A stretch of DNA of 64,000 bases, taken from a virus. The notes under the pieces are model-generated. The model was not told where the DNA came from and ran no database searches. It worked only from the letters and a program-made list of their open reading frames with translations. The stretch covers positions 25,370-89,369 of IMG/VR virus record IMGVR_UViG_3300020201_000015; one strand, 5' to 3'. Made by a program: the position numbers and the translations under genes. Below are positions 1-64,000 of this stretch, in pieces (position 1 is the stretch's first letter; each line of letters begins with the position of its first letter).

Positions 1-2
1 GG

Positions 3-374
3 TCACGACCCGTCGCTCCACAGCAGCGGCTCGTCTGCCCTGACGTCATCGTCCTGGCGTCTCAGCAACACGATGCGCCCGGTGTAGCGGCTCAGCAGAG
101 TGACCGAAGTCCAGTCCTTCGGTACGCCTCGCACGGTGATGCACGTAGACGTGCCGCGCAGCCCTTCGTCGAGGTGGAGAGCCTCATCGGAAGCGTCGAC
201 GTAGAAGTCCCGCTCGTCGCTGAAGGACTTCGATCCCTCGGCGGTGAAGTCCGCATGCTTGGTGTGGAAGTCCATCTCGATGTGGACGTGGTCTTCGGTG
301 GCGCGCACGAGCCAGATCGAAGCCACACGGACCTCGCCGGGGATGACGGTGACAGCGACGACGGGGACGGTCAC
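3..374 (-). CDS. Hypothetical phage protein
   Basis: The product is 123 residues and I do not recognise it. It starts at a GTG that overlaps the stop of the upstream gene by four bases (GTGA). It looks like a soluble beta-rich protein with many acidic and hydrophobic alternations and no cysteine cluster or membrane segment. It is the last gene of the leftward block visible here. The operon may continue beyond the window edge, because the stop lies at base 3. Confidence 0.6.
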   Translation of the reverse strand: MTVPVVAVTVIPGEVRVASIWLVRATEDHVHIEMDFHTKHADFTAEGSKSFSDERDFYVDASDEALHLDEGLRGTSTCITVRGVPKDWTSVTLLSRYTGRIVLLRRQDDDVRADEPLLWSDGS

Positions 375-916
375 GACGCCACCCGCCTCTCCACCAGAGC
401 CGTCGCAGCGCCGTCGATGATCGCGCCCGTCCGCAGGTACGTCGGCTTCCCGTCTCGCATCAGCCCCAGCCTTTCCATCGCCACCCGTGACGCCGCCAGC
501 AGTGTCCCGCGTTCGCGCATCGACATGTCGAGCCACTCCTGTTGGCCGGCGACTCCATACCCGGCCATGTGACTGGTCCAGTCGAGTCGCAGTCGCCGGC
601 AGGCTTCCCGCTCAAGTGCCAGCATGTCGTCCTCGGCGTGACTCTGCGGCTGGTAGCCAGTCTCCCGCCAGACGACCACGTGCATCATCTCGTGGATCAG
701 GTGCGAAGCCTCGAGCGTCGACTGCGCCTCGTCGGCCCAGAGGATGCTCCCGTTGTCGCGGCGGATGCCGGCCATGTCCTGCGGAGCCACGTGGTAGGTC
801 TCCTTGGGCATGTACCCGCGGCGCAAGATGCCGCTGAACGGCACGTCGAGGTCGACGGCGACGCCCCATCGCTCGCACTCACGGAGCGCGCGGAGGAAAG
901 AAGGGTGAACGGTCAT
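371..916 (-). CDS. Predicted zinc metallopeptidase-like protein (HEMMH)
   Basis: The product is 181 residues with a HEMMH motif at residues 75-79, preceded by a helix-like SHLI segment, as in gluzincin-type HExxH peptidases. A downstream acidic stretch (AEDDMLALEREACR, roughly residues 95-110) could supply the third zinc ligand. The ATG overlaps by four bases the stop of the broken cytosine methylase reading frame. The upstream methylase N-terminal frame runs into this gene without a stop, so a fused read-through product is possible. The substrate is unknown. The zinc site is inferred from the motif only. Confidence 0.6.
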   Translation of the reverse strand: MTVHPSFLRALRECERWGVAVDLDVPFSGILRRGYMPKETYHVAPQDMAGIRRDNGSILWADEAQSTLEASHLIHEMMHVVVWRETGYQPQSHAEDDMLALEREACRRLRLDWTSHMAGYGVAGQQEWLDMSMRERGTLLAASRVAMERLGLMRDGKPTYLRTGAIIDGAATALVERRVAS

Positions 917-1504
917 GCTGACTCCATCGTGGTGCGGGCCCATTGCAGGAGCTCGGTCATCGCGAGCGCCCCGCACGCCGGGACGACGGCGTTTCCGAGG
1001 CCCTTGAGCCTGGATCTGTCGCCTCTGACTCCGTCGGAGATGCGGAGCCCCGACGTCGGCGGCGCTGATAGCGAGGGCGCGGGTTCGGTAGCCAAGAGCA
1101 TGCAGGTCTGACCGCACCTCGCACAGCCATCGCTTGGCGCCGCTGGCGACGTTTTCGACGATGGCGGCTGCGGGCCGCAGCTCGTCGACGATCCGGCGGT
1201 ACTCGTACCAGAGTCCGGACCGGGTTCCGACGGCGATGCCGGCGCCTCGTCCAGCCGCGCTGACGTCCTGGCAGGGAAAGCCTCCGACGATGAGATCCAC
1301 GGAAGCAAGAGTTGCTGAGCCAGCATGACGCACGTCCTCCACGGAGCGGTCTACCTCGGGCCAATGCCGAGCTAGGACCTGGCGACAGAAGCCGTCGACC
1401 TCGACCTGCCAGAGCGCCTGAGATGCGACGCCGGCGCGCGCGCACGCCACCTCGACGCCGAGGTCGAGCCCACCGATACCACTGAAAAGCGAACCGATCC
1501 TCAC
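913..1504 (-). pseudogene. Broken C5 cytosine DNA methyltransferase lacking its target-recognition region
   Basis: From the GTG at 1504 the frame encodes motif I (SLFSGIGGLDLG, residues 5-16), motif IV GGFPCQDVS with catalytic Cys78, motif VI ENV (117-119) and motif VIII DVGAPHLRR (150-158). Motif X (RLKGLGNAVVP) and the C-terminus (ending MESA, stop at 913) are in a different frame about 10-20 codons later. C5 methylases normally have a target-recognition domain of roughly 100 residues or more between VIII and X. Here it is gone and the ends are out of frame near 1015-1045. The GTG overlaps the DUF4942 stop, and the frame-2 stop overlaps the peptidase ATG, so both original gene ends survive. 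It is probably inactive. Confidence 0.75.
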
Positions 1505-2370
1505 GTCGCCACCTCCATAGCCGCGTCGCGCGCAACGGGCTGGCGCTTGGCTGACCGGAGCGTCATGCCGCCGGCGATCTCGTTCAGTCGCTTCAAGAGG
1601 TCGAGTCGCTTCACCTCGAGATGAAGATTCCCGTTCTTGTACGCCTTGAACCGGAACCAAGTCGTCTCGCCGCGGTAGCCCGTCGCCTTCGACGCTTCGA
1701 TCGCGCCGTGCAGTTCCGACCAGTGGGACTTGGCGATCGAGCCCTGGCCGTCGAGCGCCTGGAAGACACGCTCCACCGAGATGGCGTGCTGCTCGTAGTA
1801 GGACGACAGACGCAGTCCGTAGCAGCCCATCTCTACCCAGTGGACGATGACCTTGGGCGGGATCTCCTCCTGGCTGTTCGTCTTGTACTCGGCCATGCGA
1901 CCTCGCGGCCGGAGGTGCTCGAACGCTTCCTTGACGCTCTCCTCAAGGATCTCTGGCATTCGGTCGAGAAAGCCTTGAGCGAAGTCGCCGACGCTCTCCT
2001 CGGTGATGGCGGGGAGGTTGCCCTTGTCGAGCATCGCGCCGATCTCCTTCCAGCGCTCGCCGCTCACGATGCGCCGCAACTCCAGGCGGTGAACGATCGC
2101 GCGCCAGGCTTGGCGCTTCAGCAGGTTGACCGCCTCCTCTGGCTGGTCGAAGCATGAGCTGTACCTGCCGCGCGATGCGTCGATCCGGAAGTTCGCGTGG
2201 TCGTGCTTGCCGATTTGGTAGACCTCGTTGAGCTTCGCTTCGGCTGACACGAGCGCCGAGAAGGCTCCGCGGATCGTGGCTTCGGCTTCGCAGTACGCGG
2301 CGATCATCGCCGGCAGCGTCGCGAAGCGCGCGAGCCCAGCCTGGTTGTTGGCGTTGCGGTAGTCGCTCAC
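1501..2370 (-). CDS. DUF4942 protein, companion of the phage adenine methylase
   Basis: The product is 289 residues. The second half carries the DUF4942 pattern: a 'hrle..rivs..r..e' segment, then FEHLRPRGR, KTNSQEEIPPKVIVHW, ETTWFRFKAYKNGNLHLEVKR and LNEIAGG near the end. The family is common in phages and plasmids next to DNA methylases; its biochemical role is not established. It starts at GTG 2370, overlapping the stop of the Dam-type methylase by four bases. An open frame upstream of this start is antisense noise. Confidence 0.8.
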   Translation of the reverse strand: MSDYRNANNQAGLARFATLPAMIAAYCEAEATIRGAFSALVSAEAKLNEVYQIGKHDHANFRIDASRGRYSSCFDQPEEAVNLLKRQAWRAIVHRLELRRIVSGERWKEIGAMLDKGNLPAITEESVGDFAQGFLDRMPEILEESVKEAFEHLRPRGRMAEYKTNSQEEIPPKVIVHWVEMGCYGLRLSSYYEQHAISVERVFQALDGQGSIAKSHWSELHGAIEASKATGYRGETTWFRFKAYKNGNLHLEVKRLDLLKRLNEIAGGMTLRSAKRQPVARDAAMEVAT

Positions 2371-3008
2371 AGGCAGTCCCCCAGGTGGCCGAACGCCCGA
2401 ACAAACGCGGCCCGCGACACGCCGAGTCCCACGACGGCGTTGGCGTGCGCCGGCGAGTCGCCTTCGACGATGTCTTCCGGGCGCGCCAGCAGCAGGCCGT
2501 CCAGCTTCGTCTGTAGCTGTGCTCGGCGCTTCACGTCCTTCGTGGTGTTGCCGGTGATCTTGGCGAGCAGCTTCTGCGTCGAGACAATCGCGTCCGCTGC
2601 CGTGCGCAGGAACGGGATGCGGCGCTTCGGCACGCAGACGCGGTAGTGCAGCATCGAATGGCAGCTGTGCGCCTTGGCCCACAGTTGCGACTGCTGGATC
2701 TGCTCGAGCGAGTAGGCGATGTAGACGGCGGCCGTCACGTCGCCGGCTGCAAACGCCTTCGACAAGCGTACCCACCACGCCTCGGGCGGGCTTGGCGGAT
2801 TGACGAAGAGCCTGCCAGACCACGGCGACATGAGGCCGTCAGGGAACGAGTAGAACGAGGTCGCTTGCACGATGCCGTTCGCGGACGCGTCGCTCGCCGG
2901 GTCGAGGTCGATGCCGCCCATGAGGTCGCGGGCCGGCTCGACGTAGCTGGCGGGGGTGTACCAGGCCGACGAGTCGACGGAGTGCAGCGCGGGGGCCACG
3001 GCGGCCAT
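2367..3008 (-). CDS. Phage-type DNA N6-adenine methyltransferase (Dam family)
   Basis: The product is 213 residues. It shows the phage Dam layout: WYTP (residues 16-19), DLDPASD (34-40) for cofactor binding, and a VNPPSPP catalytic motif of the D/N-P-P type (69-75). These enzymes methylate adenine in phage DNA and can protect it from host restriction. The ATG at 3008 shares one base with the upstream stop; a GTG three bases earlier is an alternative start. It is followed by DUF4942 and a degenerate C5 methylase, so this end of the block is a DNA-modification cluster. Confidence 0.85.
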   Translation of the reverse strand: MAAVAPALHSVDSSAWYTPASYVEPARDLMGGIDLDPASDASANGIVQATSFYSFPDGLMSPWSGRLFVNPPSPPEAWWVRLSKAFAAGDVTAAVYIAYSLEQIQQSQLWAKAHSCHSMLHYRVCVPKRRIPFLRTAADAIVSTQKLLAKITGNTTKDVKRRAQLQTKLDGLLLARPEDIVEGDSPAHANAVVGLGVSRAAFVRAFGHLGDCL

Positions 3009-3256
3009 CACGCCACCTCCAGCTTCGCAGCCGCTTCCAGCAATGCTGCCGCGCGCGACCGCAGCGCCGGTATCACCAGCCGCTCGGCCTCGCTCCGCGC
3101 AGCATCGGCGTCGGTCGCCGCCAAGATAAGCTCGTCAATGCCAACCGCCTCCGACTCCAAGACCCACTGCCCCGGCTCCTCCCACACGTCCACGATGACC
3201 AAGCCCGCGCTCGCGCGAAAGCCGTCGCCTCGATACGGCTGCCAATTGAAAGCCAT
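3008..3256 (-). CDS. Small phage protein, paralogue of the 9000-9245 product
   Basis: The product is 82 residues of unknown function. It starts MAFNWQP with a RASAG segment soon after and has an Ala-rich C-terminal helix. The product at 9000-9245 begins MFDWRPAQDGFLASAG and has the same length and helical end. Both are placed one base after a gene stop (TGATG). The two are probably an old duplication within the block. Confidence 0.65.
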   Translation of the reverse strand: MAFNWQPYRGDGFRASAGLVIVDVWEEPGQWVLESEAVGIDELILAATDADAARSEAERLVIPALRSRAAALLEAAAKLEVA

Positions 3257-3615
3257 CACGCCACCGCCTTGCGCGCCACGCGCAGCAGCACCAGGTAGCC
3301 GATCAGGTCGAGCGCCACATCCTCGCCGGCGACCGAGCCGCGAGCCAGCCGAGAAAGCTTGTCGTCGATGCGGACGAGGATCTGCTCTTCGGGTGACGAC
3401 CGGCTGAAGACGCGGATGGGGTCGAGCGCGCTGTTGCCATAGGACGCGTTCTTCTCCAGGAGCATCGTCGCGATCGTCATGCACTCGCTCACGATGGCGT
3501 GACGCGTCGGGTCCTTGTCGGACAGCGCCTCGACGATGCTGTGGGCCAGGTCGAGCGTGCCGTCGTTGTCGAGGCCCCGCACGGCTTCCACGGTTGACTT
3601 GTAGCTGTCGGTCAC
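3256..3615 (-). CDS. DUF1599 / nucleotide-modification-associated domain 1 protein
   Basis: The product is 119 residues. The segment LEKNASYGNSALDPIRVFS, followed by EEQILVRIDDKLSRLARG and GEDVALDLIGYLVLL, matches the phage DUF1599 (Nmad1) pattern, an all-alpha fold related to MazG-like nucleotide pyrophosphatases. A role in nucleotide-pool or modified-base metabolism is suggested by the family and not shown here. The GTG start at 3615 overlaps the previous stop by four bases. Confidence 0.75.
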   Translation of the reverse strand: MTDSYKSTVEAVRGLDNDGTLDLAHSIVEALSDKDPTRHAIVSECMTIATMLLEKNASYGNSALDPIRVFSRSSPEEQILVRIDDKLSRLARGSVAGEDVALDLIGYLVLLRVARKAVA

Positions 3616-3899
3616 GTCTCCCCCATCCCTTCTGAGAACTTGCGCATCGCGCGGTTCGTGATCTTCTTGACGACGGAGTCGGTCACGCCGAGCCGCCTAC
3701 CCATCTCGACGAAGGTCATCTCGCCGAGTGCCAGACCACGGCGCGCCTCCGCCAGTTCGATCATGCAGCAGCCGTCTGCGTTCTCGTTCGCCTCCAACCG
3801 TTGCGGGCATTCCGTCCGGCAGTGGGTCGGGTAGGAGCACGGCAACATCGCAGCGAAGCGGTCGGCCAGCTCGATCCACGCGGCAGACGTGGCCTTCAT
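3612..3899 (-). CDS. Sigma-region-4-like helix-turn-helix protein with Cys cluster
   Basis: The product is 95 residues. The C-terminal third (FVEMGRRLGVTDSVVKKITN) resembles a sigma-70 region 4 helix-turn-helix. The middle has cysteines in the pattern C..x(3)-C..C and a CC pair that may bind metal. It starts at an ATG overlapping the next zinc-ribbon/HTH gene. Two adjacent genes with the same HTH style suggest a pair of phage transcription regulators. Confidence 0.65.
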   Translation of the reverse strand: MKATSAAWIELADRFAAMLPCSYPTHCRTECPQRLEANENADGCCMIELAEARRGLALGEMTFVEMGRRLGVTDSVVKKITNRAMRKFSEGMGET

Positions 3900-4366
3900 T
3901 CCCCGAGCCTCGCGAGCTTGGCGCGCGGGACCATCTTGGCGATTGCCGCGGCGAGGATCTGCCGCACGCGCTCCTTGGAGAGGCCGAGGATGTCGGCGAT
4001 CTGCTGGTTTTCGAGGCCGTCGGGGTAGGCGAACGTGATCGCCCATAGGCATGCCGGCGCGTTGTTTCTGTCGCGCATCTTGCACTGGTCGTCGCACTCG
4101 TGGCCTGGTCGAGCTGACCACCGCGGGTCGGACAGCACGAGGGCCGTGCGGTTAGCCAGTCGCTCTTGCTCGCGGCACGAATTGCAGCGGAGCCGCATGC
4201 CTACCTTGACCGCCCGTTGCATCACGCGCGCGGCCTTGGTGACCTCGGCGCCGCATTCGCATCGGCAGAGCCACAGGCGACCATCGGCACCGTTGGAGCC
4301 GACCTTGCGGATTGCGGTCAGGTGCCCGAAGCGCGCGCCGGCGACGATGTTGATGGCCGTGCTCAT
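3896..4366 (-). CDS. Zinc-ribbon plus sigma-like helix-turn-helix regulator
   Basis: The product is 156 residues. The N-terminal part has the phage zinc-ribbon pattern WLCRCECG followed by CNSCRE (about residues 32-66), and a second C-x3-C-x3-C-like cluster lies near residue 90. The C-terminal part, NQQIADILGLSKERVRQI, closely follows sigma-70 region 4, including the ERVRQI recognition helix. It is likely a DNA-binding regulator. The ATG overlaps the upstream stop by four bases. Confidence 0.7.
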   Translation of the reverse strand: MSTAINIVAGARFGHLTAIRKVGSNGADGRLWLCRCECGAEVTKAARVMQRAVKVGMRLRCNSCREQERLANRTALVLSDPRWSARPGHECDDQCKMRDRNNAPACLWAITFAYPDGLENQQIADILGLSKERVRQILAAAIAKMVPRAKLARLGE

Positions 4367-4596
4367 GGCGCCGCCTTCGATGGCTTGCCACGGCGATAGA
4401 CCGCGAGCGATCCGGGGTGTGCATACCTGGCCGCTTCAGCCTCCGCGAACGTGGCGAACTCGTGCGCGTCCCGGCGCGTGGCGTAAGCCCCGCCGCGCCT
4501 GTCGAGGTAGTAGTCGCCGCCGTCTTTGCTGTCGCAGACCTTGCACGAGCATCGGACTACCCAGCACCGAGGACTGGTGACCCTGTGCTTCTTCAC
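4363..4596 (-). CDS. Small Cys-rich phage protein
   Basis: The product is 77 residues of unknown function. It has a C-x5-C-x-C-x2-C cluster near residues 12-21 and a basic C-terminus. The segment RRDAHEFATFAEAEAARYA resembles short phage proteins that display a sequence-specific basic patch. The start is a GTG overlapping the preceding stop (GTGA); the longer open frame upstream has no supporting start. Confidence 0.55.
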   Translation of the reverse strand: MKKHRVTSPRCWVVRCSCKVCDSKDGGDYYLDRRGGAYATRRDAHEFATFAEAEAARYAHPGSLAVYRRGKPSKAAP

Positions 4597-4916
4597 GACG
4601 CCCTGCTGACGCCGCGTCTTCGCGCCGCGCTGATCTGATTGCCGCGACGGTACGCCTCGACCAGCGAGCCGGGTCGCAGCGGGGGCCGGGTCACACCAGC
4701 GGCCGCGTCGTTGATTGAATCGGCCGCGCAGACCTCGGCGCGCGCCTGCGTGTTGGTCGCCAGCGTGCGGCCGTGACGGGCGATGACGCTGCCCGGACCG
4801 AGCGCCCGAGACGCGGCAAGCGCCTTGAGGAAGCACTCGCAGACGGCACTCGCCGCCGTCACGCACTCGTCGCACGAGTAGGTCTTGCTGCTGCCCTTGT
4901 TCGTCAGGATGTACAT
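4593..4916 (-). CDS. Small phage protein with N-terminal Cys residues
   Basis: The product is 107 residues with CDEC and CEC motifs in the first 30 residues and an Ala-rich helical middle. The function is unknown. The ATG at 4916 lies inside the end of the upstream gene (13-base overlap). The much longer open frame in this register is not supported by composition. Confidence 0.5.
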   Translation of the reverse strand: MYILTNKGSSKTYSCDECVTAASAVCECFLKALAASRALGPGSVIARHGRTLATNTQARAEVCAADSINDAAAGVTRPPLRPGSLVEAYRRGNQISAARRRGVSRAS

Positions 4917-5257
4917 CGGGAACCCTCCCCCATCGCGTCCAACCGCCGCGCCTGGAACGACTCCAGGTGCGGCCGCATCGCCTCGGTCACCGCGTCGCAC
5001 TCGACGATGGTCTCGGCCAGATCGCCGACGGTCCAGCAGGCCCGCCCGCGCTCGGCCACGACGAAGACCCGAGCCATCTCGGCGCACGCCGCGCAGGAGT
5101 CCCACGACGACCACGCCCCGTCGTAGAGCGACGTGGCGTGCTCGTACCGCTCGCCGACCGCGATGCCCGCGCGACACTCGACGCAATGGTGCGGCACGCG
5201 CGCGCGGCGCATCGTCGACGACGAGACCGCCGGCACGTCGAAGTCGGCATTGCACAT
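4904..5257 (-). CDS. Phage zinc-ribbon protein
   Basis: The product is 117 residues. The pattern HHCVECRAGIAVGERY, then CAACAEM some 25 residues later, is a two-CxxC zinc ribbon frequent in small proteins of phage early regions. The molecular role is unknown. The ATG shares one base with the preceding stop (TGATG). Confidence 0.65.
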   Translation of the reverse strand: MCNADFDVPAVSSSTMRRARVPHHCVECRAGIAVGERYEHATSLYDGAWSSWDSCAACAEMARVFVVAERGRACWTVGDLAETIVECDAVTEAMRPHLESFQARRLDAMGEGSRCTS

Positions 5258-5490
5258 CAGTCCACCTTCTCACGGTGCAGCTCGACGCCGTTGCGGACGA
5301 CGGTGGATCCGGCGCCGTAGACGTCCCGGGAAAACCGGCAGGCGTCGGCGAGGCACAGGCAGGCAGGCTCCGCGACAGCTTTCGACGCGCAGCCATCGCA
5401 GCCGAACGCCGCTGTGAGCTGGCGGCGACCGGTGCCCAGGGTGACCTGGTAGGCCGACGAGTTGGCGAGGTAGTGCGAGCGGTGGCTCAC
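5257..5490 (-). CDS. Small phage protein with Cys residues
   Basis: The product is 77 residues of unknown function. It contains a CDGCASK motif and further cysteines (CLCLADAC), so metal binding is possible. The GTG start overlaps the preceding stop by four bases. Confidence 0.5.
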   Translation of the reverse strand: MSHRSHYLANSSAYQVTLGTGRRQLTAAFGCDGCASKAVAEPACLCLADACRFSRDVYGAGSTVVRNGVELHREKVD

Positions 5491-5684
5491 GGGACCTCGT
5501 TCAAGTCGGCGGCGACCATCCATGCGCCGGGTATCAGCTCGAGCGAGTAGGGCAGCCGGTACGGCGCCGGCAGGTCGGTCACCATGTGCGGGATGGCTGC
5601 GTCGGCGTCGCGGATCGCGGGGCCGGGGGCGCCGGTCATGGCGTAGGAGGCGCTGGGGATGCGGCGGCGGGATGTTCTGGTCAT
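5487..5684 (-). CDS. Short hypothetical protein with basic N-terminus
   Basis: The product is 65 residues. It begins MTRTSRRRIPSAS, nearly the same as the 20-residue open frame at 6691-6753, and the surrounding DNA (5653-5685 versus 6721-6754) is almost identical. One copy is therefore a duplicated gene start. The ATG overlaps the RNA ligase stop by four bases. Confidence 0.45.
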   Translation of the reverse strand: MTRTSRRRIPSASYAMTGAPGPAIRDADAAIPHMVTDLPAPYRLPYSLELIPGAWMVAADLNEVP

Positions 5685-6694
5685 GAGACGTCTTTCGTTT
5701 TGCGGGTGAGATAGCCCTCGCCAACGTGCTTGAGCACGACGCGCGAGTCGGGCAGCCGCGCGTGGAAGCGCTCGCGCTCCGGGCGCACCACGAAGCCTTC
5801 GCGCACGTGTGATCCGCCGAGAACGGCATGACCCTCTGCGAGCGCGAGGCAGTCGAGCGACCAGGGGCCCCGATAGAGGGTGGGCGGCGTTGAGAGACCC
5901 AGCCGATCCGCTAGCCCGAACACGTCGACCGCGTCGAGCCATCGTCTGGCCAGGGCGTCGTACGCGTCGAAGATAACGAGCGCGGGGGTAGCCGCGCCAT
6001 ATGCCAGGTCCTGGATCTTGGCCCCGTAGATCTCGCCGTAGATGACGATGCCAGGCTCGGCAGCTAGGCGCTCGGCGAGTCCGAGAGATCGCGCCAACTT
6101 CGACCACGTCGACTCGCCATCCCGTTCCTTGACGACCGTGCGGGACCCGACCCATAGGCCCGCGTCCACGCCATCTGGCCAGAAACAGAACCGCGCGTTA
6201 CTGCCGTGGATCTTCTCGGTGATGATGACCGGCTCGCCCACATCAAGCGCGCGAGGGTGACGCCGATAGCCCTCGACGTCGGTGAACTTGGGGAAGCGAA
6301 ACGTCGTCGGCCCCGGCACCGTCGGTTCGCGCGGCGCGTTGGGCCCATGGCCAGGTTCCGGCGGCTCGTACTTGGTCAGACCGTAGCTGTCGACGACGCT
6401 CTCGCCCTCCACAAGAGAAGCCGGCGCATCGACGAGCAGCCCCATCGAGAACACTCCGCGCAGTCGCTTGGCCTTGAGGCGTCTGCGGTCGGCCGGCTGA
6501 AGGAATCCGAAGCACTGCAGATCGGGGAGCGTCGAGTCGACGGGGATGTAGGCGACCAGATCGCCGGCCTTGTACTGGCCCTTGCGGATGATGACAGGTG
6601 TCGTGCCGTAGACGATCGCGATCTCCAACGAGTCGGCGTTGTCGTGAGTGCGCACCTCGGTGATGCGCACGACCTCGGGATGCCAGTCGCTCAT
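5681..6694 (-). CDS. RNA ligase of the DraRnl/Rnl5-like type (N-terminal OB-fold)
   Basis: The product is 337 residues. The C-terminal two thirds hold the nucleotidyltransferase motifs: I, TEKIHGSNAR with Lys161 as the adenylated residue; III, GEIYG (220-224); IV, EGFVVRP (299-305); V, LKHVGEGYL (321-329). Residues 1-140 form an OB-fold-like region starting DWHPEVVRITEVRTHDNADSLE, as in the Deinococcus DRB0094 family. Such ligases seal RNA ends and often repair nicked tRNA or duplex RNA. No polynucleotide kinase partner is visible in the window. Start ATG overlaps the preceding short frame by four bases. Confidence 0.85.
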   Translation of the reverse strand: MSDWHPEVVRITEVRTHDNADSLEIAIVYGTTPVIIRKGQYKAGDLVAYIPVDSTLPDLQCFGFLQPADRRRLKAKRLRGVFSMGLLVDAPASLVEGESVVDSYGLTKYEPPEPGHGPNAPREPTVPGPTTFRFPKFTDVEGYRRHPRALDVGEPVIITEKIHGSNARFCFWPDGVDAGLWVGSRTVVKERDGESTWSKLARSLGLAERLAAEPGIVIYGEIYGAKIQDLAYGAATPALVIFDAYDALARRWLDAVDVFGLADRLGLSTPPTLYRGPWSLDCLALAEGHAVLGGSHVREGFVVRPERERFHARLPDSRVVLKHVGEGYLTRKTKDVS

Positions 6695-6753
6695 GAGGAG
6701 GCGCTCGCGCTGAACGGTTGCTGGGGGATGCGGCGGCGGGATGATCTGGTCAT
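6691..6753 (-). CDS. 20-residue leader-like peptide or duplicated gene remnant
   Basis: This short open frame begins MTRSSRRRIPQQP and ends by overlapping the RNA ligase ATG (ATGA). It copies the first residues of the 5487-5684 product. It may be translated and couple ribosomes into the ligase gene, or it may be a relic of duplication. Confidence 0.3.
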   Translation of the reverse strand: MTRSSRRRIPQQPFSASASS

Positions 6754-6785
6754 GGGTTTTCCTTCGCAGATGCCGTGGTGGCCCA

Positions 6786-6823
6786 GAGCACTGCGCGCCG
6801 GCAGATGCCGGCGCGCAGTGCTC
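6786..6823. repeat. Perfect 17-bp inverted repeat, 4-base loop
   Basis: GAGCACTGCGCGCCGGC pairs perfectly with its complement around an AGAT loop. It lies in the only real gap (6754-6829) of the leftward operon, just after the ParB-like gene. No U-tract follows on the minus strand, so it is not a standard intrinsic terminator. It could be an mRNA processing or stabilising hairpin, or a protein-binding palindrome. Confidence 0.8.
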
Positions 6824-6829
6824 ATGAGG

Positions 6830-7618
6830 TCAGGCCGCGATCGGCTCCTCCGTGAACTTCCCCGGAGGAGGGAGAAGGTTGCGCTTCCGGCGCTCGTTGT
6901 AGATCTCGCGAATAGCAAGGCAGGACGCCAGCCTTGTCTTGCAGTCGAGCTGGGCCATCGCGCACCGGATGCGCGCCATGACTCGGCTAGGCGCGTACGA
7001 CCTCAGCTTGGACGCAAGCTCGGTGCGTGAGACGTCCGGATACTCGGACAGGAAGAACGACACGGCGCGGATGATCTGCTTCTCGAAGCTCGCCGGCTCA
7101 CCGTCGGCCCAATCCTTGATGACCTCCAGCGTCTCGCGCAGGTTGCCGCGGTGGTACACGCAGTCGAGCGCCTGCACAGCACAGATGGCATTCTTTGCCG
7201 ATGTCTTCTGGAACTTGAGAGCCAAGCTGGTCAGGACGACCACGATGGCCACGGCAACAGGCTCTCCAGAGACCAGCCGAGCGCGGAACTTGTCGTAGGC
7301 GCGCACCGCACTGCGGCCGCTGTTGAGGCGGAGAAACATCTCCGCTTCCTCTTGAATGCTCAGGCCGTCGTAGACCTCGCACATGAAGGCGGTGTTGCCG
7401 AGCCCGGCGATGATTGCAGCGCCGAACCTGTGCTGACCGTCCAGCCGCACCATGCGGCCGTCTTCGCGACGAGAGATGACCGGTACGCCGATCAGTGAAA
7501 GGTCAAACGCCTCGGCCATGGCCGCGCTTCTGGGCTCGTCAAACTCTCGCTGATACCGCTCGTCGACCGACGTATCGCAGGGCTTGACCTTGATGAACTG
7601 GGACTTGTTCTTCTTCAT
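6830..7618 (-). CDS. ParB-like nuclease-domain protein (DUF6551 type)
   Basis: The product is 262 residues. Residues 10-90 form a ParB/Srx-like domain with RYQREFD and the signature DGQHR (60-64), then EEAEMFLRLNSGR. The helical C-terminal part has no recognised motif. This form is widespread in phages of actinobacteria and proteobacteria; its role is unproven (DNA-binding or nickase-like activity is assumed). A good Shine-Dalgarno (AGGAGT) lies eight bases before the ATG. Confidence 0.8.
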   Translation of the reverse strand: MKKNKSQFIKVKPCDTSVDERYQREFDEPRSAAMAEAFDLSLIGVPVISRREDGRMVRLDGQHRFGAAIIAGLGNTAFMCEVYDGLSIQEEAEMFLRLNSGRSAVRAYDKFRARLVSGEPVAVAIVVVLTSLALKFQKTSAKNAICAVQALDCVYHRGNLRETLEVIKDWADGEPASFEKQIIRAVSFFLSEYPDVSRTELASKLRSYAPSRVMARIRCAMAQLDCKTRLASCLAIREIYNERRKRNLLPPPGKFTEEPIAA

Positions 7619-7624
7619 GTTCCG

Positions 7625-8626
7625 TTACTCCTGATTGGCTTCTTTATTCAGCCGTTGGGAGAATGTGCGCACAGCGCGCACAAGTTCTTGTAGCCGCGTC
7701 GTGAGGTCGAGCCTCTGCTCGTCGCTGGCTGTCGACCATTGCGTTTTGAACGCGCTGGTCATCATCTGGAATGACTCGGTGGACTCTGTCGCAAAGTCGA
7801 GCGGACCTTGAAGCGGCGAGACTTGCAGAAGGCCAAGCCGCCTCTTGGCGTAGTGAACCTGATTCGACGGCACGCCGAGCTGACGAGCGATGTCGCTGGC
7901 CGGATGTCCCTCCTTCGTCAGCTTCACGACCTTGGCGTCGAACTCTATGTCTTCGGGCGACTGCTTCGTCGGCCGCGTTACCTGCGGCGAGGAAGGCGGC
8001 GGCGCAACCGGCGACTTGGTCGGCTTGACCTTGTCGCGTGGCTCCTCGACTCCAGCCGCGCGCTTGGCTTCGGCGACCGTCTTGAACTCGCCAGCGAGCG
8101 CGCGAGCGTAGACCTCGGGCGAGGCCGCGAGGACCTTGCCCATCGAGTAGGTGGCATCGCGGCCCGCTCCAACGGCATCGGCCGCCTGCGCGACTGCGCG
8201 GGAGATGCGCGGGTTCGAGGTGGTGGCAGAGCGGGTTGTACTGGACACGTACAACCCGCTCTTGTCGCCGCCACCCGCGGCCATCCTCGCCTTCGCCTCC
8301 GCTCGAAACCCGTCCAGGATGGCGGGCGACTGCGCAAGAGCGGCAAGCTGCACCGGCGTCATGTGCCGTCGGTGCTGGTTCGCTGAGAGCACGAAGGCTG
8401 TCGGCGAGTCGCAATCGGATAGCGTGCGCAGCTTGGGCGACACGCCCGCGATGCCGCATGCGGCGAAGCGATTGCGACCGTCCAGCAGAAGGCCGTCGAA
8501 GATGACGATCGGCTCATTCTGCCCGTGAGCCTTGATGTCGGCAGCGAGGGCAGCAAGCTTCGCGTCGTCCATCATCGGGAACGCGAGCGCAGCCGGATGC
8601 GCCTCCAATGGAGCCGAAACCGTCAC
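7625..8626 (-). CDS. ParB/Srx-domain protein with C-terminal helix-turn-helix
   Basis: The product is 333 residues. The N-terminal ParB domain has HPAALAFPMM and LLLDGRNRFAAC with DGRNR at 49-53, followed by a helical region with VLSANQHRRHMTPVQ. A Pro/Lys-rich linker (around 205-230) leads to an HTH-like part (GHPASDIARQLGVPSNQVHY). The architecture suggests a DNA-binding phage regulator. The GTG start overlaps the previous stop. Confidence 0.75.
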   Translation of the reverse strand: MTVSAPLEAHPAALAFPMMDDAKLAALAADIKAHGQNEPIVIFDGLLLDGRNRFAACGIAGVSPKLRTLSDCDSPTAFVLSANQHRRHMTPVQLAALAQSPAILDGFRAEAKARMAAGGGDKSGLYVSSTTRSATTSNPRISRAVAQAADAVGAGRDATYSMGKVLAASPEVYARALAGEFKTVAEAKRAAGVEEPRDKVKPTKSPVAPPPSSPQVTRPTKQSPEDIEFDAKVVKLTKEGHPASDIARQLGVPSNQVHYAKRRLGLLQVSPLQGPLDFATESTESFQMMTSAFKTQWSTASDEQRLDLTTRLQELVRAVRTFSQRLNKEANQE

Positions 8627-9003
8627 TTGCCCACCTGCTCGGCCTGAACAGGCGCCCGACGACAATCGTCTTCGGCCTGCGCGCCCGGGGAGTGTTTTTC
8701 AATAATGGTCATTGCTAGCCTCGTTGGAATGTCACCGCAGCTGTCGCGCAGCTCAGCAGCCTCGCGCGAGACCTGGAAGTTGCGCAGGCGCAGGTGCTGG
8801 TTGTCGGCGCGCAAGGCGACCACCTCGTCGCGCAGGTCGGCGAGCTCGCGGCGCGCATCGTCGCGGGCGGCGCACGCGGCGATGAGGGCCCGGCCTGTCT
8901 GGTGGCGGGCGACATCCAACACGGCGACGCGCTCGCGAGCCGACCAGACGAGCATGCCGAGGGCTACGACCGCGACAGCTAGGAGGACGATTGCGACGAT
9001 CAT
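8623..9003 (-). CDS. Single-pass membrane protein with coiled coil
   Basis: The product is 126 residues. Residues 2-20 are a hydrophobic anchor (IVAIVLLAVAVVALGMLVW) followed by Arg, then a long heptad-rich helix (about 35-90). This topology resembles i-spanins, but the gene lies in the early leftward block and not with lysis genes, so a spanin role is uncertain. The ATG overlaps the preceding stop by four bases. Confidence 0.6.
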   Translation of the reverse strand: MIVAIVLLAVAVVALGMLVWSARERVAVLDVARHQTGRALIAACAARDDARRELADLRDEVVALRADNQHLRLRNFQVSREAAELRDSCGDIPTRLAMTIIEKHSPGAQAEDDCRRAPVQAEQVGK

Positions 9004-9245
9004 GGCTGACCTGCTTCGAGCTTGGCCAAGGATCGGAGCATCTCGTCGGCGTACAGTCGGATGAGAAACGGGACGCTGCGCTCAGCCGCAGCCTTCGCCA
9101 TCTCCGGGTCCTGCGTGTCGAGTCGATCTGTGATGCCGGCCGCGTTGCAGCTCATCGTGTAGCCGATCGGGTTCTTCGTCAGATTCACGCGGATGGGCCC
9201 AGCGGACGCGAGAAAGCCATCTTGGGCAGGACGCCAGTCGAACAT
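9000..9245 (-). CDS. Small phage protein, paralogue of the 3008-3256 product
   Basis: The product is 81 residues from the ATG at 9245; a GTG three bases upstream is an alternative. It begins FDWRPAQDGFLASAG and ends in an Ala/Leu-rich helix, like the 3008-3256 product. The function is unknown. Confidence 0.6.
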   Translation of the reverse strand: MFDWRPAQDGFLASAGPIRVNLTKNPIGYTMSCNAAGITDRLDTQDPEMAKAAAERSVPFLIRLYADEMLRSLAKLEAGQP

Positions 9246-9970
9246 CACGCCACCCTTCCGCCCTTGAAGAGCTTCAGTTGACCATTGCGCTCGGCGCGCT
9301 TCGCGGCGGCGAGAAGGCGCTCCTCACGGGGCGACAGGAGACTGTGATGGTTGTTCTCGATCGCCTCGAGCGACTCGATCGTCTTGGCCAGCAGGTGCAT
9401 CGACACGGCCCACGGCGTGGACGCAGTGCGAATCTTGCGGACGTAGCCGATGACCTTCGCCTTCGAGTAGCCGCGGGCGTCGCAGACTCGGCGGATCGCC
9501 TGGCGAAGCTCGGCCATTGCGGCAGGGTCGTCGCCTATGCGCGCGGACGAGACGATGGTCTCGTCGAGTTGGGGTCGCTGGGCGCGGACGGCTTCGAGTT
9601 CGCCGCGGCGAAGCGACAGGAACAGCTTGATGAGCGAGACGCGCAAGGCGCTCGCTTGCGCGGTGCGCATCAGTGCCACGAGGTTGTAGGCCTGACCCTC
9701 GTTGAGCATGGGCTCCACGATGATGTCCTCGCGGAACTTGGTGGACCCCGGGATTTCGGTGCGCGATACCGTCTCGCGCACGCTAATCGCGCCGTGCGAC
9801 TCCAGTTCCGCGCGGTTGCGGTCGATGAGCGGCTTGACGTCGCGCGCGCGAAGCATGCCGCCGCGAGTCGCCACCTGGAAGGCGCCAATGCGGCGCTCGC
9901 TGTCGATGGTCTCAACGGTCCAGCCGTCGACCCGAACGATCTCCGCCCCGCCATTGCCGGCGGCGGTCAT
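9245..9970 (-). CDS. Rha/antirepressor-like phage regulatory protein
   Basis: The product is 241 residues. The segment ARDVKPLIDRNRAELESHG, followed by a beta-rich part and then NEGQAYNLVALMRTAQASALRVSLIKLF, has the layout seen in Rha/Bro-type phage regulators, where a recognition helix is followed by an 'all.tLlrt..a...r..lvk.F' helix. The C-terminus is basic and helical. It follows the XRE repressor gene directly (ATGA overlap), fitting a repressor/antirepressor pair. The family assignment is tentative. Confidence 0.5.
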   Translation of the reverse strand: MTAAGNGGAEIVRVDGWTVETIDSERRIGAFQVATRGGMLRARDVKPLIDRNRAELESHGAISVRETVSRTEIPGSTKFREDIIVEPMLNEGQAYNLVALMRTAQASALRVSLIKLFLSLRRGELEAVRAQRPQLDETIVSSARIGDDPAAMAELRQAIRRVCDARGYSKAKVIGYVRKIRTASTPWAVSMHLLAKTIESLEAIENNHHSLLSPREERLLAAAKRAERNGQLKLFKGGRVA

Positions 9971-10278
9971 GCGACCTCGCTGGGATTGGTCCCGGACTTG
10001 GCGACGGCCCATCGTTCCTTTGCCTGCGTGATCGTAGGCTCAGCGAGCGAAGCGACCGCGTCGACGGCCAGGTCCCCGGCGATGTATGAGTCGAGCAGCG
10101 CCGTCGGGATGCCGATGCCCTTCGCGAACCGCAACCGAGCATCGTGCCCGCTCAGGCGGCGCCGCCCCCTTTCAAGGTGCACCACGTCCACCCGCGTGGA
10201 CTGGATCAGCAGTCCCAGCTCCTCCTGTGTGAGCTTCAGCTGCTTGCGCAGCGCCCGGATTCGATCGGCGAGTTCCAT
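9967..10278 (-). CDS. XRE-family helix-turn-helix repressor
   Basis: The product is 103 residues. Residues 4-58 are a classic HTH_3: ADRIRALRKQLKLTQEELG, then a VVHLERGRRRLS recognition part. It is a plausible CI-type repressor of the divergent early promoters. A TTGACA-17-CATCGT promoter ends about nine bases before the ATG, so its mRNA may be leaderless, as for lambda cI. A TTGACACGTGT site overlaps that promoter and recurs at 11051 near the rightward early genes. Confidence 0.8.
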   Translation of the reverse strand: MELADRIRALRKQLKLTQEELGLLIQSTRVDVVHLERGRRRLSGHDARLRFAKGIGIPTALLDSYIAGDLAVDAVASLAEPTITQAKERWAVAKSGTNPSEVA

Positions 10279-10286
10279 CGACGATC

Positions 10287-10315
10287 ACGATGCGCCTTCG
10301 CGCCACACGTGTCAA
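10287..10315 (-). promoter_or_regulatory. Repressor promoter with operator-like palindrome
   Basis: On the minus strand TTGACA (10315-10310), a 17-base spacer and CATCGT (10292-10287) precede the repressor ATG at 10278 with almost no leader. The 8-base palindrome ACACGTGT (10305-10312) overlaps the -35 box. The 13-base string CTTGACACGTGTG is repeated on the plus strand at 11050-11062. Autoregulation by the XRE protein is an inference. Confidence 0.55.
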
Positions 10316-10324
10316 GCGCGCACG

Positions 10325-10966
10325 TCATCGATCGCAACAAAACCCGTTCGGGACGGCGGTGTCGCGGCAGTTCGCCGGCGTGACTTCGTAGTCGTAGCAC
10401 TGCATCGGCGTCTCAATGGAGCAGTCGCACGACGGGTAGGTGTTGCCGCTGAGCGGGGCGCAGTCTGACTCGCAGCACCACGTAGGCCAGCCGTTCCCGT
10501 TGACCTGGACGCCCTCGAAGCAGTCGACGTACGGCGCGTCGAGGCAGGAATACGCGTACCGATCGGGGTCGCCGCACAGCGATGCACCGGCCTTGGCGGA
10601 GTCGGAAAACAGGACGCACACCTGAGCGGCCGCGCACTCGGCGACGATGCCGCCCGACGTCGACGATGCCGCGCTTGACGCAGTAGCCGCCGCGCTGGGG
10701 GCTGAGGCCGAACTGGACACCGAAGCCGTGGCGTCGTTCCCGCCAGACCCGACGACGTGCCCGGATGCAGACGATGAGACGGAGTCGGCGGTCGTGCCGC
10801 CTCCGCCCTCGCCCAGTCCGCCATCGCCTCCGGCAGACGCAGCCGCATCGTCTCCAGATCCGGATCCACCATGGCCGAACGCAAACGGCGCCGCCGGGTC
10901 ATTGTTGATGCAAGCGACGAGGAGAAAGGCGACGATGGGGAGGGCGGGCGAATGGATGTGGCGCAT
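10325..10966 (-). CDS. Predicted lipoprotein with Ser/Gly-rich linker and Cys-rich C-terminus
   Basis: The product is 213 residues. The signal peptide ends in the lipobox LVAC with the lipidated cysteine at residue 19. A low-complexity Gly/Ser/Ala/Asp stretch (about 30-105) leads to a compact C-terminal domain with at least ten cysteines, likely disulphide-bonded outside the cytoplasm. The style is typical of predicted lipoproteins of Myxococcota. It lies between the repressor and the early promoters, a classic place for a lysogenic-conversion gene. Surface change or superinfection exclusion is possible but unproven. An AT-rich TAATAT (11039-11034, minus) may be its -10 box. Confidence 0.7.
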   Translation of the reverse strand: MRHIHSPALPIVAFLLVACINNDPAAPFAFGHGGSGSGDDAAASAGGDGGLGEGGGGTTADSVSSSASGHVVGSGGNDATASVSSSASAPSAAATASSAASSTSGGIVAECAAAQVCVLFSDSAKAGASLCGDPDRYAYSCLDAPYVDCFEGVQVNGNGWPTWCCESDCAPLSGNTYPSCDCSIETPMQCYDYEVTPANCRDTAVPNGFCCDR

Positions 10967-11157
10967 GGAAACAGGGTACGGCCGGCTCGTGGCTTTCTAG
11001 CTCCGCGAACACGAAAGGAGCGCGCCTCGGTCGATATTACGCGTGCGCCCTTGACACGTGTGCCGGTCGCACGCACTGTCCCCTCGTGCTCAACAACACC
11101 ACCCCCGCAGCCGCCGCCCCGCCTAGCCGCCTTATTTGGGGCACCTGCAAATAGTTC
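10967..11157. promoter_or_regulatory. Divergent control region between leftward and rightward blocks
   Basis: This gap separates the lipoprotein gene (minus) from the rightward early genes. It holds the second CTTGACACGTGTG copy at 11050-11062, with a possible TTGACA (11051-11056) and a poor -10 (CACTGT, 11074-11079), plus a TAATAT box reading left. It is less GC-rich than its surroundings in places. I see no open frame of note. Confidence 0.55.
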
Positions 11158-11231
11158 TTGCACTGGGCACGTACCGGGTGCATACTCCTCTTGCCACCGA
11201 GAGACACGGACCCCCAAAGGACACCGACCCC
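11158..11231 (+). promoter_or_regulatory. Early promoter copy 1 with conserved leader
   Basis: TTGCAC (11158-11163), a 17-base spacer and CATACT (11181-11186) form a sigma70-like promoter preceded by AGTTC. The transcript leader (ACACGGACCC...AAAGGAC...CC before the ATG at 11232) recurs almost unchanged at three other places in the early block (28627, 29777, 32258). AAAGGA acts as the ribosome-binding site. Confidence 0.75.
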
Positions 11232-11519
11232 ATGACCACCTCGAAGATCGTCACCTTCACCCAGGCCGCCGCTATCCGCGCCATTCGCCTCCGTCGGGCT
11301 CGTCTGCTTGCGAGGGTCGACGCCGCTCACGTCGATCGCAACATTGAGATCGTAGTCTTCGGCGTACGCGCCGTCGTCGACATCGGCGTCGACACGATCC
11401 GGGTCTGGGACGCCGTCGCCGAGGACTACGTCCTCGACATCTCCGGGGCGGTCAGCGCCTGGGCGCGACCGCGCATCCTCGAAGCGGCGCGCCGAGAAGC
11501 GGCGCGCCGAGCCTCCTGA
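11232..11519 (+). CDS. First early gene, hypothetical protein
   Basis: The product is 95 residues, Arg/Ala/Val-rich with an N-terminal basic helix (AIRLRRARLLARVDAAHVD). The function is unknown. It lies directly behind early promoter copy 1; the ATG at 11232 follows the conserved AAAGGA leader, which fixes the start. Being the first gene after the control region, it may be a host-takeover or regulatory protein, but nothing in the sequence proves this. Confidence 0.65.
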   Translation: MTTSKIVTFTQAAAIRAIRLRRARLLARVDAAHVDRNIEIVVFGVRAVVDIGVDTIRVWDAVAEDYVLDISGAVSAWARPRILEAARREAARRAS

Positions 11520-11668
11520 GCCTCGTGAGCGCCCGTCGCGACGCCGTGGCCACCGTGCGCGGGGTCACGTGGACGCCACCTCCCGCGCCGGTGGCGCTGC
11601 CGCGGTATCCCGCAGCCCCGCCATCTGACGACCGACCCACCTGCCGCCCACCCATCAGGAGCATCGCA

Positions 11669-12196
11669 ATGACCACCGACGCCGACCTCGCCATCGCTTG
11701 GAGCACACTGTCGACGACGCTCCGCGCCTGGCGCCGCGAGCAGATCCTTGAGGCGGCTGTCGCCTTCGTCAACGCCGACCCGGCGACTGCGCTGCATGCC
11801 GTCGACATGGGCGACATGATGATGGCGGACGAACTCGCCGGCGAGCTACTCGGCGGCTACCCCGACCGCGCCACGCGGCACGCCATCGGGGCCGCCGTGC
11901 GCTACGAGGCCCGGCGACAGGCCGAGGTGGCACTCGCCGACGACGAGCACCCGCTTGCGTGGGGCATGGCTCACCGGGCGCTCGAGCGGGCGATCGCAAC
12001 CGACGACGAGGCGATCGCGACATGCGACGAGTGCCATGGCGCCGCGAAGGGGTGCGGCTGCTACGGCGGCCTGATGACGGACGAGGTGACGGCGCTGGCG
12101 CTACGCCTCCGCGACGCCGCCATTGCGGCTGCGTGGTCGGCGCAGACCGACGAGACCGGAGCCGCGAAGACGGCAGAGAGCGAGGCTGCAGCGTGA
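11669..12196 (+). CDS. Hypothetical early protein with small Cys motif
   Basis: The product is 175 residues, strongly helical and Ala-rich. A CDECHGAAKGCGCYGG segment near residue 118 could bind metal. The ATG at 11669 has a clear AGGAG nine bases upstream. The frame is open back to a GTG at 11525, which would add 48 Pro-rich residues and is less likely. The 150-base gap before it is GC-rich with small hairpins and no recognised element. Confidence 0.6.
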   Translation: MTTDADLAIAWSTLSTTLRAWRREQILEAAVAFVNADPATALHAVDMGDMMMADELAGELLGGYPDRATRHAIGAAVRYEARRQAEVALADDEHPLAWGMAHRALERAIATDDEAIATCDECHGAAKGCGCYGGLMTDEVTALALRLRDAAIAAAWSAQTDETGAAKTAESEAAA

Positions 12197-12516
12197 GTGA
12201 CTACGATTACCGCTACCGCGGAGGCGCCACGTTGGGCGTCATCGATCGGCTGACTGCCGATCTCAACGACGCGAGGCGCGAGGTCGCTCGCCTGCGCCGC
12301 ATCATCGAAGACCCCGACATCATGGATCGCGCGGACCGGTCCTACTCGCGCTTCTATGGCGAGGCTGTCGATCTGCGCAAGGCGGCGAGCGACGTCCGTC
12401 GCTCGGACACGCTCGAAGCCTATCGACTCCTGCGCCTCTCCCGCCGATACCAGCGCGCAGCGGATCGGTGCGAGCGTATCGCAACCGGAGAGCCCGCGTT
12501 CCAGGTGTCGACGTGA
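12193..12516 (+). CDS. Hypothetical helical protein
   Basis: The product is 107 residues. A Tyr/Arg-rich start is followed by a coiled-coil-like helix (LTADLNDARREVARLRRIIE). The function is unknown. The GTG start overlaps the preceding stop by four bases. Confidence 0.6.
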   Translation: MSDYDYRYRGGATLGVIDRLTADLNDARREVARLRRIIEDPDIMDRADRSYSRFYGEAVDLRKAASDVRRSDTLEAYRLLRLSRRYQRAADRCERIATGEPAFQVST

Positions 12517-12842
12517 CTGCGCCGATCGGGCGGAGCATCGAGGAAACGCGCGACGCGTTCGTCGCCGAGACCAAGGTCAAGATCGATAACGTCACGATCT
12601 GCGCGGGCGCAGATGGCGTAGACGTCCAATTCCGCATCTGCGATGCGGACAAGGTCGCGCGCATTCTCGAGGGACTCGAGGCCGTCATCGAGCAGGCTGG
12701 CGGGCTGGACGACGCGACGACCGCCAGGGCTTGGCTCGCGAATGCCAGAAGCGGACGCGGACGCGTGGTGTCGCTTGAGGAGCGACTGCTGCGCAGCGTG
12801 GCGATCTTCGATGCGGCAGCGAGCGACAAGGAGGGAACATGA
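12513..12842 (+). CDS. Hypothetical early protein
   Basis: The product is 109 residues, acidic, with a beta-strand-rich middle (VKIDNVTICAGADGVDVQFRI) and a helical C-terminus. I do not recognise it. The GTG start overlaps the previous stop. Confidence 0.55.
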   Translation: MTAPIGRSIEETRDAFVAETKVKIDNVTICAGADGVDVQFRICDADKVARILEGLEAVIEQAGGLDDATTARAWLANARSGRGRVVSLEERLLRSVAIFDAAASDKEGT

Positions 12843-13030
12843 ATCACCACCACATACAAGACCAGCGGCAGCGTGCCAGGGGCCTTCAGTACGCGGTCCG
12901 CCAGCTGACCTATTGCGTCGGCCTGCTGAAGCGCCGGCGCGACCTGGCGCAAGTCGACCTCGACGAAATGGCCGCGAGGCTCAACGAGGCCAACGACGAC
13001 CTTAGGGCGATCGAGGAGGGACGATCATGA
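12839..13030 (+). CDS. Short helical protein
   Basis: The product is 63 residues with a His/Gln-rich start and then one amphipathic helix. An ATG overlaps the previous stop, with GAGGGAAC just before as a ribosome-binding site. The function is unknown. Confidence 0.55.
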   Translation: MNHHHIQDQRQRARGLQYAVRQLTYCVGLLKRRRDLAQVDLDEMAARLNEANDDLRAIEEGRS

Positions 13031-13299
13031 GTGGAGTTCACGTAGGCGTACTGCGCCTGGATCAGGCCGACAGCGTCGAGCAGTGGGAGGCGCAGTTGGT
13101 CGCGGCGAAGGGCGGCGCGCTTGTGACCGCCGAGCAACGTGGCCGGCTGCAATCGCTCATCAGCGCCGCGTGTGCCGCGTCTCGGGCGCAGGGCGCGGCG
13201 TGGGTCGCCGAGGCATCTGGCATCGAGGTACGCAGGGCCGATGCGGCTGCGCTCGATGCCTACGCAGCGGTGCTGCTCGCGATCGAGGCTCTGCCGTGA
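13027..13299 (+). CDS. Hypothetical early protein
   Basis: The product is 90 residues, Ala-rich and helical. The function is unknown. The ATG overlaps the previous stop; GGAGGGACG precedes it as a strong ribosome-binding site. Confidence 0.55.
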   Translation: MSGVHVGVLRLDQADSVEQWEAQLVAAKGGALVTAEQRGRLQSLISAACAASRAQGAAWVAEASGIEVRRADAAALDAYAAVLLAIEALP

Positions 13300-13511
13300 C
13301 GGCCGCGCAGCGATGGGGCCCCACGCTGGCCGGCGACTTGATGGTCGGCAGCAGAATGATCGGAGCAAACTGTCGCATCGTCCGGGTGACCGGCATCACG
13401 TGGCATGGTTGCCACGTCCGGCTAGTCATGGACTACCGAGGTGTCGCCTCGGAGACGATGCACGAGTCCGATGAGGTTTGGGCAACCTTGTCCGAGGAGA
13501 CGGGAACATGA
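13296..13511 (+). CDS. Hypothetical small beta-rich protein
   Basis: The product is 71 residues. The segment VGSRMIGANCRIVRVTGITWHGCHVRLVMDY suggests a small SH3-like barrel, only by its alternating pattern. The GTG start overlaps the previous stop. The function is unknown. Confidence 0.5.
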   Translation: MTAAQRWGPTLAGDLMVGSRMIGANCRIVRVTGITWHGCHVRLVMDYRGVASETMHESDEVWATLSEETGT

Positions 13512-13813
13512 GCAACGCGATCACAGCGGCACGAGAGCCGCTCACGGACGGAGGCGAGGTACTGCGTCGTGCGCTCGAAGACTCTGCGGCGCTGCGAAGG
13601 CTCATGGCCAAGTGGCAGGTGACCATCACGCTCGGCGGCAAGCTACGCGGCAAGCGCGGGCCGGCTTGGACGCCCGAGGCGTTCTGCGACCTGGCGATTG
13701 CGGCAATCGATCGGCAGATCGCAGCAGGGTCGAGGCTCGTTCACATGACGTGGGGCCGCGCAGGCGAGGCGACCGTGTGGGAGCCGGTCGAGGACAGCGA
13801 CGGCGACGAGTGA
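13508..13813 (+). CDS. Early protein ending in the 'AIAAIERQIAAG' paralogue module
   Basis: The product is 101 residues. The second half (TPEAFCDLAIAAIDRQIAAG, then SRLVHMTWGRAGE) is the same module that opens the products at 14850, 15245, 15598 and 34078. The N-terminal half is unrelated, so this looks like a fusion or truncated family member. The function is unknown. Confidence 0.65.
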   Translation: MSNAITAAREPLTDGGEVLRRALEDSAALRRLMAKWQVTITLGGKLRGKRGPAWTPEAFCDLAIAAIDRQIAAGSRLVHMTWGRAGEATVWEPVEDSDGDE

Positions 13814-13822
13814 CGGGCGCTG

Positions 13823-13850
13823 ATCGCCTACGACGCGCGTCGTGGGCGAT
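13823..13850. repeat. 12-bp hairpin before the recombinase gene
   Basis: ATCGCCTACGAC and GTCGTGGGCGAT pair around a GCGC loop, with one G-U wobble on one strand. It sits in the 65-base gap upstream of the Sak4-like gene. No U-tract follows. It may be an operator or an mRNA hairpin. Confidence 0.6.
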
Positions 13851-13878
13851 AGGGACCCAATCACTGGAGACTGACATC

Positions 13879-14853
13879 ATGGCATTCACGTTCAAGCGGG
13901 CCACGAAGGCCCAGGCAAAGCTGCGCCTCGCCGTCATCGGACCGAGCGGTGCGGGCAAGACATACTCCGCGTTGGCGATTGCGACGCACCTCGGGGAGCG
14001 CGTCGCCGTCATCGACACGGAGCGCGGCTCGGCGTCCAAGTACGCAGACAAGTTCGGCTTCGACGTGCTCGAGCTCGAGACGTTCGAGCCTGCGTCGTAC
14101 GTGGATGCCATCCACGCCGCCGAAGAGGCCGGGTTCGACGTCATCGTCATCGACTCGCTTTCCCACGCGTGGATGGGCAAGGGCGGCGCACTCGAGATGG
14201 TCGACAACGCGCAGCGCCGGCAGCGCACCCCGAACAGCTTCACCGCGTGGCGCGACGTCACGCCCGAGCACAACAAGCTCGTGGAGGCGATCGTTACCTG
14301 CCGCGCGCACATCGTCGTGACGATGCGCGCAAAGACCGAGTACGTCCAAGAGAAGGACGAGCGCGGCAAGACGACCATTCGCAAGATCGGGCTGGCTCCC
14401 GTCCAGCGAGACGGCCTCGAGTACGAGTTCGACGTGGTCTGTGACATCGACCTCGACAACGTCCTGGTGGTAAGCAAGACGCGCTGCACGGAGATGGCCG
14501 AGCGCACCTTCAAGAAGCCTGGCAAGGACGTGGCCGACGTGCTGCGTGCGTGGCTGTCAGACGGCACGGCGCCCGTCGAGCGAGCCAGGCCGCCGGCTGA
14601 GCGCCCCGCGCCGGTGGCAGAGATCGAGCGCCGCCATGACCCGGCCACCATGCCAGAGACTGGGCCGACGCCGATGTTCATCGCGATCGGCACGCAGATC
14701 GAGCAGGCCGAGCACGAGGAGGAGGTCGACGCGCTGATGAACGAGGCGCGCGAAGCCTTCCGGGGCCACCTGATGACCAAGGACCAGGGCAAGACGCTCG
14801 GGGACGTCGCGACCCGCCGCAAGGCCGCACTGCGCGGCGAGGCTGCGGCGTGA
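13879..14853 (+). CDS. Sak4-like phage recombinase ATPase
   Basis: The product is 324 residues. A RecA-like P-loop core carries Walker A GPSGAGKT (21-28) and a Walker B-like FDVIVIDS (86-93), then AHIVVTMRAKTEYV (sensor-like region). The size and order match phage Sak4-type single-strand annealing ATPases, which work with SSB in recombination. A nuclease and SSB follow at 16002 and 17267, completing the module. The last 18 residues (GDVATRRKAALRGE region) are also found inside the 18489-19541 product. Confidence 0.8.
   Translation: MAFTFKRATKAQAKLRLAVIGPSGAGKTYSALAIATHLGERVAVIDTERGSASKYADKFGFDVLELETFEPASYVDAIHAAEEAGFDVIVIDSLSHAWMGKGGALEMVDNAQRRQRTPNSFTAWRDVTPEHNKLVEAIVTCRAHIVVTMRAKTEYVQEKDERGKTTIRKIGLAPVQRDGLEYEFDVVCDIDLDNVLVVSKTRCTEMAERTFKKPGKDVADVLRAWLSDGTAPVERARPPAERPAPVAEIERRHDPATMPETGPTPMFIAIGTQIEQAEHEEEVDALMNEAREAFRGHLMTKDQGKTLGDVATRRKAALRGEAAA
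14797..14850 (+). repeat. 54-base segment shared with 18912-18965
   Basis: These 54 bases differ at only three positions from 18912-18965 and are read in the same peptide frame in both genes (LGD-V/I-ATRRKAALRGE). The two genes are otherwise unrelated, so this is a short local copying event or a shared C-terminal tag. Confidence 0.75.
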
Positions 14854-15248
14854 CGCCCGAGCAGTTTCGTGACTTGGCGATTGCGGCAATCGAGCGGCAG
14901 ATCGCCGCGGGGATTGGTCTCATCCGGCGAGACTGGGGCACCATCTTGAACGACGACGCATCGCTACCAGTGCTGTCATGTGGCTGCGCGGTCACCCTGA
15001 CCGTGCAGGACACCGACCCAGCGGCAGCGCGATCGCTCGTGCTAACCGAAGGCGATAGCTCCGTCGTCGCAGCCGGCGCGCTCGGCCTGACACCAGGTCA
15101 GGTGGATCTTTTCATCATCGGCTTCGAGGCATTTGGCCAAGAAGCATTTGGTTCAGCCGACGACGACCCGTGCCTTCACGCCAACGCGTGGCGCAAAGCC
15201 GGCGCGGTCGTCGCCAAGCGGTTCGCTGCTCAGTTGAGCGAGCCATGA
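14850..15248 (+). CDS. Paralogue family member A ('MTPEQFRDLAIAAIERQIAAG')
   Basis: The product is 132 residues. It starts with the helix TPEQFRDLAIAAIERQIAAG, continues with SCGCAVTLTVQD.DPAAA and then LGLTPGQVDLFIIGF. This pattern is shared by the next two genes and by 34078-34449. The conserved Cys-Gly-Cys and the acidic end suggest a small folded domain; its function is unknown. The GTG start overlaps the Sak4 stop by four bases. Confidence 0.7.
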   Translation: MTPEQFRDLAIAAIERQIAAGIGLIRRDWGTILNDDASLPVLSCGCAVTLTVQDTDPAAARSLVLTEGDSSVVAAGALGLTPGQVDLFIIGFEAFGQEAFGSADDDPCLHANAWRKAGAVVAKRFAAQLSEP

Positions 15249-15601
15249 CGCCCGAGGCGTTTCGGGACGTCGCCATCGCCGCAATCGAGCGGCAGATCGC
15301 GGCAGGGTCGAGGCTCATTCACATGGCGTGGGGCCGCGCAGGTGACCCAGGTTGCCCGGTGGAGTGCGGGTGCGCGCTGACGCTGGTCGCGCAGGACATG
15401 GATCCGGATCGGGCGCGCGCGATGGTCGCCGGCACGTTGTCGGACTGCGCGGTCATCCAGCTATCAGCGGATGCCATTGGCCTGTCGTGGGACCAGGCGA
15501 ATTGTTTTATGGATGGGTTTGATAACGACGCGTACCCAAACATGGGCGTATGGTACGCGGCAGGCGTCGCCATTGCCTGGCGGTTCAAGGGTGCGTCATG
15601 A
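15245..15601 (+). CDS. Paralogue family member B
   Basis: The product is 118 residues, with the same order of blocks as its neighbours: the AIAAIERQIAAG helix, VECGCALTLVAQDMDPDRA, then LSWDQANCFMDGFD. The DNA is lower in identity than between members A and C. The ATG overlaps the preceding stop. The function is unknown. Confidence 0.7.
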   Translation: MTPEAFRDVAIAAIERQIAAGSRLIHMAWGRAGDPGCPVECGCALTLVAQDMDPDRARAMVAGTLSDCAVIQLSADAIGLSWDQANCFMDGFDNDAYPNMGVWYAAGVAIAWRFKGAS

Positions 15602-16005
15602 CGCCCGAGCAGTTTCGTGACTTGGCGATTGCGGCAATCGAGCGGCAGATCGCAGCAGGCGTGCAGCTCGTCTGGCATCACTGGGGCGTCACCGACGTCG
15701 ACGGCGCCTCGCTGACGTGCGGGTGCGCGATCACCTTGGCCGTTCAGGAAGCAGACCCAGCTGCGGCGCTGGTGGTGGCACTGAGCAGCAGCTCGCCAGA
15801 ACAGCGGTTCGCCGCCGCGGCTACGGCGCTCGGGCTGACGCCAGAGCAGGTCGAGCTTTTCGTCGGCGGTTTCGACGACCCGACCGCCTTCGGCGAGCCG
15901 TCTGATGACCCGTGGTTCCTCGCCGGCGCCGCCGTGGCGGCGCGCTTCGCTCCTGTGGCGACCATCGAGTCTCTCGTGCTCGGGACCATGCAGGCATTGC
16001 CATGA
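15598..16005 (+). CDS. Paralogue family member C
   Basis: The product is 135 residues: TPEQFRDLAIAAIERQIAAG, TCGCAITLAVQEADPAAA, LGLTPEQVELFVGGFDD. The first 50 bases are almost identical to member A, so the A/C duplication or a gene conversion is recent. The ATG overlaps the previous stop. Confidence 0.7.
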   Translation: MTPEQFRDLAIAAIERQIAAGVQLVWHHWGVTDVDGASLTCGCAITLAVQEADPAAALVVALSSSSPEQRFAAAATALGLTPEQVELFVGGFDDPTAFGEPSDDPWFLAGAAVAARFAPVATIESLVLGTMQALP

Positions 16006-17270
16006 CATCGTCCATCATGAACATCCGCCTCCCCAGCGCGAGTAAGGTCAGCCTCGCGATGCGGTGCGCGTACAGCTTCTCACGACACGCGCCACGCATG
16101 CCGTGGGAACCTTCGTCGCCCGCCGCAGAGCACGGCGTGGCGGTGCATTCGCTCGGCGAGGCAATCGTCGAGGCGGTCGTCGAGGGCATCGTCGAGGGCA
16201 TCGTCCAGGCGATGACGGAAGCGATCGTCGATGGCGTCATCGAGTGCTCGCCCGAGGTAGAGCCCTACCGCGACCCGCTTACCGAGGCCATCGCGATGCT
16301 GCGCGCCGAAGGCTGGGTCCTGGCGGCAGAAGTGCCGATGGCGTACTGGCCAGCTACCGGCTCCGCTCGCGCGCTCAAGAAGGGCGGCGGTCATCGGGCG
16401 TACGCCGACGTGAAGTCCCACGAGATGTCGGGGACGGCGGACATCGTCGGGGTGAAGCCGGGGCGGGTCATCGTCGTCGACATCAAGACCGGTCGCAGCG
16501 CACGGTCGCACTCGGCGCTTGAGACCGATCAACTGCGCATGCTGGCCGTTGGGTTCGCGGCCATCTACGGCGCCACATCTGTCGAGGTCGCATTGCTCCA
16601 CGTCGAGCCGGGCGACTACTACCTCGACCGCGGCGAGCTCTACGCGTGGGACCTGGAGGAGACGGCTGACTCGCTGCGCGCGCTGGCCGAGATGGCTGAC
16701 CCTGTGCCGACGCCAGGCATGCACTGCACCACGATGTGGTGCCCCATCCGCGCGGTGTGCCCGGCGACTCTCGTAGCAGTCCAGCGAATCGACGCGGAGG
16801 TAGCGCGCGCGTTCCCGGGCGCGATGACCACGGTCGACAGCGACGACAAGGCCCGTGCGGCTCGCGTCGCGTTGCTGCTCTACGACGAGCGGGCGGACGC
16901 GCTCAAGGCATCGCTTGACGAGTACATCCGGCACCGCGGCGCGGTCGACATGGGCGACGGCACATCGTACGGGCTGACCGTCCAAGAGCGAGAGCGAGTC
17001 ACGCTCGACGCCAGCGCCGTGCAGACGTTGGTCGACCACGGCGCACTCGAGGCGGTCGAGTACCGCACAAGCAAAGAGGCCATCAAGCGCTCGCTCGCGG
17101 CCCGGTATCCAGGCCGTGGTAAGTCGATCAAGCGGTTCCGCGACCTGCTCGATGCGCTTCGGGCGGCTGGTCACGTGAGGACCAGCGCGTTCGAGCGCTT
17201 CGACAGCATCAAGAACAACAGCAAGCAGAGCGACAGCTACGACAGCAACGAAGAGGAGAACGCGGCATGA
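16002..17270 (+). CDS. Cas4/RecB-like PD-(D/E)XK nuclease
   Basis: The product is 422 residues. It has an N-terminal RCAYSF Cys and AAEHGVAVHSLGEA (RecB motif-like His49), an EVPM strand (Glu110), TADIVGVKPGRVIVVDIKTG with Asp147 and D160-x-K162, and a downstream Cys triad C242-x4-CP-x4-VCP (C247, C253). This is the layout of DUF2800/Cas4-like phage exonucleases with a possible iron-sulphur cluster. It likely resects DNA for the Sak4/SSB pathway. A short VEGIVEG internal repeat lies at residues 55-75. The ATG overlaps the previous stop. Confidence 0.8.
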   Translation: MTSSIMNIRLPSASKVSLAMRCAYSFSRHAPRMPWEPSSPAAEHGVAVHSLGEAIVEAVVEGIVEGIVQAMTEAIVDGVIECSPEVEPYRDPLTEAIAMLRAEGWVLAAEVPMAYWPATGSARALKKGGGHRAYADVKSHEMSGTADIVGVKPGRVIVVDIKTGRSARSHSALETDQLRMLAVGFAAIYGATSVEVALLHVEPGDYYLDRGELYAWDLEETADSLRALAEMADPVPTPGMHCTTMWCPIRAVCPATLVAVQRIDAEVARAFPGAMTTVDSDDKARAARVALLLYDERADALKASLDEYIRHRGAVDMGDGTSYGLTVQERERVTLDASAVQTLVDHGALEAVEYRTSKEAIKRSLAARYPGRGKSIKRFRDLLDALRAAGHVRTSAFERFDSIKNNSKQSDSYDSNEEENAA

Positions 17271-17710
17271 TCAGCGCAACGGTAGCGGGACGGATTGCAA
17301 GGGACGCAGAGCTGAAGATGGCGGGCCAGACGCAGATCTGCGAGTTCAGCGTGCCGCACCAAGACAAGCGGGACGGCCCCACGACCTGGGTACGATGCAC
17401 GATCTTCGGCGAGCGCGGCGCAAAGCTAGTGCAGTACCTGACCAAGGGCACCAGCGTCGCGGTGAGTGGCAGGCTCACGGTGCGGGAGTACGAGGGCGCC
17501 AAGGGTAAGGGCGTTAGCGTCGAGTTGAAGGCCGACGACGTGGCTCTACTCGGCGGCGGCACTCGCGCAGATGGCGCGGCGACCGGCGGTGGCGACAACG
17601 GCGCATCCCGCTACGGGACGAGCGGCCACGGTGCCAGCGCGAAGCATACCGGCTCGCAAGGAAAGTCGGACGACTTCGGCTACGGCGGCAACGACGACAT
17701 CCCCTTCTGA
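17267..17710 (+). CDS. ssb: Single-stranded DNA-binding protein
   Basis: The product is 147 residues. It is an OB-fold SSB: ISATVAGRIARDAELK, then WVRCTIFGERGAKLVQYLTKGTSVAVSGRL. A Gly/Ser/Asn-rich tail ends in DDIPF, the typical protein-interaction tip. It coats single strands during replication and recombination and is the natural partner of Sak4 and the nuclease. The ATG overlaps the nuclease stop by four bases. Confidence 0.92.
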   Translation: MISATVAGRIARDAELKMAGQTQICEFSVPHQDKRDGPTTWVRCTIFGERGAKLVQYLTKGTSVAVSGRLTVREYEGAKGKGVSVELKADDVALLGGGTRADGAATGGGDNGASRYGTSGHGASAKHTGSQGKSDDFGYGGNDDIPF

Positions 17711-17776
17711 CTCTCCGCCACCTGTTCCAGCCCGCCCGGCAGCCGCAAGGCCCCGGGCTTGGGCCGTTGAGGCATC

Positions 17777-18106
17777 ATGACCCAGGCCAAGATCGAGTTT
17801 CAGTGCCCCAAGTGCGGCGCGTCTACGGAGGTTTGCAGCAAAGACTGCGAGCGCCGCCGCGGCACCTGCCCAGGGTTCGTCTGCGAATGCGACGACTACG
17901 ACAGCGGCCCCCATCGCGGCCCCGATCACGGCGAGTCGTTTGCCAACGCATGCTCGTGCGCCTGCTGCGGCTGCTGCGGCTGGTCGGGGACGTTCCCGCA
18001 GAAGCCGAAGGGGTTACAGGCATGGGAGAAGAAGGCGCTGGAGGCCGGGTGGTGCCCGCCGGACCTGCGGGCCAAGGAACTGGGGATGAAAGGTGGCGAC
18101 TCGTGA
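17777..18106 (+). CDS. Cys-rich zinc-binding protein
   Basis: The product is 109 residues with 16 cysteines: CPKCG, CSKDC, CPGFVCEC, and CSCACCGCCGW. At least two zinc sites are likely. The function is unknown. It opens the chain of overlapping genes that leads into the CRISPR operon. The 66-base gap before it holds only weak GC-rich hairpins. Confidence 0.65.
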   Translation: MTQAKIEFQCPKCGASTEVCSKDCERRRGTCPGFVCECDDYDSGPHRGPDHGESFANACSCACCGCCGWSGTFPQKPKGLQAWEKKALEAGWCPPDLRAKELGMKGGDS

Positions 18107-18492
18107 CTGCAACCGAAGACATTCGCGCCCTACCGTTGTCCGTCGACGTGGAACTCGTGTTCGAGATTGAGCCGGCGACACACGCCAACGAGCCGAACGA
18201 ACTGCGGCAGCAGTTGGCTAAGGCGCGAGCGCAGCGCGATGCCGTGGTGCATGCGGTAGGCGCAGGGTCGGTAGATCCTGACGTAGTAGCAGAGGCCATA
18301 GGCGTGTTGCGGTCGATGCGCGCAGCGAAAGAGAAGGCCGACGCTGATCGTGACGAGGCGCGTAGGCAACTCGCGATCGTCGAGGTCGAGCGCGACGAGG
18401 CGCTGGCGAAGCTCGATGCGGCGCGAGCGATGGTGCGACTGACCCTCGCGGACGCAGTCGACTACGTGGCCGAGTGCGACCTCGTGCCATGA
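18103..18492 (+). CDS. Coiled-coil protein
   Basis: The product is 129 residues. After about 40 residues it is a long heptad helix (RQQLAKARAQRDAV, then EKADADRDEARRQLAIVEVE). The function is unknown. It resembles the next gene in composition and may pair with it. The GTG start overlaps the previous stop. Confidence 0.6.
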   Translation: MTATEDIRALPLSVDVELVFEIEPATHANEPNELRQQLAKARAQRDAVVHAVGAGSVDPDVVAEAIGVLRSMRAAKEKADADRDEARRQLAIVEVERDEALAKLDAARAMVRLTLADAVDYVAECDLVP

Positions 18493-19541
18493 CTGACGAA
18501 CTAACCGTCGACGAGCGCGCCATCGCGCTCCTGCGCAGAGAGAACGTGGCGCTTGGCGCGATGCTGAGCATGCGCGAGGACGAGCGCGACCATGCCATCC
18601 GCCAGCGCGAGTCGACGATCGAGAGCGGAATCGTGCGGCACCTCAAGCTGCGCATCGAACGTGACGAGGCCCGCGCATCACGCGGCGAGGCCGAGGCCAC
18701 CATCGCCGAGCTGCGCCGCGAGCGCGACGGTTGGGAGCTGGGCGCCGCCGAGCGCGCCCGCGACGACGCGGCTATCCTCGAGGGGCGGCAACACCAGCTG
18801 AAGGCCATGTGCCGCGAGCGCGACGAGGCCCGTAGCGAGCGCGACTCGGCGCAGTCGAGCGAGTGCGAGGTCAGAGATCTGCGCGGCAAGCTGGCCGCCG
18901 TCGTCGCCGAACTCGGGGACATCGCGACCCGCCGCAAGGCAGCACTGCGCGGCGAGGATGCGGCGCGCGCCGACATGGCAGTCGCGTTAGCTGGCGTCGT
19001 CGCCGAGCGAGACGCGGCGCTACTCAAGCTCGTGCTCGCCGAGTCCACCATCGAGGGTGGTCGCGCCGCCGCCGCAGAAGAGCGCCGGCGCCTGTCCGAT
19101 GTGGCAGACGTCTGTACCGAGCAGGTGCTGCTCGCCGATGCCACCATCGACGAGTTGCGCCGCGAGCGCGACGAGGCGCAGGCGAAGCTCGAAGCGGTGC
19201 GGGCGCGTGTGCAGAGCGCCGGAGCGCTCTGGGTCACGTACGAGGTCGCCGACAGGGAGACCGCCGCCGAAGTGGCGGCCGCCTACGCGCTAGCCGAGGC
19301 CTTCGGCGCGATGAGCGGCGAACTGCTCGGCGCTCATGCGGAGCCGCGAGCACATGTCGACGCGATAGCGGCAGGACCGCCTCCGATCTCGGCGAGCTGG
19401 GAAGGCCGCATCCGGAAGCTGGAGGCGGCAGAGCGACAGCGCGCCTGCGCCGACGACGGCCACGCCAGCCACCGCTGGGAGCAGGACCCGAGCACCGGCT
19501 GGCTCCTGTGCCTCCGATGCGGAGAAGAGAAAAGTCCATGA
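18489..19541 (+). CDS. Long coiled-coil protein with C-terminal zinc ribbon
   Basis: The product is 350 residues. Nearly the whole chain to residue 250 is heptad-like with repeated 'ERDEA' blocks. The end has CADDGHASHRW followed by CLRCGEEK, a zinc-ribbon-like pattern found at the end of several phage proteins. It includes the 18-residue segment shared with the Sak4 C-terminus. The function is unknown. Confidence 0.6.
   Translation: MTDELTVDERAIALLRRENVALGAMLSMREDERDHAIRQRESTIESGIVRHLKLRIERDEARASRGEAEATIAELRRERDGWELGAAERARDDAAILEGRQHQLKAMCRERDEARSERDSAQSSECEVRDLRGKLAAVVAELGDIATRRKAALRGEDAARADMAVALAGVVAERDAALLKLVLAESTIEGGRAAAAEERRRLSDVADVCTEQVLLADATIDELRRERDEAQAKLEAVRARVQSAGALWVTYEVADRETAAEVAAAYALAEAFGAMSGELLGAHAEPRAHVDAIAAGPPPISASWEGRIRKLEAAERQRACADDGHASHRWEQDPSTGWLLCLRCGEEKSP
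18912..18965 (+). repeat. Second copy of the 54-base segment (see 14797)
   Basis: This segment is inside the coiled-coil gene, in the same peptide frame as the first copy, with three mismatches over 54 bases. Confidence 0.75.
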
Positions 19542-20131
19542 AAACCAGGCCGATCTTGTTCAGCGGACCGATGGTTCGAGCTTTGTTGGCAGGGTCGAAG
19601 ACCCAGACGCGCCGGCTCGTGAAGGCGCGCGCAGCCCCATACGGCGCAGCTGGCGACCGCCTCTACGTGCGCGAGACCTGGTGCGAATGGGCCAGTCGCG
19701 AAGCGCGGTACCGCGCCGACTTTAAGCCTCGCTATGGCGCGCACGAACGCGACATGCCCGGCATGATCGAGCGGGTCGAGCAATGGAAGCCGTCGATCTT
19801 CATGCCGCGGTGGGCATCGCGCATCCTCCTCGATGTCACGTCGGTGCGAGTCGAGAAGCTGCAAGCAATCACCGAGGAGGACGCGCGCGCAGAGGGCCTC
19901 ACGAGGCTCAGCAAGGACGGCGGAAGGACCTGGAAGTGGGGCCTCGCAGACCGAGACGGCTTGCCCGGTACCGACGACGACGGCATGGAGTGGCAGGACT
20001 GGGACGTCGATGCGCGACGCCCTTATGCCAAGCTCTGGGATCGGATCAACGGCGACCGCGCGCCGTGGGAGTCCGACCCGATGGTCTGGGTCATCGGCTT
20101 TCGGCGGGCCGAAGCGAAGGAGGCGAAGTGA
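19538..20131 (+). CDS. ASCH-domain-like phage protein
   Basis: The product is 197 residues. It begins TRPILFSGPMVRALLAGSKTQTRRLVK, the usual start of phage ASCH/PUA-like proteins. It continues with GDRLYVRETW, PSIFMPRWASRILLDVTSVRVEKLQAITEEDARAEG and a late WVIGFRR. The ASCH fold is thought to bind RNA. Its stop shares one base with the csf1 ATG (TGATG), so the CRISPR genes are coupled directly to it. Confidence 0.8.
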   Translation: MKTRPILFSGPMVRALLAGSKTQTRRLVKARAAPYGAAGDRLYVRETWCEWASREARYRADFKPRYGAHERDMPGMIERVEQWKPSIFMPRWASRILLDVTSVRVEKLQAITEEDARAEGLTRLSKDGGRTWKWGLADRDGLPGTDDDGMEWQDWDVDARRPYAKLWDRINGDRAPWESDPMVWVIGFRRAEAKEAK

Positions 20132-21168
20132 TGGACTACGACGATCACGAGCAGTACTCGCCGAGGTACGCCTCGGACCAGGCCTACTGGCGAGGCGTGA
20201 AGGCCACTCAGTTCCTTCATCTGGCAGCTGGCTCACCGCTCCCGCATGACGCCGAGGGCGGCGACATCCCGCCCAAGGCGCAGCCCGGTAGCAGCTGCGC
20301 ATCGTGCGGCGCGGTCGCCATGTATCGCCTCGACCAGTCGATATCTGACAACTTCACCACGATGAAGAACAACTCCAGGGCATGGCCAGTGGGCGGCGAC
20401 TCGATCTGCGCAGCGTGCCTTTGGTGCTGCCGCTCGCTCGCGCTTCGATGCGGGCTGTTCTTCGCTCGCCTACCCGACGATCGTGGGCGCGGTGGGATCT
20501 GGTTCACGCCCGTCCGTCCGCTACCAGGATGGGAGAATCCGAAACCCGGCGCCACGGAAACGTGGCCCGTCATGGGTCGCCCGGACCCGCTCGCGGCGCT
20601 GCTCGCCCCGCCTCCGGCCCCGTTCGTTGCAGGGTTCCCTCTCTATGGCATCGACCACGGCGGAGAGGCGAACAGCCAGCGCGTGGTGTGGCAGTGGACC
20701 AACGAGGACGGGACGCAGCGGAGGCACGTGCCGGGCATGTCCGAGAAGATGAAGCTCCAAAAGGACGGCACGAAGAAGCTCGAGACCGTCGGGCCGCTCA
20801 TCAAGATCCAGAGCAAGCACACCGCGCTCTACTGCCGCATCTCCGGGTCCTCGGAGCGCTACCACCTTCAGGTCGACGACGCCCTCGATGTGATGGTCGA
20901 CGTCCCGCTGTGGCGCTCGCTCCTGTCGTTTGCCGAGCCTCTGCTGGATGACCTTCGCGGCGCCGGCGTCGGCGCGCAGGACGCCCGCGCATCTCTCGTG
21001 TCGCTCAAGCCTCCGGCGGGCGCGCCGATATCTCTCTTGTCGACTTGGAGCGCGCGCGTAGCGCCATTCGTTAGGCACGCGTCCGCTTCGTGGTGGAGTC
21101 GCGTGTTCGTCGCACTGATGCCGATGCCTGATCTCGTGATCCAACCCAAGAAAGACCGTGCAACATGA
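20131..21168 (+). CDS. csf1: Csf1-like large-subunit protein of a type IV CRISPR complex
   Basis: The product is 345 residues. A zinc-finger core typical of Csf1 lies at residues 56-100: C56-ASC-G, then LDQSISDNFTT, then SICAACLWCC with Cys93 and Cys96. The middle contains GIWFTPVRPLPGWENP, and the rest is helical. In type IV systems Csf1 is the Cas8-like subunit. The ATG follows the ribosome-binding GGAGG and shares a base with the ASCH stop. The call rests on motif order and on the csf2 and csf3 neighbours. The C-terminal part I do not recognise. Confidence 0.8.
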   Translation: MDYDDHEQYSPRYASDQAYWRGVKATQFLHLAAGSPLPHDAEGGDIPPKAQPGSSCASCGAVAMYRLDQSISDNFTTMKNNSRAWPVGGDSICAACLWCCRSLALRCGLFFARLPDDRGRGGIWFTPVRPLPGWENPKPGATETWPVMGRPDPLAALLAPPPAPFVAGFPLYGIDHGGEANSQRVVWQWTNEDGTQRRHVPGMSEKMKLQKDGTKKLETVGPLIKIQSKHTALYCRISGSSERYHLQVDDALDVMVDVPLWRSLLSFAEPLLDDLRGAGVGAQDARASLVSLKPPAGAPISLLSTWSARVAPFVRHASASWWSRVFVALMPMPDLVIQPKKDRAT

Positions 21169-22673
21169 CCACCGTTCGGGATATCGAGATCGCCCGCGCC
21201 CGCGCTAGCTACCTGTTCCGCGCGTTCTGGAAGCGCATCGAGTGGGAGTCTCTCGGGAAGGACCGTCGACGAGGTATCACCAAGGAGGCGCAGGAGGCGC
21301 TGTGGCCGATCGCGCTCTCGTCGCGGTCGACGCTCGAGGTGTGCCGCGCCTTCGCGACGCGCTTCGAGGTCCAGCTGTCAGGTACCGAGTACGACGCGCC
21401 TCCGTACGCTTGGATTCACAAGAGTTTCATCGCCGATGGCACGCCAAGTGAAGCGCGGGCGAACATGCCGCCGGACCACGTCGCTGTGCGATGGGACTTC
21501 CTCGCGCGCACGATTGACTTCGCCGCGCTGCGGCTCGTCGTGCATGAGAACCCGGCGCTGATCATCACGTTCGCCGCGATGGATCCGATCGACGGCGAGG
21601 CAGATCTGTTTCCACTGCCCGATGACGAGGGTGCGGACGGCGCGCACTGGGCCGCGCCGCTCCCCGAGCGGATGATCTCGCCGCGCGTGTTCCGCGCCTG
21701 CTGGACCACGCTCTCGCCGATGTTTCATGGCGCCGACGAGAAGAGCGGCAACGTGCTCACGTTCCGCCGCGAGAAGCGCGTGGACCCGCACACTGGGGCG
21801 ATCGATCTCGTGCCGTTCATCTCTGGCAACGCGTTCCGCGGGCAGCTTCGCGACCGGCTCTTCGGTCGGATGCTGATGTTGCTCGGGATGAAGCCGACCG
21901 ACCTGCCGCCGGCGCGAGCGCATGCGCTCTTCTCCGGCGGCGCGATCGACGCAGGCGCAGATGGCGGCAAGGCAGACGTGACGGCTCGTCGCGCAGCCAG
22001 GTCGCTCGCCCCGGCGTGGGATCTCATCGCTGGATGCATCGACCAGCAGATCATGGAGGGCGTGCTGCGCGTCCACGACGCACACCTTGTCTGCCGCGAG
22101 AACGCATGGCTACTCCACGCGATGCTGTCTCCGACGCTGCCAGACGGCTCTTCGATGCCGCTCGACACCTTCCGCGCCGCGCTCAAGCCGGCTGACGACC
22201 TGACGCAATTGCGGCTCGGGACTCGTCACGCCCACCGCGACTTCGACGCCGCCGACGGCATCCAGATGTTGTGGAACACGGAGGGCATCCTGCCGGGGTC
22301 GCAGATGGTCCACTCGCTTCAGGTACACGGCATGGCTGGTGTTTCCGAGCTGACTCTGTCGTGCCTCGCTGACGTGCTCGCGGACTTTCGCGATGACGCC
22401 TTCGTCGGCGCGCAGACGGCCAGAGGGTACGGGCGGATCGCGTTCGACCCGTATCGATCGCTCGATGTCGAACTGCCTTCGCCAGACGTCTACAGGCAAT
22501 TCCTGCTGGAGAAGGCAGACGAGATCAAGGCTTGGCTCATGGGCGGCAATGGCGGGACACAGGTCGTCGCGGCGGGCGCGTCGACCGGGAGGCGCAGCAA
22601 GAAGAGCGCGGTCGAGGTCGTCACGGATTCGATCGTCACAGAGTCCGCCTCGCTGCAAGGCGGGCTGTTCTGA
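21165..22673 (+). CDS. csf2: Csf2-like Cas7 backbone protein with N-terminal extension
   Basis: The product is 502 residues. The Cas7/RAMP part starts near residue 172 (SPRVFRACWTTLSPMFHGAD) with VPFISGNAFRGQLRDRLF (216-233), AHALFSGGAID and a late GAQTARGYGRIAF glycine-rich loop. Csf2 proteins are usually about 340 residues. Here about 170 residues precede the Cas7 part and end in an acidic linker (142-161). The extension is partly helical and might replace a Cas11 small subunit, which is otherwise absent; this is inference. The ATG overlaps the csf1 stop. Confidence 0.85.
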   Translation: MTTVRDIEIARARASYLFRAFWKRIEWESLGKDRRRGITKEAQEALWPIALSSRSTLEVCRAFATRFEVQLSGTEYDAPPYAWIHKSFIADGTPSEARANMPPDHVAVRWDFLARTIDFAALRLVVHENPALIITFAAMDPIDGEADLFPLPDDEGADGAHWAAPLPERMISPRVFRACWTTLSPMFHGADEKSGNVLTFRREKRVDPHTGAIDLVPFISGNAFRGQLRDRLFGRMLMLLGMKPTDLPPARAHALFSGGAIDAGADGGKADVTARRAARSLAPAWDLIAGCIDQQIMEGVLRVHDAHLVCRENAWLLHAMLSPTLPDGSSMPLDTFRAALKPADDLTQLRLGTRHAHRDFDAADGIQMLWNTEGILPGSQMVHSLQVHGMAGVSELTLSCLADVLADFRDDAFVGAQTARGYGRIAFDPYRSLDVELPSPDVYRQFLLEKADEIKAWLMGGNGGTQVVAAGASTGRRSKKSAVEVVTDSIVTESASLQGGLF

Positions 22674-23437
22674 TGTCCTGGCTCCGGCACAACCTGGGGT
22701 GGCTCCAACGCGCCGGCGAGCGATGGGGCTGCGCCCACGCGGAGCCGCTGCGCTTGCGGGCGTGGATGGCTTCTCCGGTCATCTGGGACGCGTACGATGG
22801 GCTGCGACTTGAGGGCGCTCTTCAGTACGCGGTAGTCGCGCTCGAGTCTGGCAGCGTGCCTAGCGACGTCTTCGCCGATGCGCCGCGGGACATCGCCGTC
22901 GACATCCCGATCCCGATCGTCGACGTGGAGATAGGCGGGAGGCGGATCGCGTGCGCCTCGGTCGCCTTGGCTCCGCCATGCGCCATCGAGACGGTGCGAT
23001 TCATCCGCCGGCGAGCGCGAGTCGAGGCGCTTGCTGTCGGCAAGGTGCTGATCTCGGGCGGTCCGTACAAGTCGACGAACATCCCCAAGGCGACGGTGAC
23101 GACGCCGTGGGTCGACTTCTTCGTGCGCGGAGATCGGGCTCGCCTGGCGACGCTGCTCAAGGACGTCTCCTCGCTGTCCGCCTCTCGCGCAGGTGGGCTC
23201 GGCGTCGTGCTCGGGTGGCAGATCGACGATGACCCGGACGACCGGTCTTTGGTCTACCGCGACGCGCCGCAGCGCACGCTTCCGCTGGTCTCGGACGGCG
23301 GCGAGTGGGACCTGCAACGGTTCGACCCGACGACATACGAGATCCGCGAGGCGACGACGCGGGCGCCGTACTGGCATCAGCGGAGCAGGGCGGAGTGCCT
23401 GACGCCTGTGCCCCGCAGAGAGGCGGCGGCAGCGTGA
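22673..23437 (+). CDS. csf3: Csf3-like Cas5 protein
   Basis: The product is 254 residues. The pattern MASPVIWDAYDGLRLEGALQYA (32-53) and the later segment KSTNIPKA, WVDFFVRGDRARLATLLKDV and SASRAGGLGVVLGWQI (133-184) is the usual Csf3 layout, including the GD-R/K and Gly-rich loop. Csf3 caps the 5' end of the guide in type IV complexes. Its ATG shares one base with the csf2 stop, so csf2 and csf3 are tightly coupled. Confidence 0.88.
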   Translation: MSWLRHNLGWLQRAGERWGCAHAEPLRLRAWMASPVIWDAYDGLRLEGALQYAVVALESGSVPSDVFADAPRDIAVDIPIPIVDVEIGGRRIACASVALAPPCAIETVRFIRRRARVEALAVGKVLISGGPYKSTNIPKATVTTPWVDFFVRGDRARLATLLKDVSSLSASRAGGLGVVLGWQIDDDPDDRSLVYRDAPQRTLPLVSDGGEWDLQRFDPTTYEIREATTRAPYWHQRSRAECLTPVPRREAAAA

Positions 23438-24189
23438 CGGGTGCCTTCGACCTCCGTGAGCTGCCGTCCTTCGCGTCGGATCCGTGGTTCGCTCCGCCTC
23501 CCGCGTTCGACTCGTGGATGCCTGGCGGGGCATGTGAGCTGCGCATGTCGCAGTCGGCAACGCTGACCCAGGTGCATGGCGCAGTGTCCGCTGTGCTCGG
23601 GGACAGCGGAGTCGACCACGGCCGGCGGTTCTCTCCGTTTGCGCTCGACGTCGACGGTCTCCGGAGGGTGAGGCTGATTCTACACACCGAAGAGGCCGCG
23701 GCGGTCATCGCGCACGGACGGTTTCAGACCATGGTAGGCGACCGGCGGGCGACTCTGAGCGTAGGGCCACTGCAACGCATCCGGGCGCCAGTGGTCCATG
23801 GACTCGGGCCGCGCAGGGTCAGAGTCGAAGCGCTCACGCCGGTGCTGATCCGGCATCGCGTGACCGACGAAACGAGGCCGAGCGGCAAGGTCACGCTGAC
23901 CTATCGGAGCGGCCACACCGACCAGATCGCGAATGCGGTTGGTGTGCAATTTTGCGAGCGCCTCGGGCTCCCATACGTCGAGTTGCTCCGAATGGAACAC
24001 GTCGACTCGAGCACGTCACCTGCGGTGGTGAACCTCGGGCGCAAGATCAAAGGAATAGCCGGATGGGTCGGAACGGTCGACCTGCGTACGAACGGGGTCG
24101 GCGAGTGGCTGCTGCGCGCGGCCGAGATCATGGGGCTCGGCGGACGGACCGCCTACGGCCTTGGCAGGGTGAGGGTCACGCGATGCTAG
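23434..24189 (+). CDS. Cas6-like protein of the type IV operon
   Basis: The product is 251 residues. The C-terminus carries the Cas6 signature: KIKGIAGWVGTVDL (204-217), then EWLLRAAEIMGLGGRTAYGLGRVRV (224-248), with the Gly-rich loop. The N-terminal half is divergent; a histidine for RNA cleavage cannot be assigned with certainty (His48 and His62 are candidates). Cas6 processes CRISPR RNA. Type IV-B loci usually lack it, and no array is in the window. A divergent Csf5 is an alternative name. The GTG overlaps the csf3 stop by four bases. Confidence 0.75.
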   Translation: MTGAFDLRELPSFASDPWFAPPPAFDSWMPGGACELRMSQSATLTQVHGAVSAVLGDSGVDHGRRFSPFALDVDGLRRVRLILHTEEAAAVIAHGRFQTMVGDRRATLSVGPLQRIRAPVVHGLGPRRVRVEALTPVLIRHRVTDETRPSGKVTLTYRSGHTDQIANAVGVQFCERLGLPYVELLRMEHVDSSTSPAVVNLGRKIKGIAGWVGTVDLRTNGVGEWLLRAAEIMGLGGRTAYGLGRVRVTRC

Positions 24190-24479
24190 CTGACGCCGTC
24201 GTGAACGTGATGTGCCACTGCGGGTCAGCTGTCGCCCGTGGCCGACAGCTCTACTGCTCCGCTCGCTGCGCCGAGGTCGCATGGGTCGAGAAAACCACCG
24301 ATCGAGTCGTCGCCGCCAACCGCGCCCGCATCGCTGCCCGTCAGGGCCCGTGTCGCGTGTGCCAGAGTCCGATCGCAGGCTACCGCTGGCGCGAGACGTG
24401 CTCGCGCAAGTGCTACAGGCGGCTCTTCGTTTACCGGCAATGGAAGGAGTGGCCGACGTCTCAAGATCGCTTGCGCTAG
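24183..24479 (+). CDS. Two-zinc-finger protein closing the CRISPR operon
   Basis: The product is 98 residues with two treble-clef-like modules: CHCGSAVARGRQLYCSARCAE and CRVCQSPIAGYRWRETCSRKC. It overlaps the cas6-like gene by seven bases. The function is unknown; it could be an accessory nucleic-acid binder. The stop codon lies in an inverted repeat (24473-24493), which may mark the end of the operon. Confidence 0.6.
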   Translation: MLADAVVNVMCHCGSAVARGRQLYCSARCAEVAWVEKTTDRVVAANRARIAARQGPCRVCQSPIAGYRWRETCSRKCYRRLFVYRQWKEWPTSQDRLR

Positions 24480-24493
24480 CGGTATCCTAGCGC
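24473..24493. repeat. Inverted repeat at the end of the CRISPR operon
   Basis: GCGCTAG and CTAGCGC are perfect complements around a seven-base loop. The first arm includes the stop codon of the zinc-finger gene. No T-run follows. It is weak as a terminator and could be an operator for the methylase gene downstream. Confidence 0.5.
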
Positions 24494-24576
24494 GTACAGT
24501 CCTGATCGACTGAAGCGGCGGCGCGGTGCTGATACACCCGCCGCCATGGCCAGACCCTCTTCCAAGGATCCGACTC

Positions 24577-25179
24577 GTGAGTCATAGCACCAGTTACCGA
24601 GTGCAAGTCGGCGACATACAGAACGGCTCCCCGATCGACTTGCTCATGCGCGGCGAGAAGGCCGACATCGTCTACTCGGACCCGCCATGGGGACAGGGGA
24701 ACCTGACCTACTGGCGGACCCACAACGGAGAGCGCGAGCGAGTCTCATGGGTCGACTTCATTGGCACGTTTTGCGCTGCCGTTGTCGCTCACGCGAAGCC
24801 CGGCGCCCACGTGTTCGTGGAGATGGGCGAGCGATGGGTCGACGAGATGGCAGCGATATTTGAGGCGCTAGGCCTGCCAGAGTCTCAGCGCTGGCGATGC
24901 TTCTACAGCAATCCGAAGTTGCCCAACGTCCTGTGGTACTCGGGACCAGGCACCACTGCCAATCCGTCTGGCATGAGCGGGGTGGCGATGACGGCTCACG
25001 TGCTGCGCTCGGTCGCAACAGTCGGCGCTCTCGTGCTCGATCCGTGTTGCGGCAAGGGCATGACCGGCCGCACCGCGATGCGCCTCGGGATGCGCTTCGC
25101 TGGCAACGAGCTAAACCCGAAGCGACTCGCCGTGACCCAGTCGTGGTGCGAGCGCTACGTGGCGGGCAAGACGCGATGA
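24577..25179 (+). CDS. DPPW-type DNA methyltransferase
   Basis: The product is 200 residues from the GTG at 24577, which has AAGGA eight bases upstream; an earlier GTG at 24526 would add 17 residues. Catalytic motif IV is SDPPW (34-38). The SAM-binding motif VLDPCCGKGMTG (153-164) comes later, so the order is beta-class (N4-cytosine or N6-adenine). No target-recognition domain of normal size is present. The ATG of the next gene overlaps its stop. Confidence 0.75.
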   Translation: MSHSTSYRVQVGDIQNGSPIDLLMRGEKADIVYSDPPWGQGNLTYWRTHNGERERVSWVDFIGTFCAAVVAHAKPGAHVFVEMGERWVDEMAAIFEALGLPESQRWRCFYSNPKLPNVLWYSGPGTTANPSGMSGVAMTAHVLRSVATVGALVLDPCCGKGMTGRTAMRLGMRFAGNELNPKRLAVTQSWCERYVAGKTR

Positions 25180-26048
25180 TCCGCGTCGGCTGCGACGCAC
25201 CTTCCAAGCTTACAACGGTTGCGTCGACCATCGCCAGCACGGGCGCACGCAAGGTGGTAGCGATCTCGCCAGCCAGGTTCCGCCTTGAGCTACCCGACTG
25301 CGGGGCCCTGGTCGAGCACATCGAATGGGCCGAGGTCATACAGTACAAGCACTTCTACCGCCTCGTGCAAGAGACCGACTCGTCGACCCTAGTCGTCGTC
25401 AACGAGTGCCTGCGAACGCAGAGCAGGCACGACCTGACGTACAACTGCATCCGTCACTTCCTCAACCAGACGCCGCACCAGGTCATCTTCCAGCGGTTCC
25501 CGATCATCGACTCTCTCGACGATCTCATGACGCTGGTCGACTTCGACACGCGCAGTAGGTGGAAGCGCGAGCCATTCGACCGCGCGATGCTCGCGGACAT
25601 CGACATCGCGGTGGAGCGGCGCGACGTCACGCTAAGTGCCGTGGACGTCGAGACCGACGAGGCTACGCGCGTCGCCTACGGGCGCGAGAAGCGCCGACTG
25701 CTTGACGGCATCGGCCTCAAGGACCCGCACACGATCCCTCGCAACCTGCACCTGATGGCTGGCAAGTCGAAGATGGCAGTGGCCGCCGCCGACCAGCTCT
25801 ACGTCGGCCGCAACGCCCGCCTTGGCATTCGCGGGCTCGAGACATATCGCGACGTCGCCACGACAGAGCCGCGGGACGTCTTCGAGTTCTGTCACAACGT
25901 GATCGACTTCTCTGACTTTCTCGCCGTCACCGGGCAGAGCGTCGTTCGCGCGCTCGTCTCCGATCTTCGAGTTGATCGCTGGTACTTCGACCGCTTCACC
26001 GCTTGGGCACGGAGGGTCAGCGATGCCTACTCAGCGATACTCGGGTGA
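25176..26048 (+). CDS. Unknown protein linked to the PP-loop/ParB cluster
   Basis: The product is 290 residues and I do not recognise it. It begins IRVGCDAPSKLTTVASTIAS and then alternates helices and strands; VVVNECLRTQSRHDLTYNC is a distinctive segment near residue 75. Its position between a methylase and the IbrA-like gene, with 26 bases of overlap at its 3' end, suggests it works with them. It may be a conserved partner, which a neighbourhood search would show. Confidence 0.55.
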   Translation: MIRVGCDAPSKLTTVASTIASTGARKVVAISPARFRLELPDCGALVEHIEWAEVIQYKHFYRLVQETDSSTLVVVNECLRTQSRHDLTYNCIRHFLNQTPHQVIFQRFPIIDSLDDLMTLVDFDTRSRWKREPFDRAMLADIDIAVERRDVTLSAVDVETDEATRVAYGREKRRLLDGIGLKDPHTIPRNLHLMAGKSKMAVAAADQLYVGRNARLGIRGLETYRDVATTEPRDVFEFCHNVIDFSDFLAVTGQSVVRALVSDLRVDRWYFDRFTAWARRVSDAYSAILG

Positions 26049-27150
26049 GACCGTTCTTGAGGCCGCGCGTAGACGCATGGCGTTCGTGTTCGACTCCTTC
26101 CAGGAGATCATCGTTTCGATCAGCGGCGGGAAGGACTCCACCGTCCTCGCTCACCTCGCTCTCGTAGAGGCGCATCGCCGAGGGCGGCGCGTCGGGATGT
26201 TCTTCCTGGACGAGGAGGTCATGTACCAGGAGAGCGTCGAGCAAGTCGACTACCTGATGTCGCTCTACCCGGAGAACACCAAGCGCATGTGGCTCCAGGT
26301 GCCTTTCCGCCTGACCAACGCGACGTCCGTGGAGGCCGGTCAGCTCGACTGCTGGGCGCCGGGCGAACACAAGGTGTGGATGCGCCCGAAGCGGGCCGAC
26401 GCGGTCAAGGCGAAGCCTTGGGACATCGCCACCGAGACCGTAGCGTGCGCGGCTAAGGGATTCGGCTTCTACGACGCCATCGCCAACTTCGAGCGGACCC
26501 ACCACGGAGCCGCGTTTCTCGTTGGGCTGCGCGCGGCTGGCGAGTCGCCCAACCGGTGGCGCGCCGTCGTGAAGAACCCGATCGACGTCGCCGGCAAGTC
26601 GGTCTTCTGGGGCACCAAGAAGCGCGACAATTCCGTTCTCTACCCGGTCTTTGACTGGAACCACCACGACGTGTGGCGGTACATCCACGACGAGAAGATC
26701 CGCTACTCCAAGGTGTACGACTGGCAGTTTCGCAAGGGCTACGCGCTCAACCAGATGCGCGTGTCGTCGCTTATTCACGAGCGCGCCTTCAAGTCGATCT
26801 GCGACTTGCCAGAGTTCGAGCCCAAGACGTTCGAGCGGCTCAGTCGACGGATCAAGGGCATCTCCATGGCCCAAGAGACCGGCAAGAGCGCCAAGATGTT
26901 CGCCTGTCGGAAGCTGCCGAAGAACTTCCGATCGTGGCGAACCTACCGCGACTTTCTGTTTGCTACGCACTCGGACCAGGCGCGGCGGCCCATCTTCGAG
27001 CGGCGCTTCGCGAAGCAGCTCGACAACGAACACGTGGCCCGGCAGCAATGCCGGCAGCTCATCCTGAACGACTACGAGAACAACCTTCCCGTCGACAACA
27101 AGCCAGACCCGCGAGACGAGACGATCCGCTACTACGAGGAGGTCCTGTGA
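26023..27150 (+). CDS. IbrA-like PP-loop (PAPS-reductase family) protein
   Basis: The product is 375 residues. The N-terminal PP-loop SISGGKDST (32-40) is followed by FFLDEEVMYQESVEQVDYL and KVWMRPKRADAV, as in the IbrA/DUF3440 family. The C-terminal half has NWHHHDVWRYIHDEKIRYS, typical of PAPS-reductase-fold proteins. In E. coli, IbrA acts with IbrB as a co-activator of prophage genes. CysH-like proteins of this fold also occur beside type IV-B csf genes. ATG chosen for the GGAGGG ribosome-binding site just upstream. Confidence 0.8.
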   Translation: MPTQRYSGETVLEAARRRMAFVFDSFQEIIVSISGGKDSTVLAHLALVEAHRRGRRVGMFFLDEEVMYQESVEQVDYLMSLYPENTKRMWLQVPFRLTNATSVEAGQLDCWAPGEHKVWMRPKRADAVKAKPWDIATETVACAAKGFGFYDAIANFERTHHGAAFLVGLRAAGESPNRWRAVVKNPIDVAGKSVFWGTKKRDNSVLYPVFDWNHHDVWRYIHDEKIRYSKVYDWQFRKGYALNQMRVSSLIHERAFKSICDLPEFEPKTFERLSRRIKGISMAQETGKSAKMFACRKLPKNFRSWRTYRDFLFATHSDQARRPIFERRFAKQLDNEHVARQQCRQLILNDYENNLPVDNKPDPRDETIRYYEEVL

Positions 27151-27773
27151 CGAAACGACGAGAAGCGTCCGTGCTGAGAATCGACACCGCAGAACAGGGA
27201 CTCGCCGCAGTGGCATCGCGGTCCGTGGAGTACGTCACGGCCGCATCCGGGAAGCGCGTCCCTGTGCCATGCATGTCGACGTGGCTGGTGAGCCCGGCGA
27301 TGGTGGTGGCCAATGGGTACAACCCGAACCACGTACCAGAGGAGAAGATGAAGCTGCTTCGGCAGAGCATCCTCGATAACGGGTTTTGCTTCCCCATCGT
27401 CACGATATGGGACGCCGAGCAGGAAAAGTTCATCATCGTCGACGGCTTCCACCGAAGTCTCGTCGCGAGCGGCGAGTGGCTCGGGCTCGACTACGTGCCG
27501 ATCGTGGTGCTCGACCACGGGCCGCGGCAGCGCATGGCGGCCACGGTGCAATTCAACAAGGCGCGGGGCGTCCACCAGGTGGACCTCGACGCCGAGGTGA
27601 TTCGCGCGCTCATCGAGCAGGGCATGTCCGAAGACGAGATCTCGACCCATCTTGGAATCGATCTGGAGACCATCCATCGGTACAAGCAGGTGACTGGCGT
27701 GGCCGCGCTGTTCGCCAAGGCCGACTACTCGCGAGCATGGGAGATGGTCGACGATGACGTCGTCAGCCCGTGA
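27147..27773 (+). CDS. IbrB-like ParB/Srx-domain protein
   Basis: The product is 208 residues. It shows the IbrB layout: VVANGYNPNHVPEEKMKLL, SILDNGFCFPIVT and the ParB-fold signature VDGFHRS (98-104), then NKARGVHQVDLDAEVIRALIEQGMSEDEISTHLGID with an HTH-like end. It is coupled to the IbrA-like gene by a GTGA overlap. Together they form an IbrA/B-type pair, probably acting on nucleotides or transcription; the biochemical activity is not known. Confidence 0.8.
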   Translation: MTKRREASVLRIDTAEQGLAAVASRSVEYVTAASGKRVPVPCMSTWLVSPAMVVANGYNPNHVPEEKMKLLRQSILDNGFCFPIVTIWDAEQEKFIIVDGFHRSLVASGEWLGLDYVPIVVLDHGPRQRMAATVQFNKARGVHQVDLDAEVIRALIEQGMSEDEISTHLGIDLETIHRYKQVTGVAALFAKADYSRAWEMVDDDVVSP

Positions 27774-28578
27774 GCCGCGACTATCCGCGGACGACGTCCG
27801 GGCGTGGGACATCTGGCGCAGGGCTGCGCTGGTCCACGCTCGGTCGCAGCGACACCTGCGCGCTGTTGACAAGGCTCGGCGCATCGTCGCCGACGGGCTC
27901 GAGAAGGCTCCGCGTGCGGCGCTGATGTGGAGCGGAGGCAAGGACTCCACCGCGATGACGCACTTGGTTTGCGTCGACATGGGCGCCGGCGTCGACGTGA
28001 TCAGCGAGAAGGACGACCTCGACTACCCAGGCGAGGTCGAGTACGTGACGGCGCTTGCGGAAGCCTGGGGCTGCAAGCTTCGTATCGTCACGCCAGGGCA
28101 GTCGCCGGTGGCTTGGATGGATGCGCACGCGCACGAGCTTGACGCTGGCGACGACATCCACTCGCGCGCGGCCGGGCTTAGCAAGGCGTGCTTCTATGCG
28201 CTAGTCGAGGCCGCTACGACGTCGTACGACGGCATCTTGCTAGGGCTCCGGCAGGAGGAGAGCCACGGCCGACGGATGAACGCCGCGACGCACGGGGCGT
28301 GCTACCGGCGCAAGTCTGGGCAGTGGACGATCGCGCCGCTCACCTACTGGAGCGGACTCGACGTGTTCGCGTACCTTCTCTCGCGCGACATCGATCCACT
28401 GCACGTCTACCGATGCATCGCGTTCATGCACGCGCGCGAGCCATGGCGACTGCGCAAGTCGTGGTGGATACCAGGCGCGAGCTCGCGGCACGGAGGGACA
28501 GCCTGGCTCCGCCACTACTACCCGACCCTGTTTCGCCGCCTGCTCCAGTGGATCCCATCTGAGCGGTCGTTTACCTAG
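27754..28578 (+). CDS. Second PP-loop (PAPS-reductase/CysH-like) protein
   Basis: The product is 274 residues with PP-loop SGGKDST (60-66), then VDVISEKDDLDYPGEVEYV, LRIVTPGQSP and LLGLRQEESHGRRMNA, and a late APLTYWSGLDVFAYLL. It is distinct from the IbrA-like protein upstream, since it has no long C-terminal region. Single-domain CysH-like proteins of this kind are associated with type IV-B CRISPR loci. The ATG lies inside the IbrB-like gene (20-base overlap). Confidence 0.75.
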   Translation: MTSSAREPRLSADDVRAWDIWRRAALVHARSQRHLRAVDKARRIVADGLEKAPRAALMWSGGKDSTAMTHLVCVDMGAGVDVISEKDDLDYPGEVEYVTALAEAWGCKLRIVTPGQSPVAWMDAHAHELDAGDDIHSRAAGLSKACFYALVEAATTSYDGILLGLRQEESHGRRMNAATHGACYRRKSGQWTIAPLTYWSGLDVFAYLLSRDIDPLHVYRCIAFMHAREPWRLRKSWWIPGASSRHGGTAWLRHYYPTLFRRLLQWIPSERSFT

Positions 28579-28626
28579 CCTTTCCGAGGCCTTGCGGGCG
28601 AGTCGAGGAAAGATCGTCGAAACACC

Positions 28627-28698
28627 TTGCACGGGGTACGTGCCGGGTGCATACTCCTCTTGCCACCGAGACACGGACCCCCCGAAAGGACCCCGACC
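28627..28698 (+). promoter_or_regulatory. Early promoter copy 2 with conserved leader
   Basis: TTGCAC (28627-28632), 17 bases, CATACT (28650-28655), then the conserved leader with GAAAGGACCCCGACC before the ATG at 28699. The spacer differs at a few bases from copies 1 and 4. It starts the small-gene island. Confidence 0.75.
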
Positions 28699-28899
28699 AT
28701 GAAGACCAAGGTAACCATCTCACAACGCGCCGACATCGAGGCCGCTCGCGTCTCGTCGACAGACGCCACGTTTGTGGCCGTGTGCGAGGCCGCGCTAGGC
28801 GGCCCGATGGCGCCCAACCCGATGGGGGCAGGCAAGGTCGGAGCAAAGGGCGCGATCGCGTACCTGCGATCCATTAGGGTGATCGAGGTGGCGTCGTGA
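28699..28899 (+). CDS. Small island gene 1, hypothetical
   Basis: The product is 66 residues, helical, ending in IRVIEVAS. It is the first gene after promoter copy 2. The ending GAGGTGGCGTCGTGA recurs at other junctions of this island. The function is unknown. Confidence 0.6.
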   Translation: MKTKVTISQRADIEAARVSSTDATFVAVCEAALGGPMAPNPMGAGKVGAKGAIAYLRSIRVIEVAS

Positions 28900-29141
28900 G
28901 CGAGTACACTTTTGGTCTACGTGGCGCGACTGAGACGCGCGATCTTTGCCGCCCCAAAAACCGGGCAAAGATCCGCAGGATTGAAACGCTGCACGGCGTC
29001 ACCTGGACGTCGTACGAAGGACCGGAGAAGCGCCTCAGGTCCTGGTTCTCCGGGCCGAACAAGGGGGAGCCGTTCGACCGCTCGCTCGCGGCTGACGTGC
29101 TAGCCAGCATGGTGGCCGCAGGTCTCGACTCCACGACCTGA
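28896..29141 (+). CDS. Small island gene 2, hypothetical
   Basis: The product is 81 residues and basic, with TLHGVTWTSYEGPEKRLRSWF in the middle. The GTG start overlaps gene 1. The function is unknown. The next 90 bases hold a structured element (29152-29213). Confidence 0.55.
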   Translation: MSEYTFGLRGATETRDLCRPKNRAKIRRIETLHGVTWTSYEGPEKRLRSWFSGPNKGEPFDRSLAADVLASMVAAGLDSTT

Positions 29142-29151
29142 GCCTCGACCC

Positions 29152-29213
29152 TCCGTGTCTGCCTGCCTCCACGAGGCTGGCGGACGCGGGCGCTGAGCCC
29201 GACCTGACACGGA
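29152..29213 (+). ncRNA. Intercistronic three-way-junction RNA element, copy 1
   Basis: TCCGTGTC (29152-29159) pairs with GACACGGA (29206-29213). Inside are GCC-T-GCCTC/GAGGC-T-GGC (29161-29181) and CGGGC-GCTGA-GCCCG (29187-29201). The 3' arm flows into AACAAGGACCCCGACCC and the ATG at 29234, the same ribosome-binding leader used behind the promoters. It could control translation, processing or termination. The fold is my reading and needs calculation. Confidence 0.6.
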
Positions 29214-29233
29214 CCTAACAAGGACCCCGACCC

Positions 29234-29758
29234 ATGACCACATCGAAGACCGCCGCCGCCGCCAACACCCTCGCACTCGTGGCGCATGCGCGCCGCGTCG
29301 CCAGTATCGGATCGATGATCCGGATGACGGCTAAGCGCTGCGCCCAGGAGGCTCAGTGGGCGCTCGGCAGGGGCGACATCTACGCCTATCACACGCTGCT
29401 CGATGCGGAGACCGCGATTCGCACTCCCCTGCGCATGGTGTTCTTGCAGCCGAGGCCCGCGCCGATCGCGGCGCCGGTCAAGAAGGCCGCGATGAGCGAT
29501 GCCGCTGCACTCGCGGCTGCCGTGGCGGCCGCCGAGGCGATGCCGGAGGAGCGGGAGCGCGTCGCTGTCGACGCGGCCGCCGAGCCGATGGTCCGCCGGA
29601 TCATCGAGGCGGCGGCGCTGACGAGCGCGGTGTGGTGGCCCGAGAGCGAAGAAGAGGACGGCGCCCGCACGGTGGAGCTCGACCTCATTCAGGCGCGCCG
29701 CCTGACCCACGCACTCGGTGCCGCAGGCGTCTCCTACTCCTACAGCGAGGGCATGTAG
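29234..29758 (+). CDS. Small island gene 3, Ala-rich hypothetical
   Basis: The product is 174 residues, highly Ala/Val-rich and helical, with an acidic WWPESEEEDGARTVE stretch before the end. The function is unknown. The ATG follows structured element copy 1. Confidence 0.55.
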   Translation: MTTSKTAAAANTLALVAHARRVASIGSMIRMTAKRCAQEAQWALGRGDIYAYHTLLDAETAIRTPLRMVFLQPRPAPIAAPVKKAAMSDAAALAAAVAAAEAMPEERERVAVDAAAEPMVRRIIEAAALTSAVWWPESEEEDGARTVELDLIQARRLTHALGAAGVSYSYSEGM

Positions 29759-29776
29759 AAAGATCTGCGATAGTTC

Positions 29777-29845
29777 TTGCACTGGGTACGCGCCCGGTGC
29801 ATACTCCTCTTGCCACCTGACACGGACCACGAAGGACCCCGACCC
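29777..29845 (+). promoter_or_regulatory. Early promoter copy 3 with conserved leader
   Basis: AGTTC-TTGCAC (29777-29782), 17 bases, CATACT (29800-29805), then CCTCTTGCCACCTGACACGGACC and GAAGGACCCCGACCC before the ATG at 29846. The leader lacks a few bases found in copies 1 and 4. Confidence 0.75.
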
Positions 29846-30067
29846 ATGAACGCAATGATCGCACTCGCAAAAATCTCCGACATGCACATCCGGGCGCTGC
29901 ACGCCGACGCGGTGCACGGCAGGGCTGCGACCCTCGCACTGGTGGGGCCCGACTCAGGGCCCGAAGCGGACGTCTGGTACGAAGCCGCTTGCGCCGTAGT
30001 GAAGGTCTACAGCGCGGAAATCTTCCGGCGCCATATCGTCCGCGCGGAAGCCGCGGTGGCGACGTGA
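29846..30067 (+). CDS. Small island gene 4, hypothetical
   Basis: The product is 73 residues, helical; it is the first gene after promoter copy 3. The function is unknown. Confidence 0.55.
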   Translation: MNAMIALAKISDMHIRALHADAVHGRAATLALVGPDSGPEADVWYEAACAVVKVYSAEIFRRHIVRAEAAVAT

Positions 30068-30312
30068 CCGCCGTCGCCACGCACACCGCAGAAGACTGGG
30101 TATCGTCGATCGTCCCGATCTGTTGGGTCAATGGTGAGGCGCACTCGACTCGGCAAGTCGACGCTGGTCGCGAGGTCTACGTGGCGGTCCTTCGTGGTGC
30201 CAGCACGCGACCGTCTTACGCCTTCTCGCGGCGCGACCTGGCCCAAACCATGCTTGGAACTTGGGCCGGCGATGTGCTGAGCGTCACCCTGCGCTCGGAT
30301 GTGGCGGCCTGA
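30064..30312 (+). CDS. Small island gene 5, hypothetical
   Basis: The product is 82 residues with beta-like EVYVAVLRGASTRPSY and a Trp-containing start. The GTG overlaps gene 4. The function is unknown. Its stop begins the GGCCTCGCCTTCCGTG string that opens structured element copy 2. Confidence 0.55.
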   Translation: MTAVATHTAEDWVSSIVPICWVNGEAHSTRQVDAGREVYVAVLRGASTRPSYAFSRRDLAQTMLGTWAGDVLSVTLRSDVAA

Positions 30313-30322
30313 GGCCTCGCCT

Positions 30323-30384
30323 TCCGTGTCTGCCTGCCTCCTCGGAGTCTGGTAGACGCGGGCGCCGAGCCCGACAGACACGGA
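30323..30384 (+). ncRNA. Intercistronic three-way-junction RNA element, copy 2
   Basis: The outer stem is ten perfect pairs here: TCCGTGTCTG (30323-30332) with CAGACACGGA (30375-30384), longer than in copy 1. The middle hairpin uses CTGCC/GGTAG with a G-U pair where copy 1 has CTGCC/GGCGG, a change that keeps pairing. The third hairpin CGGGC-GCCGA-GCCCG is conserved. The leader to ATG 30408 contains AAGGACCACCGACCCC. Confidence 0.65.
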
Positions 30385-30407
30385 CCCAACCAAGGACCAC
30401 CGACCCC

Positions 30408-30629
30408 ATGACCATCTCGACTGCCGCAGCCCTCATCGCCCGATCCATCTCGCACACGGAGATCGCGTCCGCTACCTGGTCGACGGAACTCGCAGCCGCA
30501 CTCGACATCGAGTGCGACGACGGCGTCGACGCCAGCGACACCGTCACGGAGTACTGGGGCGTGACGCTCGACGGCGACGAGTGGCGCGTCCACCTGACCG
30601 GCGCGCGCTCGGTCGAGGTGGCGTCGTGA
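30408..30629 (+). CDS. Small island gene 6, hypothetical
   Basis: The product is 73 residues: Ala-rich start, acidic middle (ALDIECDDGVDASDTV), then YWGVTLDGDEWRVHLTG. It ends in RSVEVAS with the same GAGGTGGCGTCGTGA junction as gene 1. The function is unknown. Confidence 0.55.
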   Translation: MTISTAAALIARSISHTEIASATWSTELAAALDIECDDGVDASDTVTEYWGVTLDGDEWRVHLTGARSVEVAS

Positions 30630-31048
30630 GCGCGGCGCTCGTCGCCTCGGTCGACGCGATCGCGGACAGGCGCGTCGAGGCCCTCACGGCAGCCCTCCAG
30701 CGCCTCGGCTGGAAGTGCCAGCAGGCAGACCTCGACCTCGCCGCGAGGACGGCGAGGATTGCCTTCAAGCACCACACGGGCAGGGTCGTCACCCTGGATG
30801 CTGACGGGCTGGGGCGCGTCTCGCTGACGCGGGAGCAGCACTCGTCGTGCCCCGTGCTGGTGGGTCGCCGTGGCGACCGGCAGAGGGCAGAGCGTCACGT
30901 CGTCGAGTTCATCGGACGCACGCGGCACAGCGGCATCCGCTCCGCCATGCGGAGCCTGGCCGACTACCTGGCCGACAACTCCGGCTGCGACCGTGCCCTG
31001 GCGCGCGCGCCGCTGGCGGGGTTGCTCTCGTCCGAGGTGTCGTCGTGA
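30626..31048 (+). CDS. Small island gene 7, hypothetical
   Basis: The product is 140 residues. The region VEALTAALQRLGWKCQQADLDL and a later HHTGRVVTLDADGLGRVSL suggest a mixed alpha/beta domain. The function is unknown. The GTG overlaps gene 6. Confidence 0.55.
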   Translation: MSAALVASVDAIADRRVEALTAALQRLGWKCQQADLDLAARTARIAFKHHTGRVVTLDADGLGRVSLTREQHSSCPVLVGRRGDRQRAERHVVEFIGRTRHSGIRSAMRSLADYLADNSGCDRALARAPLAGLLSSEVSS

Positions 31049-31329
31049 CCGCCGGCGACCGCATCGAGGTCGACGTCTACTTGCACCTGTGCCCCAGGCA
31101 CGAGGGCGCCGGGTGGTGCCCCGAGTACGATGACTGTCAGAACGCTCCGGGCATCTGGGGCACAGACTACCCCGAGCGGAGCTGCGAGGGCGGCGCTCCC
31201 CACCTCGGGGTGCTTCTCGAGGTCGGAGCGGGCCCGACTGCCGGCCGCGTCCGCATCCAGCTTGACGGCGACGCGCAGCCAGAATGGCGCGACATCGAGC
31301 GCGTCTACCCGGCCCAGGCGGCGTCGTGA
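31045..31329 (+). CDS. Small island gene 8, Cys-containing hypothetical
   Basis: The product is 94 residues with cysteines in LHLCPRHEGAGWCPEYDDC and a beta-rich C-terminal half. Metal binding is possible. The GTG overlaps the previous stop. Confidence 0.55.
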   Translation: MTAGDRIEVDVYLHLCPRHEGAGWCPEYDDCQNAPGIWGTDYPERSCEGGAPHLGVLLEVGAGPTAGRVRIQLDGDAQPEWRDIERVYPAQAAS

Positions 31330-31697
31330 GCGCCGCGGACGACGCGTCGGAGCGCGTGCGCGCCATGATGGCCCAGGGGACGCCGTACGTGTGGACGGTC
31401 GAGGAGGCGCTGGCGCGACACGCCGAGAACTACGGCTACGAGTCGGATTGGCCCCACTGCGAAGTGTACGAGGACCGCGGGCACCTACTCGCGGAGGTGT
31501 ACCGCATCGGCGCCGTGAGCGCCCAGCTGGAGGCGCTGGTCCGAGCTGCGCTGCTCGCGTCGAGGAACCAGGGGGAGACATGGGGGAGCCGCGGCGGCAG
31601 CAGCTACTACAGCACCGAGGAGGACGTCGCGGTGGTGGATGCAGAGGCGAAGGCCGCCGCTGAGAAGGTCATGCGCGCGATCGCGAGCATCTCGTGA
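31326..31697 (+). CDS. Small island gene 9, hypothetical
   Basis: The product is 123 residues, acidic, with a Ser/Tyr/Gly stretch (RGGSSYYSTEEDVAVV) near residue 90. The GTG overlaps the previous stop. The function is unknown. Confidence 0.55.
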   Translation: MSAADDASERVRAMMAQGTPYVWTVEEALARHAENYGYESDWPHCEVYEDRGHLLAEVYRIGAVSAQLEALVRAALLASRNQGETWGSRGGSSYYSTEEDVAVVDAEAKAAAEKVMRAIASIS

Positions 31698-31879
31698 GCG
31701 CCAAGAAGTGCGGCGCGTTCTACGCCGACGCCGACGACGTGAGCGGGCCGTGCGCCCGAGCGTCTGGACACGACGGCAATCACGAGGACCTCCGCGGCGA
31801 CGCCTGGGCGCAGGAGCGGACCGCGACGGCTCCGCCTGCCGTCAGCCCTGCCGAGGCGAAGGGCCGGTGCAAGTCATGA
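31694..31879 (+). CDS. Small island gene 10, hypothetical
   Basis: The product is 61 residues, starting SAKKCGAFYADADDVSGPCARASGHDGNH, a C/H pattern that could hold a metal. The GTG overlaps the previous stop. Confidence 0.5.
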   Translation: MSAKKCGAFYADADDVSGPCARASGHDGNHEDLRGDAWAQERTATAPPAVSPAEAKGRCKS

Positions 31880-32061
31880 GCGGCGAGCGCGAGCAGCACT
31901 CGGCGGACTGGCAGCGCTTCATCTCTCGCCGCGAGAGCATGGTCGCAGCCGAGCAGTGGGAGGTGTGGAGCGACGGCATGCTTCAGGACAGCTGGCGCAC
32001 GCGGTATCTCGCCCGCCTGCACATGCACTGGATCAAGCTAGCAGCGGGGGTGGCGTCGTGA
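31876..32061 (+). CDS. Small island gene 11, hypothetical
   Basis: The product is 61 residues, Trp/Arg-rich with helix-like WQRFISRRESMVAAEQWEVW. The ATG overlaps the preceding stop. The function is unknown. Confidence 0.5.
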   Translation: MSGEREQHSADWQRFISRRESMVAAEQWEVWSDGMLQDSWRTRYLARLHMHWIKLAAGVAS

Positions 32062-32247
32062 GCGGCAAGGTCGCAGACGACACGTCGCAGCGCTCGCGTT
32101 CGCGCGGGTCGTACCGCTACACGCTCACCACCGACGTGGTCGAGTGGGTACGCGCAGAGGCGGCGCGCCGCCAGGTGTCGGCAAGCGAGGTGGTACAGGA
32201 TGCGCTTGCGGAGGCGCGAGATCGGCTTATTCGAGGGGGGGGGGTAA
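32058..32247 (+). CDS. Ribbon-helix-helix-like regulator ending at a poly-G tract
   Basis: The product has about 62 residues: RSRGSYRYTLTTDVVEWVRAEA and RRQVSASEVVQDALAEARDRL fit a CopG/Arc-like fold. The frame reaches a run of ten G (32235-32244). With nine G the next codon is TAA (32245-32247) and the protein ends just before promoter copy 4. With ten G, as sequenced, the frame reads through the promoter into the next gene and ends at 32654. The end given here assumes the nine-G form. Either a sequencing slip or true phase variation is possible. Confidence 0.5.
32235..32244 (+). repeat. Ten-base G homopolymer deciding a reading frame
   Basis: The ten G residues lie at the very end of the ribbon-helix-helix gene, ten or so bases before promoter copy 4. 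The tract length switches between a stop and a fused product. Confidence 0.85.
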
Positions 32248-32257
32248 CAAACAGTTC

Positions 32258-32336
32258 TTGCATGGGGCACGTACCGGGTGCATACTCCTCTTGCCACCGA
32301 GAGACACGGACCCGGACCCCAAAGGACCCCGACCTC
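32258..32336 (+). promoter_or_regulatory. Early promoter copy 4 with conserved leader
   Basis: AGTTC-TTGCAT (32258-32263), 17 bases, CATACT (32281-32286), and a leader nearly identical to copy 1 but with a short CCGGACCCC insertion, then AAAGGACCCCGACCTC before ATG 32337. Confidence 0.75.
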
Positions 32337-32654
32337 ATGAAGACGACGACGACCCACACGATCACCGAGCTTGGCGACTACGGCGCCCGCGTGCACCGCG
32401 GTACGTTCGAGGTCTTCTGCGCCGCCGGCACCAGGCGCGCGGGTGGGGAGTGGGCGATCGTGTCCCGAGACGGGGAGACCAATACGGAGCCGACGGCGTC
32501 CGTCACGGACGGGCCGAAGGGGCCCATCCCCGGGCCCGTGCTCGCTTCTATCCGCGCGGCTCTCGTAGACCTTCCGCGCTCTGAGCATGAGGAGCGAGAG
32601 CGGATGCGACCACTGGTCATCGAAGCCATGTGGAAGCGCCGCGCGGCAGCCTGA
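32337..32654 (+). CDS. Small island gene 13, hypothetical
   Basis: The product is 105 residues: a Thr-rich start, then a beta-rich domain (GARVHRGTFEVFCAAGTRRAGGEWAIV) and a basic helix. The ATG behind the conserved leader is favoured over fusion to the upstream frame. The function is unknown. Confidence 0.55.
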   Translation: MKTTTTHTITELGDYGARVHRGTFEVFCAAGTRRAGGEWAIVSRDGETNTEPTASVTDGPKGPIPGPVLASIRAALVDLPRSEHEERERMRPLVIEAMWKRRAAA

Positions 32655-32664
32655 GGCCTCGCCT

Positions 32665-32715
32665 TCCGTGTCCGCCCGCCTCATCGGAGGCTGGTAGACG
32701 CGGGCGCTGAGCCCG
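32665..32715 (+). ncRNA. Intercistronic RNA element, copy 3 (outer stem degraded)
   Basis: The opening TCCGTGTC (32665-32672), the hairpin GCCTC-ATCG-GAGGC (32678-32691) and CGGGC-GCTGA-GCCCG (32701-32715) are kept. The matching GACACGGA arm is missing, so only two hairpins would form. AAGAAGGACTGACCCCC leads to the ATG at 32740. Confidence 0.5.
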
Positions 32716-32739
32716 ACCCCCGAAGAAGGACTGACCCCC

Positions 32740-33156
32740 ATGAAGACCGCGACTGCCGCCATCTCGAGCCCAGACCCCGCCACGGAGACCGTGGACCTGC
32801 GAGCTGAGGCGGTGCCGATTGCCACCCTCGTGCACGGCGACGAGCACGCACAGGTCCAGCGCGGCTACGTCTACCGGTGCAGCGCGGAGAGCGCTGATGC
32901 GAGCGAAGGCGTCGGGTATTTCGGGGACGATTCCCCCCCGTGCGCGGCAGAGTACCTGTGCTGCGCAGACGCGAGCGAGGGCACCTACCTGGTGATCTCG
33001 ACCGAGGCATCTGCCGATGACATCCACGTCGTGGACGGTTGGAATCTCGAACCGGCCGAAGATCTCGAGGTCGGCGAGGTCTTCGACGACGGGGTCTGGG
33101 TCGTCGTCGTCGTCAAGGCCCGGGGCCACCTCTGCACCGTCGCGGGGTCGCTGTGA
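32740..33156 (+). CDS. Small island gene 14, hypothetical acidic protein
   Basis: The product is 138 residues, acidic, with several Cys (CSAES, PPCAAEYLCCAD) and a Val-rich strand (DDGVWVVVVVKARG) near the end. The function is unknown. Confidence 0.55.
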   Translation: MKTATAAISSPDPATETVDLRAEAVPIATLVHGDEHAQVQRGYVYRCSAESADASEGVGYFGDDSPPCAAEYLCCADASEGTYLVISTEASADDIHVVDGWNLEPAEDLEVGEVFDDGVWVVVVVKARGHLCTVAGSL

Positions 33157-33707
33157 CCGCCCCCGTCGCCGAGCGCCACGACTGGGCGACCGACATGGGC
33201 CTGAGCGCCGAGGACATCGAGCCTCTCACGACCGCGCACCTGTCGGCCGCGGAGATATGGCTCGCGTCTGCGTCGGAGCGGCTCCCTCCCTTCTCGGCGG
33301 TCCGCTACCGCGGTCCGACCGTTGGCTGGTCGCCTCACTCTGGACTGGTCGGGCGCGTCGACACCGGGCCCGTGCTCCTGCCGTGCGGGAACCCGGGCGA
33401 GCACAAACGCGAGCGCCCCATGGCCCTCGTCCGGTTCGCCGACGACCTCGGGGGTATCTACTGCGAGACGGACCGACTCGACGCCCTGGTGTCGGGCGCG
33501 CGCGTCTCGCGCGACATTGCCGACGGAGACGTCCAGCGTGGGCAACTCGTCACGGGGAACGTCGTGGCTCGCAAGCTCTACGGCTGCGGAGATCTCGAGC
33601 TTCACGCGCTCGTTTCGTGGGATGACGTCGAGACCTTGGGCGACGCACTCGACGGGGCGAGAGCATGGGAGCCGCTGCGGTTGCTGGCGTTCGAGGGGCG
33701 CTCATGA
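33153..33707 (+). CDS. Small island gene 15, hypothetical
   Basis: The product is 184 residues with a mixed alpha/beta composition. Segments VRYRGPTVGWSPHSG and VLLPCGNPGEH stand out but match no family I know. The GTG overlaps the previous stop. Confidence 0.55.
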   Translation: MTAPVAERHDWATDMGLSAEDIEPLTTAHLSAAEIWLASASERLPPFSAVRYRGPTVGWSPHSGLVGRVDTGPVLLPCGNPGEHKRERPMALVRFADDLGGIYCETDRLDALVSGARVSRDIADGDVQRGQLVTGNVVARKLYGCGDLELHALVSWDDVETLGDALDGARAWEPLRLLAFEGRS

Positions 33708-33910
33708 GCCTCGAATGCATCGACGGGCCCGATGGATGCCGGGGCGCCGTGCAGGCCAGATGGCCGGGGTACGGGTCGGGCGCTTTCGTCCGATGCGAGC
33801 GCCACGGGGATGCACGCGTCGAGCGGGAGCAAGAGAACAGGCGCAAGTACTTCGGCCCCCAACCTTCTGACTTTTCGCCCGACGACGCGGGCGAGACTTG
33901 GAGCGAGTAG
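33704..33910 (+). CDS. Small island gene 16, Cys-containing hypothetical
   Basis: The product is 68 residues: ECIDGPDGCRGAVQARWPG...AFVRCERHGDARVERE. The spacing of Cys and His is like a small zinc finger of phage origin. The ATG overlaps the previous stop. Confidence 0.55.
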   Translation: MSLECIDGPDGCRGAVQARWPGYGSGAFVRCERHGDARVEREQENRRKYFGPQPSDFSPDDAGETWSE

Positions 33911-34081
33911 ATGGATCCCACTGAAAACTGGAAACGGCAGGCTCTCGCCGCGGCGCAGATCGTCGCTCTCATCGATGCCGAAGGCGACCAGGGCGAGATC
34001 GCAGATCTCGCCAGCAGCCGTCAGCCGGCGCACCTGGCGACATCGACCGCGAGCCGCCCGCTGGCCGAGGTGTCGCAGTGA
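33911..34081 (+). CDS. Small island gene 17, 56-residue hypothetical
   Basis: This short frame begins MDPTENWKRQALAAAQIVAL and ends LAEVSQ, directly after the TAG of gene 16 and overlapping the GTG of the next gene by four bases (GTGA). The composition fits the neighbours. It is too short for many gene finders. Confidence 0.5.
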   Translation: MDPTENWKRQALAAAQIVALIDAEGDQGEIADLASSRQPAHLATSTASRPLAEVSQ

Positions 34082-34449
34082 CGCCCGTGGCGTTCCGCGA
34101 TCTGGCGATCGTCGCAATCGAGCGGCAGATCGCCGCAGGGTCGAGGCTCGTGTGGGATCGCTGGGGACTGCTCGGCGACGACGGCGCCCCGCTGTCGTGC
34201 GGATGCGCCGTCGCCCTGGTCATCCAGGACGCCGACCCCGCAGCGGCGCGAGAGGTCGTGCGAGATAGCTCATCCTTGGATGCCGACGATGTCCGAGTCG
34301 CCGCGGCCCACGCACTTGGGCTGACGCCGAAACAGGTCGACCAGTTCATCGCCGGGTTCGACGGGCGCGGCGAATGCACCAGCTCATGGCACCTCGCCGG
34401 CATGGCCGTCGCGCATCGGTTCGCCTCTGTCCTGCTGGTGTCGCAGTGA
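34078..34449 (+). CDS. Paralogue family member D (distant copy)
   Basis: The product is 123 residues: TPVAFRDLAIVAIERQIAAG, SCGCAVALVIQDADPAAA, LGLTPKQVDQFIAGFDG. It is the fourth full-length member of the 14850-16005 family, about 18 kb away, so the family has spread within the early block. The GTG overlaps gene 17. Confidence 0.7.
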   Translation: MTPVAFRDLAIVAIERQIAAGSRLVWDRWGLLGDDGAPLSCGCAVALVIQDADPAAAREVVRDSSSLDADDVRVAAAHALGLTPKQVDQFIAGFDGRGECTSSWHLAGMAVAHRFASVLLVSQ

Positions 34450-34643
34450 ACCGCGCCACCACTACGGAGCACGCGCGGACCAAGCCACGGGTGACCATCG
34501 TCCTGGCGCCCGACGTCCACGCGACCGGCAAGCGCCTTGCCGCGACCGATGGCAGGTCGCTCTCGTCGCTCATCGAGCGGCTCATCCTCGCGGCCGCGGA
34601 CGCATCCAAGCCGGTCAAGGTGCCCCGTCCGCGCGGCAAATGA
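34446..34643 (+). CDS. Ribbon-helix-helix-like small protein
   Basis: The product is 65 residues: KPRVTIVLAPDVHATGKRLAATDGRSLSSLIERLILAA follows the beta-helix-helix pattern of CopG-type DNA-binding proteins, with a basic tail. The GTG overlaps the previous stop. Confidence 0.6.
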   Translation: MNRATTTEHARTKPRVTIVLAPDVHATGKRLAATDGRSLSSLIERLILAAADASKPVKVPRPRGK

Positions 34644-34855
34644 TGGCCCGTTGGAAGTGCCCCCACTGTGGTACCGAAGGATGGGATAACGGACCCCGCC
34701 CCGCCCATATGCAAGACCCTAGGAGAGACCACGATCGCCCTTCAGGGGGAAAGTGCAAAAAGAGCGAAGTCCAAAAACCTGCTGTCGATCCACAAATGTA
34801 TGTGTCCGAGTATGTCCCTTTTTGGTGCAACCCCCTTCCCAAGCCCCTTGCCTAG
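34640..34855 (+). CDS. Short protein with N-terminal zinc-ribbon motif
   Basis: The product is 71 residues, starting RWKCPHCGTEGW and then losing any clear structure. The ATG overlaps the previous stop. The DNA here is less GC-rich than the rest of the block, and the C-terminal half may be noise. Confidence 0.4.
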   Translation: MMARWKCPHCGTEGWDNGPRPAHMQDPRRDHDRPSGGKCKKSEVQKPAVDPQMYVSEYVPFWCNPLPKPLA

Positions 34856-34907
34856 ACCTCCGCCCGAATGCTCTACTAACTAGGCCCCATGCTCTAGGAG
34901 GTGGCCC
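34856..34907. other. Short gap before the last rightward gene
   Basis: This 52-base gap holds the string ATGCTCTA twice and ends in AGGAGG, which serves the TTG start at 34908. The sequence resembles a tRNA arm on the minus strand only superficially. Confidence 0.4.
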
Positions 34908-35141
34908 TTGCAATCTTACGGATGGGGCGGCAGTCGGAGCCGCCCCGAAGGGTTTGCAGACGGTGACAACCCGTCCGCCGCTACGGTGGAGCGGCGCAGG
35001 AAAGCCGACATCGGCTTTCTAGCTTGGGTCCGCGAGGCGACGCCGGCTGACCTGGAGGCATCTCTACCTGCGATGAGGGGCTGGAAGAGGGTAGCCGTGG
35101 AGCGCCGGCTCAAGGCTATGGCAGCGCGGCCGCCAGCGTAG
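34908..35141 (+). CDS. Last rightward gene, hypothetical
   Basis: The product is 77 residues from a TTG with an ideal AGGAGG six bases upstream. It is basic and helical: SAATVERRRKADIGFLAWVREATPADLEAS. The function is unknown. It converges on the leftward structural block and overlaps the end of a small minus-strand frame by 26 bases. Confidence 0.5.
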   Translation: MQSYGWGGSRSRPEGFADGDNPSAATVERRRKADIGFLAWVREATPADLEASLPAMRGWKRVAVERRLKAMAARPPA

Positions 35142-35328
35142 GGAGCCACCCGCTCACGTCGGGCTCGTCGCACTCGGCCGACTCCGCGCGCGCGTCGCAC
35201 GCAGCGCCGAGCACGATGCGCGCCTCGGTGGGTCGCAGGTCAGCCAGCGGGCCCGATCACCAGTCGCAGCGGTCTCGCCCGCAGTCCCAGCAGCGCCGCC
35301 GGTAGGCGTCGTGGTAGCTCCGCGCCAC
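35116..35328 (-). pseudogene. Small minus-strand gene interrupted by an in-frame TGA
   Basis: From GTG 35328 the frame gives a 23-residue Cys/Trp peptide (RRRCWDCGRDRCDW) and then TGA (35259-35257). The same frame continues past the TGA as a normal-looking sequence (SGPLADLRPTEARIVLGAAC) to a TAG at 35118. Either two tiny genes or one gene broken by a stop mutation. No separate good start for the second half is visible. Confidence 0.35.
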
Positions 35329-35330
35329 GC

Positions 35331-35579
35331 CTACGCCACGCCCCGGGCCATCTCCGCTTCGCGCCGCTCGACGCCGCGCCGCAACCGGTGCCGATACTCG
35401 CCGTCGGTCTCGACGTCGCGGCGAGCGGCGTCGACGCCGAGTGCCGCCGCCAGCCTGGCCAGCGCGCCGAGCTCGACGACCTGCAAGTCACCGCCTCGCA
35501 GACGGATCGTTAGCGCCGACTGGTCGCCGAGCGGGCGGGTCGGCTTGCTGCGGCGGATGCGGTTGGATGCGCTGGGCAT
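35331..35579 (-). CDS. Small protein downstream of the tail-fibre gene, hypothetical
   Basis: The product is 82 residues: SALTIRLRGGDLQVVELGALARLAAALGVDAARRDVETDGEYRHRL. It resembles short phage proteins of fibre regions, with no known function. A 31-base gap separates its ATG (35579) from the fibre gene stop at 35611. Confidence 0.5.
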   Translation of the reverse strand: MPSASNRIRRSKPTRPLGDQSALTIRLRGGDLQVVELGALARLAAALGVDAARRDVETDGEYRHRLRRGVERREAEMARGVA

Positions 35580-35610
35580 GACGTAAGCTGTGGACGATGC
35601 GCAGCCGCCG

Positions 35611-37104
35611 TCAAGACGCCAGTACAGCAGCCCCGTTGGCTGCCGTATGCGACCCGGAGATAGCGATCTCCGCCGATGTTCTCACGTCAGGCCCGATCAG
35701 GAAGGCCCCTGTGGCCGGGGTGCCGACGGCTGGGGGTAGCGCGACTGAGTAGACGAATCGAGCGCCGGCGTCGAGCCGCACCCCGATATTCGCAGGGTCC
35801 CCCCAAACACGCCCGAGGACGACGTCGACGGTGCCGAGTTGCTGGACGTCGATCGCTACGCTCGATCCCTTGATAGGCAACCCCAGCGTACACGTTGGAT
35901 TGAATACCAAGTCCGCGCGATTCCCCCCGTAGCCGGTAGTCCCAACCAGAATCCCCGTCCCTGAAACGAACGTGTCCGACAATCCCAACTGTCCCCATAG
36001 TACTTGAGGGATATCGGTTAGAAGACAGCCGTAAAGGTCAACCTTGCCCTCCGTGACACGTAGCCGGCTAAGATGGCAAGCGAACAGCACAGGCGACGAT
36101 CCAACGACGATGTCAAGCCCGTGTATAATGCAACCAGAGAACCCGCCGTAGGTCATGAGTGTGCGCACCCCGTGCGACCCCCCCGGGTTGCCAAACCTGA
36201 CATCTGCCCACGTTTGCCCGTTTCCTTCGAGAGACTGGTAGCCGCTGGCGCCGATGCGCGGCACGTCATAGATCGTGAACGTGTCGCCGTTCGCAGGGTT
36301 CCCCCACTCTGCTACGTAGACGTCGATCGTAGATGCAGCCGGAGAGAACACGATGCGGCCGGCCCCAAGGTGCTCAACGATCAAGAAGATGTGGCCTGCG
36401 AAGGTGCCGCTCGTGAGAATGCACAGCTTGCCGACGTGTGAGGCGTCTACTCCCGCCACTGTCATTTCTCCGAACGTGCCCACTGCCCACGGCTGAATAG
36501 CCGTCACTACCCGATCTGCGAGAATTGTCGTCTTGCGACCCCGGAATAGAAGCGAGGCGGAAAGGGTCGTCGCGCTAGTTTTCCAAGTCATCGCATCTGG
36601 CACGTCGCCTATTATGTTGATCGTGACAGCCACGCGGGCGACCCCGCCAGTGCGAGCGAGCATGCTGGTCGGCGTGGTTACGCGAGCCTCGGTCGTGCCG
36701 TCCGCCAATGGGTCGCCGGCACCAGATACGTACCACACCGCCTGATTCTGCGCAGCGAGGCTCGGCGCGTCGATGTCCGCGACGGTCGCCGAGTCCACGA
36801 TCCGCACGGCGGCCTGCACGATGAACACGCGAGACGTCGACGCAAGGTCAACGAGCGCGCCCGCGTTGCTGCTCGAGTAGACCTCGGCACGCGAGAGGGT
36901 GGATGGCGCGGTGAAGAGACCTCGGCCGACCTCCCACGCGTTGTTGGCAGCCTTGATGCGGTAGGCCACCTCGTCGCCGCTGGCCAGGTCGCCGTCTGTC
37001 ACGGCCGCAGCGAACGACCTCGACCCAACGACGGCGCCGGAGAGGGAGAGCGAGCCCGTGCCTAGCGTGGCGCACGATTCCTGGACGTTGTCGGCGTACT
37101 TCAT
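35611..37104 (-). CDS. Tail-fibre or tail-spike protein
   Basis: The product is 497 residues. The N-terminal part follows the phage fibre pattern: MKYADNVQESCATLGTG, SGDEVAYRIKAANNAWEVGRG, TLSRAEVYSSSNAG, VFIVQAAVR. The C-terminal two thirds are beta-strand rich with many Gly, as in right-handed beta-helix spikes. It likely binds or cuts a host surface polymer. The ATG overlaps the upstream stop by four bases. Confidence 0.75.
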   Translation of the reverse strand: MKYADNVQESCATLGTGSLSLSGAVVGSRSFAAAVTDGDLASGDEVAYRIKAANNAWEVGRGLFTAPSTLSRAEVYSSSNAGALVDLASTSRVFIVQAAVRIVDSATVADIDAPSLAAQNQAVWYVSGAGDPLADGTTEARVTTPTSMLARTGGVARVAVTINIIGDVPDAMTWKTSATTLSASLLFRGRKTTILADRVVTAIQPWAVGTFGEMTVAGVDASHVGKLCILTSGTFAGHIFLIVEHLGAGRIVFSPAASTIDVYVAEWGNPANGDTFTIYDVPRIGASGYQSLEGNGQTWADVRFGNPGGSHGVRTLMTYGGFSGCIIHGLDIVVGSSPVLFACHLSRLRVTEGKVDLYGCLLTDIPQVLWGQLGLSDTFVSGTGILVGTTGYGGNRADLVFNPTCTLGLPIKGSSVAIDVQQLGTVDVVLGRVWGDPANIGVRLDAGARFVYSVALPPAVGTPATGAFLIGPDVRTSAEIAISGSHTAANGAAVLAS

Positions 37105-37391
37105 GGCGTTGCAAATCCTGACCCGCTGACGTTGGCGCTTGCTTCGACCGCTGCCACGACTGCACCTGTGCCAACCCAGCGAAAGCGCCAGTTGCCGGCC
37201 GCGACGTACGCCACGTCGACGTAGTAGTCGCCCGCGCTAGTGCGCACGATCTCTGCGTCGACGCCGTAAAGATACGATGTCTCCGTGCCGTTGGGCTGCC
37301 TGAACCTGAAGGCGATCGTGGTCGGGTCCGTTGCTACTCCGACAACGCGAAACTCCACGCTCGCCCGTACCGAACTGCCAAGGATGCTCAT
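37101..37391 (-). CDS. Small virion-associated protein, hypothetical
   Basis: The product is 96 residues from the ATG at 37391 (a TTG at 37397 is less likely). It is beta-rich, with PTTIAFRFRQPNGTETSYLYG and GNWRFRWVGTG, an Ig-like layout seen in phage fibre accessory proteins. The ATG overlaps the previous stop. Confidence 0.55.
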   Translation of the reverse strand: MSILGSSVRASVEFRVVGVATDPTTIAFRFRQPNGTETSYLYGVDAEIVRTSAGDYYVDVAYVAAGNWRFRWVGTGAVVAAVEASANVSGSGFATP

Positions 37392-37615
37392 CCGCAAATC
37401 TCCAGAGTCATGGTGGCAACGTGTCGGCTAGAAAGGGCAATGTAGCATGAGTCGACCTCTTGAAGATCGAGGCTGGCCACCTGGCGGCCAAGCAGAGACA
37501 TGGCGGCGACGTAGTGCTTCACGAACGCCGCGTGCGCGCAGCCAACGACGTAGCCAGGTTCTTCGTCCAGCGACGCGATGGGCGACCCGGCGATAGGACT
37601 GCCGCCGATGGTCAT
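37388..37615 (-). CDS. Short structural-region protein, paralogue of the next
   Basis: The product is 75 residues with a DEEPGYVVGCAHAAFVKHYVAAM segment; the next gene has PAFVVGCAHSMIVERHTATM. The two are likely tandem duplicates. The function is unknown. Confidence 0.5.
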   Translation of the reverse strand: MTIGGSPIAGSPIASLDEEPGYVVGCAHAAFVKHYVAAMSLLGRQVASLDLQEVDSCYIALSSRHVATMTLEICG

Positions 37616-37785
37616 CCGCAGGCCCTCATGCTCATCGTCGCCGTGTGCCGCTCGACGATCATCGAGTGCGCGCAGCCTACGACGAACGCAGGTGCTGGCG
37701 TGGCTACCGTGCCGATGCCGAGCATGGCGAGCAGCCGCCGGCCGAAGCCTATCCCTTGGACAGCTAGCGCGCGCGGGTCGATCAC
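37612..37785 (-). CDS. 57-residue structural-region protein, paralogue of the previous
   Basis: The product starts at GTG 37785, which overlaps the upstream stop (GTGA). VVGCAH is shared with the neighbouring gene. It is shorter than 60 residues and easily missed. The function is unknown. Confidence 0.5.
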   Translation of the reverse strand: MIDPRALAVQGIGFGRRLLAMLGIGTVATPAPAFVVGCAHSMIVERHTATMSMRACG

Positions 37786-38873
37786 GGGATCCTCGTCACG
37801 GTGATGGTGCCCGCCGCGTCGACGACGGTCTGATCGATCTCCGACCCGTCGGCCGGTACGCGCCGCGTTGTGTTGGTGACCACCAGCGGCAGCGTCGGAT
37901 CAAGGCCGAGGATGCGATACATCTCGAGCAGCATCGTCGACTGCGTCGGGGACAGGCCGCCCGAGCCTGCCGTGTTGAGCGCCCCGCCCATCGTGCCGGC
38001 GGCGGCGAACGACGCGGCGAGCGCGTTCCAGACCGACGCGGCGACGTTGCTCGTCGTCAGCAACTCGCCCTCTCCGGTGATTGCCGCGGAGAGCGACCCG
38101 ATGGCCCTGGCCGAGCCCGTCAGCGTCGTGCTGCCCGTGAGGATGGCAACCGCCGACGCGAGCGCGCCAAGGGCCCCAGCAAGGTCGCCGGAGCCCGATA
38201 GCGAGGCCGACAGGACGAGAGCTCCCACGACGCTGGCGGACAGGTCCCCAGACCCAGCGAGGGCGGCTTGCGCCTGCACGACGAGCCCCATCGCGCCGGT
38301 GAGGTCGCCCGCTCCCGAGAGAGCCGCCACAGCGAACACCACGAGCCCCATCGCGCCAGTGATGTTGCCCGCCCCGACCATGGCCGAGGCTACGACCCCG
38401 ATCCCGACGATGGGCGCCGCGATGTCGGTGGAGCCTGACAGCGCCGCAGCCGCCGACGCGATGGCGGTGGCCGCTGCCGTGAGGTCGCCAGCGCCGAGCA
38501 GGGCCGCCGCAAGCGCAGCCTTCGCTGTCACGCTCGCCACAAGGTCGCCCGCTCCCGTGATCCCAGCCGCGCCGTAGAGACCGCCTGCGAGATTGGCCGC
38601 GACGATGTTGCCGTTGCCGTCGACCTCGCCACGACAGGAGATCCCGCCAGCCTTGGGCGACATGACCCACGCGCCGGGGTGCCTGTAGCCGCTCGGGATG
38701 CTGTCGCGGTTGGCGATGCTCACGCCGGCCACGACCGTCGCCTCCCCGGCCCACAGGTTGCGCGACGCCCCAGGCTTGTTCCACGCCGCGCGGTTGATGA
38801 CGAGCGAGTTCGCTGCGCCCATCTGCCGCATCGGGTTGGTGCTCAGACGCACGCCGTTGCCGACGAGGGCCAT
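37782..38873 (-). CDS. Repeat-rich virion protein (about eight 20-residue repeats)
   Basis: The product is 363 residues. After about 110 residues, units of about 20 residues of the form GAGDLTxAxGxxxxAxAAL repeat about eight times (GAGDL, GSTDI, GAGNI, GAGDL, GSGDL, GSGDL, GSTTL, GEGEL). A C-terminal region starts near SVWNALAAS with SPTQSTMLLEMYRILGLDPT, a segment common in phage virion proteins. It may be a fibre or capsid decoration. The ATG shares a base with the next stop. Confidence 0.65.
   Translation of the reverse strand: MALVGNGVRLSTNPMRQMGAANSLVINRAAWNKPGASRNLWAGEATVVAGVSIANRDSIPSGYRHPGAWVMSPKAGGISCRGEVDGNGNIVAANLAGGLYGAAGITGAGDLVASVTAKAALAAALLGAGDLTAAATAIASAAAALSGSTDIAAPIVGIGVVASAMVGAGNITGAMGLVVFAVAALSGAGDLTGAMGLVVQAQAALAGSGDLSASVVGALVLSASLSGSGDLAGALGALASAVAILTGSTTLTGSARAIGSLSAAITGEGELLTTSNVAASVWNALAASFAAAGTMGGALNTAGSGGLSPTQSTMLLEMYRILGLDPTLPLVVTNTTRRVPADGSEIDQTVVDAAGTITVTRIP
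38060..38575 (-). repeat. Tandem coding repeats of about 60 bases
   Basis: About eight degenerate copies encode the 20-residue units of the virion protein. Some neighbouring units share longer identical stretches (GCGACGAGCCCC-type strings twice near 38280 and 38340), indicating recent expansion. Confidence 0.65.
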
Positions 38874-40036
38874 CAGCCCCAGCCGAAGTCGAGCGCCGAG
38901 GTGAACGGGGAGTTGATCGTGGTCACGCCGGTGCCGAAGAGCAGCCATTGCAAGCACGCGCCGTCCTGCACTTGAGGCATGCTCGGGAGTTGGTTGACCA
39001 GATCGCGCTCTGACCACACGCCAGTCGCAGAGATCGCGATGTCGAGCAGCGGCCGCGCGATGCACAGCGCCACGGCACCAAGGCCACCGTAAGCGGTGCC
39101 GCCGGACCAGGTGAAGGAGTTGATCCGAGCGATGCCCGTGTCGGCCGCCTGTCGCGGCAGGAAGGCGCCGTAGCGACCTGCGGCGTTGCCGCTGTGGAGG
39201 ATACGAGTCGCGTACGCGTCCGCCGTCGCCGCCATGGTCGGCGAGCCCTGGAAGACGCGCGTACCATCGCCGGCCGTGTCTGTCGGCGAGTCGTACGCGC
39301 TCGCCGACAGGTTGGGACCGCCGGCAGTGGGCTGCGTCCGTGAGACGAAGAACGCCTCGCACCCGAGGCCGTTGTCATACCTTGGCATCTGGATCATCAT
39401 CGCGTGCGTTCCGGTACCGGCGTTGGTGAACGCGATGACCGTCCCGGCGATGGCATTCGCGAGGCTGGTGGCGACGTTGCTCGTCGTCGCCGTCACGGCG
39501 ACAAGCCAGTAGTCCGTCGCAAGCGCGAGGCCAGTTGGTAGCGTGACCGTCGTGGTGAACCTGACCTTGGTCAGTGTCGAGAAGTCGTTGGTGCTCGTCA
39601 GCAGCAGGCCGCCGGACGACGAAGCCGTCACGGCGTTGCTGTTGATCAGCACCCTCGACGTGACGCCGGTAACGTTCGTCGTCGAAAGCCGGTAGTAGCC
39701 CTGCAAGTCGACAAGCTTCGCCTGCCACGGTCCGCCCGCGGCGGCGATGATCGATGCGCCGACGTTGAGGATGTGCTTGGTGTCGGCGGGCCCGACAACT
39801 CCCGCGTGCTGCGGACCGATGACGACGGAGCCGTCTCCGCTCGTCTCGGCGCAGTTCTGCCAGACGAGGTCAGTGCCAGGGAAGAGGCCCTGGTTCGGAA
39901 ACCCGAGTAGCCCCGTGAGCATGTGCCAGCTGCCAGCCGTATACGCGGGCGTCGTGGACTTGAACATGTCGACGCGACGAAACTTACCGTTGACCGTGAT
40001 CTCGTTGATCAGGTCGTCTTGCGAGGTGAATCCCAT
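38873..40036 (-). CDS. Virion structural protein, paralogue of the 40044 product
   Basis: The product is 387 residues. It begins GFTSQDDLINEITVNGKFRRVDMFKSTTP with a TAGSWHMLTGLLGFPNQ segment, has an inserted Thr-rich beta part (residues 125-205), and ends TSALDFGWG. The product at 40044 has the same ends (TAGQWVDLSGAAGNP, TGRLDFAWN). Such proteins are known as structural in phages of this type; a tail-tip or capsid-decoration role is possible. Confidence 0.6.
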   Translation of the reverse strand: MGFTSQDDLINEITVNGKFRRVDMFKSTTPAYTAGSWHMLTGLLGFPNQGLFPGTDLVWQNCAETSGDGSVVIGPQHAGVVGPADTKHILNVGASIIAAAGGPWQAKLVDLQGYYRLSTTNVTGVTSRVLINSNAVTASSSGGLLLTSTNDFSTLTKVRFTTTVTLPTGLALATDYWLVAVTATTSNVATSLANAIAGTVIAFTNAGTGTHAMMIQMPRYDNGLGCEAFFVSRTQPTAGGPNLSASAYDSPTDTAGDGTRVFQGSPTMAATADAYATRILHSGNAAGRYGAFLPRQAADTGIARINSFTWSGGTAYGGLGAVALCIARPLLDIAISATGVWSERDLVNQLPSMPQVQDGACLQWLLFGTGVTTINSPFTSALDFGWG

Positions 40037-40043
40037 TGCGTCC

Positions 40044-40892
40044 TCAGTTCCAGGCGAAGTCTAGGCGACCCGTCAACGTGCCAGCGGCAACGCTTCCGGC
40101 GCAGTTCACGATCATGTGCAGATAGGCGCCGTCGAAGATTCTCGGCGCTCCCGCGATAGCCGTGACGCACGAGCGCTCGGCGGGCGTGTTCACCTCGAGT
40201 ACGGCATGGTCCGCGATGGGCTGCACGAGCACGAGAGTTCCTAGCCCGCCGTTCGGCACGACGTTGGTCCACGACACGATCGAACGCACTCCACTGTCGC
40301 CGCTGGCCAGCGCGAGGAATGGGCCCGCGCCCTGCGTTCCTGGCTGGCTCGTGACGATGGATCCGATCGTCGTCGATACCGGGCCGCACGACTGCGTTGG
40401 AGCGGTCTTCGTCACGCCGTCCTGGTTGACGTAGTTGAACGAGAACGAGCCGCCTCCGACCGTAGGCTGAGCGGCGACCAGCATCGGCAGCACGCCGACG
40501 CCGTCCGCGTAACGCGGCAGAGTGACAGCGTTGGTCATCGTCTGCGGGTCCGCGTCGTCGAGATCGACGAAGGGGTAGTACAGAACGTAGTCCAGCAGCT
40601 TGTACCGACCCACGAGCGCAGCCGTCGGCGTGACCAGCATGATCTCAGCGAGGTGCGTCGTGAACGGCGCACGATTGCCGCCGTGGTAGATGCCGTCGTA
40701 CTGGTCGAGCACCGCGGCCGTGATCGGGCTCGTCGCGAAGTAGTTCGGCCTCGGGTTTCCAGCCGCGCCGCTCAGGTCGACCCACTGGCCAGCCGTGGAC
40801 GCGTTGGACGGCACCTTGCGGAGCGAGCTCGTGGACGTCTGCCCGTTGTTCAGCGCATCGACGTACGCCTTGATGTTGCGGAAGCCAGGCAT
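40044..40892 (-). CDS. Virion structural protein, paralogue of the 38873 product
   Basis: The product is 282 residues and lacks the Thr-rich insert of its neighbour. TAGQWVDLSGAAGNPRPNYF and LLDYVLYYPFVDLDDADPQTM are typical phage virion-protein segments. The function is not defined. Confidence 0.6.
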   Translation of the reverse strand: MPGFRNIKAYVDALNNGQTSTSSLRKVPSNASTAGQWVDLSGAAGNPRPNYFATSPITAAVLDQYDGIYHGGNRAPFTTHLAEIMLVTPTAALVGRYKLLDYVLYYPFVDLDDADPQTMTNAVTLPRYADGVGVLPMLVAAQPTVGGGSFSFNYVNQDGVTKTAPTQSCGPVSTTIGSIVTSQPGTQGAGPFLALASGDSGVRSIVSWTNVVPNGGLGTLVLVQPIADHAVLEVNTPAERSCVTAIAGAPRIFDGAYLHMIVNCAGSVAAGTLTGRLDFAWN

Positions 40893-41149
40893 CAGCCAGC
40901 CTCCGTTGCCATGGTGACGTCAGCTGTGCAGCTGCACGCGCGAAAGATGCGCCCGGCGTAGAGGATCACGCCGAGCCCGCACCCGGAGCACGAGTGCATC
41001 GCGGGGCCCGTGTCCGCGTTGCACGAGCCCCGGCCGCGAGCGTGTCCAGAGATGCTTGCCAGCACCGCAACGTCACCGCAATCGCACGCGCGAGACACCA
41101 CGTCGCCATCGACTGAAACGGGGCCGCCGCATTTGGAGCAGGTGAACAT
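40892..41149 (-). CDS. Double zinc-ribbon protein
   Basis: The product is 85 residues with two CxxCG-type ribbons (CSKCGGPV...CDCG and CSGCGLGV...CSC). It lies between virion genes; its role is unknown. Confidence 0.6.
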   Translation of the reverse strand: MFTCSKCGGPVSVDGDVVSRACDCGDVAVLASISGHARGRGSCNADTGPAMHSCSGCGLGVILYAGRIFRACSCTADVTMATEAG

Positions 41150-41152
41150 CGA

Positions 41153-41563
41153 TCACGTCTCAGAGGCAGAGAGTGCCGAGATCGCGAACTGCGGCTGGAT
41201 CAAGTTCGACACGGTGAGCGGCGCGGTCAGCGACCCCGAGTAGATGATCTGCCCGGTGCCGCTGATGAGCGTACCAAGGGTGACGTGAGTGATGACGTTC
41301 GACCCGCCAGTACACTGCGGCAGCTGGACCAGCGCCGCGTTGCTTGCGGCGTTGACGACCACGTTCCACCCGGCCACCGACCGAAGCACTGCGACCCTAG
41401 CATAACTGGTGTACGTGGCCTCGCTGGTGGTCTGCGACCCACCGATGCCCGGGTCTGCCGTGTGCAGTGCCACGAACAGGTTGGCGATCGCGTTCCAGCT
41501 GAGGGTGGTGCCGTTGAAGGTGAGGAGGAGGAAGTCGTTACGGGCTGCGGTGCTCTTGGGCAT
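41153..41563 (-). CDS. Phage virion protein ('ALHTADPG..GSQTTSEATY' type)
   Basis: The product is 136 residues. The pattern NLFVALHTADPGIGGSQTTSE and SYARVAVLRS, followed by TGGSNVITHVTLGTL and IIYSGSLTAPLTV, is a conserved tail/fibre-region protein of many phages. The ATG at 41563 has an AGAGGA ribosome-binding site. Confidence 0.75.
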   Translation of the reverse strand: MPKSTAARNDFLLLTFNGTTLSWNAIANLFVALHTADPGIGGSQTTSEATYTSYARVAVLRSVAGWNVVVNAASNAALVQLPQCTGGSNVITHVTLGTLISGTGQIIYSGSLTAPLTVSNLIQPQFAISALSASET

Positions 41564-41585
41564 TGTGTCCTCTTGGTGTGTCGAG

Positions 41586-41903
41586 TCAGGCTCTGCCTTC
41601 GCGGCGGATTCGCGCAGCCTCGGCGCATAGCTTGGAGAAGCGCGACAGGTCGCGAGACCGGTCGTCGAAGTCGAGTATCTGCGGCTGGATCTCACGGCCC
41701 ACCAAGGTCGGCGCGACCCACCGCTCGAAGCGAAGCGCCATCCCGCGCGCGTCCTCGGCTAGGTCCGACTCGCCCGCCGACTGGAACAGCGACGCCAGCA
41801 ACAGGGCCTCGATGCGGTTGCGCTCGGCGACGTCGAACGACGCCGAGGTCTTGCGCGTGACCGGCGTCTTCTCGTCATCGCGTAGCGGCGGCTTGCTGGT
41901 CAT
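41586..41903 (-). CDS. Small helical protein, hypothetical
   Basis: The product is 105 residues, charged and helical. It sits two bases after the cell-wall-hydrolase-like gene. The function is unknown. Confidence 0.55.
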   Translation of the reverse strand: MTSKPPLRDDEKTPVTRKTSASFDVAERNRIEALLLASLFQSAGESDLAEDARGMALRFERWVAPTLVGREIQPQILDFDDRSRDLSRFSKLCAEAARIRREGRA

Positions 41904-41905
41904 CT

Positions 41906-42451
41906 CTACACCTCGACCCATCCGCGCAGCTCAAGGTCGGCCATCGAGTGCATGACCTCGACGACCGAGTTGTTGACGTTGCCGTCGATGGTCGCGTAGG
42001 TCGACCCGCCAATCCACGACACGCGACCGACATGCCCCGTGCCGCCACGCAAAGGGTCACCAGCGCCGCGCGTCCAGATGGCAAGCCACCCTAGCTCGGG
42101 TCGGTCGGTCGGGCCGCGCCAGAAGCCGCGGGCCTTGGAGTCGCTGACGATCTCGTGGACGGCAGCGCGGAAGCCGTGCGGCGCGCGCTCGACGTCGTCG
42201 GTGTCCGCGCACAGCATCGACACCGCCATGCAGTGCGACGCGAAGGCCGCGCACCATGCCGTGTCGTCATCGCGCAAGCCGAGCGCGACGCCGGTCAGAT
42301 CGAGGATGCCTGCGCCGGCCGTGCCTCCGCGACGGCAGGATACCAGATACGCCGAGACCTGCGGATCGATGCCGCGGCCAGGTACTTCGCGGACGCGGCG
42401 CATCAGGTGGTCGCGCGCCACGTCGAGCGAGCGTTGTCCTAGGCTGCTCAT
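41906..42451 (-). CDS. CHAP/NlpC-like cell-wall hydrolase candidate
   Basis: The product is 181 residues. TAWCAAFASHC (catalytic Cys67), GTGHVGRVSWI (His140) and YATIDGNV (Asp156/Asn158) match the Cys-His-Asp/Asn order of CHAP amidases, with the lid GWLAIWTRG between. It is a plausible endolysin. The neighbour upstream is a second lytic-enzyme-like gene. The ATG overlaps the previous stop. Confidence 0.65.
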   Translation of the reverse strand: MSSLGQRSLDVARDHLMRRVREVPGRGIDPQVSAYLVSCRRGGTAGAGILDLTGVALGLRDDDTAWCAAFASHCMAVSMLCADTDDVERAPHGFRAAVHEIVSDSKARGFWRGPTDRPELGWLAIWTRGAGDPLRGGTGHVGRVSWIGGSTYATIDGNVNNSVVEVMHSMADLELRGWVEV

Positions 42452-43014
42452 GCGCCCGCCGACCATCGCGGCATCGCCTTGCGGAACGCCTCGAAGCGCA
42501 GCGACAGGCCGCGGGCGTAGGCGCTCGGGTCTGCCGAGTAGTACAGGTGACCCACGCTGTCGCCTAGCGCCAGGCCGTACTCGTACGAGCGGCCGGCGAC
42601 GAGGTGAGGATAGGCGTCGGCAAAGCGGCGACGGATCAGATCCAGGTGCTCCGCAGCAGCATCGTCAAGCGACGCGAAGGCGCGAAAGCAAGTCTGCAAC
42701 TCGGCTCGCGTGGCGTTCGCCGCGGTGATGAGCGGCTGCCTGTCGAGCGGGGGCGCCGGGTAGTTGACGCGCTTCCAGCTCTCCATCTCGCGCGTGCCGT
42801 AGAAGGTCCAATCGTAGTCGCCACTCGGGCGCGTCTTGGCCCCGGCGATCGAGAAGTTGCGCACTGACTGACCCGAAGTCGTCTCGATGTCGACCTGGCT
42901 GACGGCTACCAGCAGGGCCTCGGGCGACAGTCTCGGGTCGGCGCGACGAAACGCGTTGAAGGCCGCGTTCATCGAGCAAGGCGTGCGCATCGGAGCGCGG
43001 TATACGCCTGTCAC
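42448..43014 (-). CDS. Glucosaminidase/FlgJ-like lytic enzyme candidate
   Basis: The product is 188 residues. VAVSQVDIETTSGQSVRNFSIAGAK has the E..tsG.S..N..i.G.K pattern of peptidoglycan glucosaminidases, and TFYGTREMESWKRVNYPAP follows. It probably cleaves glycan strands, next to the CHAP-like gene. The GTG overlaps the previous stop. Confidence 0.6.
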   Translation of the reverse strand: MTGVYRAPMRTPCSMNAAFNAFRRADPRLSPEALLVAVSQVDIETTSGQSVRNFSIAGAKTRPSGDYDWTFYGTREMESWKRVNYPAPPLDRQPLITAANATRAELQTCFRAFASLDDAAAEHLDLIRRRFADAYPHLVAGRSYEYGLALGDSVGHLYYSADPSAYARGLSLRFEAFRKAMPRWSAGA

Positions 43015-43607
43015 GTGGTCACCGGGTCGCGCTCGAGTACGCCGGTCTGGCTGTAGTCGACGTATTGGCGGCTGTCGTGACGCTCCGACCCGGGTCCACC
43101 AGGCTGCACAGGTACGCCTTTATCGTTAAACCAGCCACCGTTGCGGCCCTTGCCCGGAGTGCGCGGCTTCGTCCATTCCTTGCAGCGAACACCAGGTTGT
43201 GTCCACTGCTTGCCGATGTTCGCGACGACCTTGCCGCCCTCCCAACCAGCGGCGCCGAGTTGGCTCCACACGCGGCGGTCATGCACGTCGCAGAATCCCT
43301 TGCCCATCATCAGCTTCGTGTCCGCCAGGGTGTGCACGAGCTGCACCGGTTGCAGGCGCAGACCGACAGCCCAGCACGCCTTGAGTGTCGTCATGGTCGG
43401 CAGTCGCGCGCCTTCGCGCAGCGCCACGACTTCGAGTTGGTCGCTCGACAGCCGCGCGAACGTGATCCACGGCTGCCCGACGAATCCTCGCCCGTCGATC
43501 AGAGGGATCGCCGTGACCTCGACATCGCCCACGCGGACCCACCCGGAGGTGTGAACGATGGCGTGCGCGACCGGGGTGCGGAAGACGTCGATGGGTCCGA
43601 GTGTCAT
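43011..43607 (-). CDS. Hypothetical protein of the lysis/structure boundary
   Basis: The product is 198 residues and I do not recognise it. It is beta-rich at first (FRTPVAHAIVHTSGWVRVGDVEVTAIPLI) and basic later. The ATG overlaps the preceding stop. Confidence 0.5.
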   Translation of the reverse strand: MTLGPIDVFRTPVAHAIVHTSGWVRVGDVEVTAIPLIDGRGFVGQPWITFARLSSDQLEVVALREGARLPTMTTLKACWAVGLRLQPVQLVHTLADTKLMMGKGFCDVHDRRVWSQLGAAGWEGGKVVANIGKQWTQPGVRCKEWTKPRTPGKGRNGGWFNDKGVPVQPGGPGSERHDSRQYVDYSQTGVLERDPVTT

Positions 43608-43846
43608 AGATGACGGTCCTTGAACGACCCGTGCGTCGTCTTGAGCACGCCATGCGGCGGCGCCGGCAAACACTGCGGGCCGCATCGCGTGACGAAGTGC
43701 TCTGTCTTTGGAATGGCCACGAACACGCCGCAGCCGGCGCACGGGTTCTCGTTCGATAGCGCCGGCGGCGCGTCGTCGTCATCGTCGCTTGGTACGAGCC
43801 CGGACAGCCCGGGGATCATGCCGAATGCGTAGCCAGACGCGACCAT
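43604..43846 (-). CDS. Small zinc-finger-like protein
   Basis: The product is 80 residues with CAGCGVFVAIPKTEHFVTRCGPQC, a single zinc-ribbon pattern, after an acidic DDDDD stretch. The function is unknown. Confidence 0.5.
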   Translation of the reverse strand: MVASGYAFGMIPGLSGLVPSDDDDDAPPALSNENPCAGCGVFVAIPKTEHFVTRCGPQCLPAPPHGVLKTTHGSFKDRHL

Positions 43847-44037
43847 CAGTTGATGCTCGACGCGTCGACCACATCCTCGACGTCGCGAGGCTGGTCCATG
43901 ATCTCCTCTACGACTTCGATCACGTCGCTGGCCCGTTGCTGCACGCGGACAGCCGCGCTGTCGATGACGTTTGCGACGGCGGAGGCGGTCTCGGGAAACA
44001 TGTCCCGAAGGTCGGTGAGAATGGCGCGCAGGATCAT
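43846..44037 (-). CDS. Short helical protein of the lysis region
   Basis: The product is 63 residues, one long helix (AVANVIDSAAVRVQQRASDVIEVVEEI). It lies downstream of small membrane-protein genes. The ATG overlaps the previous stop. Confidence 0.45.
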   Translation of the reverse strand: MILRAILTDLRDMFPETASAVANVIDSAAVRVQQRASDVIEVVEEIMDQPRDVEDVVDASSIN

Positions 44038-44186
44038 CGCTTCAGAACCTCGTCGGAGTCGGACTTGGCGTTGGCCGTCGCGCTCTGGCGACCACGATCG
44101 ATGCGCAGCAGGAGCAGCGTCAGGACCCACAGCGTGGACGGCGACTGCTGAGCGGCGTCGAGTAGCTCTGCGCGGGTGTACGTCAC
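44034..44186 (-). CDS. Short protein with a hydrophobic segment
   Basis: The product is 50 residues from a GTG overlapping the small transmembrane gene (GTGA). It has a hydrophobic STLWVLTLLLLRID segment. Longer frames here run through the neighbouring gene in another register. Confidence 0.4.
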   Translation of the reverse strand: MTYTRAELLDAAQQSPSTLWVLTLLLLRIDRGRQSATANAKSDSDEVLKR

Positions 44187-44284
44187 TGCCGTCGTCTCGA
44201 CTGCCGCTCGGCGCGCCACATCCAGCAGACGACGAGCAGGCCGACGACAAGCAGCGCGACGGTGTGCTCGTCGATGAACCTCAC
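44183..44284 (-). CDS. 33-residue single-span membrane protein
   Basis: The frame from GTG 44284 encodes RFIDEHTVALLVVGLLVVCWMW followed by a basic tail (RAERQSRRRQ): one transmembrane helix and a positive inside. The size and place, between the possible holin and other small genes, suggest a lysis or membrane-anchoring role. It is easily missed. Confidence 0.5.
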   Translation of the reverse strand: MRFIDEHTVALLVVGLLVVCWMWRAERQSRRRQ

Positions 44285-44535
44285 CGCTTGCTGGCTCGGA
44301 CGCGGTCCTTGGCGTTCTGCTCCGCGTCGCGAAACTCGCGCGCGATGTCGGGCAGGTCGGCAGGCTTCAGTTTGACGTCAGCCGGGCACGACGAGACGCT
44401 ACAGCCCCCAGCGACCAGCGCGCGCGCGATGCCCGTGGCGATGCCGATGACGAGCCCCGGCACGCCCGGGACGAGCGTCGCTGCGATGCTGCCAGCCTGG
44501 AGGAGGATCTGATCCCATTCGACCGACTTGCTCAT
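44281..44535 (-). CDS. Small membrane protein, holin-like candidate
   Basis: The product is 84 residues. A Gly/Ala/Ile/Val-rich stretch (SIAATLVPGVPGLVIGIATG) is followed by Cys residues and a charged tail. It might be a holin. The ATG overlaps the lipoprotein stop by four bases. Confidence 0.45.
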   Translation of the reverse strand: MSKSVEWDQILLQAGSIAATLVPGVPGLVIGIATGIARALVAGGCSVSSCPADVKLKPADLPDIAREFRDAEQNAKDRVRASKR

Positions 44536-44924
44536 TTGGCACCCTGGATCTCTTGCAGCGCGGTGGCCCACTCGGCGGCGGCCTTGCTCAGCTCGACGTA
44601 GGCCCCTACCAGATCGCAGTCGCGCGAAGCCTTGGAGACGCCCACGCACTGCGCCGCGTCGGTGGCTTCGATGATCGCCATGATGGTCTGGCGCGAGCGT
44701 CGCAAGCCGTTGTAGACGCGCACGGCGTTGCGGCAGCCGCGCGCGTTGACGGCGTCGATAGCCGCCTGCGTCGTCGCCTTATCCATCGGCTCGACGCACA
44801 CGTCACGCAGCACCTCGGCGCCGGCGATGCCCACGCCGTGCGTCACGTACACGGCCTCCTTCGCGGGAGCCGTGGAGCCGCAGCCTGATAGAGCCAGCAC
44901 CGCCAGTACGATTCGGAACATCAT
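44532..44924 (-). CDS. Predicted lipoprotein of the lysis region
   Basis: The product is 130 residues with a short signal peptide and lipobox LSGC (Cys15), then a helical domain with pairs of cysteines. An o-spanin-like job is conceivable given its neighbours, but it is longer than Rz1-type proteins. The ATG at 44924 overlaps the preceding stop. Confidence 0.6.
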   Translation of the reverse strand: MMFRIVLAVLALSGCGSTAPAKEAVYVTHGVGIAGAEVLRDVCVEPMDKATTQAAIDAVNARGCRNAVRVYNGLRRSRQTIMAIIEATDAAQCVGVSKASRDCDLVGAYVELSKAAAEWATALQEIQGAK

Positions 44925-45100
44925 GCCGCTCTCCTAGCACCAAGTGCCGCACAGGCCGGGCACCTGACCACCGGCCGCTCGCCACGTTCGACCTTCCAAC
45001 CATGCTTTGCGAGGTCGCGCAGCAGCGAGCCGATAGACTGGCCGGCATGCGGTCGCACTGCCTCGCGGCAGCCTTCGCACCTGACTTGCTTGTCGCTCAA
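44921..45100 (-). CDS. 59-residue zinc-finger protein with TTG start
   Basis: The frame begins at a TTG overlapping the next stop (TTGA). It has CEGCREAV and CPAC, spaced for one zinc ion. It is just below the 60-residue limit of many tools. Confidence 0.45.
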   Translation of the reverse strand: MSDKQVRCEGCREAVRPHAGQSIGSLLRDLAKHGWKVERGERPVVRCPACAALGARRAA

Positions 45101-45438
45101 GGCTTGGCCTTTCGTCCCGCGGCCGGCGGAGGAGGCGGATAGTGCTTGGACGACTCGCGCGCGATTGCCTTGTCGACTCGCTGGAAGCGCAGCTCGACCA
45201 CCTCGGGCGGGACGGGGAGCTTGCGCGACTCGAGTGCCCGTGAGAACAAGATCGCCAGGAGGCGCTTCAGGTCGAAGCCGAGCGCCCGGCCGACCGCAAG
45301 GGCCACGGGGTAGCGCTTGGCCAGCCAGCCGTCGGCGAAGCTCGCAAGCCCCGAGAGCGCCGGCCACACCACGGCGACCGCGAACACGCCCGCGAGTTCG
45401 GGGTGAGCTTCGAGCCAGGCAAGAATTGCGTCGTACAT
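45097..45438 (-). CDS. Membrane protein, holin-like candidate
   Basis: The product is 113 residues. WLEAHPELAGVFAVAVVWPALSGL is a hydrophobic segment near the N-terminus, then a basic region and a Pro-rich tail (PPPPPAAGRK). The single clear span and the basic tail fit a phage holin or a holin-like anchor. The ATG shares a base with the next stop. Confidence 0.5.
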   Translation of the reverse strand: MYDAILAWLEAHPELAGVFAVAVVWPALSGLASFADGWLAKRYPVALAVGRALGFDLKRLLAILFSRALESRKLPVPPEVVELRFQRVDKAIARESSKHYPPPPPAAGRKAKP

Positions 45439-45800
45439 CAGATGCTCCTCGGTGTGCGCAGTGCCAGTAGGAAGCCCGCCCGGTCGAGGCTCCCGCATCG
45501 CTCGATAGCCTCTGCGACCGCGCAGATCTCCGGGCCGAGGGCGGCCACGAGCCGGCTGGCGCGCTCGGTCCAGTGGACCATCTGCGCCGGGTCTGCCTGG
45601 AAGCGCTCGGTCACCGTGTGCGCGTGCGCCGCGGCGTCCTCGTGATGGCCGTCTGCCATAGGCCCAGCGAGGTGGCTGACGGGTAGGCTGTCGCAGCCGC
45701 GCCAATGTCGGACCTCGCACTCTTGCGACGACACGCGCTCGACGCGCGCCCCCAGCGCGTGAGCGACGACGGCGTGCCCGGCCTCGTGGAGCGCGCCCAT
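45438..45800 (-). CDS. M41-like HEAGH metallopeptidase-domain protein
   Basis: The product is 120 residues. MGALHEAGHAVVAHALGARV has the HEAGH zinc motif (5-9) of FtsH peptidase domains. The domain is far shorter than FtsH and has no ATPase. Its role in the phage is unknown. It lies in the lysis region with an ATG sharing a base with the next stop. Confidence 0.65.
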   Translation of the reverse strand: MGALHEAGHAVVAHALGARVERVSSQECEVRHWRGCDSLPVSHLAGPMADGHHEDAAAHAHTVTERFQADPAQMVHWTERASRLVAALGPEICAVAEAIERCGSLDRAGFLLALRTPRSI

Positions 45801-46378
45801 CAGGACCTCCGGAATCGGCCGAAGGCCAAGACACCGAGCAGCAGGACAACGGCGATGCCGGCGCCTGTCGGGCCGATCTCCCGCAGCAGGGACAGCGTCT
45901 CGGAAGGCTTGGCGGCGAGGCCAGCCACGACCGCGGCGAGGCTGAGCGCGCCGGCTGTCTTTGTGGCGCCGGCGTTGCCCGCGCGGCGCCCGACCTCGGC
46001 CACGATGGGGGCGAGCATCTCTCGGACCAGCGCGGCCTCGAGCTCGCGCGCGACCCGCTCCCGCTCCACCGTCTCCGACAGGTCGAGGTCTGAGGCCATC
46101 GCCTCCCGGGCGCCCGACTCCGCGCGCGTGGCCAGCGCCAGCGCCTCGATCACGCCGGCTTCGATTCGCTCCAGCCGCTCGGTGTGGTCGGCGACGGCGA
46201 CCGCTACGGCCGCGACAGCGTCAGCCGTGGCCGACGTGGCCGAGGCATGCGCCAGGGCCAGCGCGGAGAGGGCGTCCACGTCGTGCGCGATGCGCCCGAG
46301 CTTGGCGTCAGGCCCTACGTCGCGGCGGTCCACGAAGTCGGAGAGCTTGTGCAAAGTGCCGTTGCCAGTGGGCGCCAT
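45800..46378 (-). CDS. Membrane-anchored coiled-coil protein
   Basis: The product is 192 residues, long helical Ala-rich (ADHTERLERIEAGVIEALALATRAESGAREA) with a hydrophobic C-terminal segment (TGAGIAVVLLLGVLAFGRF). It may be a tail-anchored protein of the lysis or virion region. The ATG shares a base with the next stop. Confidence 0.55.
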   Translation of the reverse strand: MAPTGNGTLHKLSDFVDRRDVGPDAKLGRIAHDVDALSALALAHASATSATADAVAAVAVAVADHTERLERIEAGVIEALALATRAESGAREAMASDLDLSETVERERVARELEAALVREMLAPIVAEVGRRAGNAGATKTAGALSLAAVVAGLAAKPSETLSLLREIGPTGAGIAVVLLLGVLAFGRFRRS

Positions 46379-46812
46379 CAGACGCGCGCCTCGGGCTCAG
46401 CGGCGACGGCGACCGCTGCATCGGCGGTAGCAGCCTCGGCTCGGTCAGCCTCGGTCGCGAGGCCGAAGCGCTCGCGCCATTCCCGGCTATTCGATGCGGC
46501 GTGCTCTTCGACGCGCGCGCGCGCGCCCTTCGGCGGAGGCGCTTCCTCGGGCGGGAGCAGGGCAAAAAGCGTGGTCCCGCAACCGAACATCGTCGCCCAA
46601 TCGGTGGCATCTTCGGGCGAGAACGCCAGCCCTTCCTCGCCTGCCCTAAGTACAGCCGCAGCATGCGGCAACCAAAGCTCCGCGGCCGGAAGGCCGTCCA
46701 CGATGCGCGGCCGAAAGGCGTATTCGTACGCGCTCACGCCCGGCGGCAGTAGCCCCGTGCCGTCAGGTGCTACCGCATCCGCCCGCTCGCGTTCGATGTA
46801 ATAGTAATTCAC
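46378..46812 (-). CDS. Fibre-associated hypothetical protein
   Basis: The product is 144 residues; it starts NYYYIERERADAVAPDGTGLLPPGVSAYEYAFRPR and has an Ala-rich C-terminus. It directly follows the large fibre gene and could be a chaperone or decoration. The GTG overlaps the fibre stop. Confidence 0.55.
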   Translation of the reverse strand: MNYYYIERERADAVAPDGTGLLPPGVSAYEYAFRPRIVDGLPAAELWLPHAAAVLRAGEEGLAFSPEDATDWATMFGCGTTLFALLPPEEAPPPKGARARVEEHAASNSREWRERFGLATEADRAEAATADAAVAVAAEPEARV

Positions 46813-48998
46813 AGGCTCACCCTTGCAATTCCGCGGAGACCGCACTTGATTCCGCCACCATTGCCCACCGAAATCGTTATCACTAGCCCCGCGTCCGAGC
46901 GGGTAATATCCGTGTCAATCACGGCAATCGTACCTTTCGGAGGGCTTTCCACCCTTGTCAAGTTGCGGCTATTGACCGTGGTCGCATCGGCCGTCCAATC
47001 AAATGCAACCTCGAATTGCTTGTCATTCGCAAACCCGTTGCTGGCTGCCATCGAGCCAACGAAGCGACCTGACGAATTGGCAGGCACCGTAAGGATAAAC
47101 ACCGCGAGAATGGTTGCATCGGGTGGCGTAACCGTCGGAGGGTGACGCATGATTTGGGCGATTGGCGACCCGATGTTTACGGTATCGCTCAGCAGCTCGA
47201 CCAACGTGGCCGTGACCCTGACGCGGTCTGCACTATTATGTTGCAGTGCCAGCGATGCGGCGGGCGGGACGTTGAGCTTGCAGCCTCCCCCAGGGTCAGA
47301 TAAGAACGCCAACCCTGCATTCGCGTCGTAGAGAAGGACGCAATTTGTGCCGTTGGCATCCGCGACCAGGCGGAGATGAGCTAACCCGATCTGCGCGCCG
47401 GAGGTGTTGCCGGCGCGTATGTCGATGCCGAAATTGCAATCGATCGTCATGGCCCCGGTGCCATTGATATCGACGAGGCCGCCGTTCAGCTCGATCTCGG
47501 TCGTAGAACCAAGAGTCAGCTTCGTGTTTGCCGTGACCACCGTGCTCGTCGCGGTGCATGCGTACGTCCCCACGTAGACATCGCTGCAAGCGGCGTTATC
47601 CCATAGCGAAGTGAATGCGAGGTTGTCATCTACGTCGTAACAGCGGAGCCTGCCATTGACACCGCTGGCGTCGATCCTAGCTCGCGCGCCGTTCGCAATA
47701 ATGTCAATTCCGTCCGCGCCTAGCGCTACTTCCTTGTCATTACCATCCGCGCGAAGGCGCGTCAGACCGGTGTTGCTCGTGATAATTGCGCCGGCAAGGC
47801 CCTCGCAATTCAACGTCGTTTGGGCGATGAAACCAATTGAGTTGTCGGCCGCCGCGTTGATCGCGCCGGGTGTGGTGATTGCGACGGTATTCCCGGCAGT
47901 GTCGACGGTCGTGGTGCCGGTGGTGATACTCGACCCGCCTCCGCCCGCGCCCGGAAGCCACACGTCCCACACCCCCGCGGTCGTGCAGCGAAGCAGGCAG
48001 GATTGCAGCCCGTTCGTCAGGCTAACCGCCAGGGCCAGCGAGTCGCCGCCAGCCGCTGCAATGGCAGCCGTGCCGCTCGCTGTAGGCCGGAAGAATTGCG
48101 CCTCGGCGCCAAATACAGCCGCGGGCAGAGTGATCGTCGTCACGGCTGAGCCGACGCGGTGGTACCTGTTCAGGGTCGCCGTGGACGACGCCGCGGTCAG
48201 CTCGACGATGGCGACGCATTGGGCGAGCGTGCCAAGCGTGACCTCCGTGCCTGCTGTCAGAATCGCACTCGGAACGCCGATGTTGACATTAGTCGCACGC
48301 AAACCGATATTGGCAGTTGGACCGGTCCCACCACCGATATTGATTGCCGCGGCGATTTCGCCGTCGCCGTCGCTCGTTCCGATGTTGACCGAGCCCGCCG
48401 TGGTGACGCCTAACCTCAAGTCCGAGTCTGCAAATAGCGTCGTGCGCCCCGCGCTCTCCATGTAGAGGTCGGAGACCGACAGGAAGGTCAGGTCACCCGG
48501 GCCCGTGATGCTGACGTTATTCGTGATGTTGGCGGGGATAACGCCGGCCGCTGCGTCAGCAAGAACGCGGACGCTGCTGTCAAACGAGCGAAGCCATCGC
48601 CTGTTGGCGCCACCGAACTGCGCGCCCTCGCGGATGCCGATTGAACTCACTCCAGTTGGAGAAAGCGCCGATAGCATCGTGCTCTCGTCAACGAACTTGC
48701 CGGCGACCACGACGCGCGGCGCGTACTTGCCCCATGGGGATACCGTGAAGGTGGGCGGGTCGTCGTTCCCGAGGACGTAGAACGAACCGTCGCCGTTACT
48801 GGTCCAGCCGGATGGCGTTGCGTAGTCGTGGGCGACTCGAAGCTCCCATCGCGTGGGCTCGAGTCCCGCCGCGTTGCCCCATCCTGCCTTGTTCGTGGCG
48901 GACAGCTGGATCACGGAACCAACGGCGCACGCGACACCGCCTTGCAGCGGCGCGCCGCCGCCTACGGAAACTGTCAGCGAAACAACAGGATCTGCCAT
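46809..48998 (-). CDS. Large tail-fibre-like protein
   Basis: The product is 729 residues. It starts ADPVVSLTVSVGGGAPLQGG, an Ig-like strand pattern, and continues with repeated beta segments rich in Gly, Thr and Asn (SVNIGTSDGDGEIAAAINIGGGT and many similar), as in long fibre shafts. The end (SNGFANDKQFEVAFDWTADA) resembles phage fibre tips. It is a good candidate for the main receptor-binding fibre. Confidence 0.7.
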   Translation of the reverse strand: MADPVVSLTVSVGGGAPLQGGVACAVGSVIQLSATNKAGWGNAAGLEPTRWELRVAHDYATPSGWTSNGDGSFYVLGNDDPPTFTVSPWGKYAPRVVVAGKFVDESTMLSALSPTGVSSIGIREGAQFGGANRRWLRSFDSSVRVLADAAAGVIPANITNNVSITGPGDLTFLSVSDLYMESAGRTTLFADSDLRLGVTTAGSVNIGTSDGDGEIAAAINIGGGTGPTANIGLRATNVNIGVPSAILTAGTEVTLGTLAQCVAIVELTAASSTATLNRYHRVGSAVTTITLPAAVFGAEAQFFRPTASGTAAIAAAGGDSLALAVSLTNGLQSCLLRCTTAGVWDVWLPGAGGGGSSITTGTTTVDTAGNTVAITTPGAINAAADNSIGFIAQTTLNCEGLAGAIITSNTGLTRLRADGNDKEVALGADGIDIIANGARARIDASGVNGRLRCYDVDDNLAFTSLWDNAACSDVYVGTYACTATSTVVTANTKLTLGSTTEIELNGGLVDINGTGAMTIDCNFGIDIRAGNTSGAQIGLAHLRLVADANGTNCVLLYDANAGLAFLSDPGGGCKLNVPPAASLALQHNSADRVRVTATLVELLSDTVNIGSPIAQIMRHPPTVTPPDATILAVFILTVPANSSGRFVGSMAASNGFANDKQFEVAFDWTADATTVNSRNLTRVESPPKGTIAVIDTDITRSDAGLVITISVGNGGGIKCGLRGIARVSL

Positions 48999-49006
48999 TC
49001 GAACCC

Positions 49007-49780
49007 CTAAGTCTGGAACTCGTCGTGCGCCGTCTGCGTGACGGTCGTTCGGACGGATGAGATGTACAGGTCCGGCATAGCACCGATGCCGTATTCACCT
49101 TCGATGACGGCCCACCAAAGCTGGGTCCCGTCGAACGTCGGCGACGTGAACGTCGTCACCACGACGTCGTGCATGGCTCGATACGCGAGCATCGTGGCAC
49201 TGGGGTCGACAGAGGCCGTGCCGGCAGTAGCAGTTCCGTTGTCGCCACTGCCTCGACGCAGCGTCAGCTGCGGCATCGTCTGCGGGAGCGCGTCGTCGAA
49301 AGCATGCGCGCGACTCGCCGACAGAGTGATCGCGAGCTTGGTGATTACACACCCGACAGGCAACGGCAGTGGCACCCATCTGCGAGGCGTCGACGTCGGG
49401 GCCACATCAGCGATCGTCTGCACGAGGGCGGGCTGCTCTCGGCCAGTGAATACCGGATTGAGCAACCCGAGATCGATATCTCGGACTGCGAAGCCATACC
49501 CGGCGCTGGCGATGACGGAGTGCTCGCGCTCCACAGAATAACTGCCGTAGTTCACGCGCTGAGCGCTTGCTAGCTGCACGCCCATGACTTGGTCGAAGTG
49601 GCTCGGCCCTGTGATCTCGAGGCCTTGCGCGCCACCGATCTCGATCGACGAAGACGGCGCCCAAGCTCCACCGCGCTTCGAAAGAGCCTGGCTTTGCAGG
49701 TTGTCGAGCGCGCCCAACTCGTTCCAGAGCAAGGTGCCCGTCCAGGCGCCAGGCGCCCGCACTCTGTTGTTGTGGGCCAT
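49007..49780 (-). CDS. Baseplate/fibre-region protein, paralogue family 1
   Basis: The product is 257 residues: IEIGGAQGLEITGPSHFDQVMGVQL, RRWVPLPLPVGCVITKLAITLSA and AMHDVVVTTF. The same three segments occur in the products of 53218 and 53955. The family may be a repeated fibre or baseplate decoration. The function is unknown. Confidence 0.55.
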   Translation of the reverse strand: MAHNNRVRAPGAWTGTLLWNELGALDNLQSQALSKRGGAWAPSSSIEIGGAQGLEITGPSHFDQVMGVQLASAQRVNYGSYSVEREHSVIASAGYGFAVRDIDLGLLNPVFTGREQPALVQTIADVAPTSTPRRWVPLPLPVGCVITKLAITLSASRAHAFDDALPQTMPQLTLRRGSGDNGTATAGTASVDPSATMLAYRAMHDVVVTTFTSPTFDGTQLWWAVIEGEYGIGAMPDLYISSVRTTVTQTAHDEFQT

Positions 49781-49782
49781 GG

Positions 49783-50745
49783 CTAGTAGCTAACCGTCCC
49801 GATCGTCTGCGCTCCGAGCGGCGACGACTCGATGGTGAAGACCCCAGTAGCGCCGGCGACGCCGCCAACGATGCTCCACGTTGCCGTTGCGCGCATGCAT
49901 CGAGCCATGAACTCGTTTACCTTGCGCACGGCTGACGCGTTGGCTGCGGCCGCTTGGCTGAGCACGACGAGCGTGTGCCGCTTCGAAGAAGCCTGAGCCG
50001 CGTACGGCTGCACGGCGCCAATGGCTCCCTCGGAGTGAGCTGTCTCGAAATAAACAGCCGTGAACGTAGGGACGCCGTCCGCGTCCGTACCAATGCCAGT
50101 GACGGTAACAATCTCTGCGATGCCGAGCGTCTCTGGCTCAAGCACGAAAGATTCGCCGACCGCTAGTAGCCCTGACGCTTCGTCGCCAGTGTCGAGCAAC
50201 GACTGGTAGCGAACTGGCCCAGACGTGTCAGGAAACACTGGCTCCAGTAGCTTGAGCACCTTCCTGGCAATGCTCGGCAGTCTCATCAGCATTGGCGGGT
50301 CTGCAATCATCGTCGGGAACAGCACGACGTTGGCGACAGCTGTAGGGATCGTCGCGAGAAAGTCGGCGCCTAGAAGCATGCGAAGATTCGTCTCTACCAT
50401 GAACCGAGACGGCGCCTTCGGCACCTGCCTTCGCACTGCGTAGGCGACGCGTCGATCGATCACGTTGTCAGCTGGCCCTGGAGCGATGCCGTACGCACGC
50501 TCGATAGGCGGCAACAAGACGTCGATGGTGGCAGGGAGCGCCTGCCCTGCGGCGTGCTCGGCGGCGTACTTGGTTCTTGCCAGCATCATCGCGTTGGCAA
50601 AGCACCACGCGTCTGCTCGGGTGCCAGGTGAGGTGTCGTAGGCCTTCTTGAGGCTGGTGACCGCCGACTTGTAAATCCGCTCCGCGTACGATGTGGCGCC
50701 CGAGCATCCCCACATGCCCAAAGGGGTGAATGCGGAGAGCGACAT
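49783..50745 (-). CDS. Distal baseplate protein (gp48 position), hypothetical
   Basis: The product is 320 residues. Its place after gp47-like and before fibres is that of Mu gp48. ATIDVLLPPIERAYGIAPGPAD has a weak resemblance to the DUF2313 entry motif (LP..ERalGL). I could not confirm it. Confidence 0.45.
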   Translation of the reverse strand: MSLSAFTPLGMWGCSGATSYAERIYKSAVTSLKKAYDTSPGTRADAWCFANAMMLARTKYAAEHAAGQALPATIDVLLPPIERAYGIAPGPADNVIDRRVAYAVRRQVPKAPSRFMVETNLRMLLGADFLATIPTAVANVVLFPTMIADPPMLMRLPSIARKVLKLLEPVFPDTSGPVRYQSLLDTGDEASGLLAVGESFVLEPETLGIAEIVTVTGIGTDADGVPTFTAVYFETAHSEGAIGAVQPYAAQASSKRHTLVVLSQAAAANASAVRKVNEFMARCMRATATWSIVGGVAGATGVFTIESSPLGAQTIGTVSY

Positions 50746-51263
50746 CAGTGGATGGCGATCGTGAAGCGCATGTCAGCCGCCACACCGTCGTCCAAAGTCC
50801 TGATGCGCACGCTTGTCACTGTCGGCGTTGACAGCTCGGCCGCGAGCACTCCGCTAAGCGCGCCCTTGTGGATCGAGATCATCGGATCGCACTCGACTGG
50901 CGGCAGTTTGCCCGCAGCCCATGTGATCGTCGTGTCGCCAGCGCCGTTGTCCGTCAGCGCAAAGTCACCAGGGACAAGTAGCTCGCTCATGGCGGTTAGC
51001 TTGGCGATGGACGGCGTACCGGCAGAGAAGGAGATGGTCATGCGAGCGGACGGGATCATCCTGCCCATGGCTGCGACCTGGGTTTGCAGCTGATTCAGCA
51101 GGTCGCCATAGGGGTACTTGGTCCCATCCTTGGGAGGCGGATAGTCGACGTCGTCTGCGAATCTAGCGCCGCCAACGTCCTCCACGGACGGGCGCGCAGC
51201 CGCGGACGTAACTACGCTTTCCACAATGACCGGGTCGAATGTAAAACGCGCTGCTGCGGCCAT
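50745..51263 (-). CDS. Baseplate-region protein, hypothetical
   Basis: The product is 172 residues. It is beta-rich in its second half (ITWAAGKLPPVECDPMISIHKGA, TVTSVRIRTLDDG). It sits between gp47-like and gp48-position genes and shares a base with the gp47-like gene (TGATG). The function is unknown. Confidence 0.5.
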   Translation of the reverse strand: MAAAARFTFDPVIVESVVTSAAARPSVEDVGGARFADDVDYPPPKDGTKYPYGDLLNQLQTQVAAMGRMIPSARMTISFSAGTPSIAKLTAMSELLVPGDFALTDNGAGDTTITWAAGKLPPVECDPMISIHKGALSGVLAAELSTPTVTSVRIRTLDDGVAADMRFTIAIH

Positions 51264-52759
51264 TATGCCCCCGAGAACATCGACAGGTCGGAAAGCCTGT
51301 GCAGGTAGGAGAGCGTTCCTGTGGCCCCGATGGTGGTCGGGAATGGCAGGATCGGCAACAAGACCTCGACGTCTGAAACGATGGTTTCCAGCGCGAATAT
51401 CTCGTCGAGCATGCGGTTGGTGATGACGCTAGGCCACGACATTGGCGAGATCGGGTGGCGTTGCTCGCGACCGTTGGGGTCGTTCAGCGAGATGCGCTGC
51501 TCGCCCGGGCCCTGCTTGGCCATGTAGGCCAGCACCAGTGGCGAGATCTCGTTTGCGGAGTCGGCCCACGGCGACACGCGCTGCCCGTTGGCCGGCACGT
51601 AGACGGCGTCCGATGTGGGCGACGATGCGTCAAGCGTGAGGTCCCAGGAAAATACACCAAAGGCGACGACTCCGACGATGCGCTTGGCCACCATCGACAT
51701 CGTCGTCTTGTTCCACAGCGCGATCGTCTTGCCCACTGTTGGCGCGATGACGGCGCCGACTCGGGTCACTCGAAACGTCGTAGCTGTGATGGCTACGGCG
51801 TTGCTAACGGTTACCACGGCCGCGGCGCTTGGCGGCCATGGCGCGGAGTCGACCCAACCAGGCGCCGACCCTGCCCATTGGATGCGCAGCGTCACTGAGA
51901 CGTCGTGGTACGCGATGGACCCGAAGAGCGCGCCGTCGTCGATGGGCATCCCGTCGTCGTCCATGACCTTCGCCTCGATAACAGAAATCTGCGCGCCGTT
52001 TGGGTCGCGCGCGCCGCCAAGCGTGGACGGCTTGACTGTGAAAGCGACACCCACGGTGCCTGGACCAGCGACAGCTGGATAGACGAACGCCTTCTCGACG
52101 TTGACCGTGATGACGCTTTCGACAGCCTTCGCGTAGTGGGCCCAGTTCGCCGCCGCAGCAGGATTGGCTCGCGCGCTCTTGATTCGAGCGAGATAGGTAC
52201 CATCGTCCTCCTTGGGGCCGCCGCCTTGGATGCCGTCGCCGACGACGGTAACGGTCGAGCCGAGCCCAACTGGCGGGTTGGTGAATTGAAGCACGGCGCC
52301 AATGGGCAGATTGACTCCAGCGCCGGTGGAAATCGATGCGATCGCAAAGACAAGGTCCGTGCTGGTCAGGCTCTTGGTCACGAGCGCCTGGTATTTGGCG
52401 CGGGTCGCCAGATACTGGATCTCTGCGCCTTGGAGCACCGTGCCGCCGCCCACCGAAGCCGTCGCGCTGACGTAGCCCTGTGCCGTCGACTCTGGCAAGC
52501 GCGGCAGGCCGTCGGCTTCTCCGATGGCGTCCAGTTGCTCGCCCACCGAGTTGTCAATGTCGACGACTGAGCCGATGAGCTTGACGTCGTAGTAGACCGG
52601 CATCGCCATGTCGGCGGCCGCGCTCGCGTCAATCCACGGCTGCGTGCCTTGCGACACGTCTGCCTCGGGAAGGCGGAACTTGTAGTCGACCAGCCACTCG
52701 TTGCGGATCGTGTCCCGGCTCTTTGCGACGAACTTGCCGGCGAATTTGTCGACGGGCAT
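51263..52759 (-). CDS. Baseplate J-like protein (Mu gp47)
   Basis: The product is 498 residues. The baseplate J layout is clear: SVGEQLDAIGEADGLPRLPES, AQGYVSATASVGGGTVLQGAE, DGTYLARIKSARANPAAAAN and VEKAFVYPAVAGPGTVGVAF. It forms the wedge that connects the hub to the fibres of a contractile tail. The ATG is three bases from the gp46-like stop. Confidence 0.85.
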   Translation of the reverse strand: MPVDKFAGKFVAKSRDTIRNEWLVDYKFRLPEADVSQGTQPWIDASAAADMAMPVYYDVKLIGSVVDIDNSVGEQLDAIGEADGLPRLPESTAQGYVSATASVGGGTVLQGAEIQYLATRAKYQALVTKSLTSTDLVFAIASISTGAGVNLPIGAVLQFTNPPVGLGSTVTVVGDGIQGGGPKEDDGTYLARIKSARANPAAAANWAHYAKAVESVITVNVEKAFVYPAVAGPGTVGVAFTVKPSTLGGARDPNGAQISVIEAKVMDDDGMPIDDGALFGSIAYHDVSVTLRIQWAGSAPGWVDSAPWPPSAAAVVTVSNAVAITATTFRVTRVGAVIAPTVGKTIALWNKTTMSMVAKRIVGVVAFGVFSWDLTLDASSPTSDAVYVPANGQRVSPWADSANEISPLVLAYMAKQGPGEQRISLNDPNGREQRHPISPMSWPSVITNRMLDEIFALETIVSDVEVLLPILPFPTTIGATGTLSYLHRLSDLSMFSGA

Positions 52760-52762
52760 GAT

Positions 52763-53221
52763 CTACCTGTTGGTGACCGAGCGGCGACGCTGGTCGCGCG
52801 AACCCGGTAGTCTGTTGTTGAAGTAGGAGACCGACACGAAGAGGCCGCCGCCAAGTGACGTGTCGTGATCGATGGCTTCGATGGTGACATCGCCTCGGGC
52901 CACGAGACTGGCCGTGGCACGTCGGACAGAGTCGCTCACTCGCGCGCCGAGTCGTTGCGGTTCGAGGTACTCGTTGCCCACCAGATCGTTGCCGACGTCT
53001 GGCGCAGATCCAACGGTGCCGAGCCCGACCATCAGCGCTATCTGCATGGCGGAGTCGACTGGATGGATCGCGACATGGCGACCGTCATCGTCGAGCGGGA
53101 AGTCTCGCGTCGAGCCGTCGAAGAATATGCCCGCAGCGCGTCGCAGTGCCACCTCTACGGGCGGCACGAGGTCGTCGGCGCCAGCGAGCCCTTCGCCGGC
53201 CAGGAGGTCCGTAATGCTCAC
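52763..53221 (-). CDS. Baseplate wedge protein (gp46/W/gp25-like)
   Basis: The product is 152 residues from the GTG at 53221; a GTG at 53230 is an alternative. VALRRAAGIFFDGSTRDFPLDDDGRHVAIHPVDSAMQIALMV and LGTVGSAPDVGNDL are the gp46/gp25 signature. It is the wedge partner of the J-like protein. The GTG overlaps the next gene by four bases. Confidence 0.8.
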   Translation of the reverse strand: MSITDLLAGEGLAGADDLVPPVEVALRRAAGIFFDGSTRDFPLDDDGRHVAIHPVDSAMQIALMVGLGTVGSAPDVGNDLVGNEYLEPQRLGARVSDSVRRATASLVARGDVTIEAIDHDTSLGGGLFVSVSYFNNRLPGSRDQRRRSVTNR

Positions 53222-53955
53222 AGGAGCCACTCGTCGTGCGTGCTCATGTCGACCGTCGCGCGCACCGACACGACGCGGAGCGAGTTGAGCGAGTTGACTC
53301 CGCTTTCGCCTTCAATGTGTGCCCAGAATCGCCTGTTTGCGGTGACAGCGTGCGAGCCAGCCCGGGTGACGTGGTGCCAGTCCTGATAGATCGCAGTGCT
53401 CGCCGACGAGTCAGTCGTCGTCGACGCAATAGCCGGCGTGATGCTGTCCGTGGTGTTGTTGATGGCGATGGAGATCTTTGGCATCGACGCCGGCAGCGCC
53501 GCGTGCGCCGCAGCCCCGCTAAGGGTCATGCGCAGCTCCGTTAGCGTAGACCCAAGAGGTAGAGACATCGGGATCCACAACTTGATCTGCGTCGTCGTCA
53601 ACTGCCGCCAATGCGGCCGCCAGTTCGACGTAGTTTGGAGCAGCCAGTCGTCTGGATCTTCTGGTGTGCCGCGCTCCACGTGACCAAACCTGGACAGTGT
53701 CCTGACGACCATGCTGAGAGGCGTGGCGGGAGTCAGCGTCATGCGTCGCACGTCGCTCGCGCGGAATGGCGCCGTGACCACGATGCCAGCGCCTCCGATT
53801 GCGATCTGCGTCTCAGCGGAGAAGGTCTCGCCGTCGTCGCCGTTGACGCCGGCGGCCGCGTTGCCGTCGAACGCTTCGGCTTCCCATGGCTCGACAGGAG
53901 TTGAGTTGCGCCAGAAGTCGTCCGGGCCTGGGTGGCGGATCCTGGGGTGGTGCAT
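53218..53955 (-). CDS. Baseplate/fibre-region protein, paralogue family 2
   Basis: The product is 245 residues: IAIGGAGIVVTAPFRASDV, IKLWIPMSLPLGSTLTELRMTLSG and HHVTRAGSHAV, parallel to segments in the 49007 and 53955 products. The ATG shares one base with the neighbouring stop. Confidence 0.55.
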   Translation of the reverse strand: MHHPRIRHPGPDDFWRNSTPVEPWEAEAFDGNAAAGVNGDDGETFSAETQIAIGGAGIVVTAPFRASDVRRMTLTPATPLSMVVRTLSRFGHVERGTPEDPDDWLLQTTSNWRPHWRQLTTTQIKLWIPMSLPLGSTLTELRMTLSGAAAHAALPASMPKISIAINNTTDSITPAIASTTTDSSASTAIYQDWHHVTRAGSHAVTANRRFWAHIEGESGVNSLNSLRVVSVRATVDMSTHDEWLL

Positions 53956-54767
53956 CAGGTCAGGTGCGGGTCGAGAATGGTGACGAAGCCGGCGACGATG
54001 CAGCACTTCATCATTTGGCCGATGTGGGCGGTGATGTCGTCGGCGCCGCCTGCTGTGATGCCGTCCTCGGCGTGGATACGCATCGCGTAGCGGTAGTTAG
54101 CAGCATCCGTGACCACTGGCGCGACGGGGGTCACCACGACGTCGTGCGAGGCTATGTAAGCGGCATCCGTCGTGAATACGTCACGGGTCGAGGCAAGCAC
54201 TTCTGGCGCTGGCACAAGCAAGTTTCGCGGCATCCGGATCAACTCCACGAGCGAGCATTGGTCGGGCGGGTTCAGGTGAGTGACGCCGACGATCACTCCG
54301 AGGGTGACAGTGAGTGTCGAGATTACGAGGCCGCGCGGGACGGGGAACTCGAACACGAGCGGAGACCCAACCTTCATGCTGACCCAAACCGGCCGCACCC
54401 CAGGTTCGTCGGCGGTAAGAACCCATCCCGACGTGTCGGCGGGGTTGGGGAACGGACGCGATACGCCGTAGTGGTCGGGGATGAGCCTGGAGATGGCCTT
54501 GCCTGGCGCTTGCCAGGTGACAGTTGCGCCGTTGGTGAGGGTCAACGACTGCACGTTTTGCAGGTCGGCATTGCGCGCGATGCGCATGCCAGCGCCGCCG
54601 ACAACGAGGCGGGCCGTAGGGTTCCACCCGCCACCGGTGCCGGTGTTGCCGCCCGTGTCGCCGTTGATGGTCTTCTCAAGGTTCGAGTCGATGGTCTCGA
54701 GTTCGGCCGTGAGGAACGCCGAGCCGCGGAGGTAGCGGACGGCTCGGCCGCGAACGTGGGCGGGCAT
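53955..54767 (-). CDS. Baseplate/fibre-region protein, paralogue family 3
   Basis: The product is 270 residues with LVVGGAGMRIARNADLQNVQ, VFEFPVPRGLVISTLTVTLG and ASHDVVVTPVAP. It is the third copy of the family. Function as above is not known. Confidence 0.55.
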   Translation of the reverse strand: MPAHVRGRAVRYLRGSAFLTAELETIDSNLEKTINGDTGGNTGTGGGWNPTARLVVGGAGMRIARNADLQNVQSLTLTNGATVTWQAPGKAISRLIPDHYGVSRPFPNPADTSGWVLTADEPGVRPVWVSMKVGSPLVFEFPVPRGLVISTLTVTLGVIVGVTHLNPPDQCSLVELIRMPRNLLVPAPEVLASTRDVFTTDAAYIASHDVVVTPVAPVVTDAANYRYAMRIHAEDGITAGGADDITAHIGQMMKCCIVAGFVTILDPHLT

Positions 54768-54787
54768 CTAGGTGGCCTTTGCTGAGG

Positions 54788-55099
54788 TCAGAACGGACAT
54801 GTCAGCGACGGCAGCGTCGGGATCGAGGGCAATGAGAATCCTGGCAGTCCAGGTATCGCCAGCGAGATCTCTACGCTTGGAACAGGGAAACCTGGCACCG
54901 AAGGCAGAGCAGGTAGCGTCGGGATCGACGGCAGAGAGAAGCCTGGGATGCCCGGGATCGACAGCGAGATCTCGACCGACGGCACAGGGAATCCGGGCAC
55001 GCTCGGCAACGACGGGATCGACGGGATCGAAGGCAGAGAGAAGCCTGGGATGCCTGGGATCGCGATCGACAGCGTCGGGACGGTGAACCCGCACCCCAT
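54788..55099 (-). CDS. Pro-rich repeat protein next to the spike
   Basis: The product is 103 residues, almost entirely Pro/Ser/Ile/Leu/Val in two to three long units of the form IPGIPGFSLPSIPTLPALPSVPG and FPVPSVEISL. It follows directly on the spike gene (TGATG) and ends in a Cys-Pro-Phe. Such repeats could form a needle or tip extension. I know of no matching domain. Confidence 0.6.
   Translation of the reverse strand: MGCGFTVPTLSIAIPGIPGFSLPSIPSIPSLPSVPGFPVPSVEISLSIPGIPGFSLPSIPTLPALPSVPGFPVPSVEISLAIPGLPGFSLPSIPTLPSLTCPF
54800..55090 (-). repeat. Internal DNA repeats of the Pro-rich gene
   Basis: GGGATCGACAG-type and TGCCTGGGATCG-type units repeat about three times with a period of roughly 110 bases. 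They code for the Pro-rich units. Confidence 0.6.
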
Positions 55100-55878
55100 C
55101 AGGATGCCGCAACCTTCGTTGTGATGCCGGCTGCCGCTGCCCCGCAGGCCGCAGCAGCCGTCGTGCATGCTGTTACGGTTGCTGGGATGGCGATGACCGG
55201 CGGAAGCGTAGAGAGGGCCGTAAACGCCGCTGCCATGGCACCCATAGCGGCCGCGTAGGGGATTCCCAGCGGCAACGGCTGCGCGCCTACGACGTCACCC
55301 AACACCGCGCCGCCGGCGAGGCTCAGCAGCCCCGAGATGGTGACCCCGTCGTTCTTGATCTGGACGAAGTTTGACGCGGTCTCCGCGTTGATCAGCACCG
55401 AGCCGTCAGGCAGGCACGCGATGCCGCCGCCCTTGAGGTGGCGGACCTGGATCTGCTCTTCGCCGTCGACTCCGGACATGGCGATGACCTGGCTCTTGTC
55501 CGTGCCGATAGGCTGGCGGAGCATCACGTTCTTGGCTTCCTCGTCGAGTAGCAGCCATGGGCCGGCGGAGTAGAGAACGGTCGCGCCCTTGGCGATCTCG
55601 GGGACCAACTTCACCAGTCGCGCGTCCGTCGTCGGCATCGAGAAGCCGTCACCGCTGTCGCCGTCGAAAGCGAATAGGCAGCTTGCCCCCGCCACGGGCG
55701 TCTTCGTCACCGGGTCGGTTGTCGGGTCCAGCGGACGCGACAGAATGCCAAGCGGCTGCACGGACGGCAGGCTTGCGCCGCTCTGTTGCGACTCGCCGTA
55801 GCGGTCCACTGCGACCTGGAGAACGCCGTCCACGAACTCGGAGAAGGCGGCGATCGAAAGATCGAGGTCGAAGCTCAT
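55099..55878 (-). CDS. Baseplate spike protein (gpV/gp45-like)
   Basis: The product is 259 residues. An OB-fold-like N-terminal half leads to WLLLDEEAKNVMLRQP, then strands GGGIACLPDGSVLINAETASNFVQIKNDGVTIS typical of a trimeric spike beta-helix, and a helical Ala-rich end. It pierces the envelope in contractile-tail phages. ATG overlaps the next gene's stop by four bases. Confidence 0.75.
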   Translation of the reverse strand: MSFDLDLSIAAFSEFVDGVLQVAVDRYGESQQSGASLPSVQPLGILSRPLDPTTDPVTKTPVAGASCLFAFDGDSGDGFSMPTTDARLVKLVPEIAKGATVLYSAGPWLLLDEEAKNVMLRQPIGTDKSQVIAMSGVDGEEQIQVRHLKGGGIACLPDGSVLINAETASNFVQIKNDGVTISGLLSLAGGAVLGDVVGAQPLPLGIPYAAAMGAMAAAFTALSTLPPVIAIPATVTACTTAAAACGAAAAGITTKVAAS

Positions 55879-57059
55879 TCGGGATCTCCACCGAAGACGA
55901 CGTCTTCGACTCGCATCAGCTGGATGGTCGTCGTGCGATGCGGATTGCGACGATGCGCGACCGCCTCAGCCCAGAACTTGCCGCTAATGCCGAACTCGTC
56001 GTCATCGACCTCGAACACCACGTCGGGCGCTGGGATCGACATCTCGCCGTTGTACAGGTTGGGCAACGCGTGCCCTGCGATCGTGTACGAGAGCGACCAT
56101 GCGCCGCGGCGCGCCTCGATGATCTTGCGACGAGCCAGGAACTCGGCCTGCTCGATGGTCTTGCTCTTTGGGTCGGAGATGCACAGCGGGCGGTCGAAGC
56201 CCCAGCCAACCATCTCCTGGTCCTCGTAGGATGCGAAGATCTTGGTGCGCGCATCGGCGGCGCCGCCGGCTCGCGAGTGAACTTCGCAGCGAGAGAATCG
56301 CGCGGTCGGCTCGTTCTTGTACTCGCCGTCGATGATGTTCGTCTTGCCGTTGCGCCGAAACAGCCGAAAGGTCGGCTGCTGCGCCGTGTTCGGCGTGGTC
56401 AGCATCACGGTCCCATCGCCAGCGGCCCACAGGAACAGGCCAGCGCGATCCATCTCTGGCTTGAGAAAGTCCGACAGCCAACGCTGACCCATCTTCAGCT
56501 GTAGTTTCTTCGACTGCGCAGCCTTGGACGCGAGCTTCAATTCGAATCCTAGCCCCCTGGCAATCACGCGCGCGAGCGCTACGGGCCCTGAGTCCTGCTC
56601 CACGGGCGCCTTCGTAATGGCCTTGCGGTTCGCCTCGTTGGAGAAGATGACCGTCGGCGCGCCGGAAAGGCCGTATGCCTCTGTCATGGCAGCGTTGACG
56701 AGGTCGAGAAACGACGCGTCCGAGAATCCCTGCTCGGTGCGCGCGAAGGCGTCGTTGAGCGTCGCTAGCGTATCGCGGCCGCGGACCGAGCAGCGATTGC
56801 CTCCCTCTCCCTTGCCGAGCGTGTAGCCGTCGCTGCGGCCCGAGAACTGGGCAGCGCCGCCGATGCGAAGCTCGAACGGCGTGCCTGGTACCCAAAGCTC
56901 CGCGAGCTCGCGGACGGGCACCGCTGCGCCGAGCGTCAGGCAGAACGCCGCAGGCTGTTGGAGGATGCCGAGAATGACCTCGTAGCTCTCCGAGTACAGG
57001 ATCGGGATACCGTCCGAGACCAACTCGATTCGGTTGGCTTCTTCGTCGAATCGCGCCAT
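55875..57059 (-). CDS. Baseplate hub protein (Mu gp44-like)
   Basis: The product is 394 residues. Hub-fold segments: NRIELVSDGIPILYSESYEV, VPGTPFELRIGGAAQFSGR, TLGKGEGGNRCSVRGRD, ALARVIARGLGFEL and KTIEQAEFLARRKIIEARRGAWSLSYTIAGH. It sits between the DNA-circularisation-like protein and the spike, as in Mu. The ATG shares a base with the next stop. Confidence 0.8.
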   Translation of the reverse strand: MARFDEEANRIELVSDGIPILYSESYEVILGILQQPAAFCLTLGAAVPVRELAELWVPGTPFELRIGGAAQFSGRSDGYTLGKGEGGNRCSVRGRDTLATLNDAFARTEQGFSDASFLDLVNAAMTEAYGLSGAPTVIFSNEANRKAITKAPVEQDSGPVALARVIARGLGFELKLASKAAQSKKLQLKMGQRWLSDFLKPEMDRAGLFLWAAGDGTVMLTTPNTAQQPTFRLFRRNGKTNIIDGEYKNEPTARFSRCEVHSRAGGAADARTKIFASYEDQEMVGWGFDRPLCISDPKSKTIEQAEFLARRKIIEARRGAWSLSYTIAGHALPNLYNGEMSIPAPDVVFEVDDDEFGISGKFWAEAVAHRRNPHRTTTIQLMRVEDVVFGGDPE

Positions 57060-57946
57060 CAGACCCTGAGCGTCGTGCCCTCGGGGATTGCGAACGCGTC
57101 GTCGATGACGCTGCGATTCGACTGGAGAATGTCAACGGCGTGCGACGTGTCGCCGAACACGACGATGGACACCTCGGTGACCGACATCTCGGACGTCGTG
57201 ACGTACGACGTAGTCGGCGCGATGACCGCGGCGACCTTCTCGCCTGATGAGATCAACGTTGCGCCGAGGTCGCGAAGCGCGCGGCCTACGGCGAAGTTGT
57301 CCGGGTCGCCAAGTTCTGACGCCGATGCTTCGATCTGTTGAATCTTGCTGGTGACGCCAGCGATCTTCGCGCCGAGCTGGTCGCCCGCAAGCTCCACCTG
57401 ATCGAGCACGCCCTGCACCTCGTTCATGGCGCCTTCGATCGATTCGAAGAGGTCGGGCTCCTCCAACTCGAGCGGCGCGATGGCAGCCATGACAAGCTCG
57501 ATCTTGTTGAACAGCGACGAGGATGTCGTCTGAATCACGTCGTCGATGGAAAGCTCCTCCTCGGAGATCTCCAAGAACGACATCTTCATCCGGATGCCGT
57601 CCCGCATCCGAGTCGGGTCCGCCTGCTCGTCCCAATCGATGCAACGCGCATCGATGGTGCCGAGGTGCGGCACGACGAGCGGTCCGATCTCGCCCTTTTC
57701 GAACAGGATTCGGATCTGGTTGAGCGTGTCGGTGAAGGCGAGCGGCCCATGGACTGGGTCGTTGGCCGAAAAGACGGCGTCGTACTCCACGGTGTAGGAG
57801 CGGCGTCCGATGCCCTCGTCCTGCCCACCAGGCGAGCCGGGGTACTCGTGCAGGTGGTGCCGATAGCCGCCCTTGACGCTCCACCTCGTGACGGCGAACC
57901 CCAGCCCGGCGAATGAAGCCGGCTGAAGCTCGTCGAAGGGGCTCAA
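57059..57946 (-). CDS. DNA-circularisation N-terminal-domain protein (Mu gp43-like)
   Basis: The product is 295 residues. ASFAGLGFAVTRWSVKGGYRHHLHEYPGSPGGQDEGIGRRSY is the family signature (family name Phage_DNA_circ_N). The later part is helical and acidic. In Mu this protein belongs to the tail baseplate; the old name is misleading. The GTG overlaps the tape-measure stop by four bases. Confidence 0.8.
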   Translation of the reverse strand: MSPFDELQPASFAGLGFAVTRWSVKGGYRHHLHEYPGSPGGQDEGIGRRSYTVEYDAVFSANDPVHGPLAFTDTLNQIRILFEKGEIGPLVVPHLGTIDARCIDWDEQADPTRMRDGIRMKMSFLEISEEELSIDDVIQTTSSSLFNKIELVMAAIAPLELEEPDLFESIEGAMNEVQGVLDQVELAGDQLGAKIAGVTSKIQQIEASASELGDPDNFAVGRALRDLGATLISSGEKVAAVIAPTTSYVTTSEMSVTEVSIVVFGDTSHAVDILQSNRSVIDDAFAIPEGTTLRV

Positions 57947-60306
57947 GGTCTGGCGATGCCTGGTGGCGGGGCGCCACGGCCAGCGGGATCTACGCCGGGC
58001 GTTGGCTGGTTGGTGACGGTCACGTTGATGTTGCCGCCCATCTTGGCGGTGAGGTTGTCAATGGCGGCCTGCACGGCTACCATCTGCGCTTCGAGTTCAG
58101 GCTGCCGAGCAACCTTTTCCTCTTGAGCGCTTTGCTCCTGAAGGCTCTGGCCAATTCTGCCGCCAGACGCCCAATTGCCGGCAGCGCTGGCATACCCACC
58201 ACCGAGATAGTCGAAGACCGACTGCTCCTGGCTTTTTGAATCGATGATCTCGGAGCCGAGACGCTGGACTGTGACCATGCCCTCTGCGAGCGCGCCTTCC
58301 TGCTCTGCTGCCGAACCGCCCATGCTCATGCGAAGTCGGCTGGCGGCATTGCTGCCCTCGTTGAGGGAGCCCTGTGTCGCGATGTACGCCTTGCGATCAG
58401 CCTCCTCGTCCATGCTGTCGAGCGCGGCGCCAGCGGCGAAGCCGACGAGGGCGGCGCCTGCCACGGGGAGGACCTTGCCGACTGCGCCAGCGCCGCCGGG
58501 AACCACGCCTGGGGCCACGCCAGCCCCGGCGCCGCCGCCAATCATCTTCTTCAGCAGCGAGGCCATGCCGCTAGAGATCGCCGTCTCAAGGCCCGCCTTT
58601 GCGATGCTGCCGACGATGGCCAGCGTGATCGCTTTGCCGGGGTTGTCGACGGCCCACGCGATAGCGTGGCTGAGCGCCTCGGCCAGCTTGATGAGGCCAG
58701 GAGCGGCGCGCTCAAGAGCCGGCGCAAGCTTCGCCTGCAAGCCGGCGGTGACGTCGTCCATGCGGTTGTTGAACTGCTGCGCCTTGGCGGACTGAGACTC
58801 CAGCGCCTTACCGAGCGACTCGCGGATCTCGCCCTCGCCCATGGCGACTTTCTTGAACTTGTCCAGCTCTTCGGTCACTGCCTTGAGGCCCGCCGATGTC
58901 GCCTCGGCCTCACTGCCACCGGCAGATCTCGAAGCATTGCGAGCGCGCCGAAACGTGTTCGCAGAGCCCTCGACAGCGCGCGCTCCAGAAGAGTTGTAGT
59001 AGAGCTTCTTGAAACGCTCTGGATCTCCGCCGGTCTTCGCAAGCGCATCCTTGAGGAGTTCTTCCGGGTTGCGGATCATCCCCGTATCTTGGTTTATGAC
59101 GTCGATGCCTTCTTTCTTGAAAGCTTCCATCCGAGCGGGGGTCCGGAACGTGTTGACCATCCCGGATACGCTTGATGCGGCGATGTTCGCCGTGGTCGCG
59201 CCGCCCTTTTGGCGGGCCAATTGAGCAAACGCGCCCATGAGCACGATGTTGTCTTCGGTCTTGCCGTCGAAGGCCGTAGCGGCAACGCTAACCTTCGCCA
59301 TCTGCGTAGCGAGATCCTTGAGTTCGACCGCGCCGAGCTTGCCCTGCCCAGCGATGGATCGCATGACCTGGCCGATTCGCTTGATCTTGTCCTCGCCCTT
59401 CATGTCGCCGAGCACGCTGGAAACGTCGCCAGCTGCTTCGACCATGTCGCCGAGGTCGGTACCAGTCGCGCGTGACAATGCGCCAAGTTCCTTCATGACG
59501 CCCATGCCCGTTTTCAGGTCGCCGGTCTTGCCTACGAATGCCTGAAGGCCTTCCATGGCCTCAGTGCGACTGAACGCGTTTGCGTCGGCCGACTCTTTTA
59601 CGTTCTTCTGGATGTCGGCCTGATCGACACGGATGCGCGAGGAGTCGCCTTCGGCCGCGTTCGGGTTGTAGCCCGAGTTGGACAGGTCGATCGCCCGCTT
59701 CTCCAACTCCACGTTGCGCGCGGCGGACGCGCCAATGTCGAGGTTGACGCCAGCGCCACGGGCCAGCTGCCCAGCGACGCCCATACCGAAGCGCGCTGTC
59801 TGCCCCAGGTTCGACACCGTGCGGCGACCGAACTCGCGAGCGAAGATGTTGCGATTGATCGTCGACTCGCGCTGGCTTGATGCCGCCTTGCGCTTGTCGG
59901 CACGCTCGCTCGCGGCGACGACGCGCATGACGTCTCGCTCTTCTGCGTCGTGAGCCTTCTTGGAGGCGCGCATCCGATCGTCAAAGCCGCGCATGTCGGC
60001 GCGGACGGACTTCTGCCGGCGCCTGTCAGCGTCAGCCGCTGCGCTCGCCTCGAGCCTGGCGATCTGCGCGTTGACGCGGGTGACCGAGCGCACTTGAGCC
60101 TGCGCGCGACGCTCTTCTGCCGCGGCCGATTGCGTCGCGCTACGTGCGGCATCCTGGCCCTGGGCCTTGCCAGAGCGGGCCATGGCTTCGCGCGCTTTGC
60201 CGCCCGCCTTGTTGGCGCGCTGCTCGACTTGATCGAAGCTCCGCGCGACCGATGAGTCGAGCGCTGCTCCGATCGTGATCCGGATCTGGGCGATGGCGTG
60301 CCTCAG
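57943..60306 (-). CDS. Tail tape-measure protein
   Basis: The product is about 787 residues if it starts at the CTG at 60306, 746 if at ATG 60183. It is long and helical, with charged repeats at the N-terminus and a hydrophobic stretch near residues 560-620 (GKAITLAIVGSIAKAGLE, VLPVAGAALVGFAAGAAL). It sets the tail length. The CTG overlaps the preceding stop by four bases (CTGA), as the other junctions do with ATGA and GTGA, and the added N-terminus (RHAIAQIRITIGAALDSSVARSF) is like other tape measures. The start is uncertain. Confidence 0.75.
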   Translation of the reverse strand: MRHAIAQIRITIGAALDSSVARSFDQVEQRANKAGGKAREAMARSGKAQGQDAARSATQSAAAEERRAQAQVRSVTRVNAQIARLEASAAADADRRRQKSVRADMRGFDDRMRASKKAHDAEERDVMRVVAASERADKRKAASSQRESTINRNIFAREFGRRTVSNLGQTARFGMGVAGQLARGAGVNLDIGASAARNVELEKRAIDLSNSGYNPNAAEGDSSRIRVDQADIQKNVKESADANAFSRTEAMEGLQAFVGKTGDLKTGMGVMKELGALSRATGTDLGDMVEAAGDVSSVLGDMKGEDKIKRIGQVMRSIAGQGKLGAVELKDLATQMAKVSVAATAFDGKTEDNIVLMGAFAQLARQKGGATTANIAASSVSGMVNTFRTPARMEAFKKEGIDVINQDTGMIRNPEELLKDALAKTGGDPERFKKLYYNSSGARAVEGSANTFRRARNASRSAGGSEAEATSAGLKAVTEELDKFKKVAMGEGEIRESLGKALESQSAKAQQFNNRMDDVTAGLQAKLAPALERAAPGLIKLAEALSHAIAWAVDNPGKAITLAIVGSIAKAGLETAISSGMASLLKKMIGGGAGAGVAPGVVPGGAGAVGKVLPVAGAALVGFAAGAALDSMDEEADRKAYIATQGSLNEGSNAASRLRMSMGGSAAEQEGALAEGMVTVQRLGSEIIDSKSQEQSVFDYLGGGYASAAGNWASGGRIGQSLQEQSAQEEKVARQPELEAQMVAVQAAIDNLTAKMGGNINVTVTNQPTPGVDPAGRGAPPPGIARP

Positions 60307-60920
60307 CCCTGCGCGCGCAGGTCGTCAAGAATGCGTGCCAGCAGCCGACGGTCGCCGTCGTGCAAGTGACCGATCGCGTCGGCATCAGCCAGACGGGTCG
60401 ACAGGTCGGATAGATCTTCGGGCGTCGCTAGCCGAAGGAGCGGGGAAAGCTGCTCGGTCAGTTCGGCGTAGCCCTGCCACAGACGCAGGATGCCCTTTTC
60501 TGTGAACGCCACGCCCACGAGGTCGGCGGCCATAGCCTTGAACCAGGAGCGGGTGACATCGTGAGGCTGGCACACGGCTTCCGCCATCACGCCGCGGACG
60601 ATCTGCCCGTTCCAGTGCTCCACGTACGACTCCGAGTTGCGCGACGCCTCTGGGTAGAAGCGGTCGGCGCTCACGGTCGCATTCGCGCGCGCCTTGTCGT
60701 GCGTCGACTCTGAGCATAGGCGCAAGCCAATGCGAACTGGCTCATTCGGCTTGCCAGCCCAGGACTGCGCGAATGCTGACGGCGGCAGCGTAACGACGAT
60801 CGGCGCGTCCTTGGCGCTCACGTGCGCCTCTGTTGGCACAGACGTGACGCCCTTGGCGGAGTCGAGCGCGCTACGGTGAGCGGCAGATATCGCCGGCCGC
60901 GGCCTCACTTGAGACGCCAT
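60303..60920 (-). CDS. Tail assembly protein, gp41 region
   Basis: The product is 205 residues. It has no motif I recognise; LRLWQGYAELTEQLSPLLRLATPEDLSDLSTRLADAD is a helical acidic end. Its place before the tape-measure gene and behind the tube gene fits a tail-assembly chaperone. The ATG follows a ten-base gap. Confidence 0.5.
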   Translation of the reverse strand: MASQVRPRPAISAAHRSALDSAKGVTSVPTEAHVSAKDAPIVVTLPPSAFAQSWAGKPNEPVRIGLRLCSESTHDKARANATVSADRFYPEASRNSESYVEHWNGQIVRGVMAEAVCQPHDVTRSWFKAMAADLVGVAFTEKGILRLWQGYAELTEQLSPLLRLATPEDLSDLSTRLADADAIGHLHDGDRRLLARILDDLRAQG

Positions 60921-60930
60921 TGCACCGACC

Positions 60931-61524
60931 TCACGAGGGGGTTGAGGTGCGGGAAGGTTCGCTCGAAGTGGTAGATGAGCCCGAGGTATAGAGCGACTTC
61001 AGCGCGTCCGAGCTCACAAGCAGGTCGACCAAAGTACGCACCCATTGCCTGCGCGCAACCGGCTGCCACAGCTCGAAAGGGAGTTCATGCCCCTCCGGGA
61101 CGAGCGCGGCTTCGAACACCTTTGAGACCGCTTCGTCGAGCGTCATCGTGCTCAGCCGCGGCGACACCTCGTCTTGCAACGAGGTCTGCCGATCGAAGAG
61201 CAGGAACACGCGCTCGCGGTCGAGCCCGTCTTTGACCTCTGCCACGCTGGCGAAATACGCCTCTTCGACGTCCTGCTTGTCCGGGTCGATCGCTGACTTG
61301 GCGACGATCTCGCAAGCGAGCGCGAAGTCGAACACGACGCTTCCGTGGTCCGCTGGGACACCGGCTGCCTTGGCGGCGGCAGACGCCGCTACCAGGCAAG
61401 CCTCGTGCTCCGCGCCATTGAGCACGCGCAGGTCACACGCCGCTTCCTTGCCATGAAGCGTGGTGAACCTGACGTCCTTGCGACGGGCGCGGGTGCCCTT
61501 GCAGATGGCGGCGAACTTCGACAT
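60931..61524 (-). CDS. Tail assembly chaperone candidate
   Basis: The product is 197 residues. It begins SKFAAICKGTRARRKDVRFTTLHG and has a helical ALACEIVAKSAIDPDKQD region. The C-terminal Ser/Thr-rich tail ends SRTSTPS. The place after the tube gene fits the frameshifted chaperone slot of other phages, though I see no slippery sequence I would trust. The ATG shares one base with the tube stop. Confidence 0.5.
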   Translation of the reverse strand: MSKFAAICKGTRARRKDVRFTTLHGKEAACDLRVLNGAEHEACLVAASAAAKAAGVPADHGSVVFDFALACEIVAKSAIDPDKQDVEEAYFASVAEVKDGLDRERVFLLFDRQTSLQDEVSPRLSTMTLDEAVSKVFEAALVPEGHELPFELWQPVARRQWVRTLVDLLVSSDALKSLYTSGSSTTSSEPSRTSTPS

Positions 61525-61889
61525 CAGGTGGCTTCGGGACGGGCACCGCGGAAGGTGAACTGGCCTCTGAGTGAGCCGTTCGCCATCGTCGTATTGAGAA
61601 CGCCGGTGATGAAGCGCCCGTCGGCCTTGTAGATCTTGCCGCCGGCAAAGTAGCCGATGGATGCGTCGGTCTGTCCGAGCAGTGCGTCGATGGCGCCAGC
61701 GTCTTCGCCGGCCTCCGGGATGGCTTCGGTGAACTCGACCGAGCAGGTCACCTTGCCGTCGCTCTCGAAGATCGACTCGTCGGTGATGACCTGCTCGCCG
61801 TTGCCGTTGATGGTCAGCTGGGCCGACTCGGCATAGGCGACCTTGCGCGACCCGAGGTACACGGACGCGTGAATCATGCGATCGGCCAT
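61524..61889 (-). CDS. Tail tube protein (Mu gpM-like)
   Basis: The product is 121 residues: MIHASVYLGSRKVAYAESAQLTINGNGEQVITDESI and GVLNTTMANGSLRGQFTFRG, the typical short tube fold. It forms the inner tube under the sheath. AAGGGA precedes the ATG. Confidence 0.75.
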   Translation of the reverse strand: MADRMIHASVYLGSRKVAYAESAQLTINGNGEQVITDESIFESDGKVTCSVEFTEAIPEAGEDAGAIDALLGQTDASIGYFAGGKIYKADGRFITGVLNTTMANGSLRGQFTFRGARPEAT

Positions 61890-61925
61890 GTGGTCGTCGT
61901 CCCTTCGTGCTGGGCCTCCGTCCGC

Positions 61926-61942
61926 GCTCGCCAGATGCGAGC
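61926..61942. repeat. Six-base-pair hairpin in the sheath-tube gap
   Basis: GCTCGC-CAGAT-GCGAGC is a perfect inverted repeat. It lies between the sheath stop and the tube start and may be an mRNA processing or stability hairpin; no U-run follows. Confidence 0.5.
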
Positions 61943-61967
61943 GGCGACGGGCGGCCGATGACTGTTT

Positions 61968-61983
61968 GGCGCGCTAACGCGCC
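61968..61983. repeat. Second hairpin in the sheath-tube gap
   Basis: GGCGCG-CTAA-CGCGCC is a perfect six-pair stem just after the sheath gene stop. On the minus strand it is followed by AAACAG and not by a U-run, so a terminator is doubtful. It may allow partial termination or set the sheath-to-tube ratio. Confidence 0.5.
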
Positions 61984-61988
61984 GGGCT

Positions 61989-63494
61989 TCAGATCGTGTT
62001 GAGCTGGCGCGAGACGAAGCCGAGCTGGTGCTGCGTCGGGAGCGGGAAGATGTCCGAGGACGTCATGATCCGCTTGGCCGTGGCGTTCCACTCGCTGACG
62101 GGAGGGAACTGGCGCACCGCCGTGAGGATGCGCTCATCCTGCATGCGAATCAGCTCCTCGAAAACTCGCGAGTTCCAGTGGCGCGGGAAGCCGATGCCGG
62201 CGGGCGGCGTCGGGTCCCCGTCGGCGGGGTTGTCTTGCACGTACTCGTTGGCGACGAGGTACTCGGTGATCCAGATGAACTTCATCCGGTCGCGCCAGTA
62301 GTCAGCGGTCGTGGCCTGACCGACGTCGAGTGTCTTGTAGTCCGGCTCCGAGCCGTTGAGGCTGCGCGTGGTGATTGCGCGGATGGTCACGATCTCGCCG
62401 GCCTCGTTGGTCGTGCAGACCGAAACGCCGTTGTCGAGCGCCGCTTGCTGCACCGGAGTGCTGGGCCGCGACGCCGCGAGCGGGGCGCCCTTGCAGCCCG
62501 GGACAACGTGGCCGTCGAGGTTCCTGTTCGGGTTCGTCGCCTCCATCATGGCGCGGTAGGCCGCCCAAGATGCGGCGATCTCGCCGGCCGGAGTCTCGGC
62601 GTGTTGTGACCACTTCGCCTCGAAACGCTGGTCGTTCAAAGTCGTCTGCGCAAGCGACGTGGTCGCCGCGAGCGTGCCAGTGAAACCGACGACGCTGTGC
62701 TCGAGCCGGCCAACGAGCGGGCCAGCCTTGTCGTCGATCTGCGCCTCGATATCGAGGAGCGAAGCCGAGTCGTTCTGCGCCCACGCGATGCGGTCGAACT
62801 TGAGCGGGTGCAGCGTGGCCAGCATGAGCGCCAGCGGTTCTACGCCAGTTCCACCGGTGAAAGGCACCTGCACGTTTGCGAGGATAGGCGTGCCGCCAGC
62901 AATGGCGACGGTCATGCCAGACGGGCGCAGGACGCTGTCCTGTCGCAGGAAGAGCGCGTTGCCTCGGATGCCAGGGTTCTTGTGGGTCAGCGTCACGACG
63001 CCAGCCGTGTTTGCGGCAGTCACTGGCAACTGGAGGTTGGCGTTGACGACCGCAACGATCGCTTCGGCGGCAAGCGTCACAGTGACTGACGTGGTCGTGA
63101 AGTTGACCTCTACCAGGTCTCCGCCAACGTAGAAGTTGACAGTCCCGGCAAGCGCCCACGATCCAGCGATCGTGATGGTCGAGGTCGCCGCAGCAGCGCC
63201 CACCGCGGCCAGTGGGCAAGCGATGAAGTATCGCGGGCCGCGGGTTCTCATAGCCTTGCGCATCATCCGAGCGGCCTCGCCGCCGGAGCCCGCAACGGCA
63301 TCTGCCTCGTCGAGAGAGAAGACCTCTTTGACCTCCGAGTCGGGCACGATGGTGCCAAGGCTCGGATGCTTGAGCCCGACCACGAGCACCTTCATGGCGC
63401 CGGTCGCGAATGCGCTACGTCCGGCGCCGAAGACGGTCTGGCCGTAGAAGCCGGGCACCTTGTACGAGTCGGAGAATCCTTCGACAACAATCAT
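61989..63494 (-). CDS. Contractile tail sheath protein (Mu gpL-like)
   Basis: The product is 501 residues. KVPGFYGQTVFGAGRSAFATGAMKVLVVGLK, SLDEADAVAGSGGEAARMMRKAMR, RFEAKWSQHAETPAGEIAASWAAYRAMMEATNPNRNLDGH and ITTRSLNGSEPDYKTLDVGQATTADYWRDRM form the classic Mu-type sheath pattern. It contracts during injection. The ATG lies three bases after the preceding stop. Confidence 0.9.
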   Translation of the reverse strand: MIVVEGFSDSYKVPGFYGQTVFGAGRSAFATGAMKVLVVGLKHPSLGTIVPDSEVKEVFSLDEADAVAGSGGEAARMMRKAMRTRGPRYFIACPLAAVGAAAATSTITIAGSWALAGTVNFYVGGDLVEVNFTTTSVTVTLAAEAIVAVVNANLQLPVTAANTAGVVTLTHKNPGIRGNALFLRQDSVLRPSGMTVAIAGGTPILANVQVPFTGGTGVEPLALMLATLHPLKFDRIAWAQNDSASLLDIEAQIDDKAGPLVGRLEHSVVGFTGTLAATTSLAQTTLNDQRFEAKWSQHAETPAGEIAASWAAYRAMMEATNPNRNLDGHVVPGCKGAPLAASRPSTPVQQAALDNGVSVCTTNEAGEIVTIRAITTRSLNGSEPDYKTLDVGQATTADYWRDRMKFIWITEYLVANEYVQDNPADGDPTPPAGIGFPRHWNSRVFEELIRMQDERILTAVRQFPPVSEWNATAKRIMTSSDIFPLPTQHQLGFVSRQLNTI

Positions 63495-63497
63495 GGC

Positions 63498-63956
63498 TCA
63501 GGACTCCTTCGACGTGTCGGGAGACGCAGCGGCGCGCCGCGCAGGGCTGGCGGCAACGACGCCAAAGGCGGCTACCTCGGAGTCGATCGCGAACTGCTGC
63601 GACCATTCTGATGTGTCGGCGTCGGTAATGCAGGTGCAGGTCTTCGAGACCCCCGAAAGCATCGGGCACTCGGCCTCATGCGCCTGCTCGGCGCGGTAGC
63701 TAGCCATCGCGGCGGCCCGCGCTGCGGCGAGCTTGGCCATCGGGACCTTGCCGTCGGTGACGATGAACAGGTCGGCGTCTCGGGCCAGCTGGCGATAGAA
63801 CGCCTCGAGCTGGCCAGTCGAGTCGACCACAACCAGATCGACGCCAAACTCGAAGCGGTACTCGCTGCGCGACTGCTGCGCGAGCGCGGGGCCCCGACCT
63901 CGCGTGTCATGGTCTAGCAAGACGCGAATCGCTCCGACGAAAGCTCGGTTCGGCAT
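63498..63956 (-). CDS. Tail-terminator/gp37-38 region protein, hypothetical
   Basis: The product is 152 residues. It sits directly before the sheath gene, as the tail-completion genes of Mu do. It has an acidic middle and CPMLSGVSKTCTCIT. No family recognised. Confidence 0.5.
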   Translation of the reverse strand: MPNRAFVGAIRVLLDHDTRGRGPALAQQSRSEYRFEFGVDLVVVDSTGQLEAFYRQLARDADLFIVTDGKVPMAKLAAARAAAMASYRAEQAHEAECPMLSGVSKTCTCITDADTSEWSQQFAIDSEVAAFGVVAASPARRAAASPDTSKES

Positions 63957-63964
63957 GATCGACG

Positions 63965-64000
63965 TCAGGCGAGGGGTCTCGCCAATCGGCGCAGCTGGAC
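63965..64000 (-). CDS. C-terminal end of an upstream gene (partial)
   Basis: The last 36 bases read on the minus strand as VQLRRLARPLA followed by TGA. It is the tail of a gene continuing beyond the window, probably of the head-tail connection. Too short to judge. Confidence 0.3.
   Translation of the reverse strand, partial: VQLRRLARPLA

Follow-up and report, generated by a model that had tools for sequence, protein, structure and literature searches.

Three copies of one sequence lie between small genes in the rightward early region of an uncultured phage, and they raise the question of what RNA they would form and what such an RNA would do at these gene boundaries. The DNA analysed, called the window, comprises 64,000 nucleotides (bases 25370-89369 of the 89,369-base IMG/VR virus record IMGVR_UViG_3300020201_000015), and positions below count from its first base unless the record is named. 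About 100 bp are repeated at both ends of the record (bases 1-120 and 89250-89369 of the record), and a sister contig, L061, crosses the junction of these ends; the genome therefore looks complete, and the count of three elements holds genome-wide. The first 18 bases of the record repeat nearby sequence in inverted orientation, which is probably an assembly fold-back. The phage encodes a contractile tail sheath, and its cultured relatives are distant, with less than 30% identity for capsid and sheath in the best of the listed records.

Repeated elements and operon layout

The three elements (E1, E2, and E3, Table 1) were located at the positions given in an earlier sequence-only reading and proved to be genuine repeats: copies 2 and 3 were 92% identical over 73 nt, copy 1 matched copies 2 and 3 with E values of 2.8e-26 and 5e-15 respectively, and each copy carried 3-4 substitutions relative to the consensus of the copies. 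The elements had been taken to start at TCCGTGTC; the homology extended further upstream, across the stop codon that ends the gene before it (TGA-GGCCTCGCC), with this flank pairing with the 3' side. The stop codon and 5' flank thus belong to the repeat. The order of proximal gene, stop codon, element, leader, and next gene was constant in all three cases, the elements were confined to the rightward early region, and their orientation always followed transcription. The earlier description had each copy end in the same ribosome-binding leader, which was not the case for copy 3, where the AAGGA Shine-Dalgarno sequence was kept and GACACGGACC was absent.

Three operons contain the elements, with the layouts P1-a-b-E1-c, P2-d-e-E2-f (and further genes), and P3-m-E3-n. 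Their promoters belong to a set of four near-identical copies, P0-P3 (TTGCAC, 17 nt, CATACT), followed by the same leader, GACACGGACC...AAGGAC...ATG. The arrangement AAGGAC..CGAC..ATG was present in six leaders, and GACACGGACC occurred in six copies. The spacer of P0-P3 holds a partial dyad (TGCAC..GGYACGYRCC..GTGCA); both promoters and dyad were read by eye, and a stricter consensus scan listed none. The dyads are likely operators for one repressor, and P0-P3 may plausibly be under the control of the HTH protein encoded near P0. No recognisable promoter was found in E1-E3, and the distal gene has none of its own.

No homology was found between the cassette genes, and searches with part of them (gene b included) gave no PHROGs match and no Pfam match above the cut-offs. 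Since the flanking genes were mutually unrelated, it is the boundary that is conserved and not the gene. A third repeated junction, GAGGTGGCGTCGTGAGCG, at which a gene-ending TGA overlaps the next GTG start, occurred in six plus-strand copies in the cassette region, and initiation at these overlapping GTGA junctions is expected to be coupled. Gene l contains ten consecutive G close to its end (32235-32244), a run that leaves it in frame through P3 and on into gene m. Directly after the run a TAA stop is present in another frame, and a length error or a variable G-run is likely.

Table 1. Positions of the repeated elements, promoters, leaders, and genes in the window
Feature	Position	Strand	Remarks
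HTH repressor-like gene	9967-10278	-	leftward, near P0
P0	11158-11231	+	promoter copy (11158-11186) and leader; about 0.9 kb from HTH repressor-like gene
P1	28627-28698	+	promoter TTGCAC-17-CATACT (28627-28655) and gene a leader GACACGGACC..AAAGGACCCCGACC
Genes a, b	28699-28899, 28896-29141	+	between P1 and E1
E1	29142-29202	+	predicted long imperfect hairpin from stop codon TGA (29139-29141) of gene b; takes in the stems earlier placed at 29152-29213, closing arm excepted
Gene c leader	29206-29233	+	GACACGGACC..AAGGACCCCGACCC, behind E1
Gene c	29234-29758	+	174 aa, behind E1
P2	29777-29845	+	promoter copy (29777-29805) and gene d leader
Genes d, e	29846-30067, 30064-30312	+	between P2 and E2
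E2	30313-30372	+	same predicted hairpin behind stop codon (30310-30312) of gene e
Gene f leader	30377-30407	+	GACACGGACC..AAGGACCACCGACCCC, behind E2
Gene f	30408-30629	+	73 aa, behind E2; then genes g-l via overlapping junctions
P3	32258-32336	+	promoter copy (32258-32286) and gene m leader
Gene m	32337-32654	+	between P3 and E3
E3	32655-32714	+	same predicted hairpin behind stop codon (32652-32654) of gene m; three-way junction impossible
Gene n shortened leader	32715-32739	+	behind E3; AAGGA at 32726-32730 kept, GACACGGACC lost
Gene n	32740-33156	+	behind E3
GAGGTGGCGTCGTGAGCG overlaps	28885-28902, 30053-30070, 30615-30632, 31034-31051, 31315-31332, 32047-32064	+	

Predicted fold of the elements

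The sequence-only reading had proposed that the elements can fold into a three-way junction made of an outer stem, TCCGTGTC/GACACGGA, a bulged middle hairpin, and a CGGGC/GCCCG hairpin. The two inner hairpins were found in all three copies; the outer stem occurred in the first two only, copy 3 having been correctly described as missing the closing arm. Folding the earlier coordinates alone gave the junction in copies 1 and 2 only. When the leader and next start were included, the probability of the closing stem was 0.09-0.11 for E1 and 0.45-0.84 for E2. The junction could therefore not be kept as the shared fold, being impossible in one copy and rare in another, whereas a long hairpin fits all three.

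That hairpin was obtained for all copies once the conserved 5' flank was included. It is single and imperfect, with a 60-nt span, 23-24 predicted pairs, mostly 1x1 mismatches, a loop of 3-4 nt, and in-register arms of about 28 nt, and it runs from the stop codon to GAGCCC. The predicted energies of the 62 nt behind the stop codon were nearly equal at -34.2 (E1), -33.5 (E2), and -35.0 (E3) kcal/mol, with z-scores of -4.25, -3.27, and -2.86 respectively, and none of 500 shuffles of E1 reached its minimum. These energies were among the lowest 0.45-0.59% of 2,881 62-nt genome windows, and E2 and E3 ranked within the six best in-register hairpins on the plus strand of the 89-kb genome. The long hairpin would be fully transcribed before the GACACGGA arm exists. 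Adding 3' context lowered the probability of its lowest stem; once downstream sequence is present, this stem faces competition from a two-hairpin form (GTGTC/GACGC and the CGGGC hairpin).

The substitutions were compared with the predicted pairs. Of 11 variable columns in the 56-column core, 2 were paired (hypergeometric P 0.002, an optimistic value, as the structure was derived from the same sequences). For the whole hairpin, random placement of the same substitutions broke equally few pairs in 7% of trials (P 0.07). In a hand alignment 69 of 71 cells were paired, with three pairs varying one-sidedly via G.U and two G.U pairs invariant; pair-keeping of this G.U type suits RNA better than DNA symmetry. 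An automatic alignment to the hairpin gave one two-sided cell, located where copy 1 is misaligned, and counts not above those of shuffles. We found that the single long hairpin, as modelled, fits the three copies at least as well as the three-way junction, and it is most likely their common fold. The boundaries and fold of the earlier description are corrected accordingly, and the revised ones can serve any future search for the element.

A regulatory RNA closed by TCCGTGTC/GACACGGA, possibly switching with the hairpin form, would account for several observations and was nonetheless judged very unlikely. CCGTGTC is able to pair with GACGCGG or GACACGG, the 8-nt complement TCCGTGTC seldom arises by chance (in 5 of 20,000 dinucleotide shuffles for E1 and in 60 for E2), and the closing stem reaches its higher probability in E2. 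However, this stem cannot form in E3 and has a low probability in E1, and no pair of the model was changed on both sides among the three copies. The base changes earlier cited as keeping pairs do exist, but all were one-sided (GC/GU and UA/UG), and two junction pairs varied on one side. Moreover, the 3' arm, GACACGGA, is an ordinary translation-leader motif that also stands behind the four repeated promoters, where it has no partner to pair with. The extension of the stem to ten pairs in copy 2 lost its meaning in the same way: the AG before ACACGG belongs to leader variant AGACACGG, which is also found behind P0, P1, and P3 with no pairing partner. As E1 carries the leader variant of P2, and E2 that of P0, P1, and P3, the 3' arm of the junction follows the leader and not the stem. 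In the fold, the probability that the arm of the element pairs over long range with the transcript's own 5' leader was 0. A more elaborate version, a translation-sensing RNA switch, is a slim prospect: the ribosome finishing the upstream gene would cover the 5' strand of the lower stem, the long hairpin would refold into the two-hairpin or three-way form in which GACACGGA is paired, and distal initiation would be tied to proximal translation.

What stood of the original proposal was an intercistronic structured RNA tied to small-gene cassettes, which is supported by the low folding energy of all three copies, the changes mostly outside paired columns, and the constant place between stop codon and leader.

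Search for relatives and comparable systems

Both folds were turned into covariance models and searched for in 36 virus records, the analysed one among them; only E1-E3 were matched. The 35 other records had been reached via PAPS-reductase-like, capsid, and sheath proteins, and many of them are fragments that may not include the region, so that absence there is weak evidence. Model hits on the minus strand at the same places reflected hairpin symmetry only. Rfam gave no match in the window at gathering or relaxed thresholds beyond weak chance hits, a tRNA/tmRNA search found none, and a DNA search of phage and plasmid collections gave no match. Exact-pattern scans of viral contigs with the promoter, the 5' half, and the 3' half gave chance hits only: one contig (L008) had the promoter string and no surrounding cassette, 50 further contigs were without the second half of the pattern, and another (L113) was without the other half. 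The pattern scan of genome contigs found none, gene n as bait found no relative, and the capsid protein found none in genome contigs. The region is missing from the sister contig L061, which is 98-99% identical. No homologue was found in the sequences searched, and the long hairpin is a predicted fold. Two PAPS-reductase-like proteins (25972-27150 and 27754-28578), with an ORF between their genes that is ParB-like by eye, directly precede the small-gene cassettes, and in three other phages (L087, L090, and L091) DNA similarity extends beyond the first of these genes.

Lambdoid phages have conserved short boundary sequences between exchangeable genes, and E1-E3 resemble them in being conserved and short and in lying between genes; there the setting is gene exchange, whereas for E1-E3 no relative holding the region was found. 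According to Dunn and Studier, the early RNase III sites of T7 reportedly lie between genes. One of these, R1.1, is a 60-nt RNase III substrate (PMC4858673), and E1-E3 are likewise hairpins of about 60 nt between early genes. Phage RNase III sites are intercistronic hairpins of about two helical turns, a size that the predicted pairs and span of E1-E3 match. There is no sequence relation to the T7 sites, and the E copies differ in repeating one another and in being fused to a repeated leader. Short repeats dispersed among the non-structural genes are also known from the Cluster A stoperators and the Cluster O and EG intergenic dyads (PMC4351075, PMC7302621); these are DNA motifs of 13-18 bp, in contrast to a 60-nt hairpin whose position is tied to stop and start codons.

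Of the phenomena described, the SAS/ESAS system of actinobacteriophages comes nearest: a conserved ribosome-binding leader stands at the starts of unrelated non-structural genes, and in a subset of them an inverted repeat lies immediately upstream (PMC3203893, PMC7302621). Here, too, a repeated leader was found within a few nucleotides of the start codons of several unrelated genes. The ESAS of Adephagia takes the form of a sigma-70-like promoter with an inverted repeat inside it (PMC11373665), and is closer to P0-P3 than to E1-E3. The EF consensus, GGGAAAGGACCCC, has AAAGGACCCC in common with two leaders here (P1 and P3); beyond this core, neither the EF form nor the 13-bp Cluster K consensus, GGGATAGGAGCCC, was present. 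The phage is also of another type, with its contractile tail sheath and distant head proteins, and had no DNA match in the phage collection. E1-E3 differ further in beginning at a stop codon, in having no recognisable promoter, and in folding well as RNA, whereas Pope et al. found little support for RNA hairpins in ESAS. By these features, E1-E3 would be a promoterless RNA-hairpin variant of an SAS/ESAS-type arrangement and are not members by sequence.

Proposed role and alternatives

We tentatively propose, with a probability of about 0.35, that E1-E3 are a cassette-boundary module in putatively repressor-controlled early operons, serving as an RNA processing or insulation signal before a start-associated leader. 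The module would consist of the stop codon, the 60-nt imperfect hairpin, and the translation leader of the next gene, placed promoter-distally in operons with repeated sigma-70-type promoters. The hairpin would fold while the RNA emerges, keep the leader of the following gene apart from the translated gene before it, and act as a double-stranded processing signal of the RNase III type or as a stable block. The distal gene would thereby gain its own message end and its own initiation, as opposed to coupled initiation at the overlapping GTGA junctions. Probably the hairpin helps to express or cut the message gene by gene; RNase III may be involved, as size and place suggest.

The same hairpins could instead be attenuators or 3'-end structures, which would partially stop transcription or protect the upstream message and so set the ratio of proximal to distal product. 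Their start right at the stop codon in all three copies, the want of a recognisable promoter for the distal gene, and the existence of further strong intergenic hairpins without U-tracts in this genome are in keeping with this idea. An intrinsic terminator, however, combines a G+C-rich hairpin with a U-tract, and E1-E3 do not: no T-run follows any copy, the terminator scan of the region found no terminator-like site, and the element is joined to the following gene's leader. We consider this role unlikely. A similarly small chance falls to remnants of recent segment duplication with no function of their own, as suggested by there being no more than three copies, all inside 3.6 kb of a single genome, by the partial loss of the E3 leader, and by the lack of homologues found. 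Against duplication, folding energy stayed near-constant despite the substitutions in each copy, these fell mostly outside paired columns, and the flanking genes are not duplicates. An element acting as DNA, either an operator dyad or a boundary for recombination and shuffling of small-gene cassettes, appeared distinctly unlikely. It would fit unrelated genes being separated by three kinds of repeated junction (P, E, and GAGGTGGCGTCGTGAGCG overlaps) and leaders seemingly shuffled between P and E junctions, but the G.U-type changes preserve the symmetry of RNA and not of DNA, the orientation never departs from that of transcription, and no related genome showing an exchanged cassette was found.

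If the boundary-module reading is true, an uncultured phage builds its small-gene operons from three interchangeable junctions (promoter, hairpin, and overlap), and E1-E3 would parallel, at the level of RNA, the unexplained repeats that stand at gene starts in actinobacteriophages. Elsewhere in the window, a near-perfect intergenic hairpin of at least 17 pairs with no T-run lies at 6776-6837, and no other 62-nt window of the genome is as stable (-50.9 kcal/mol).
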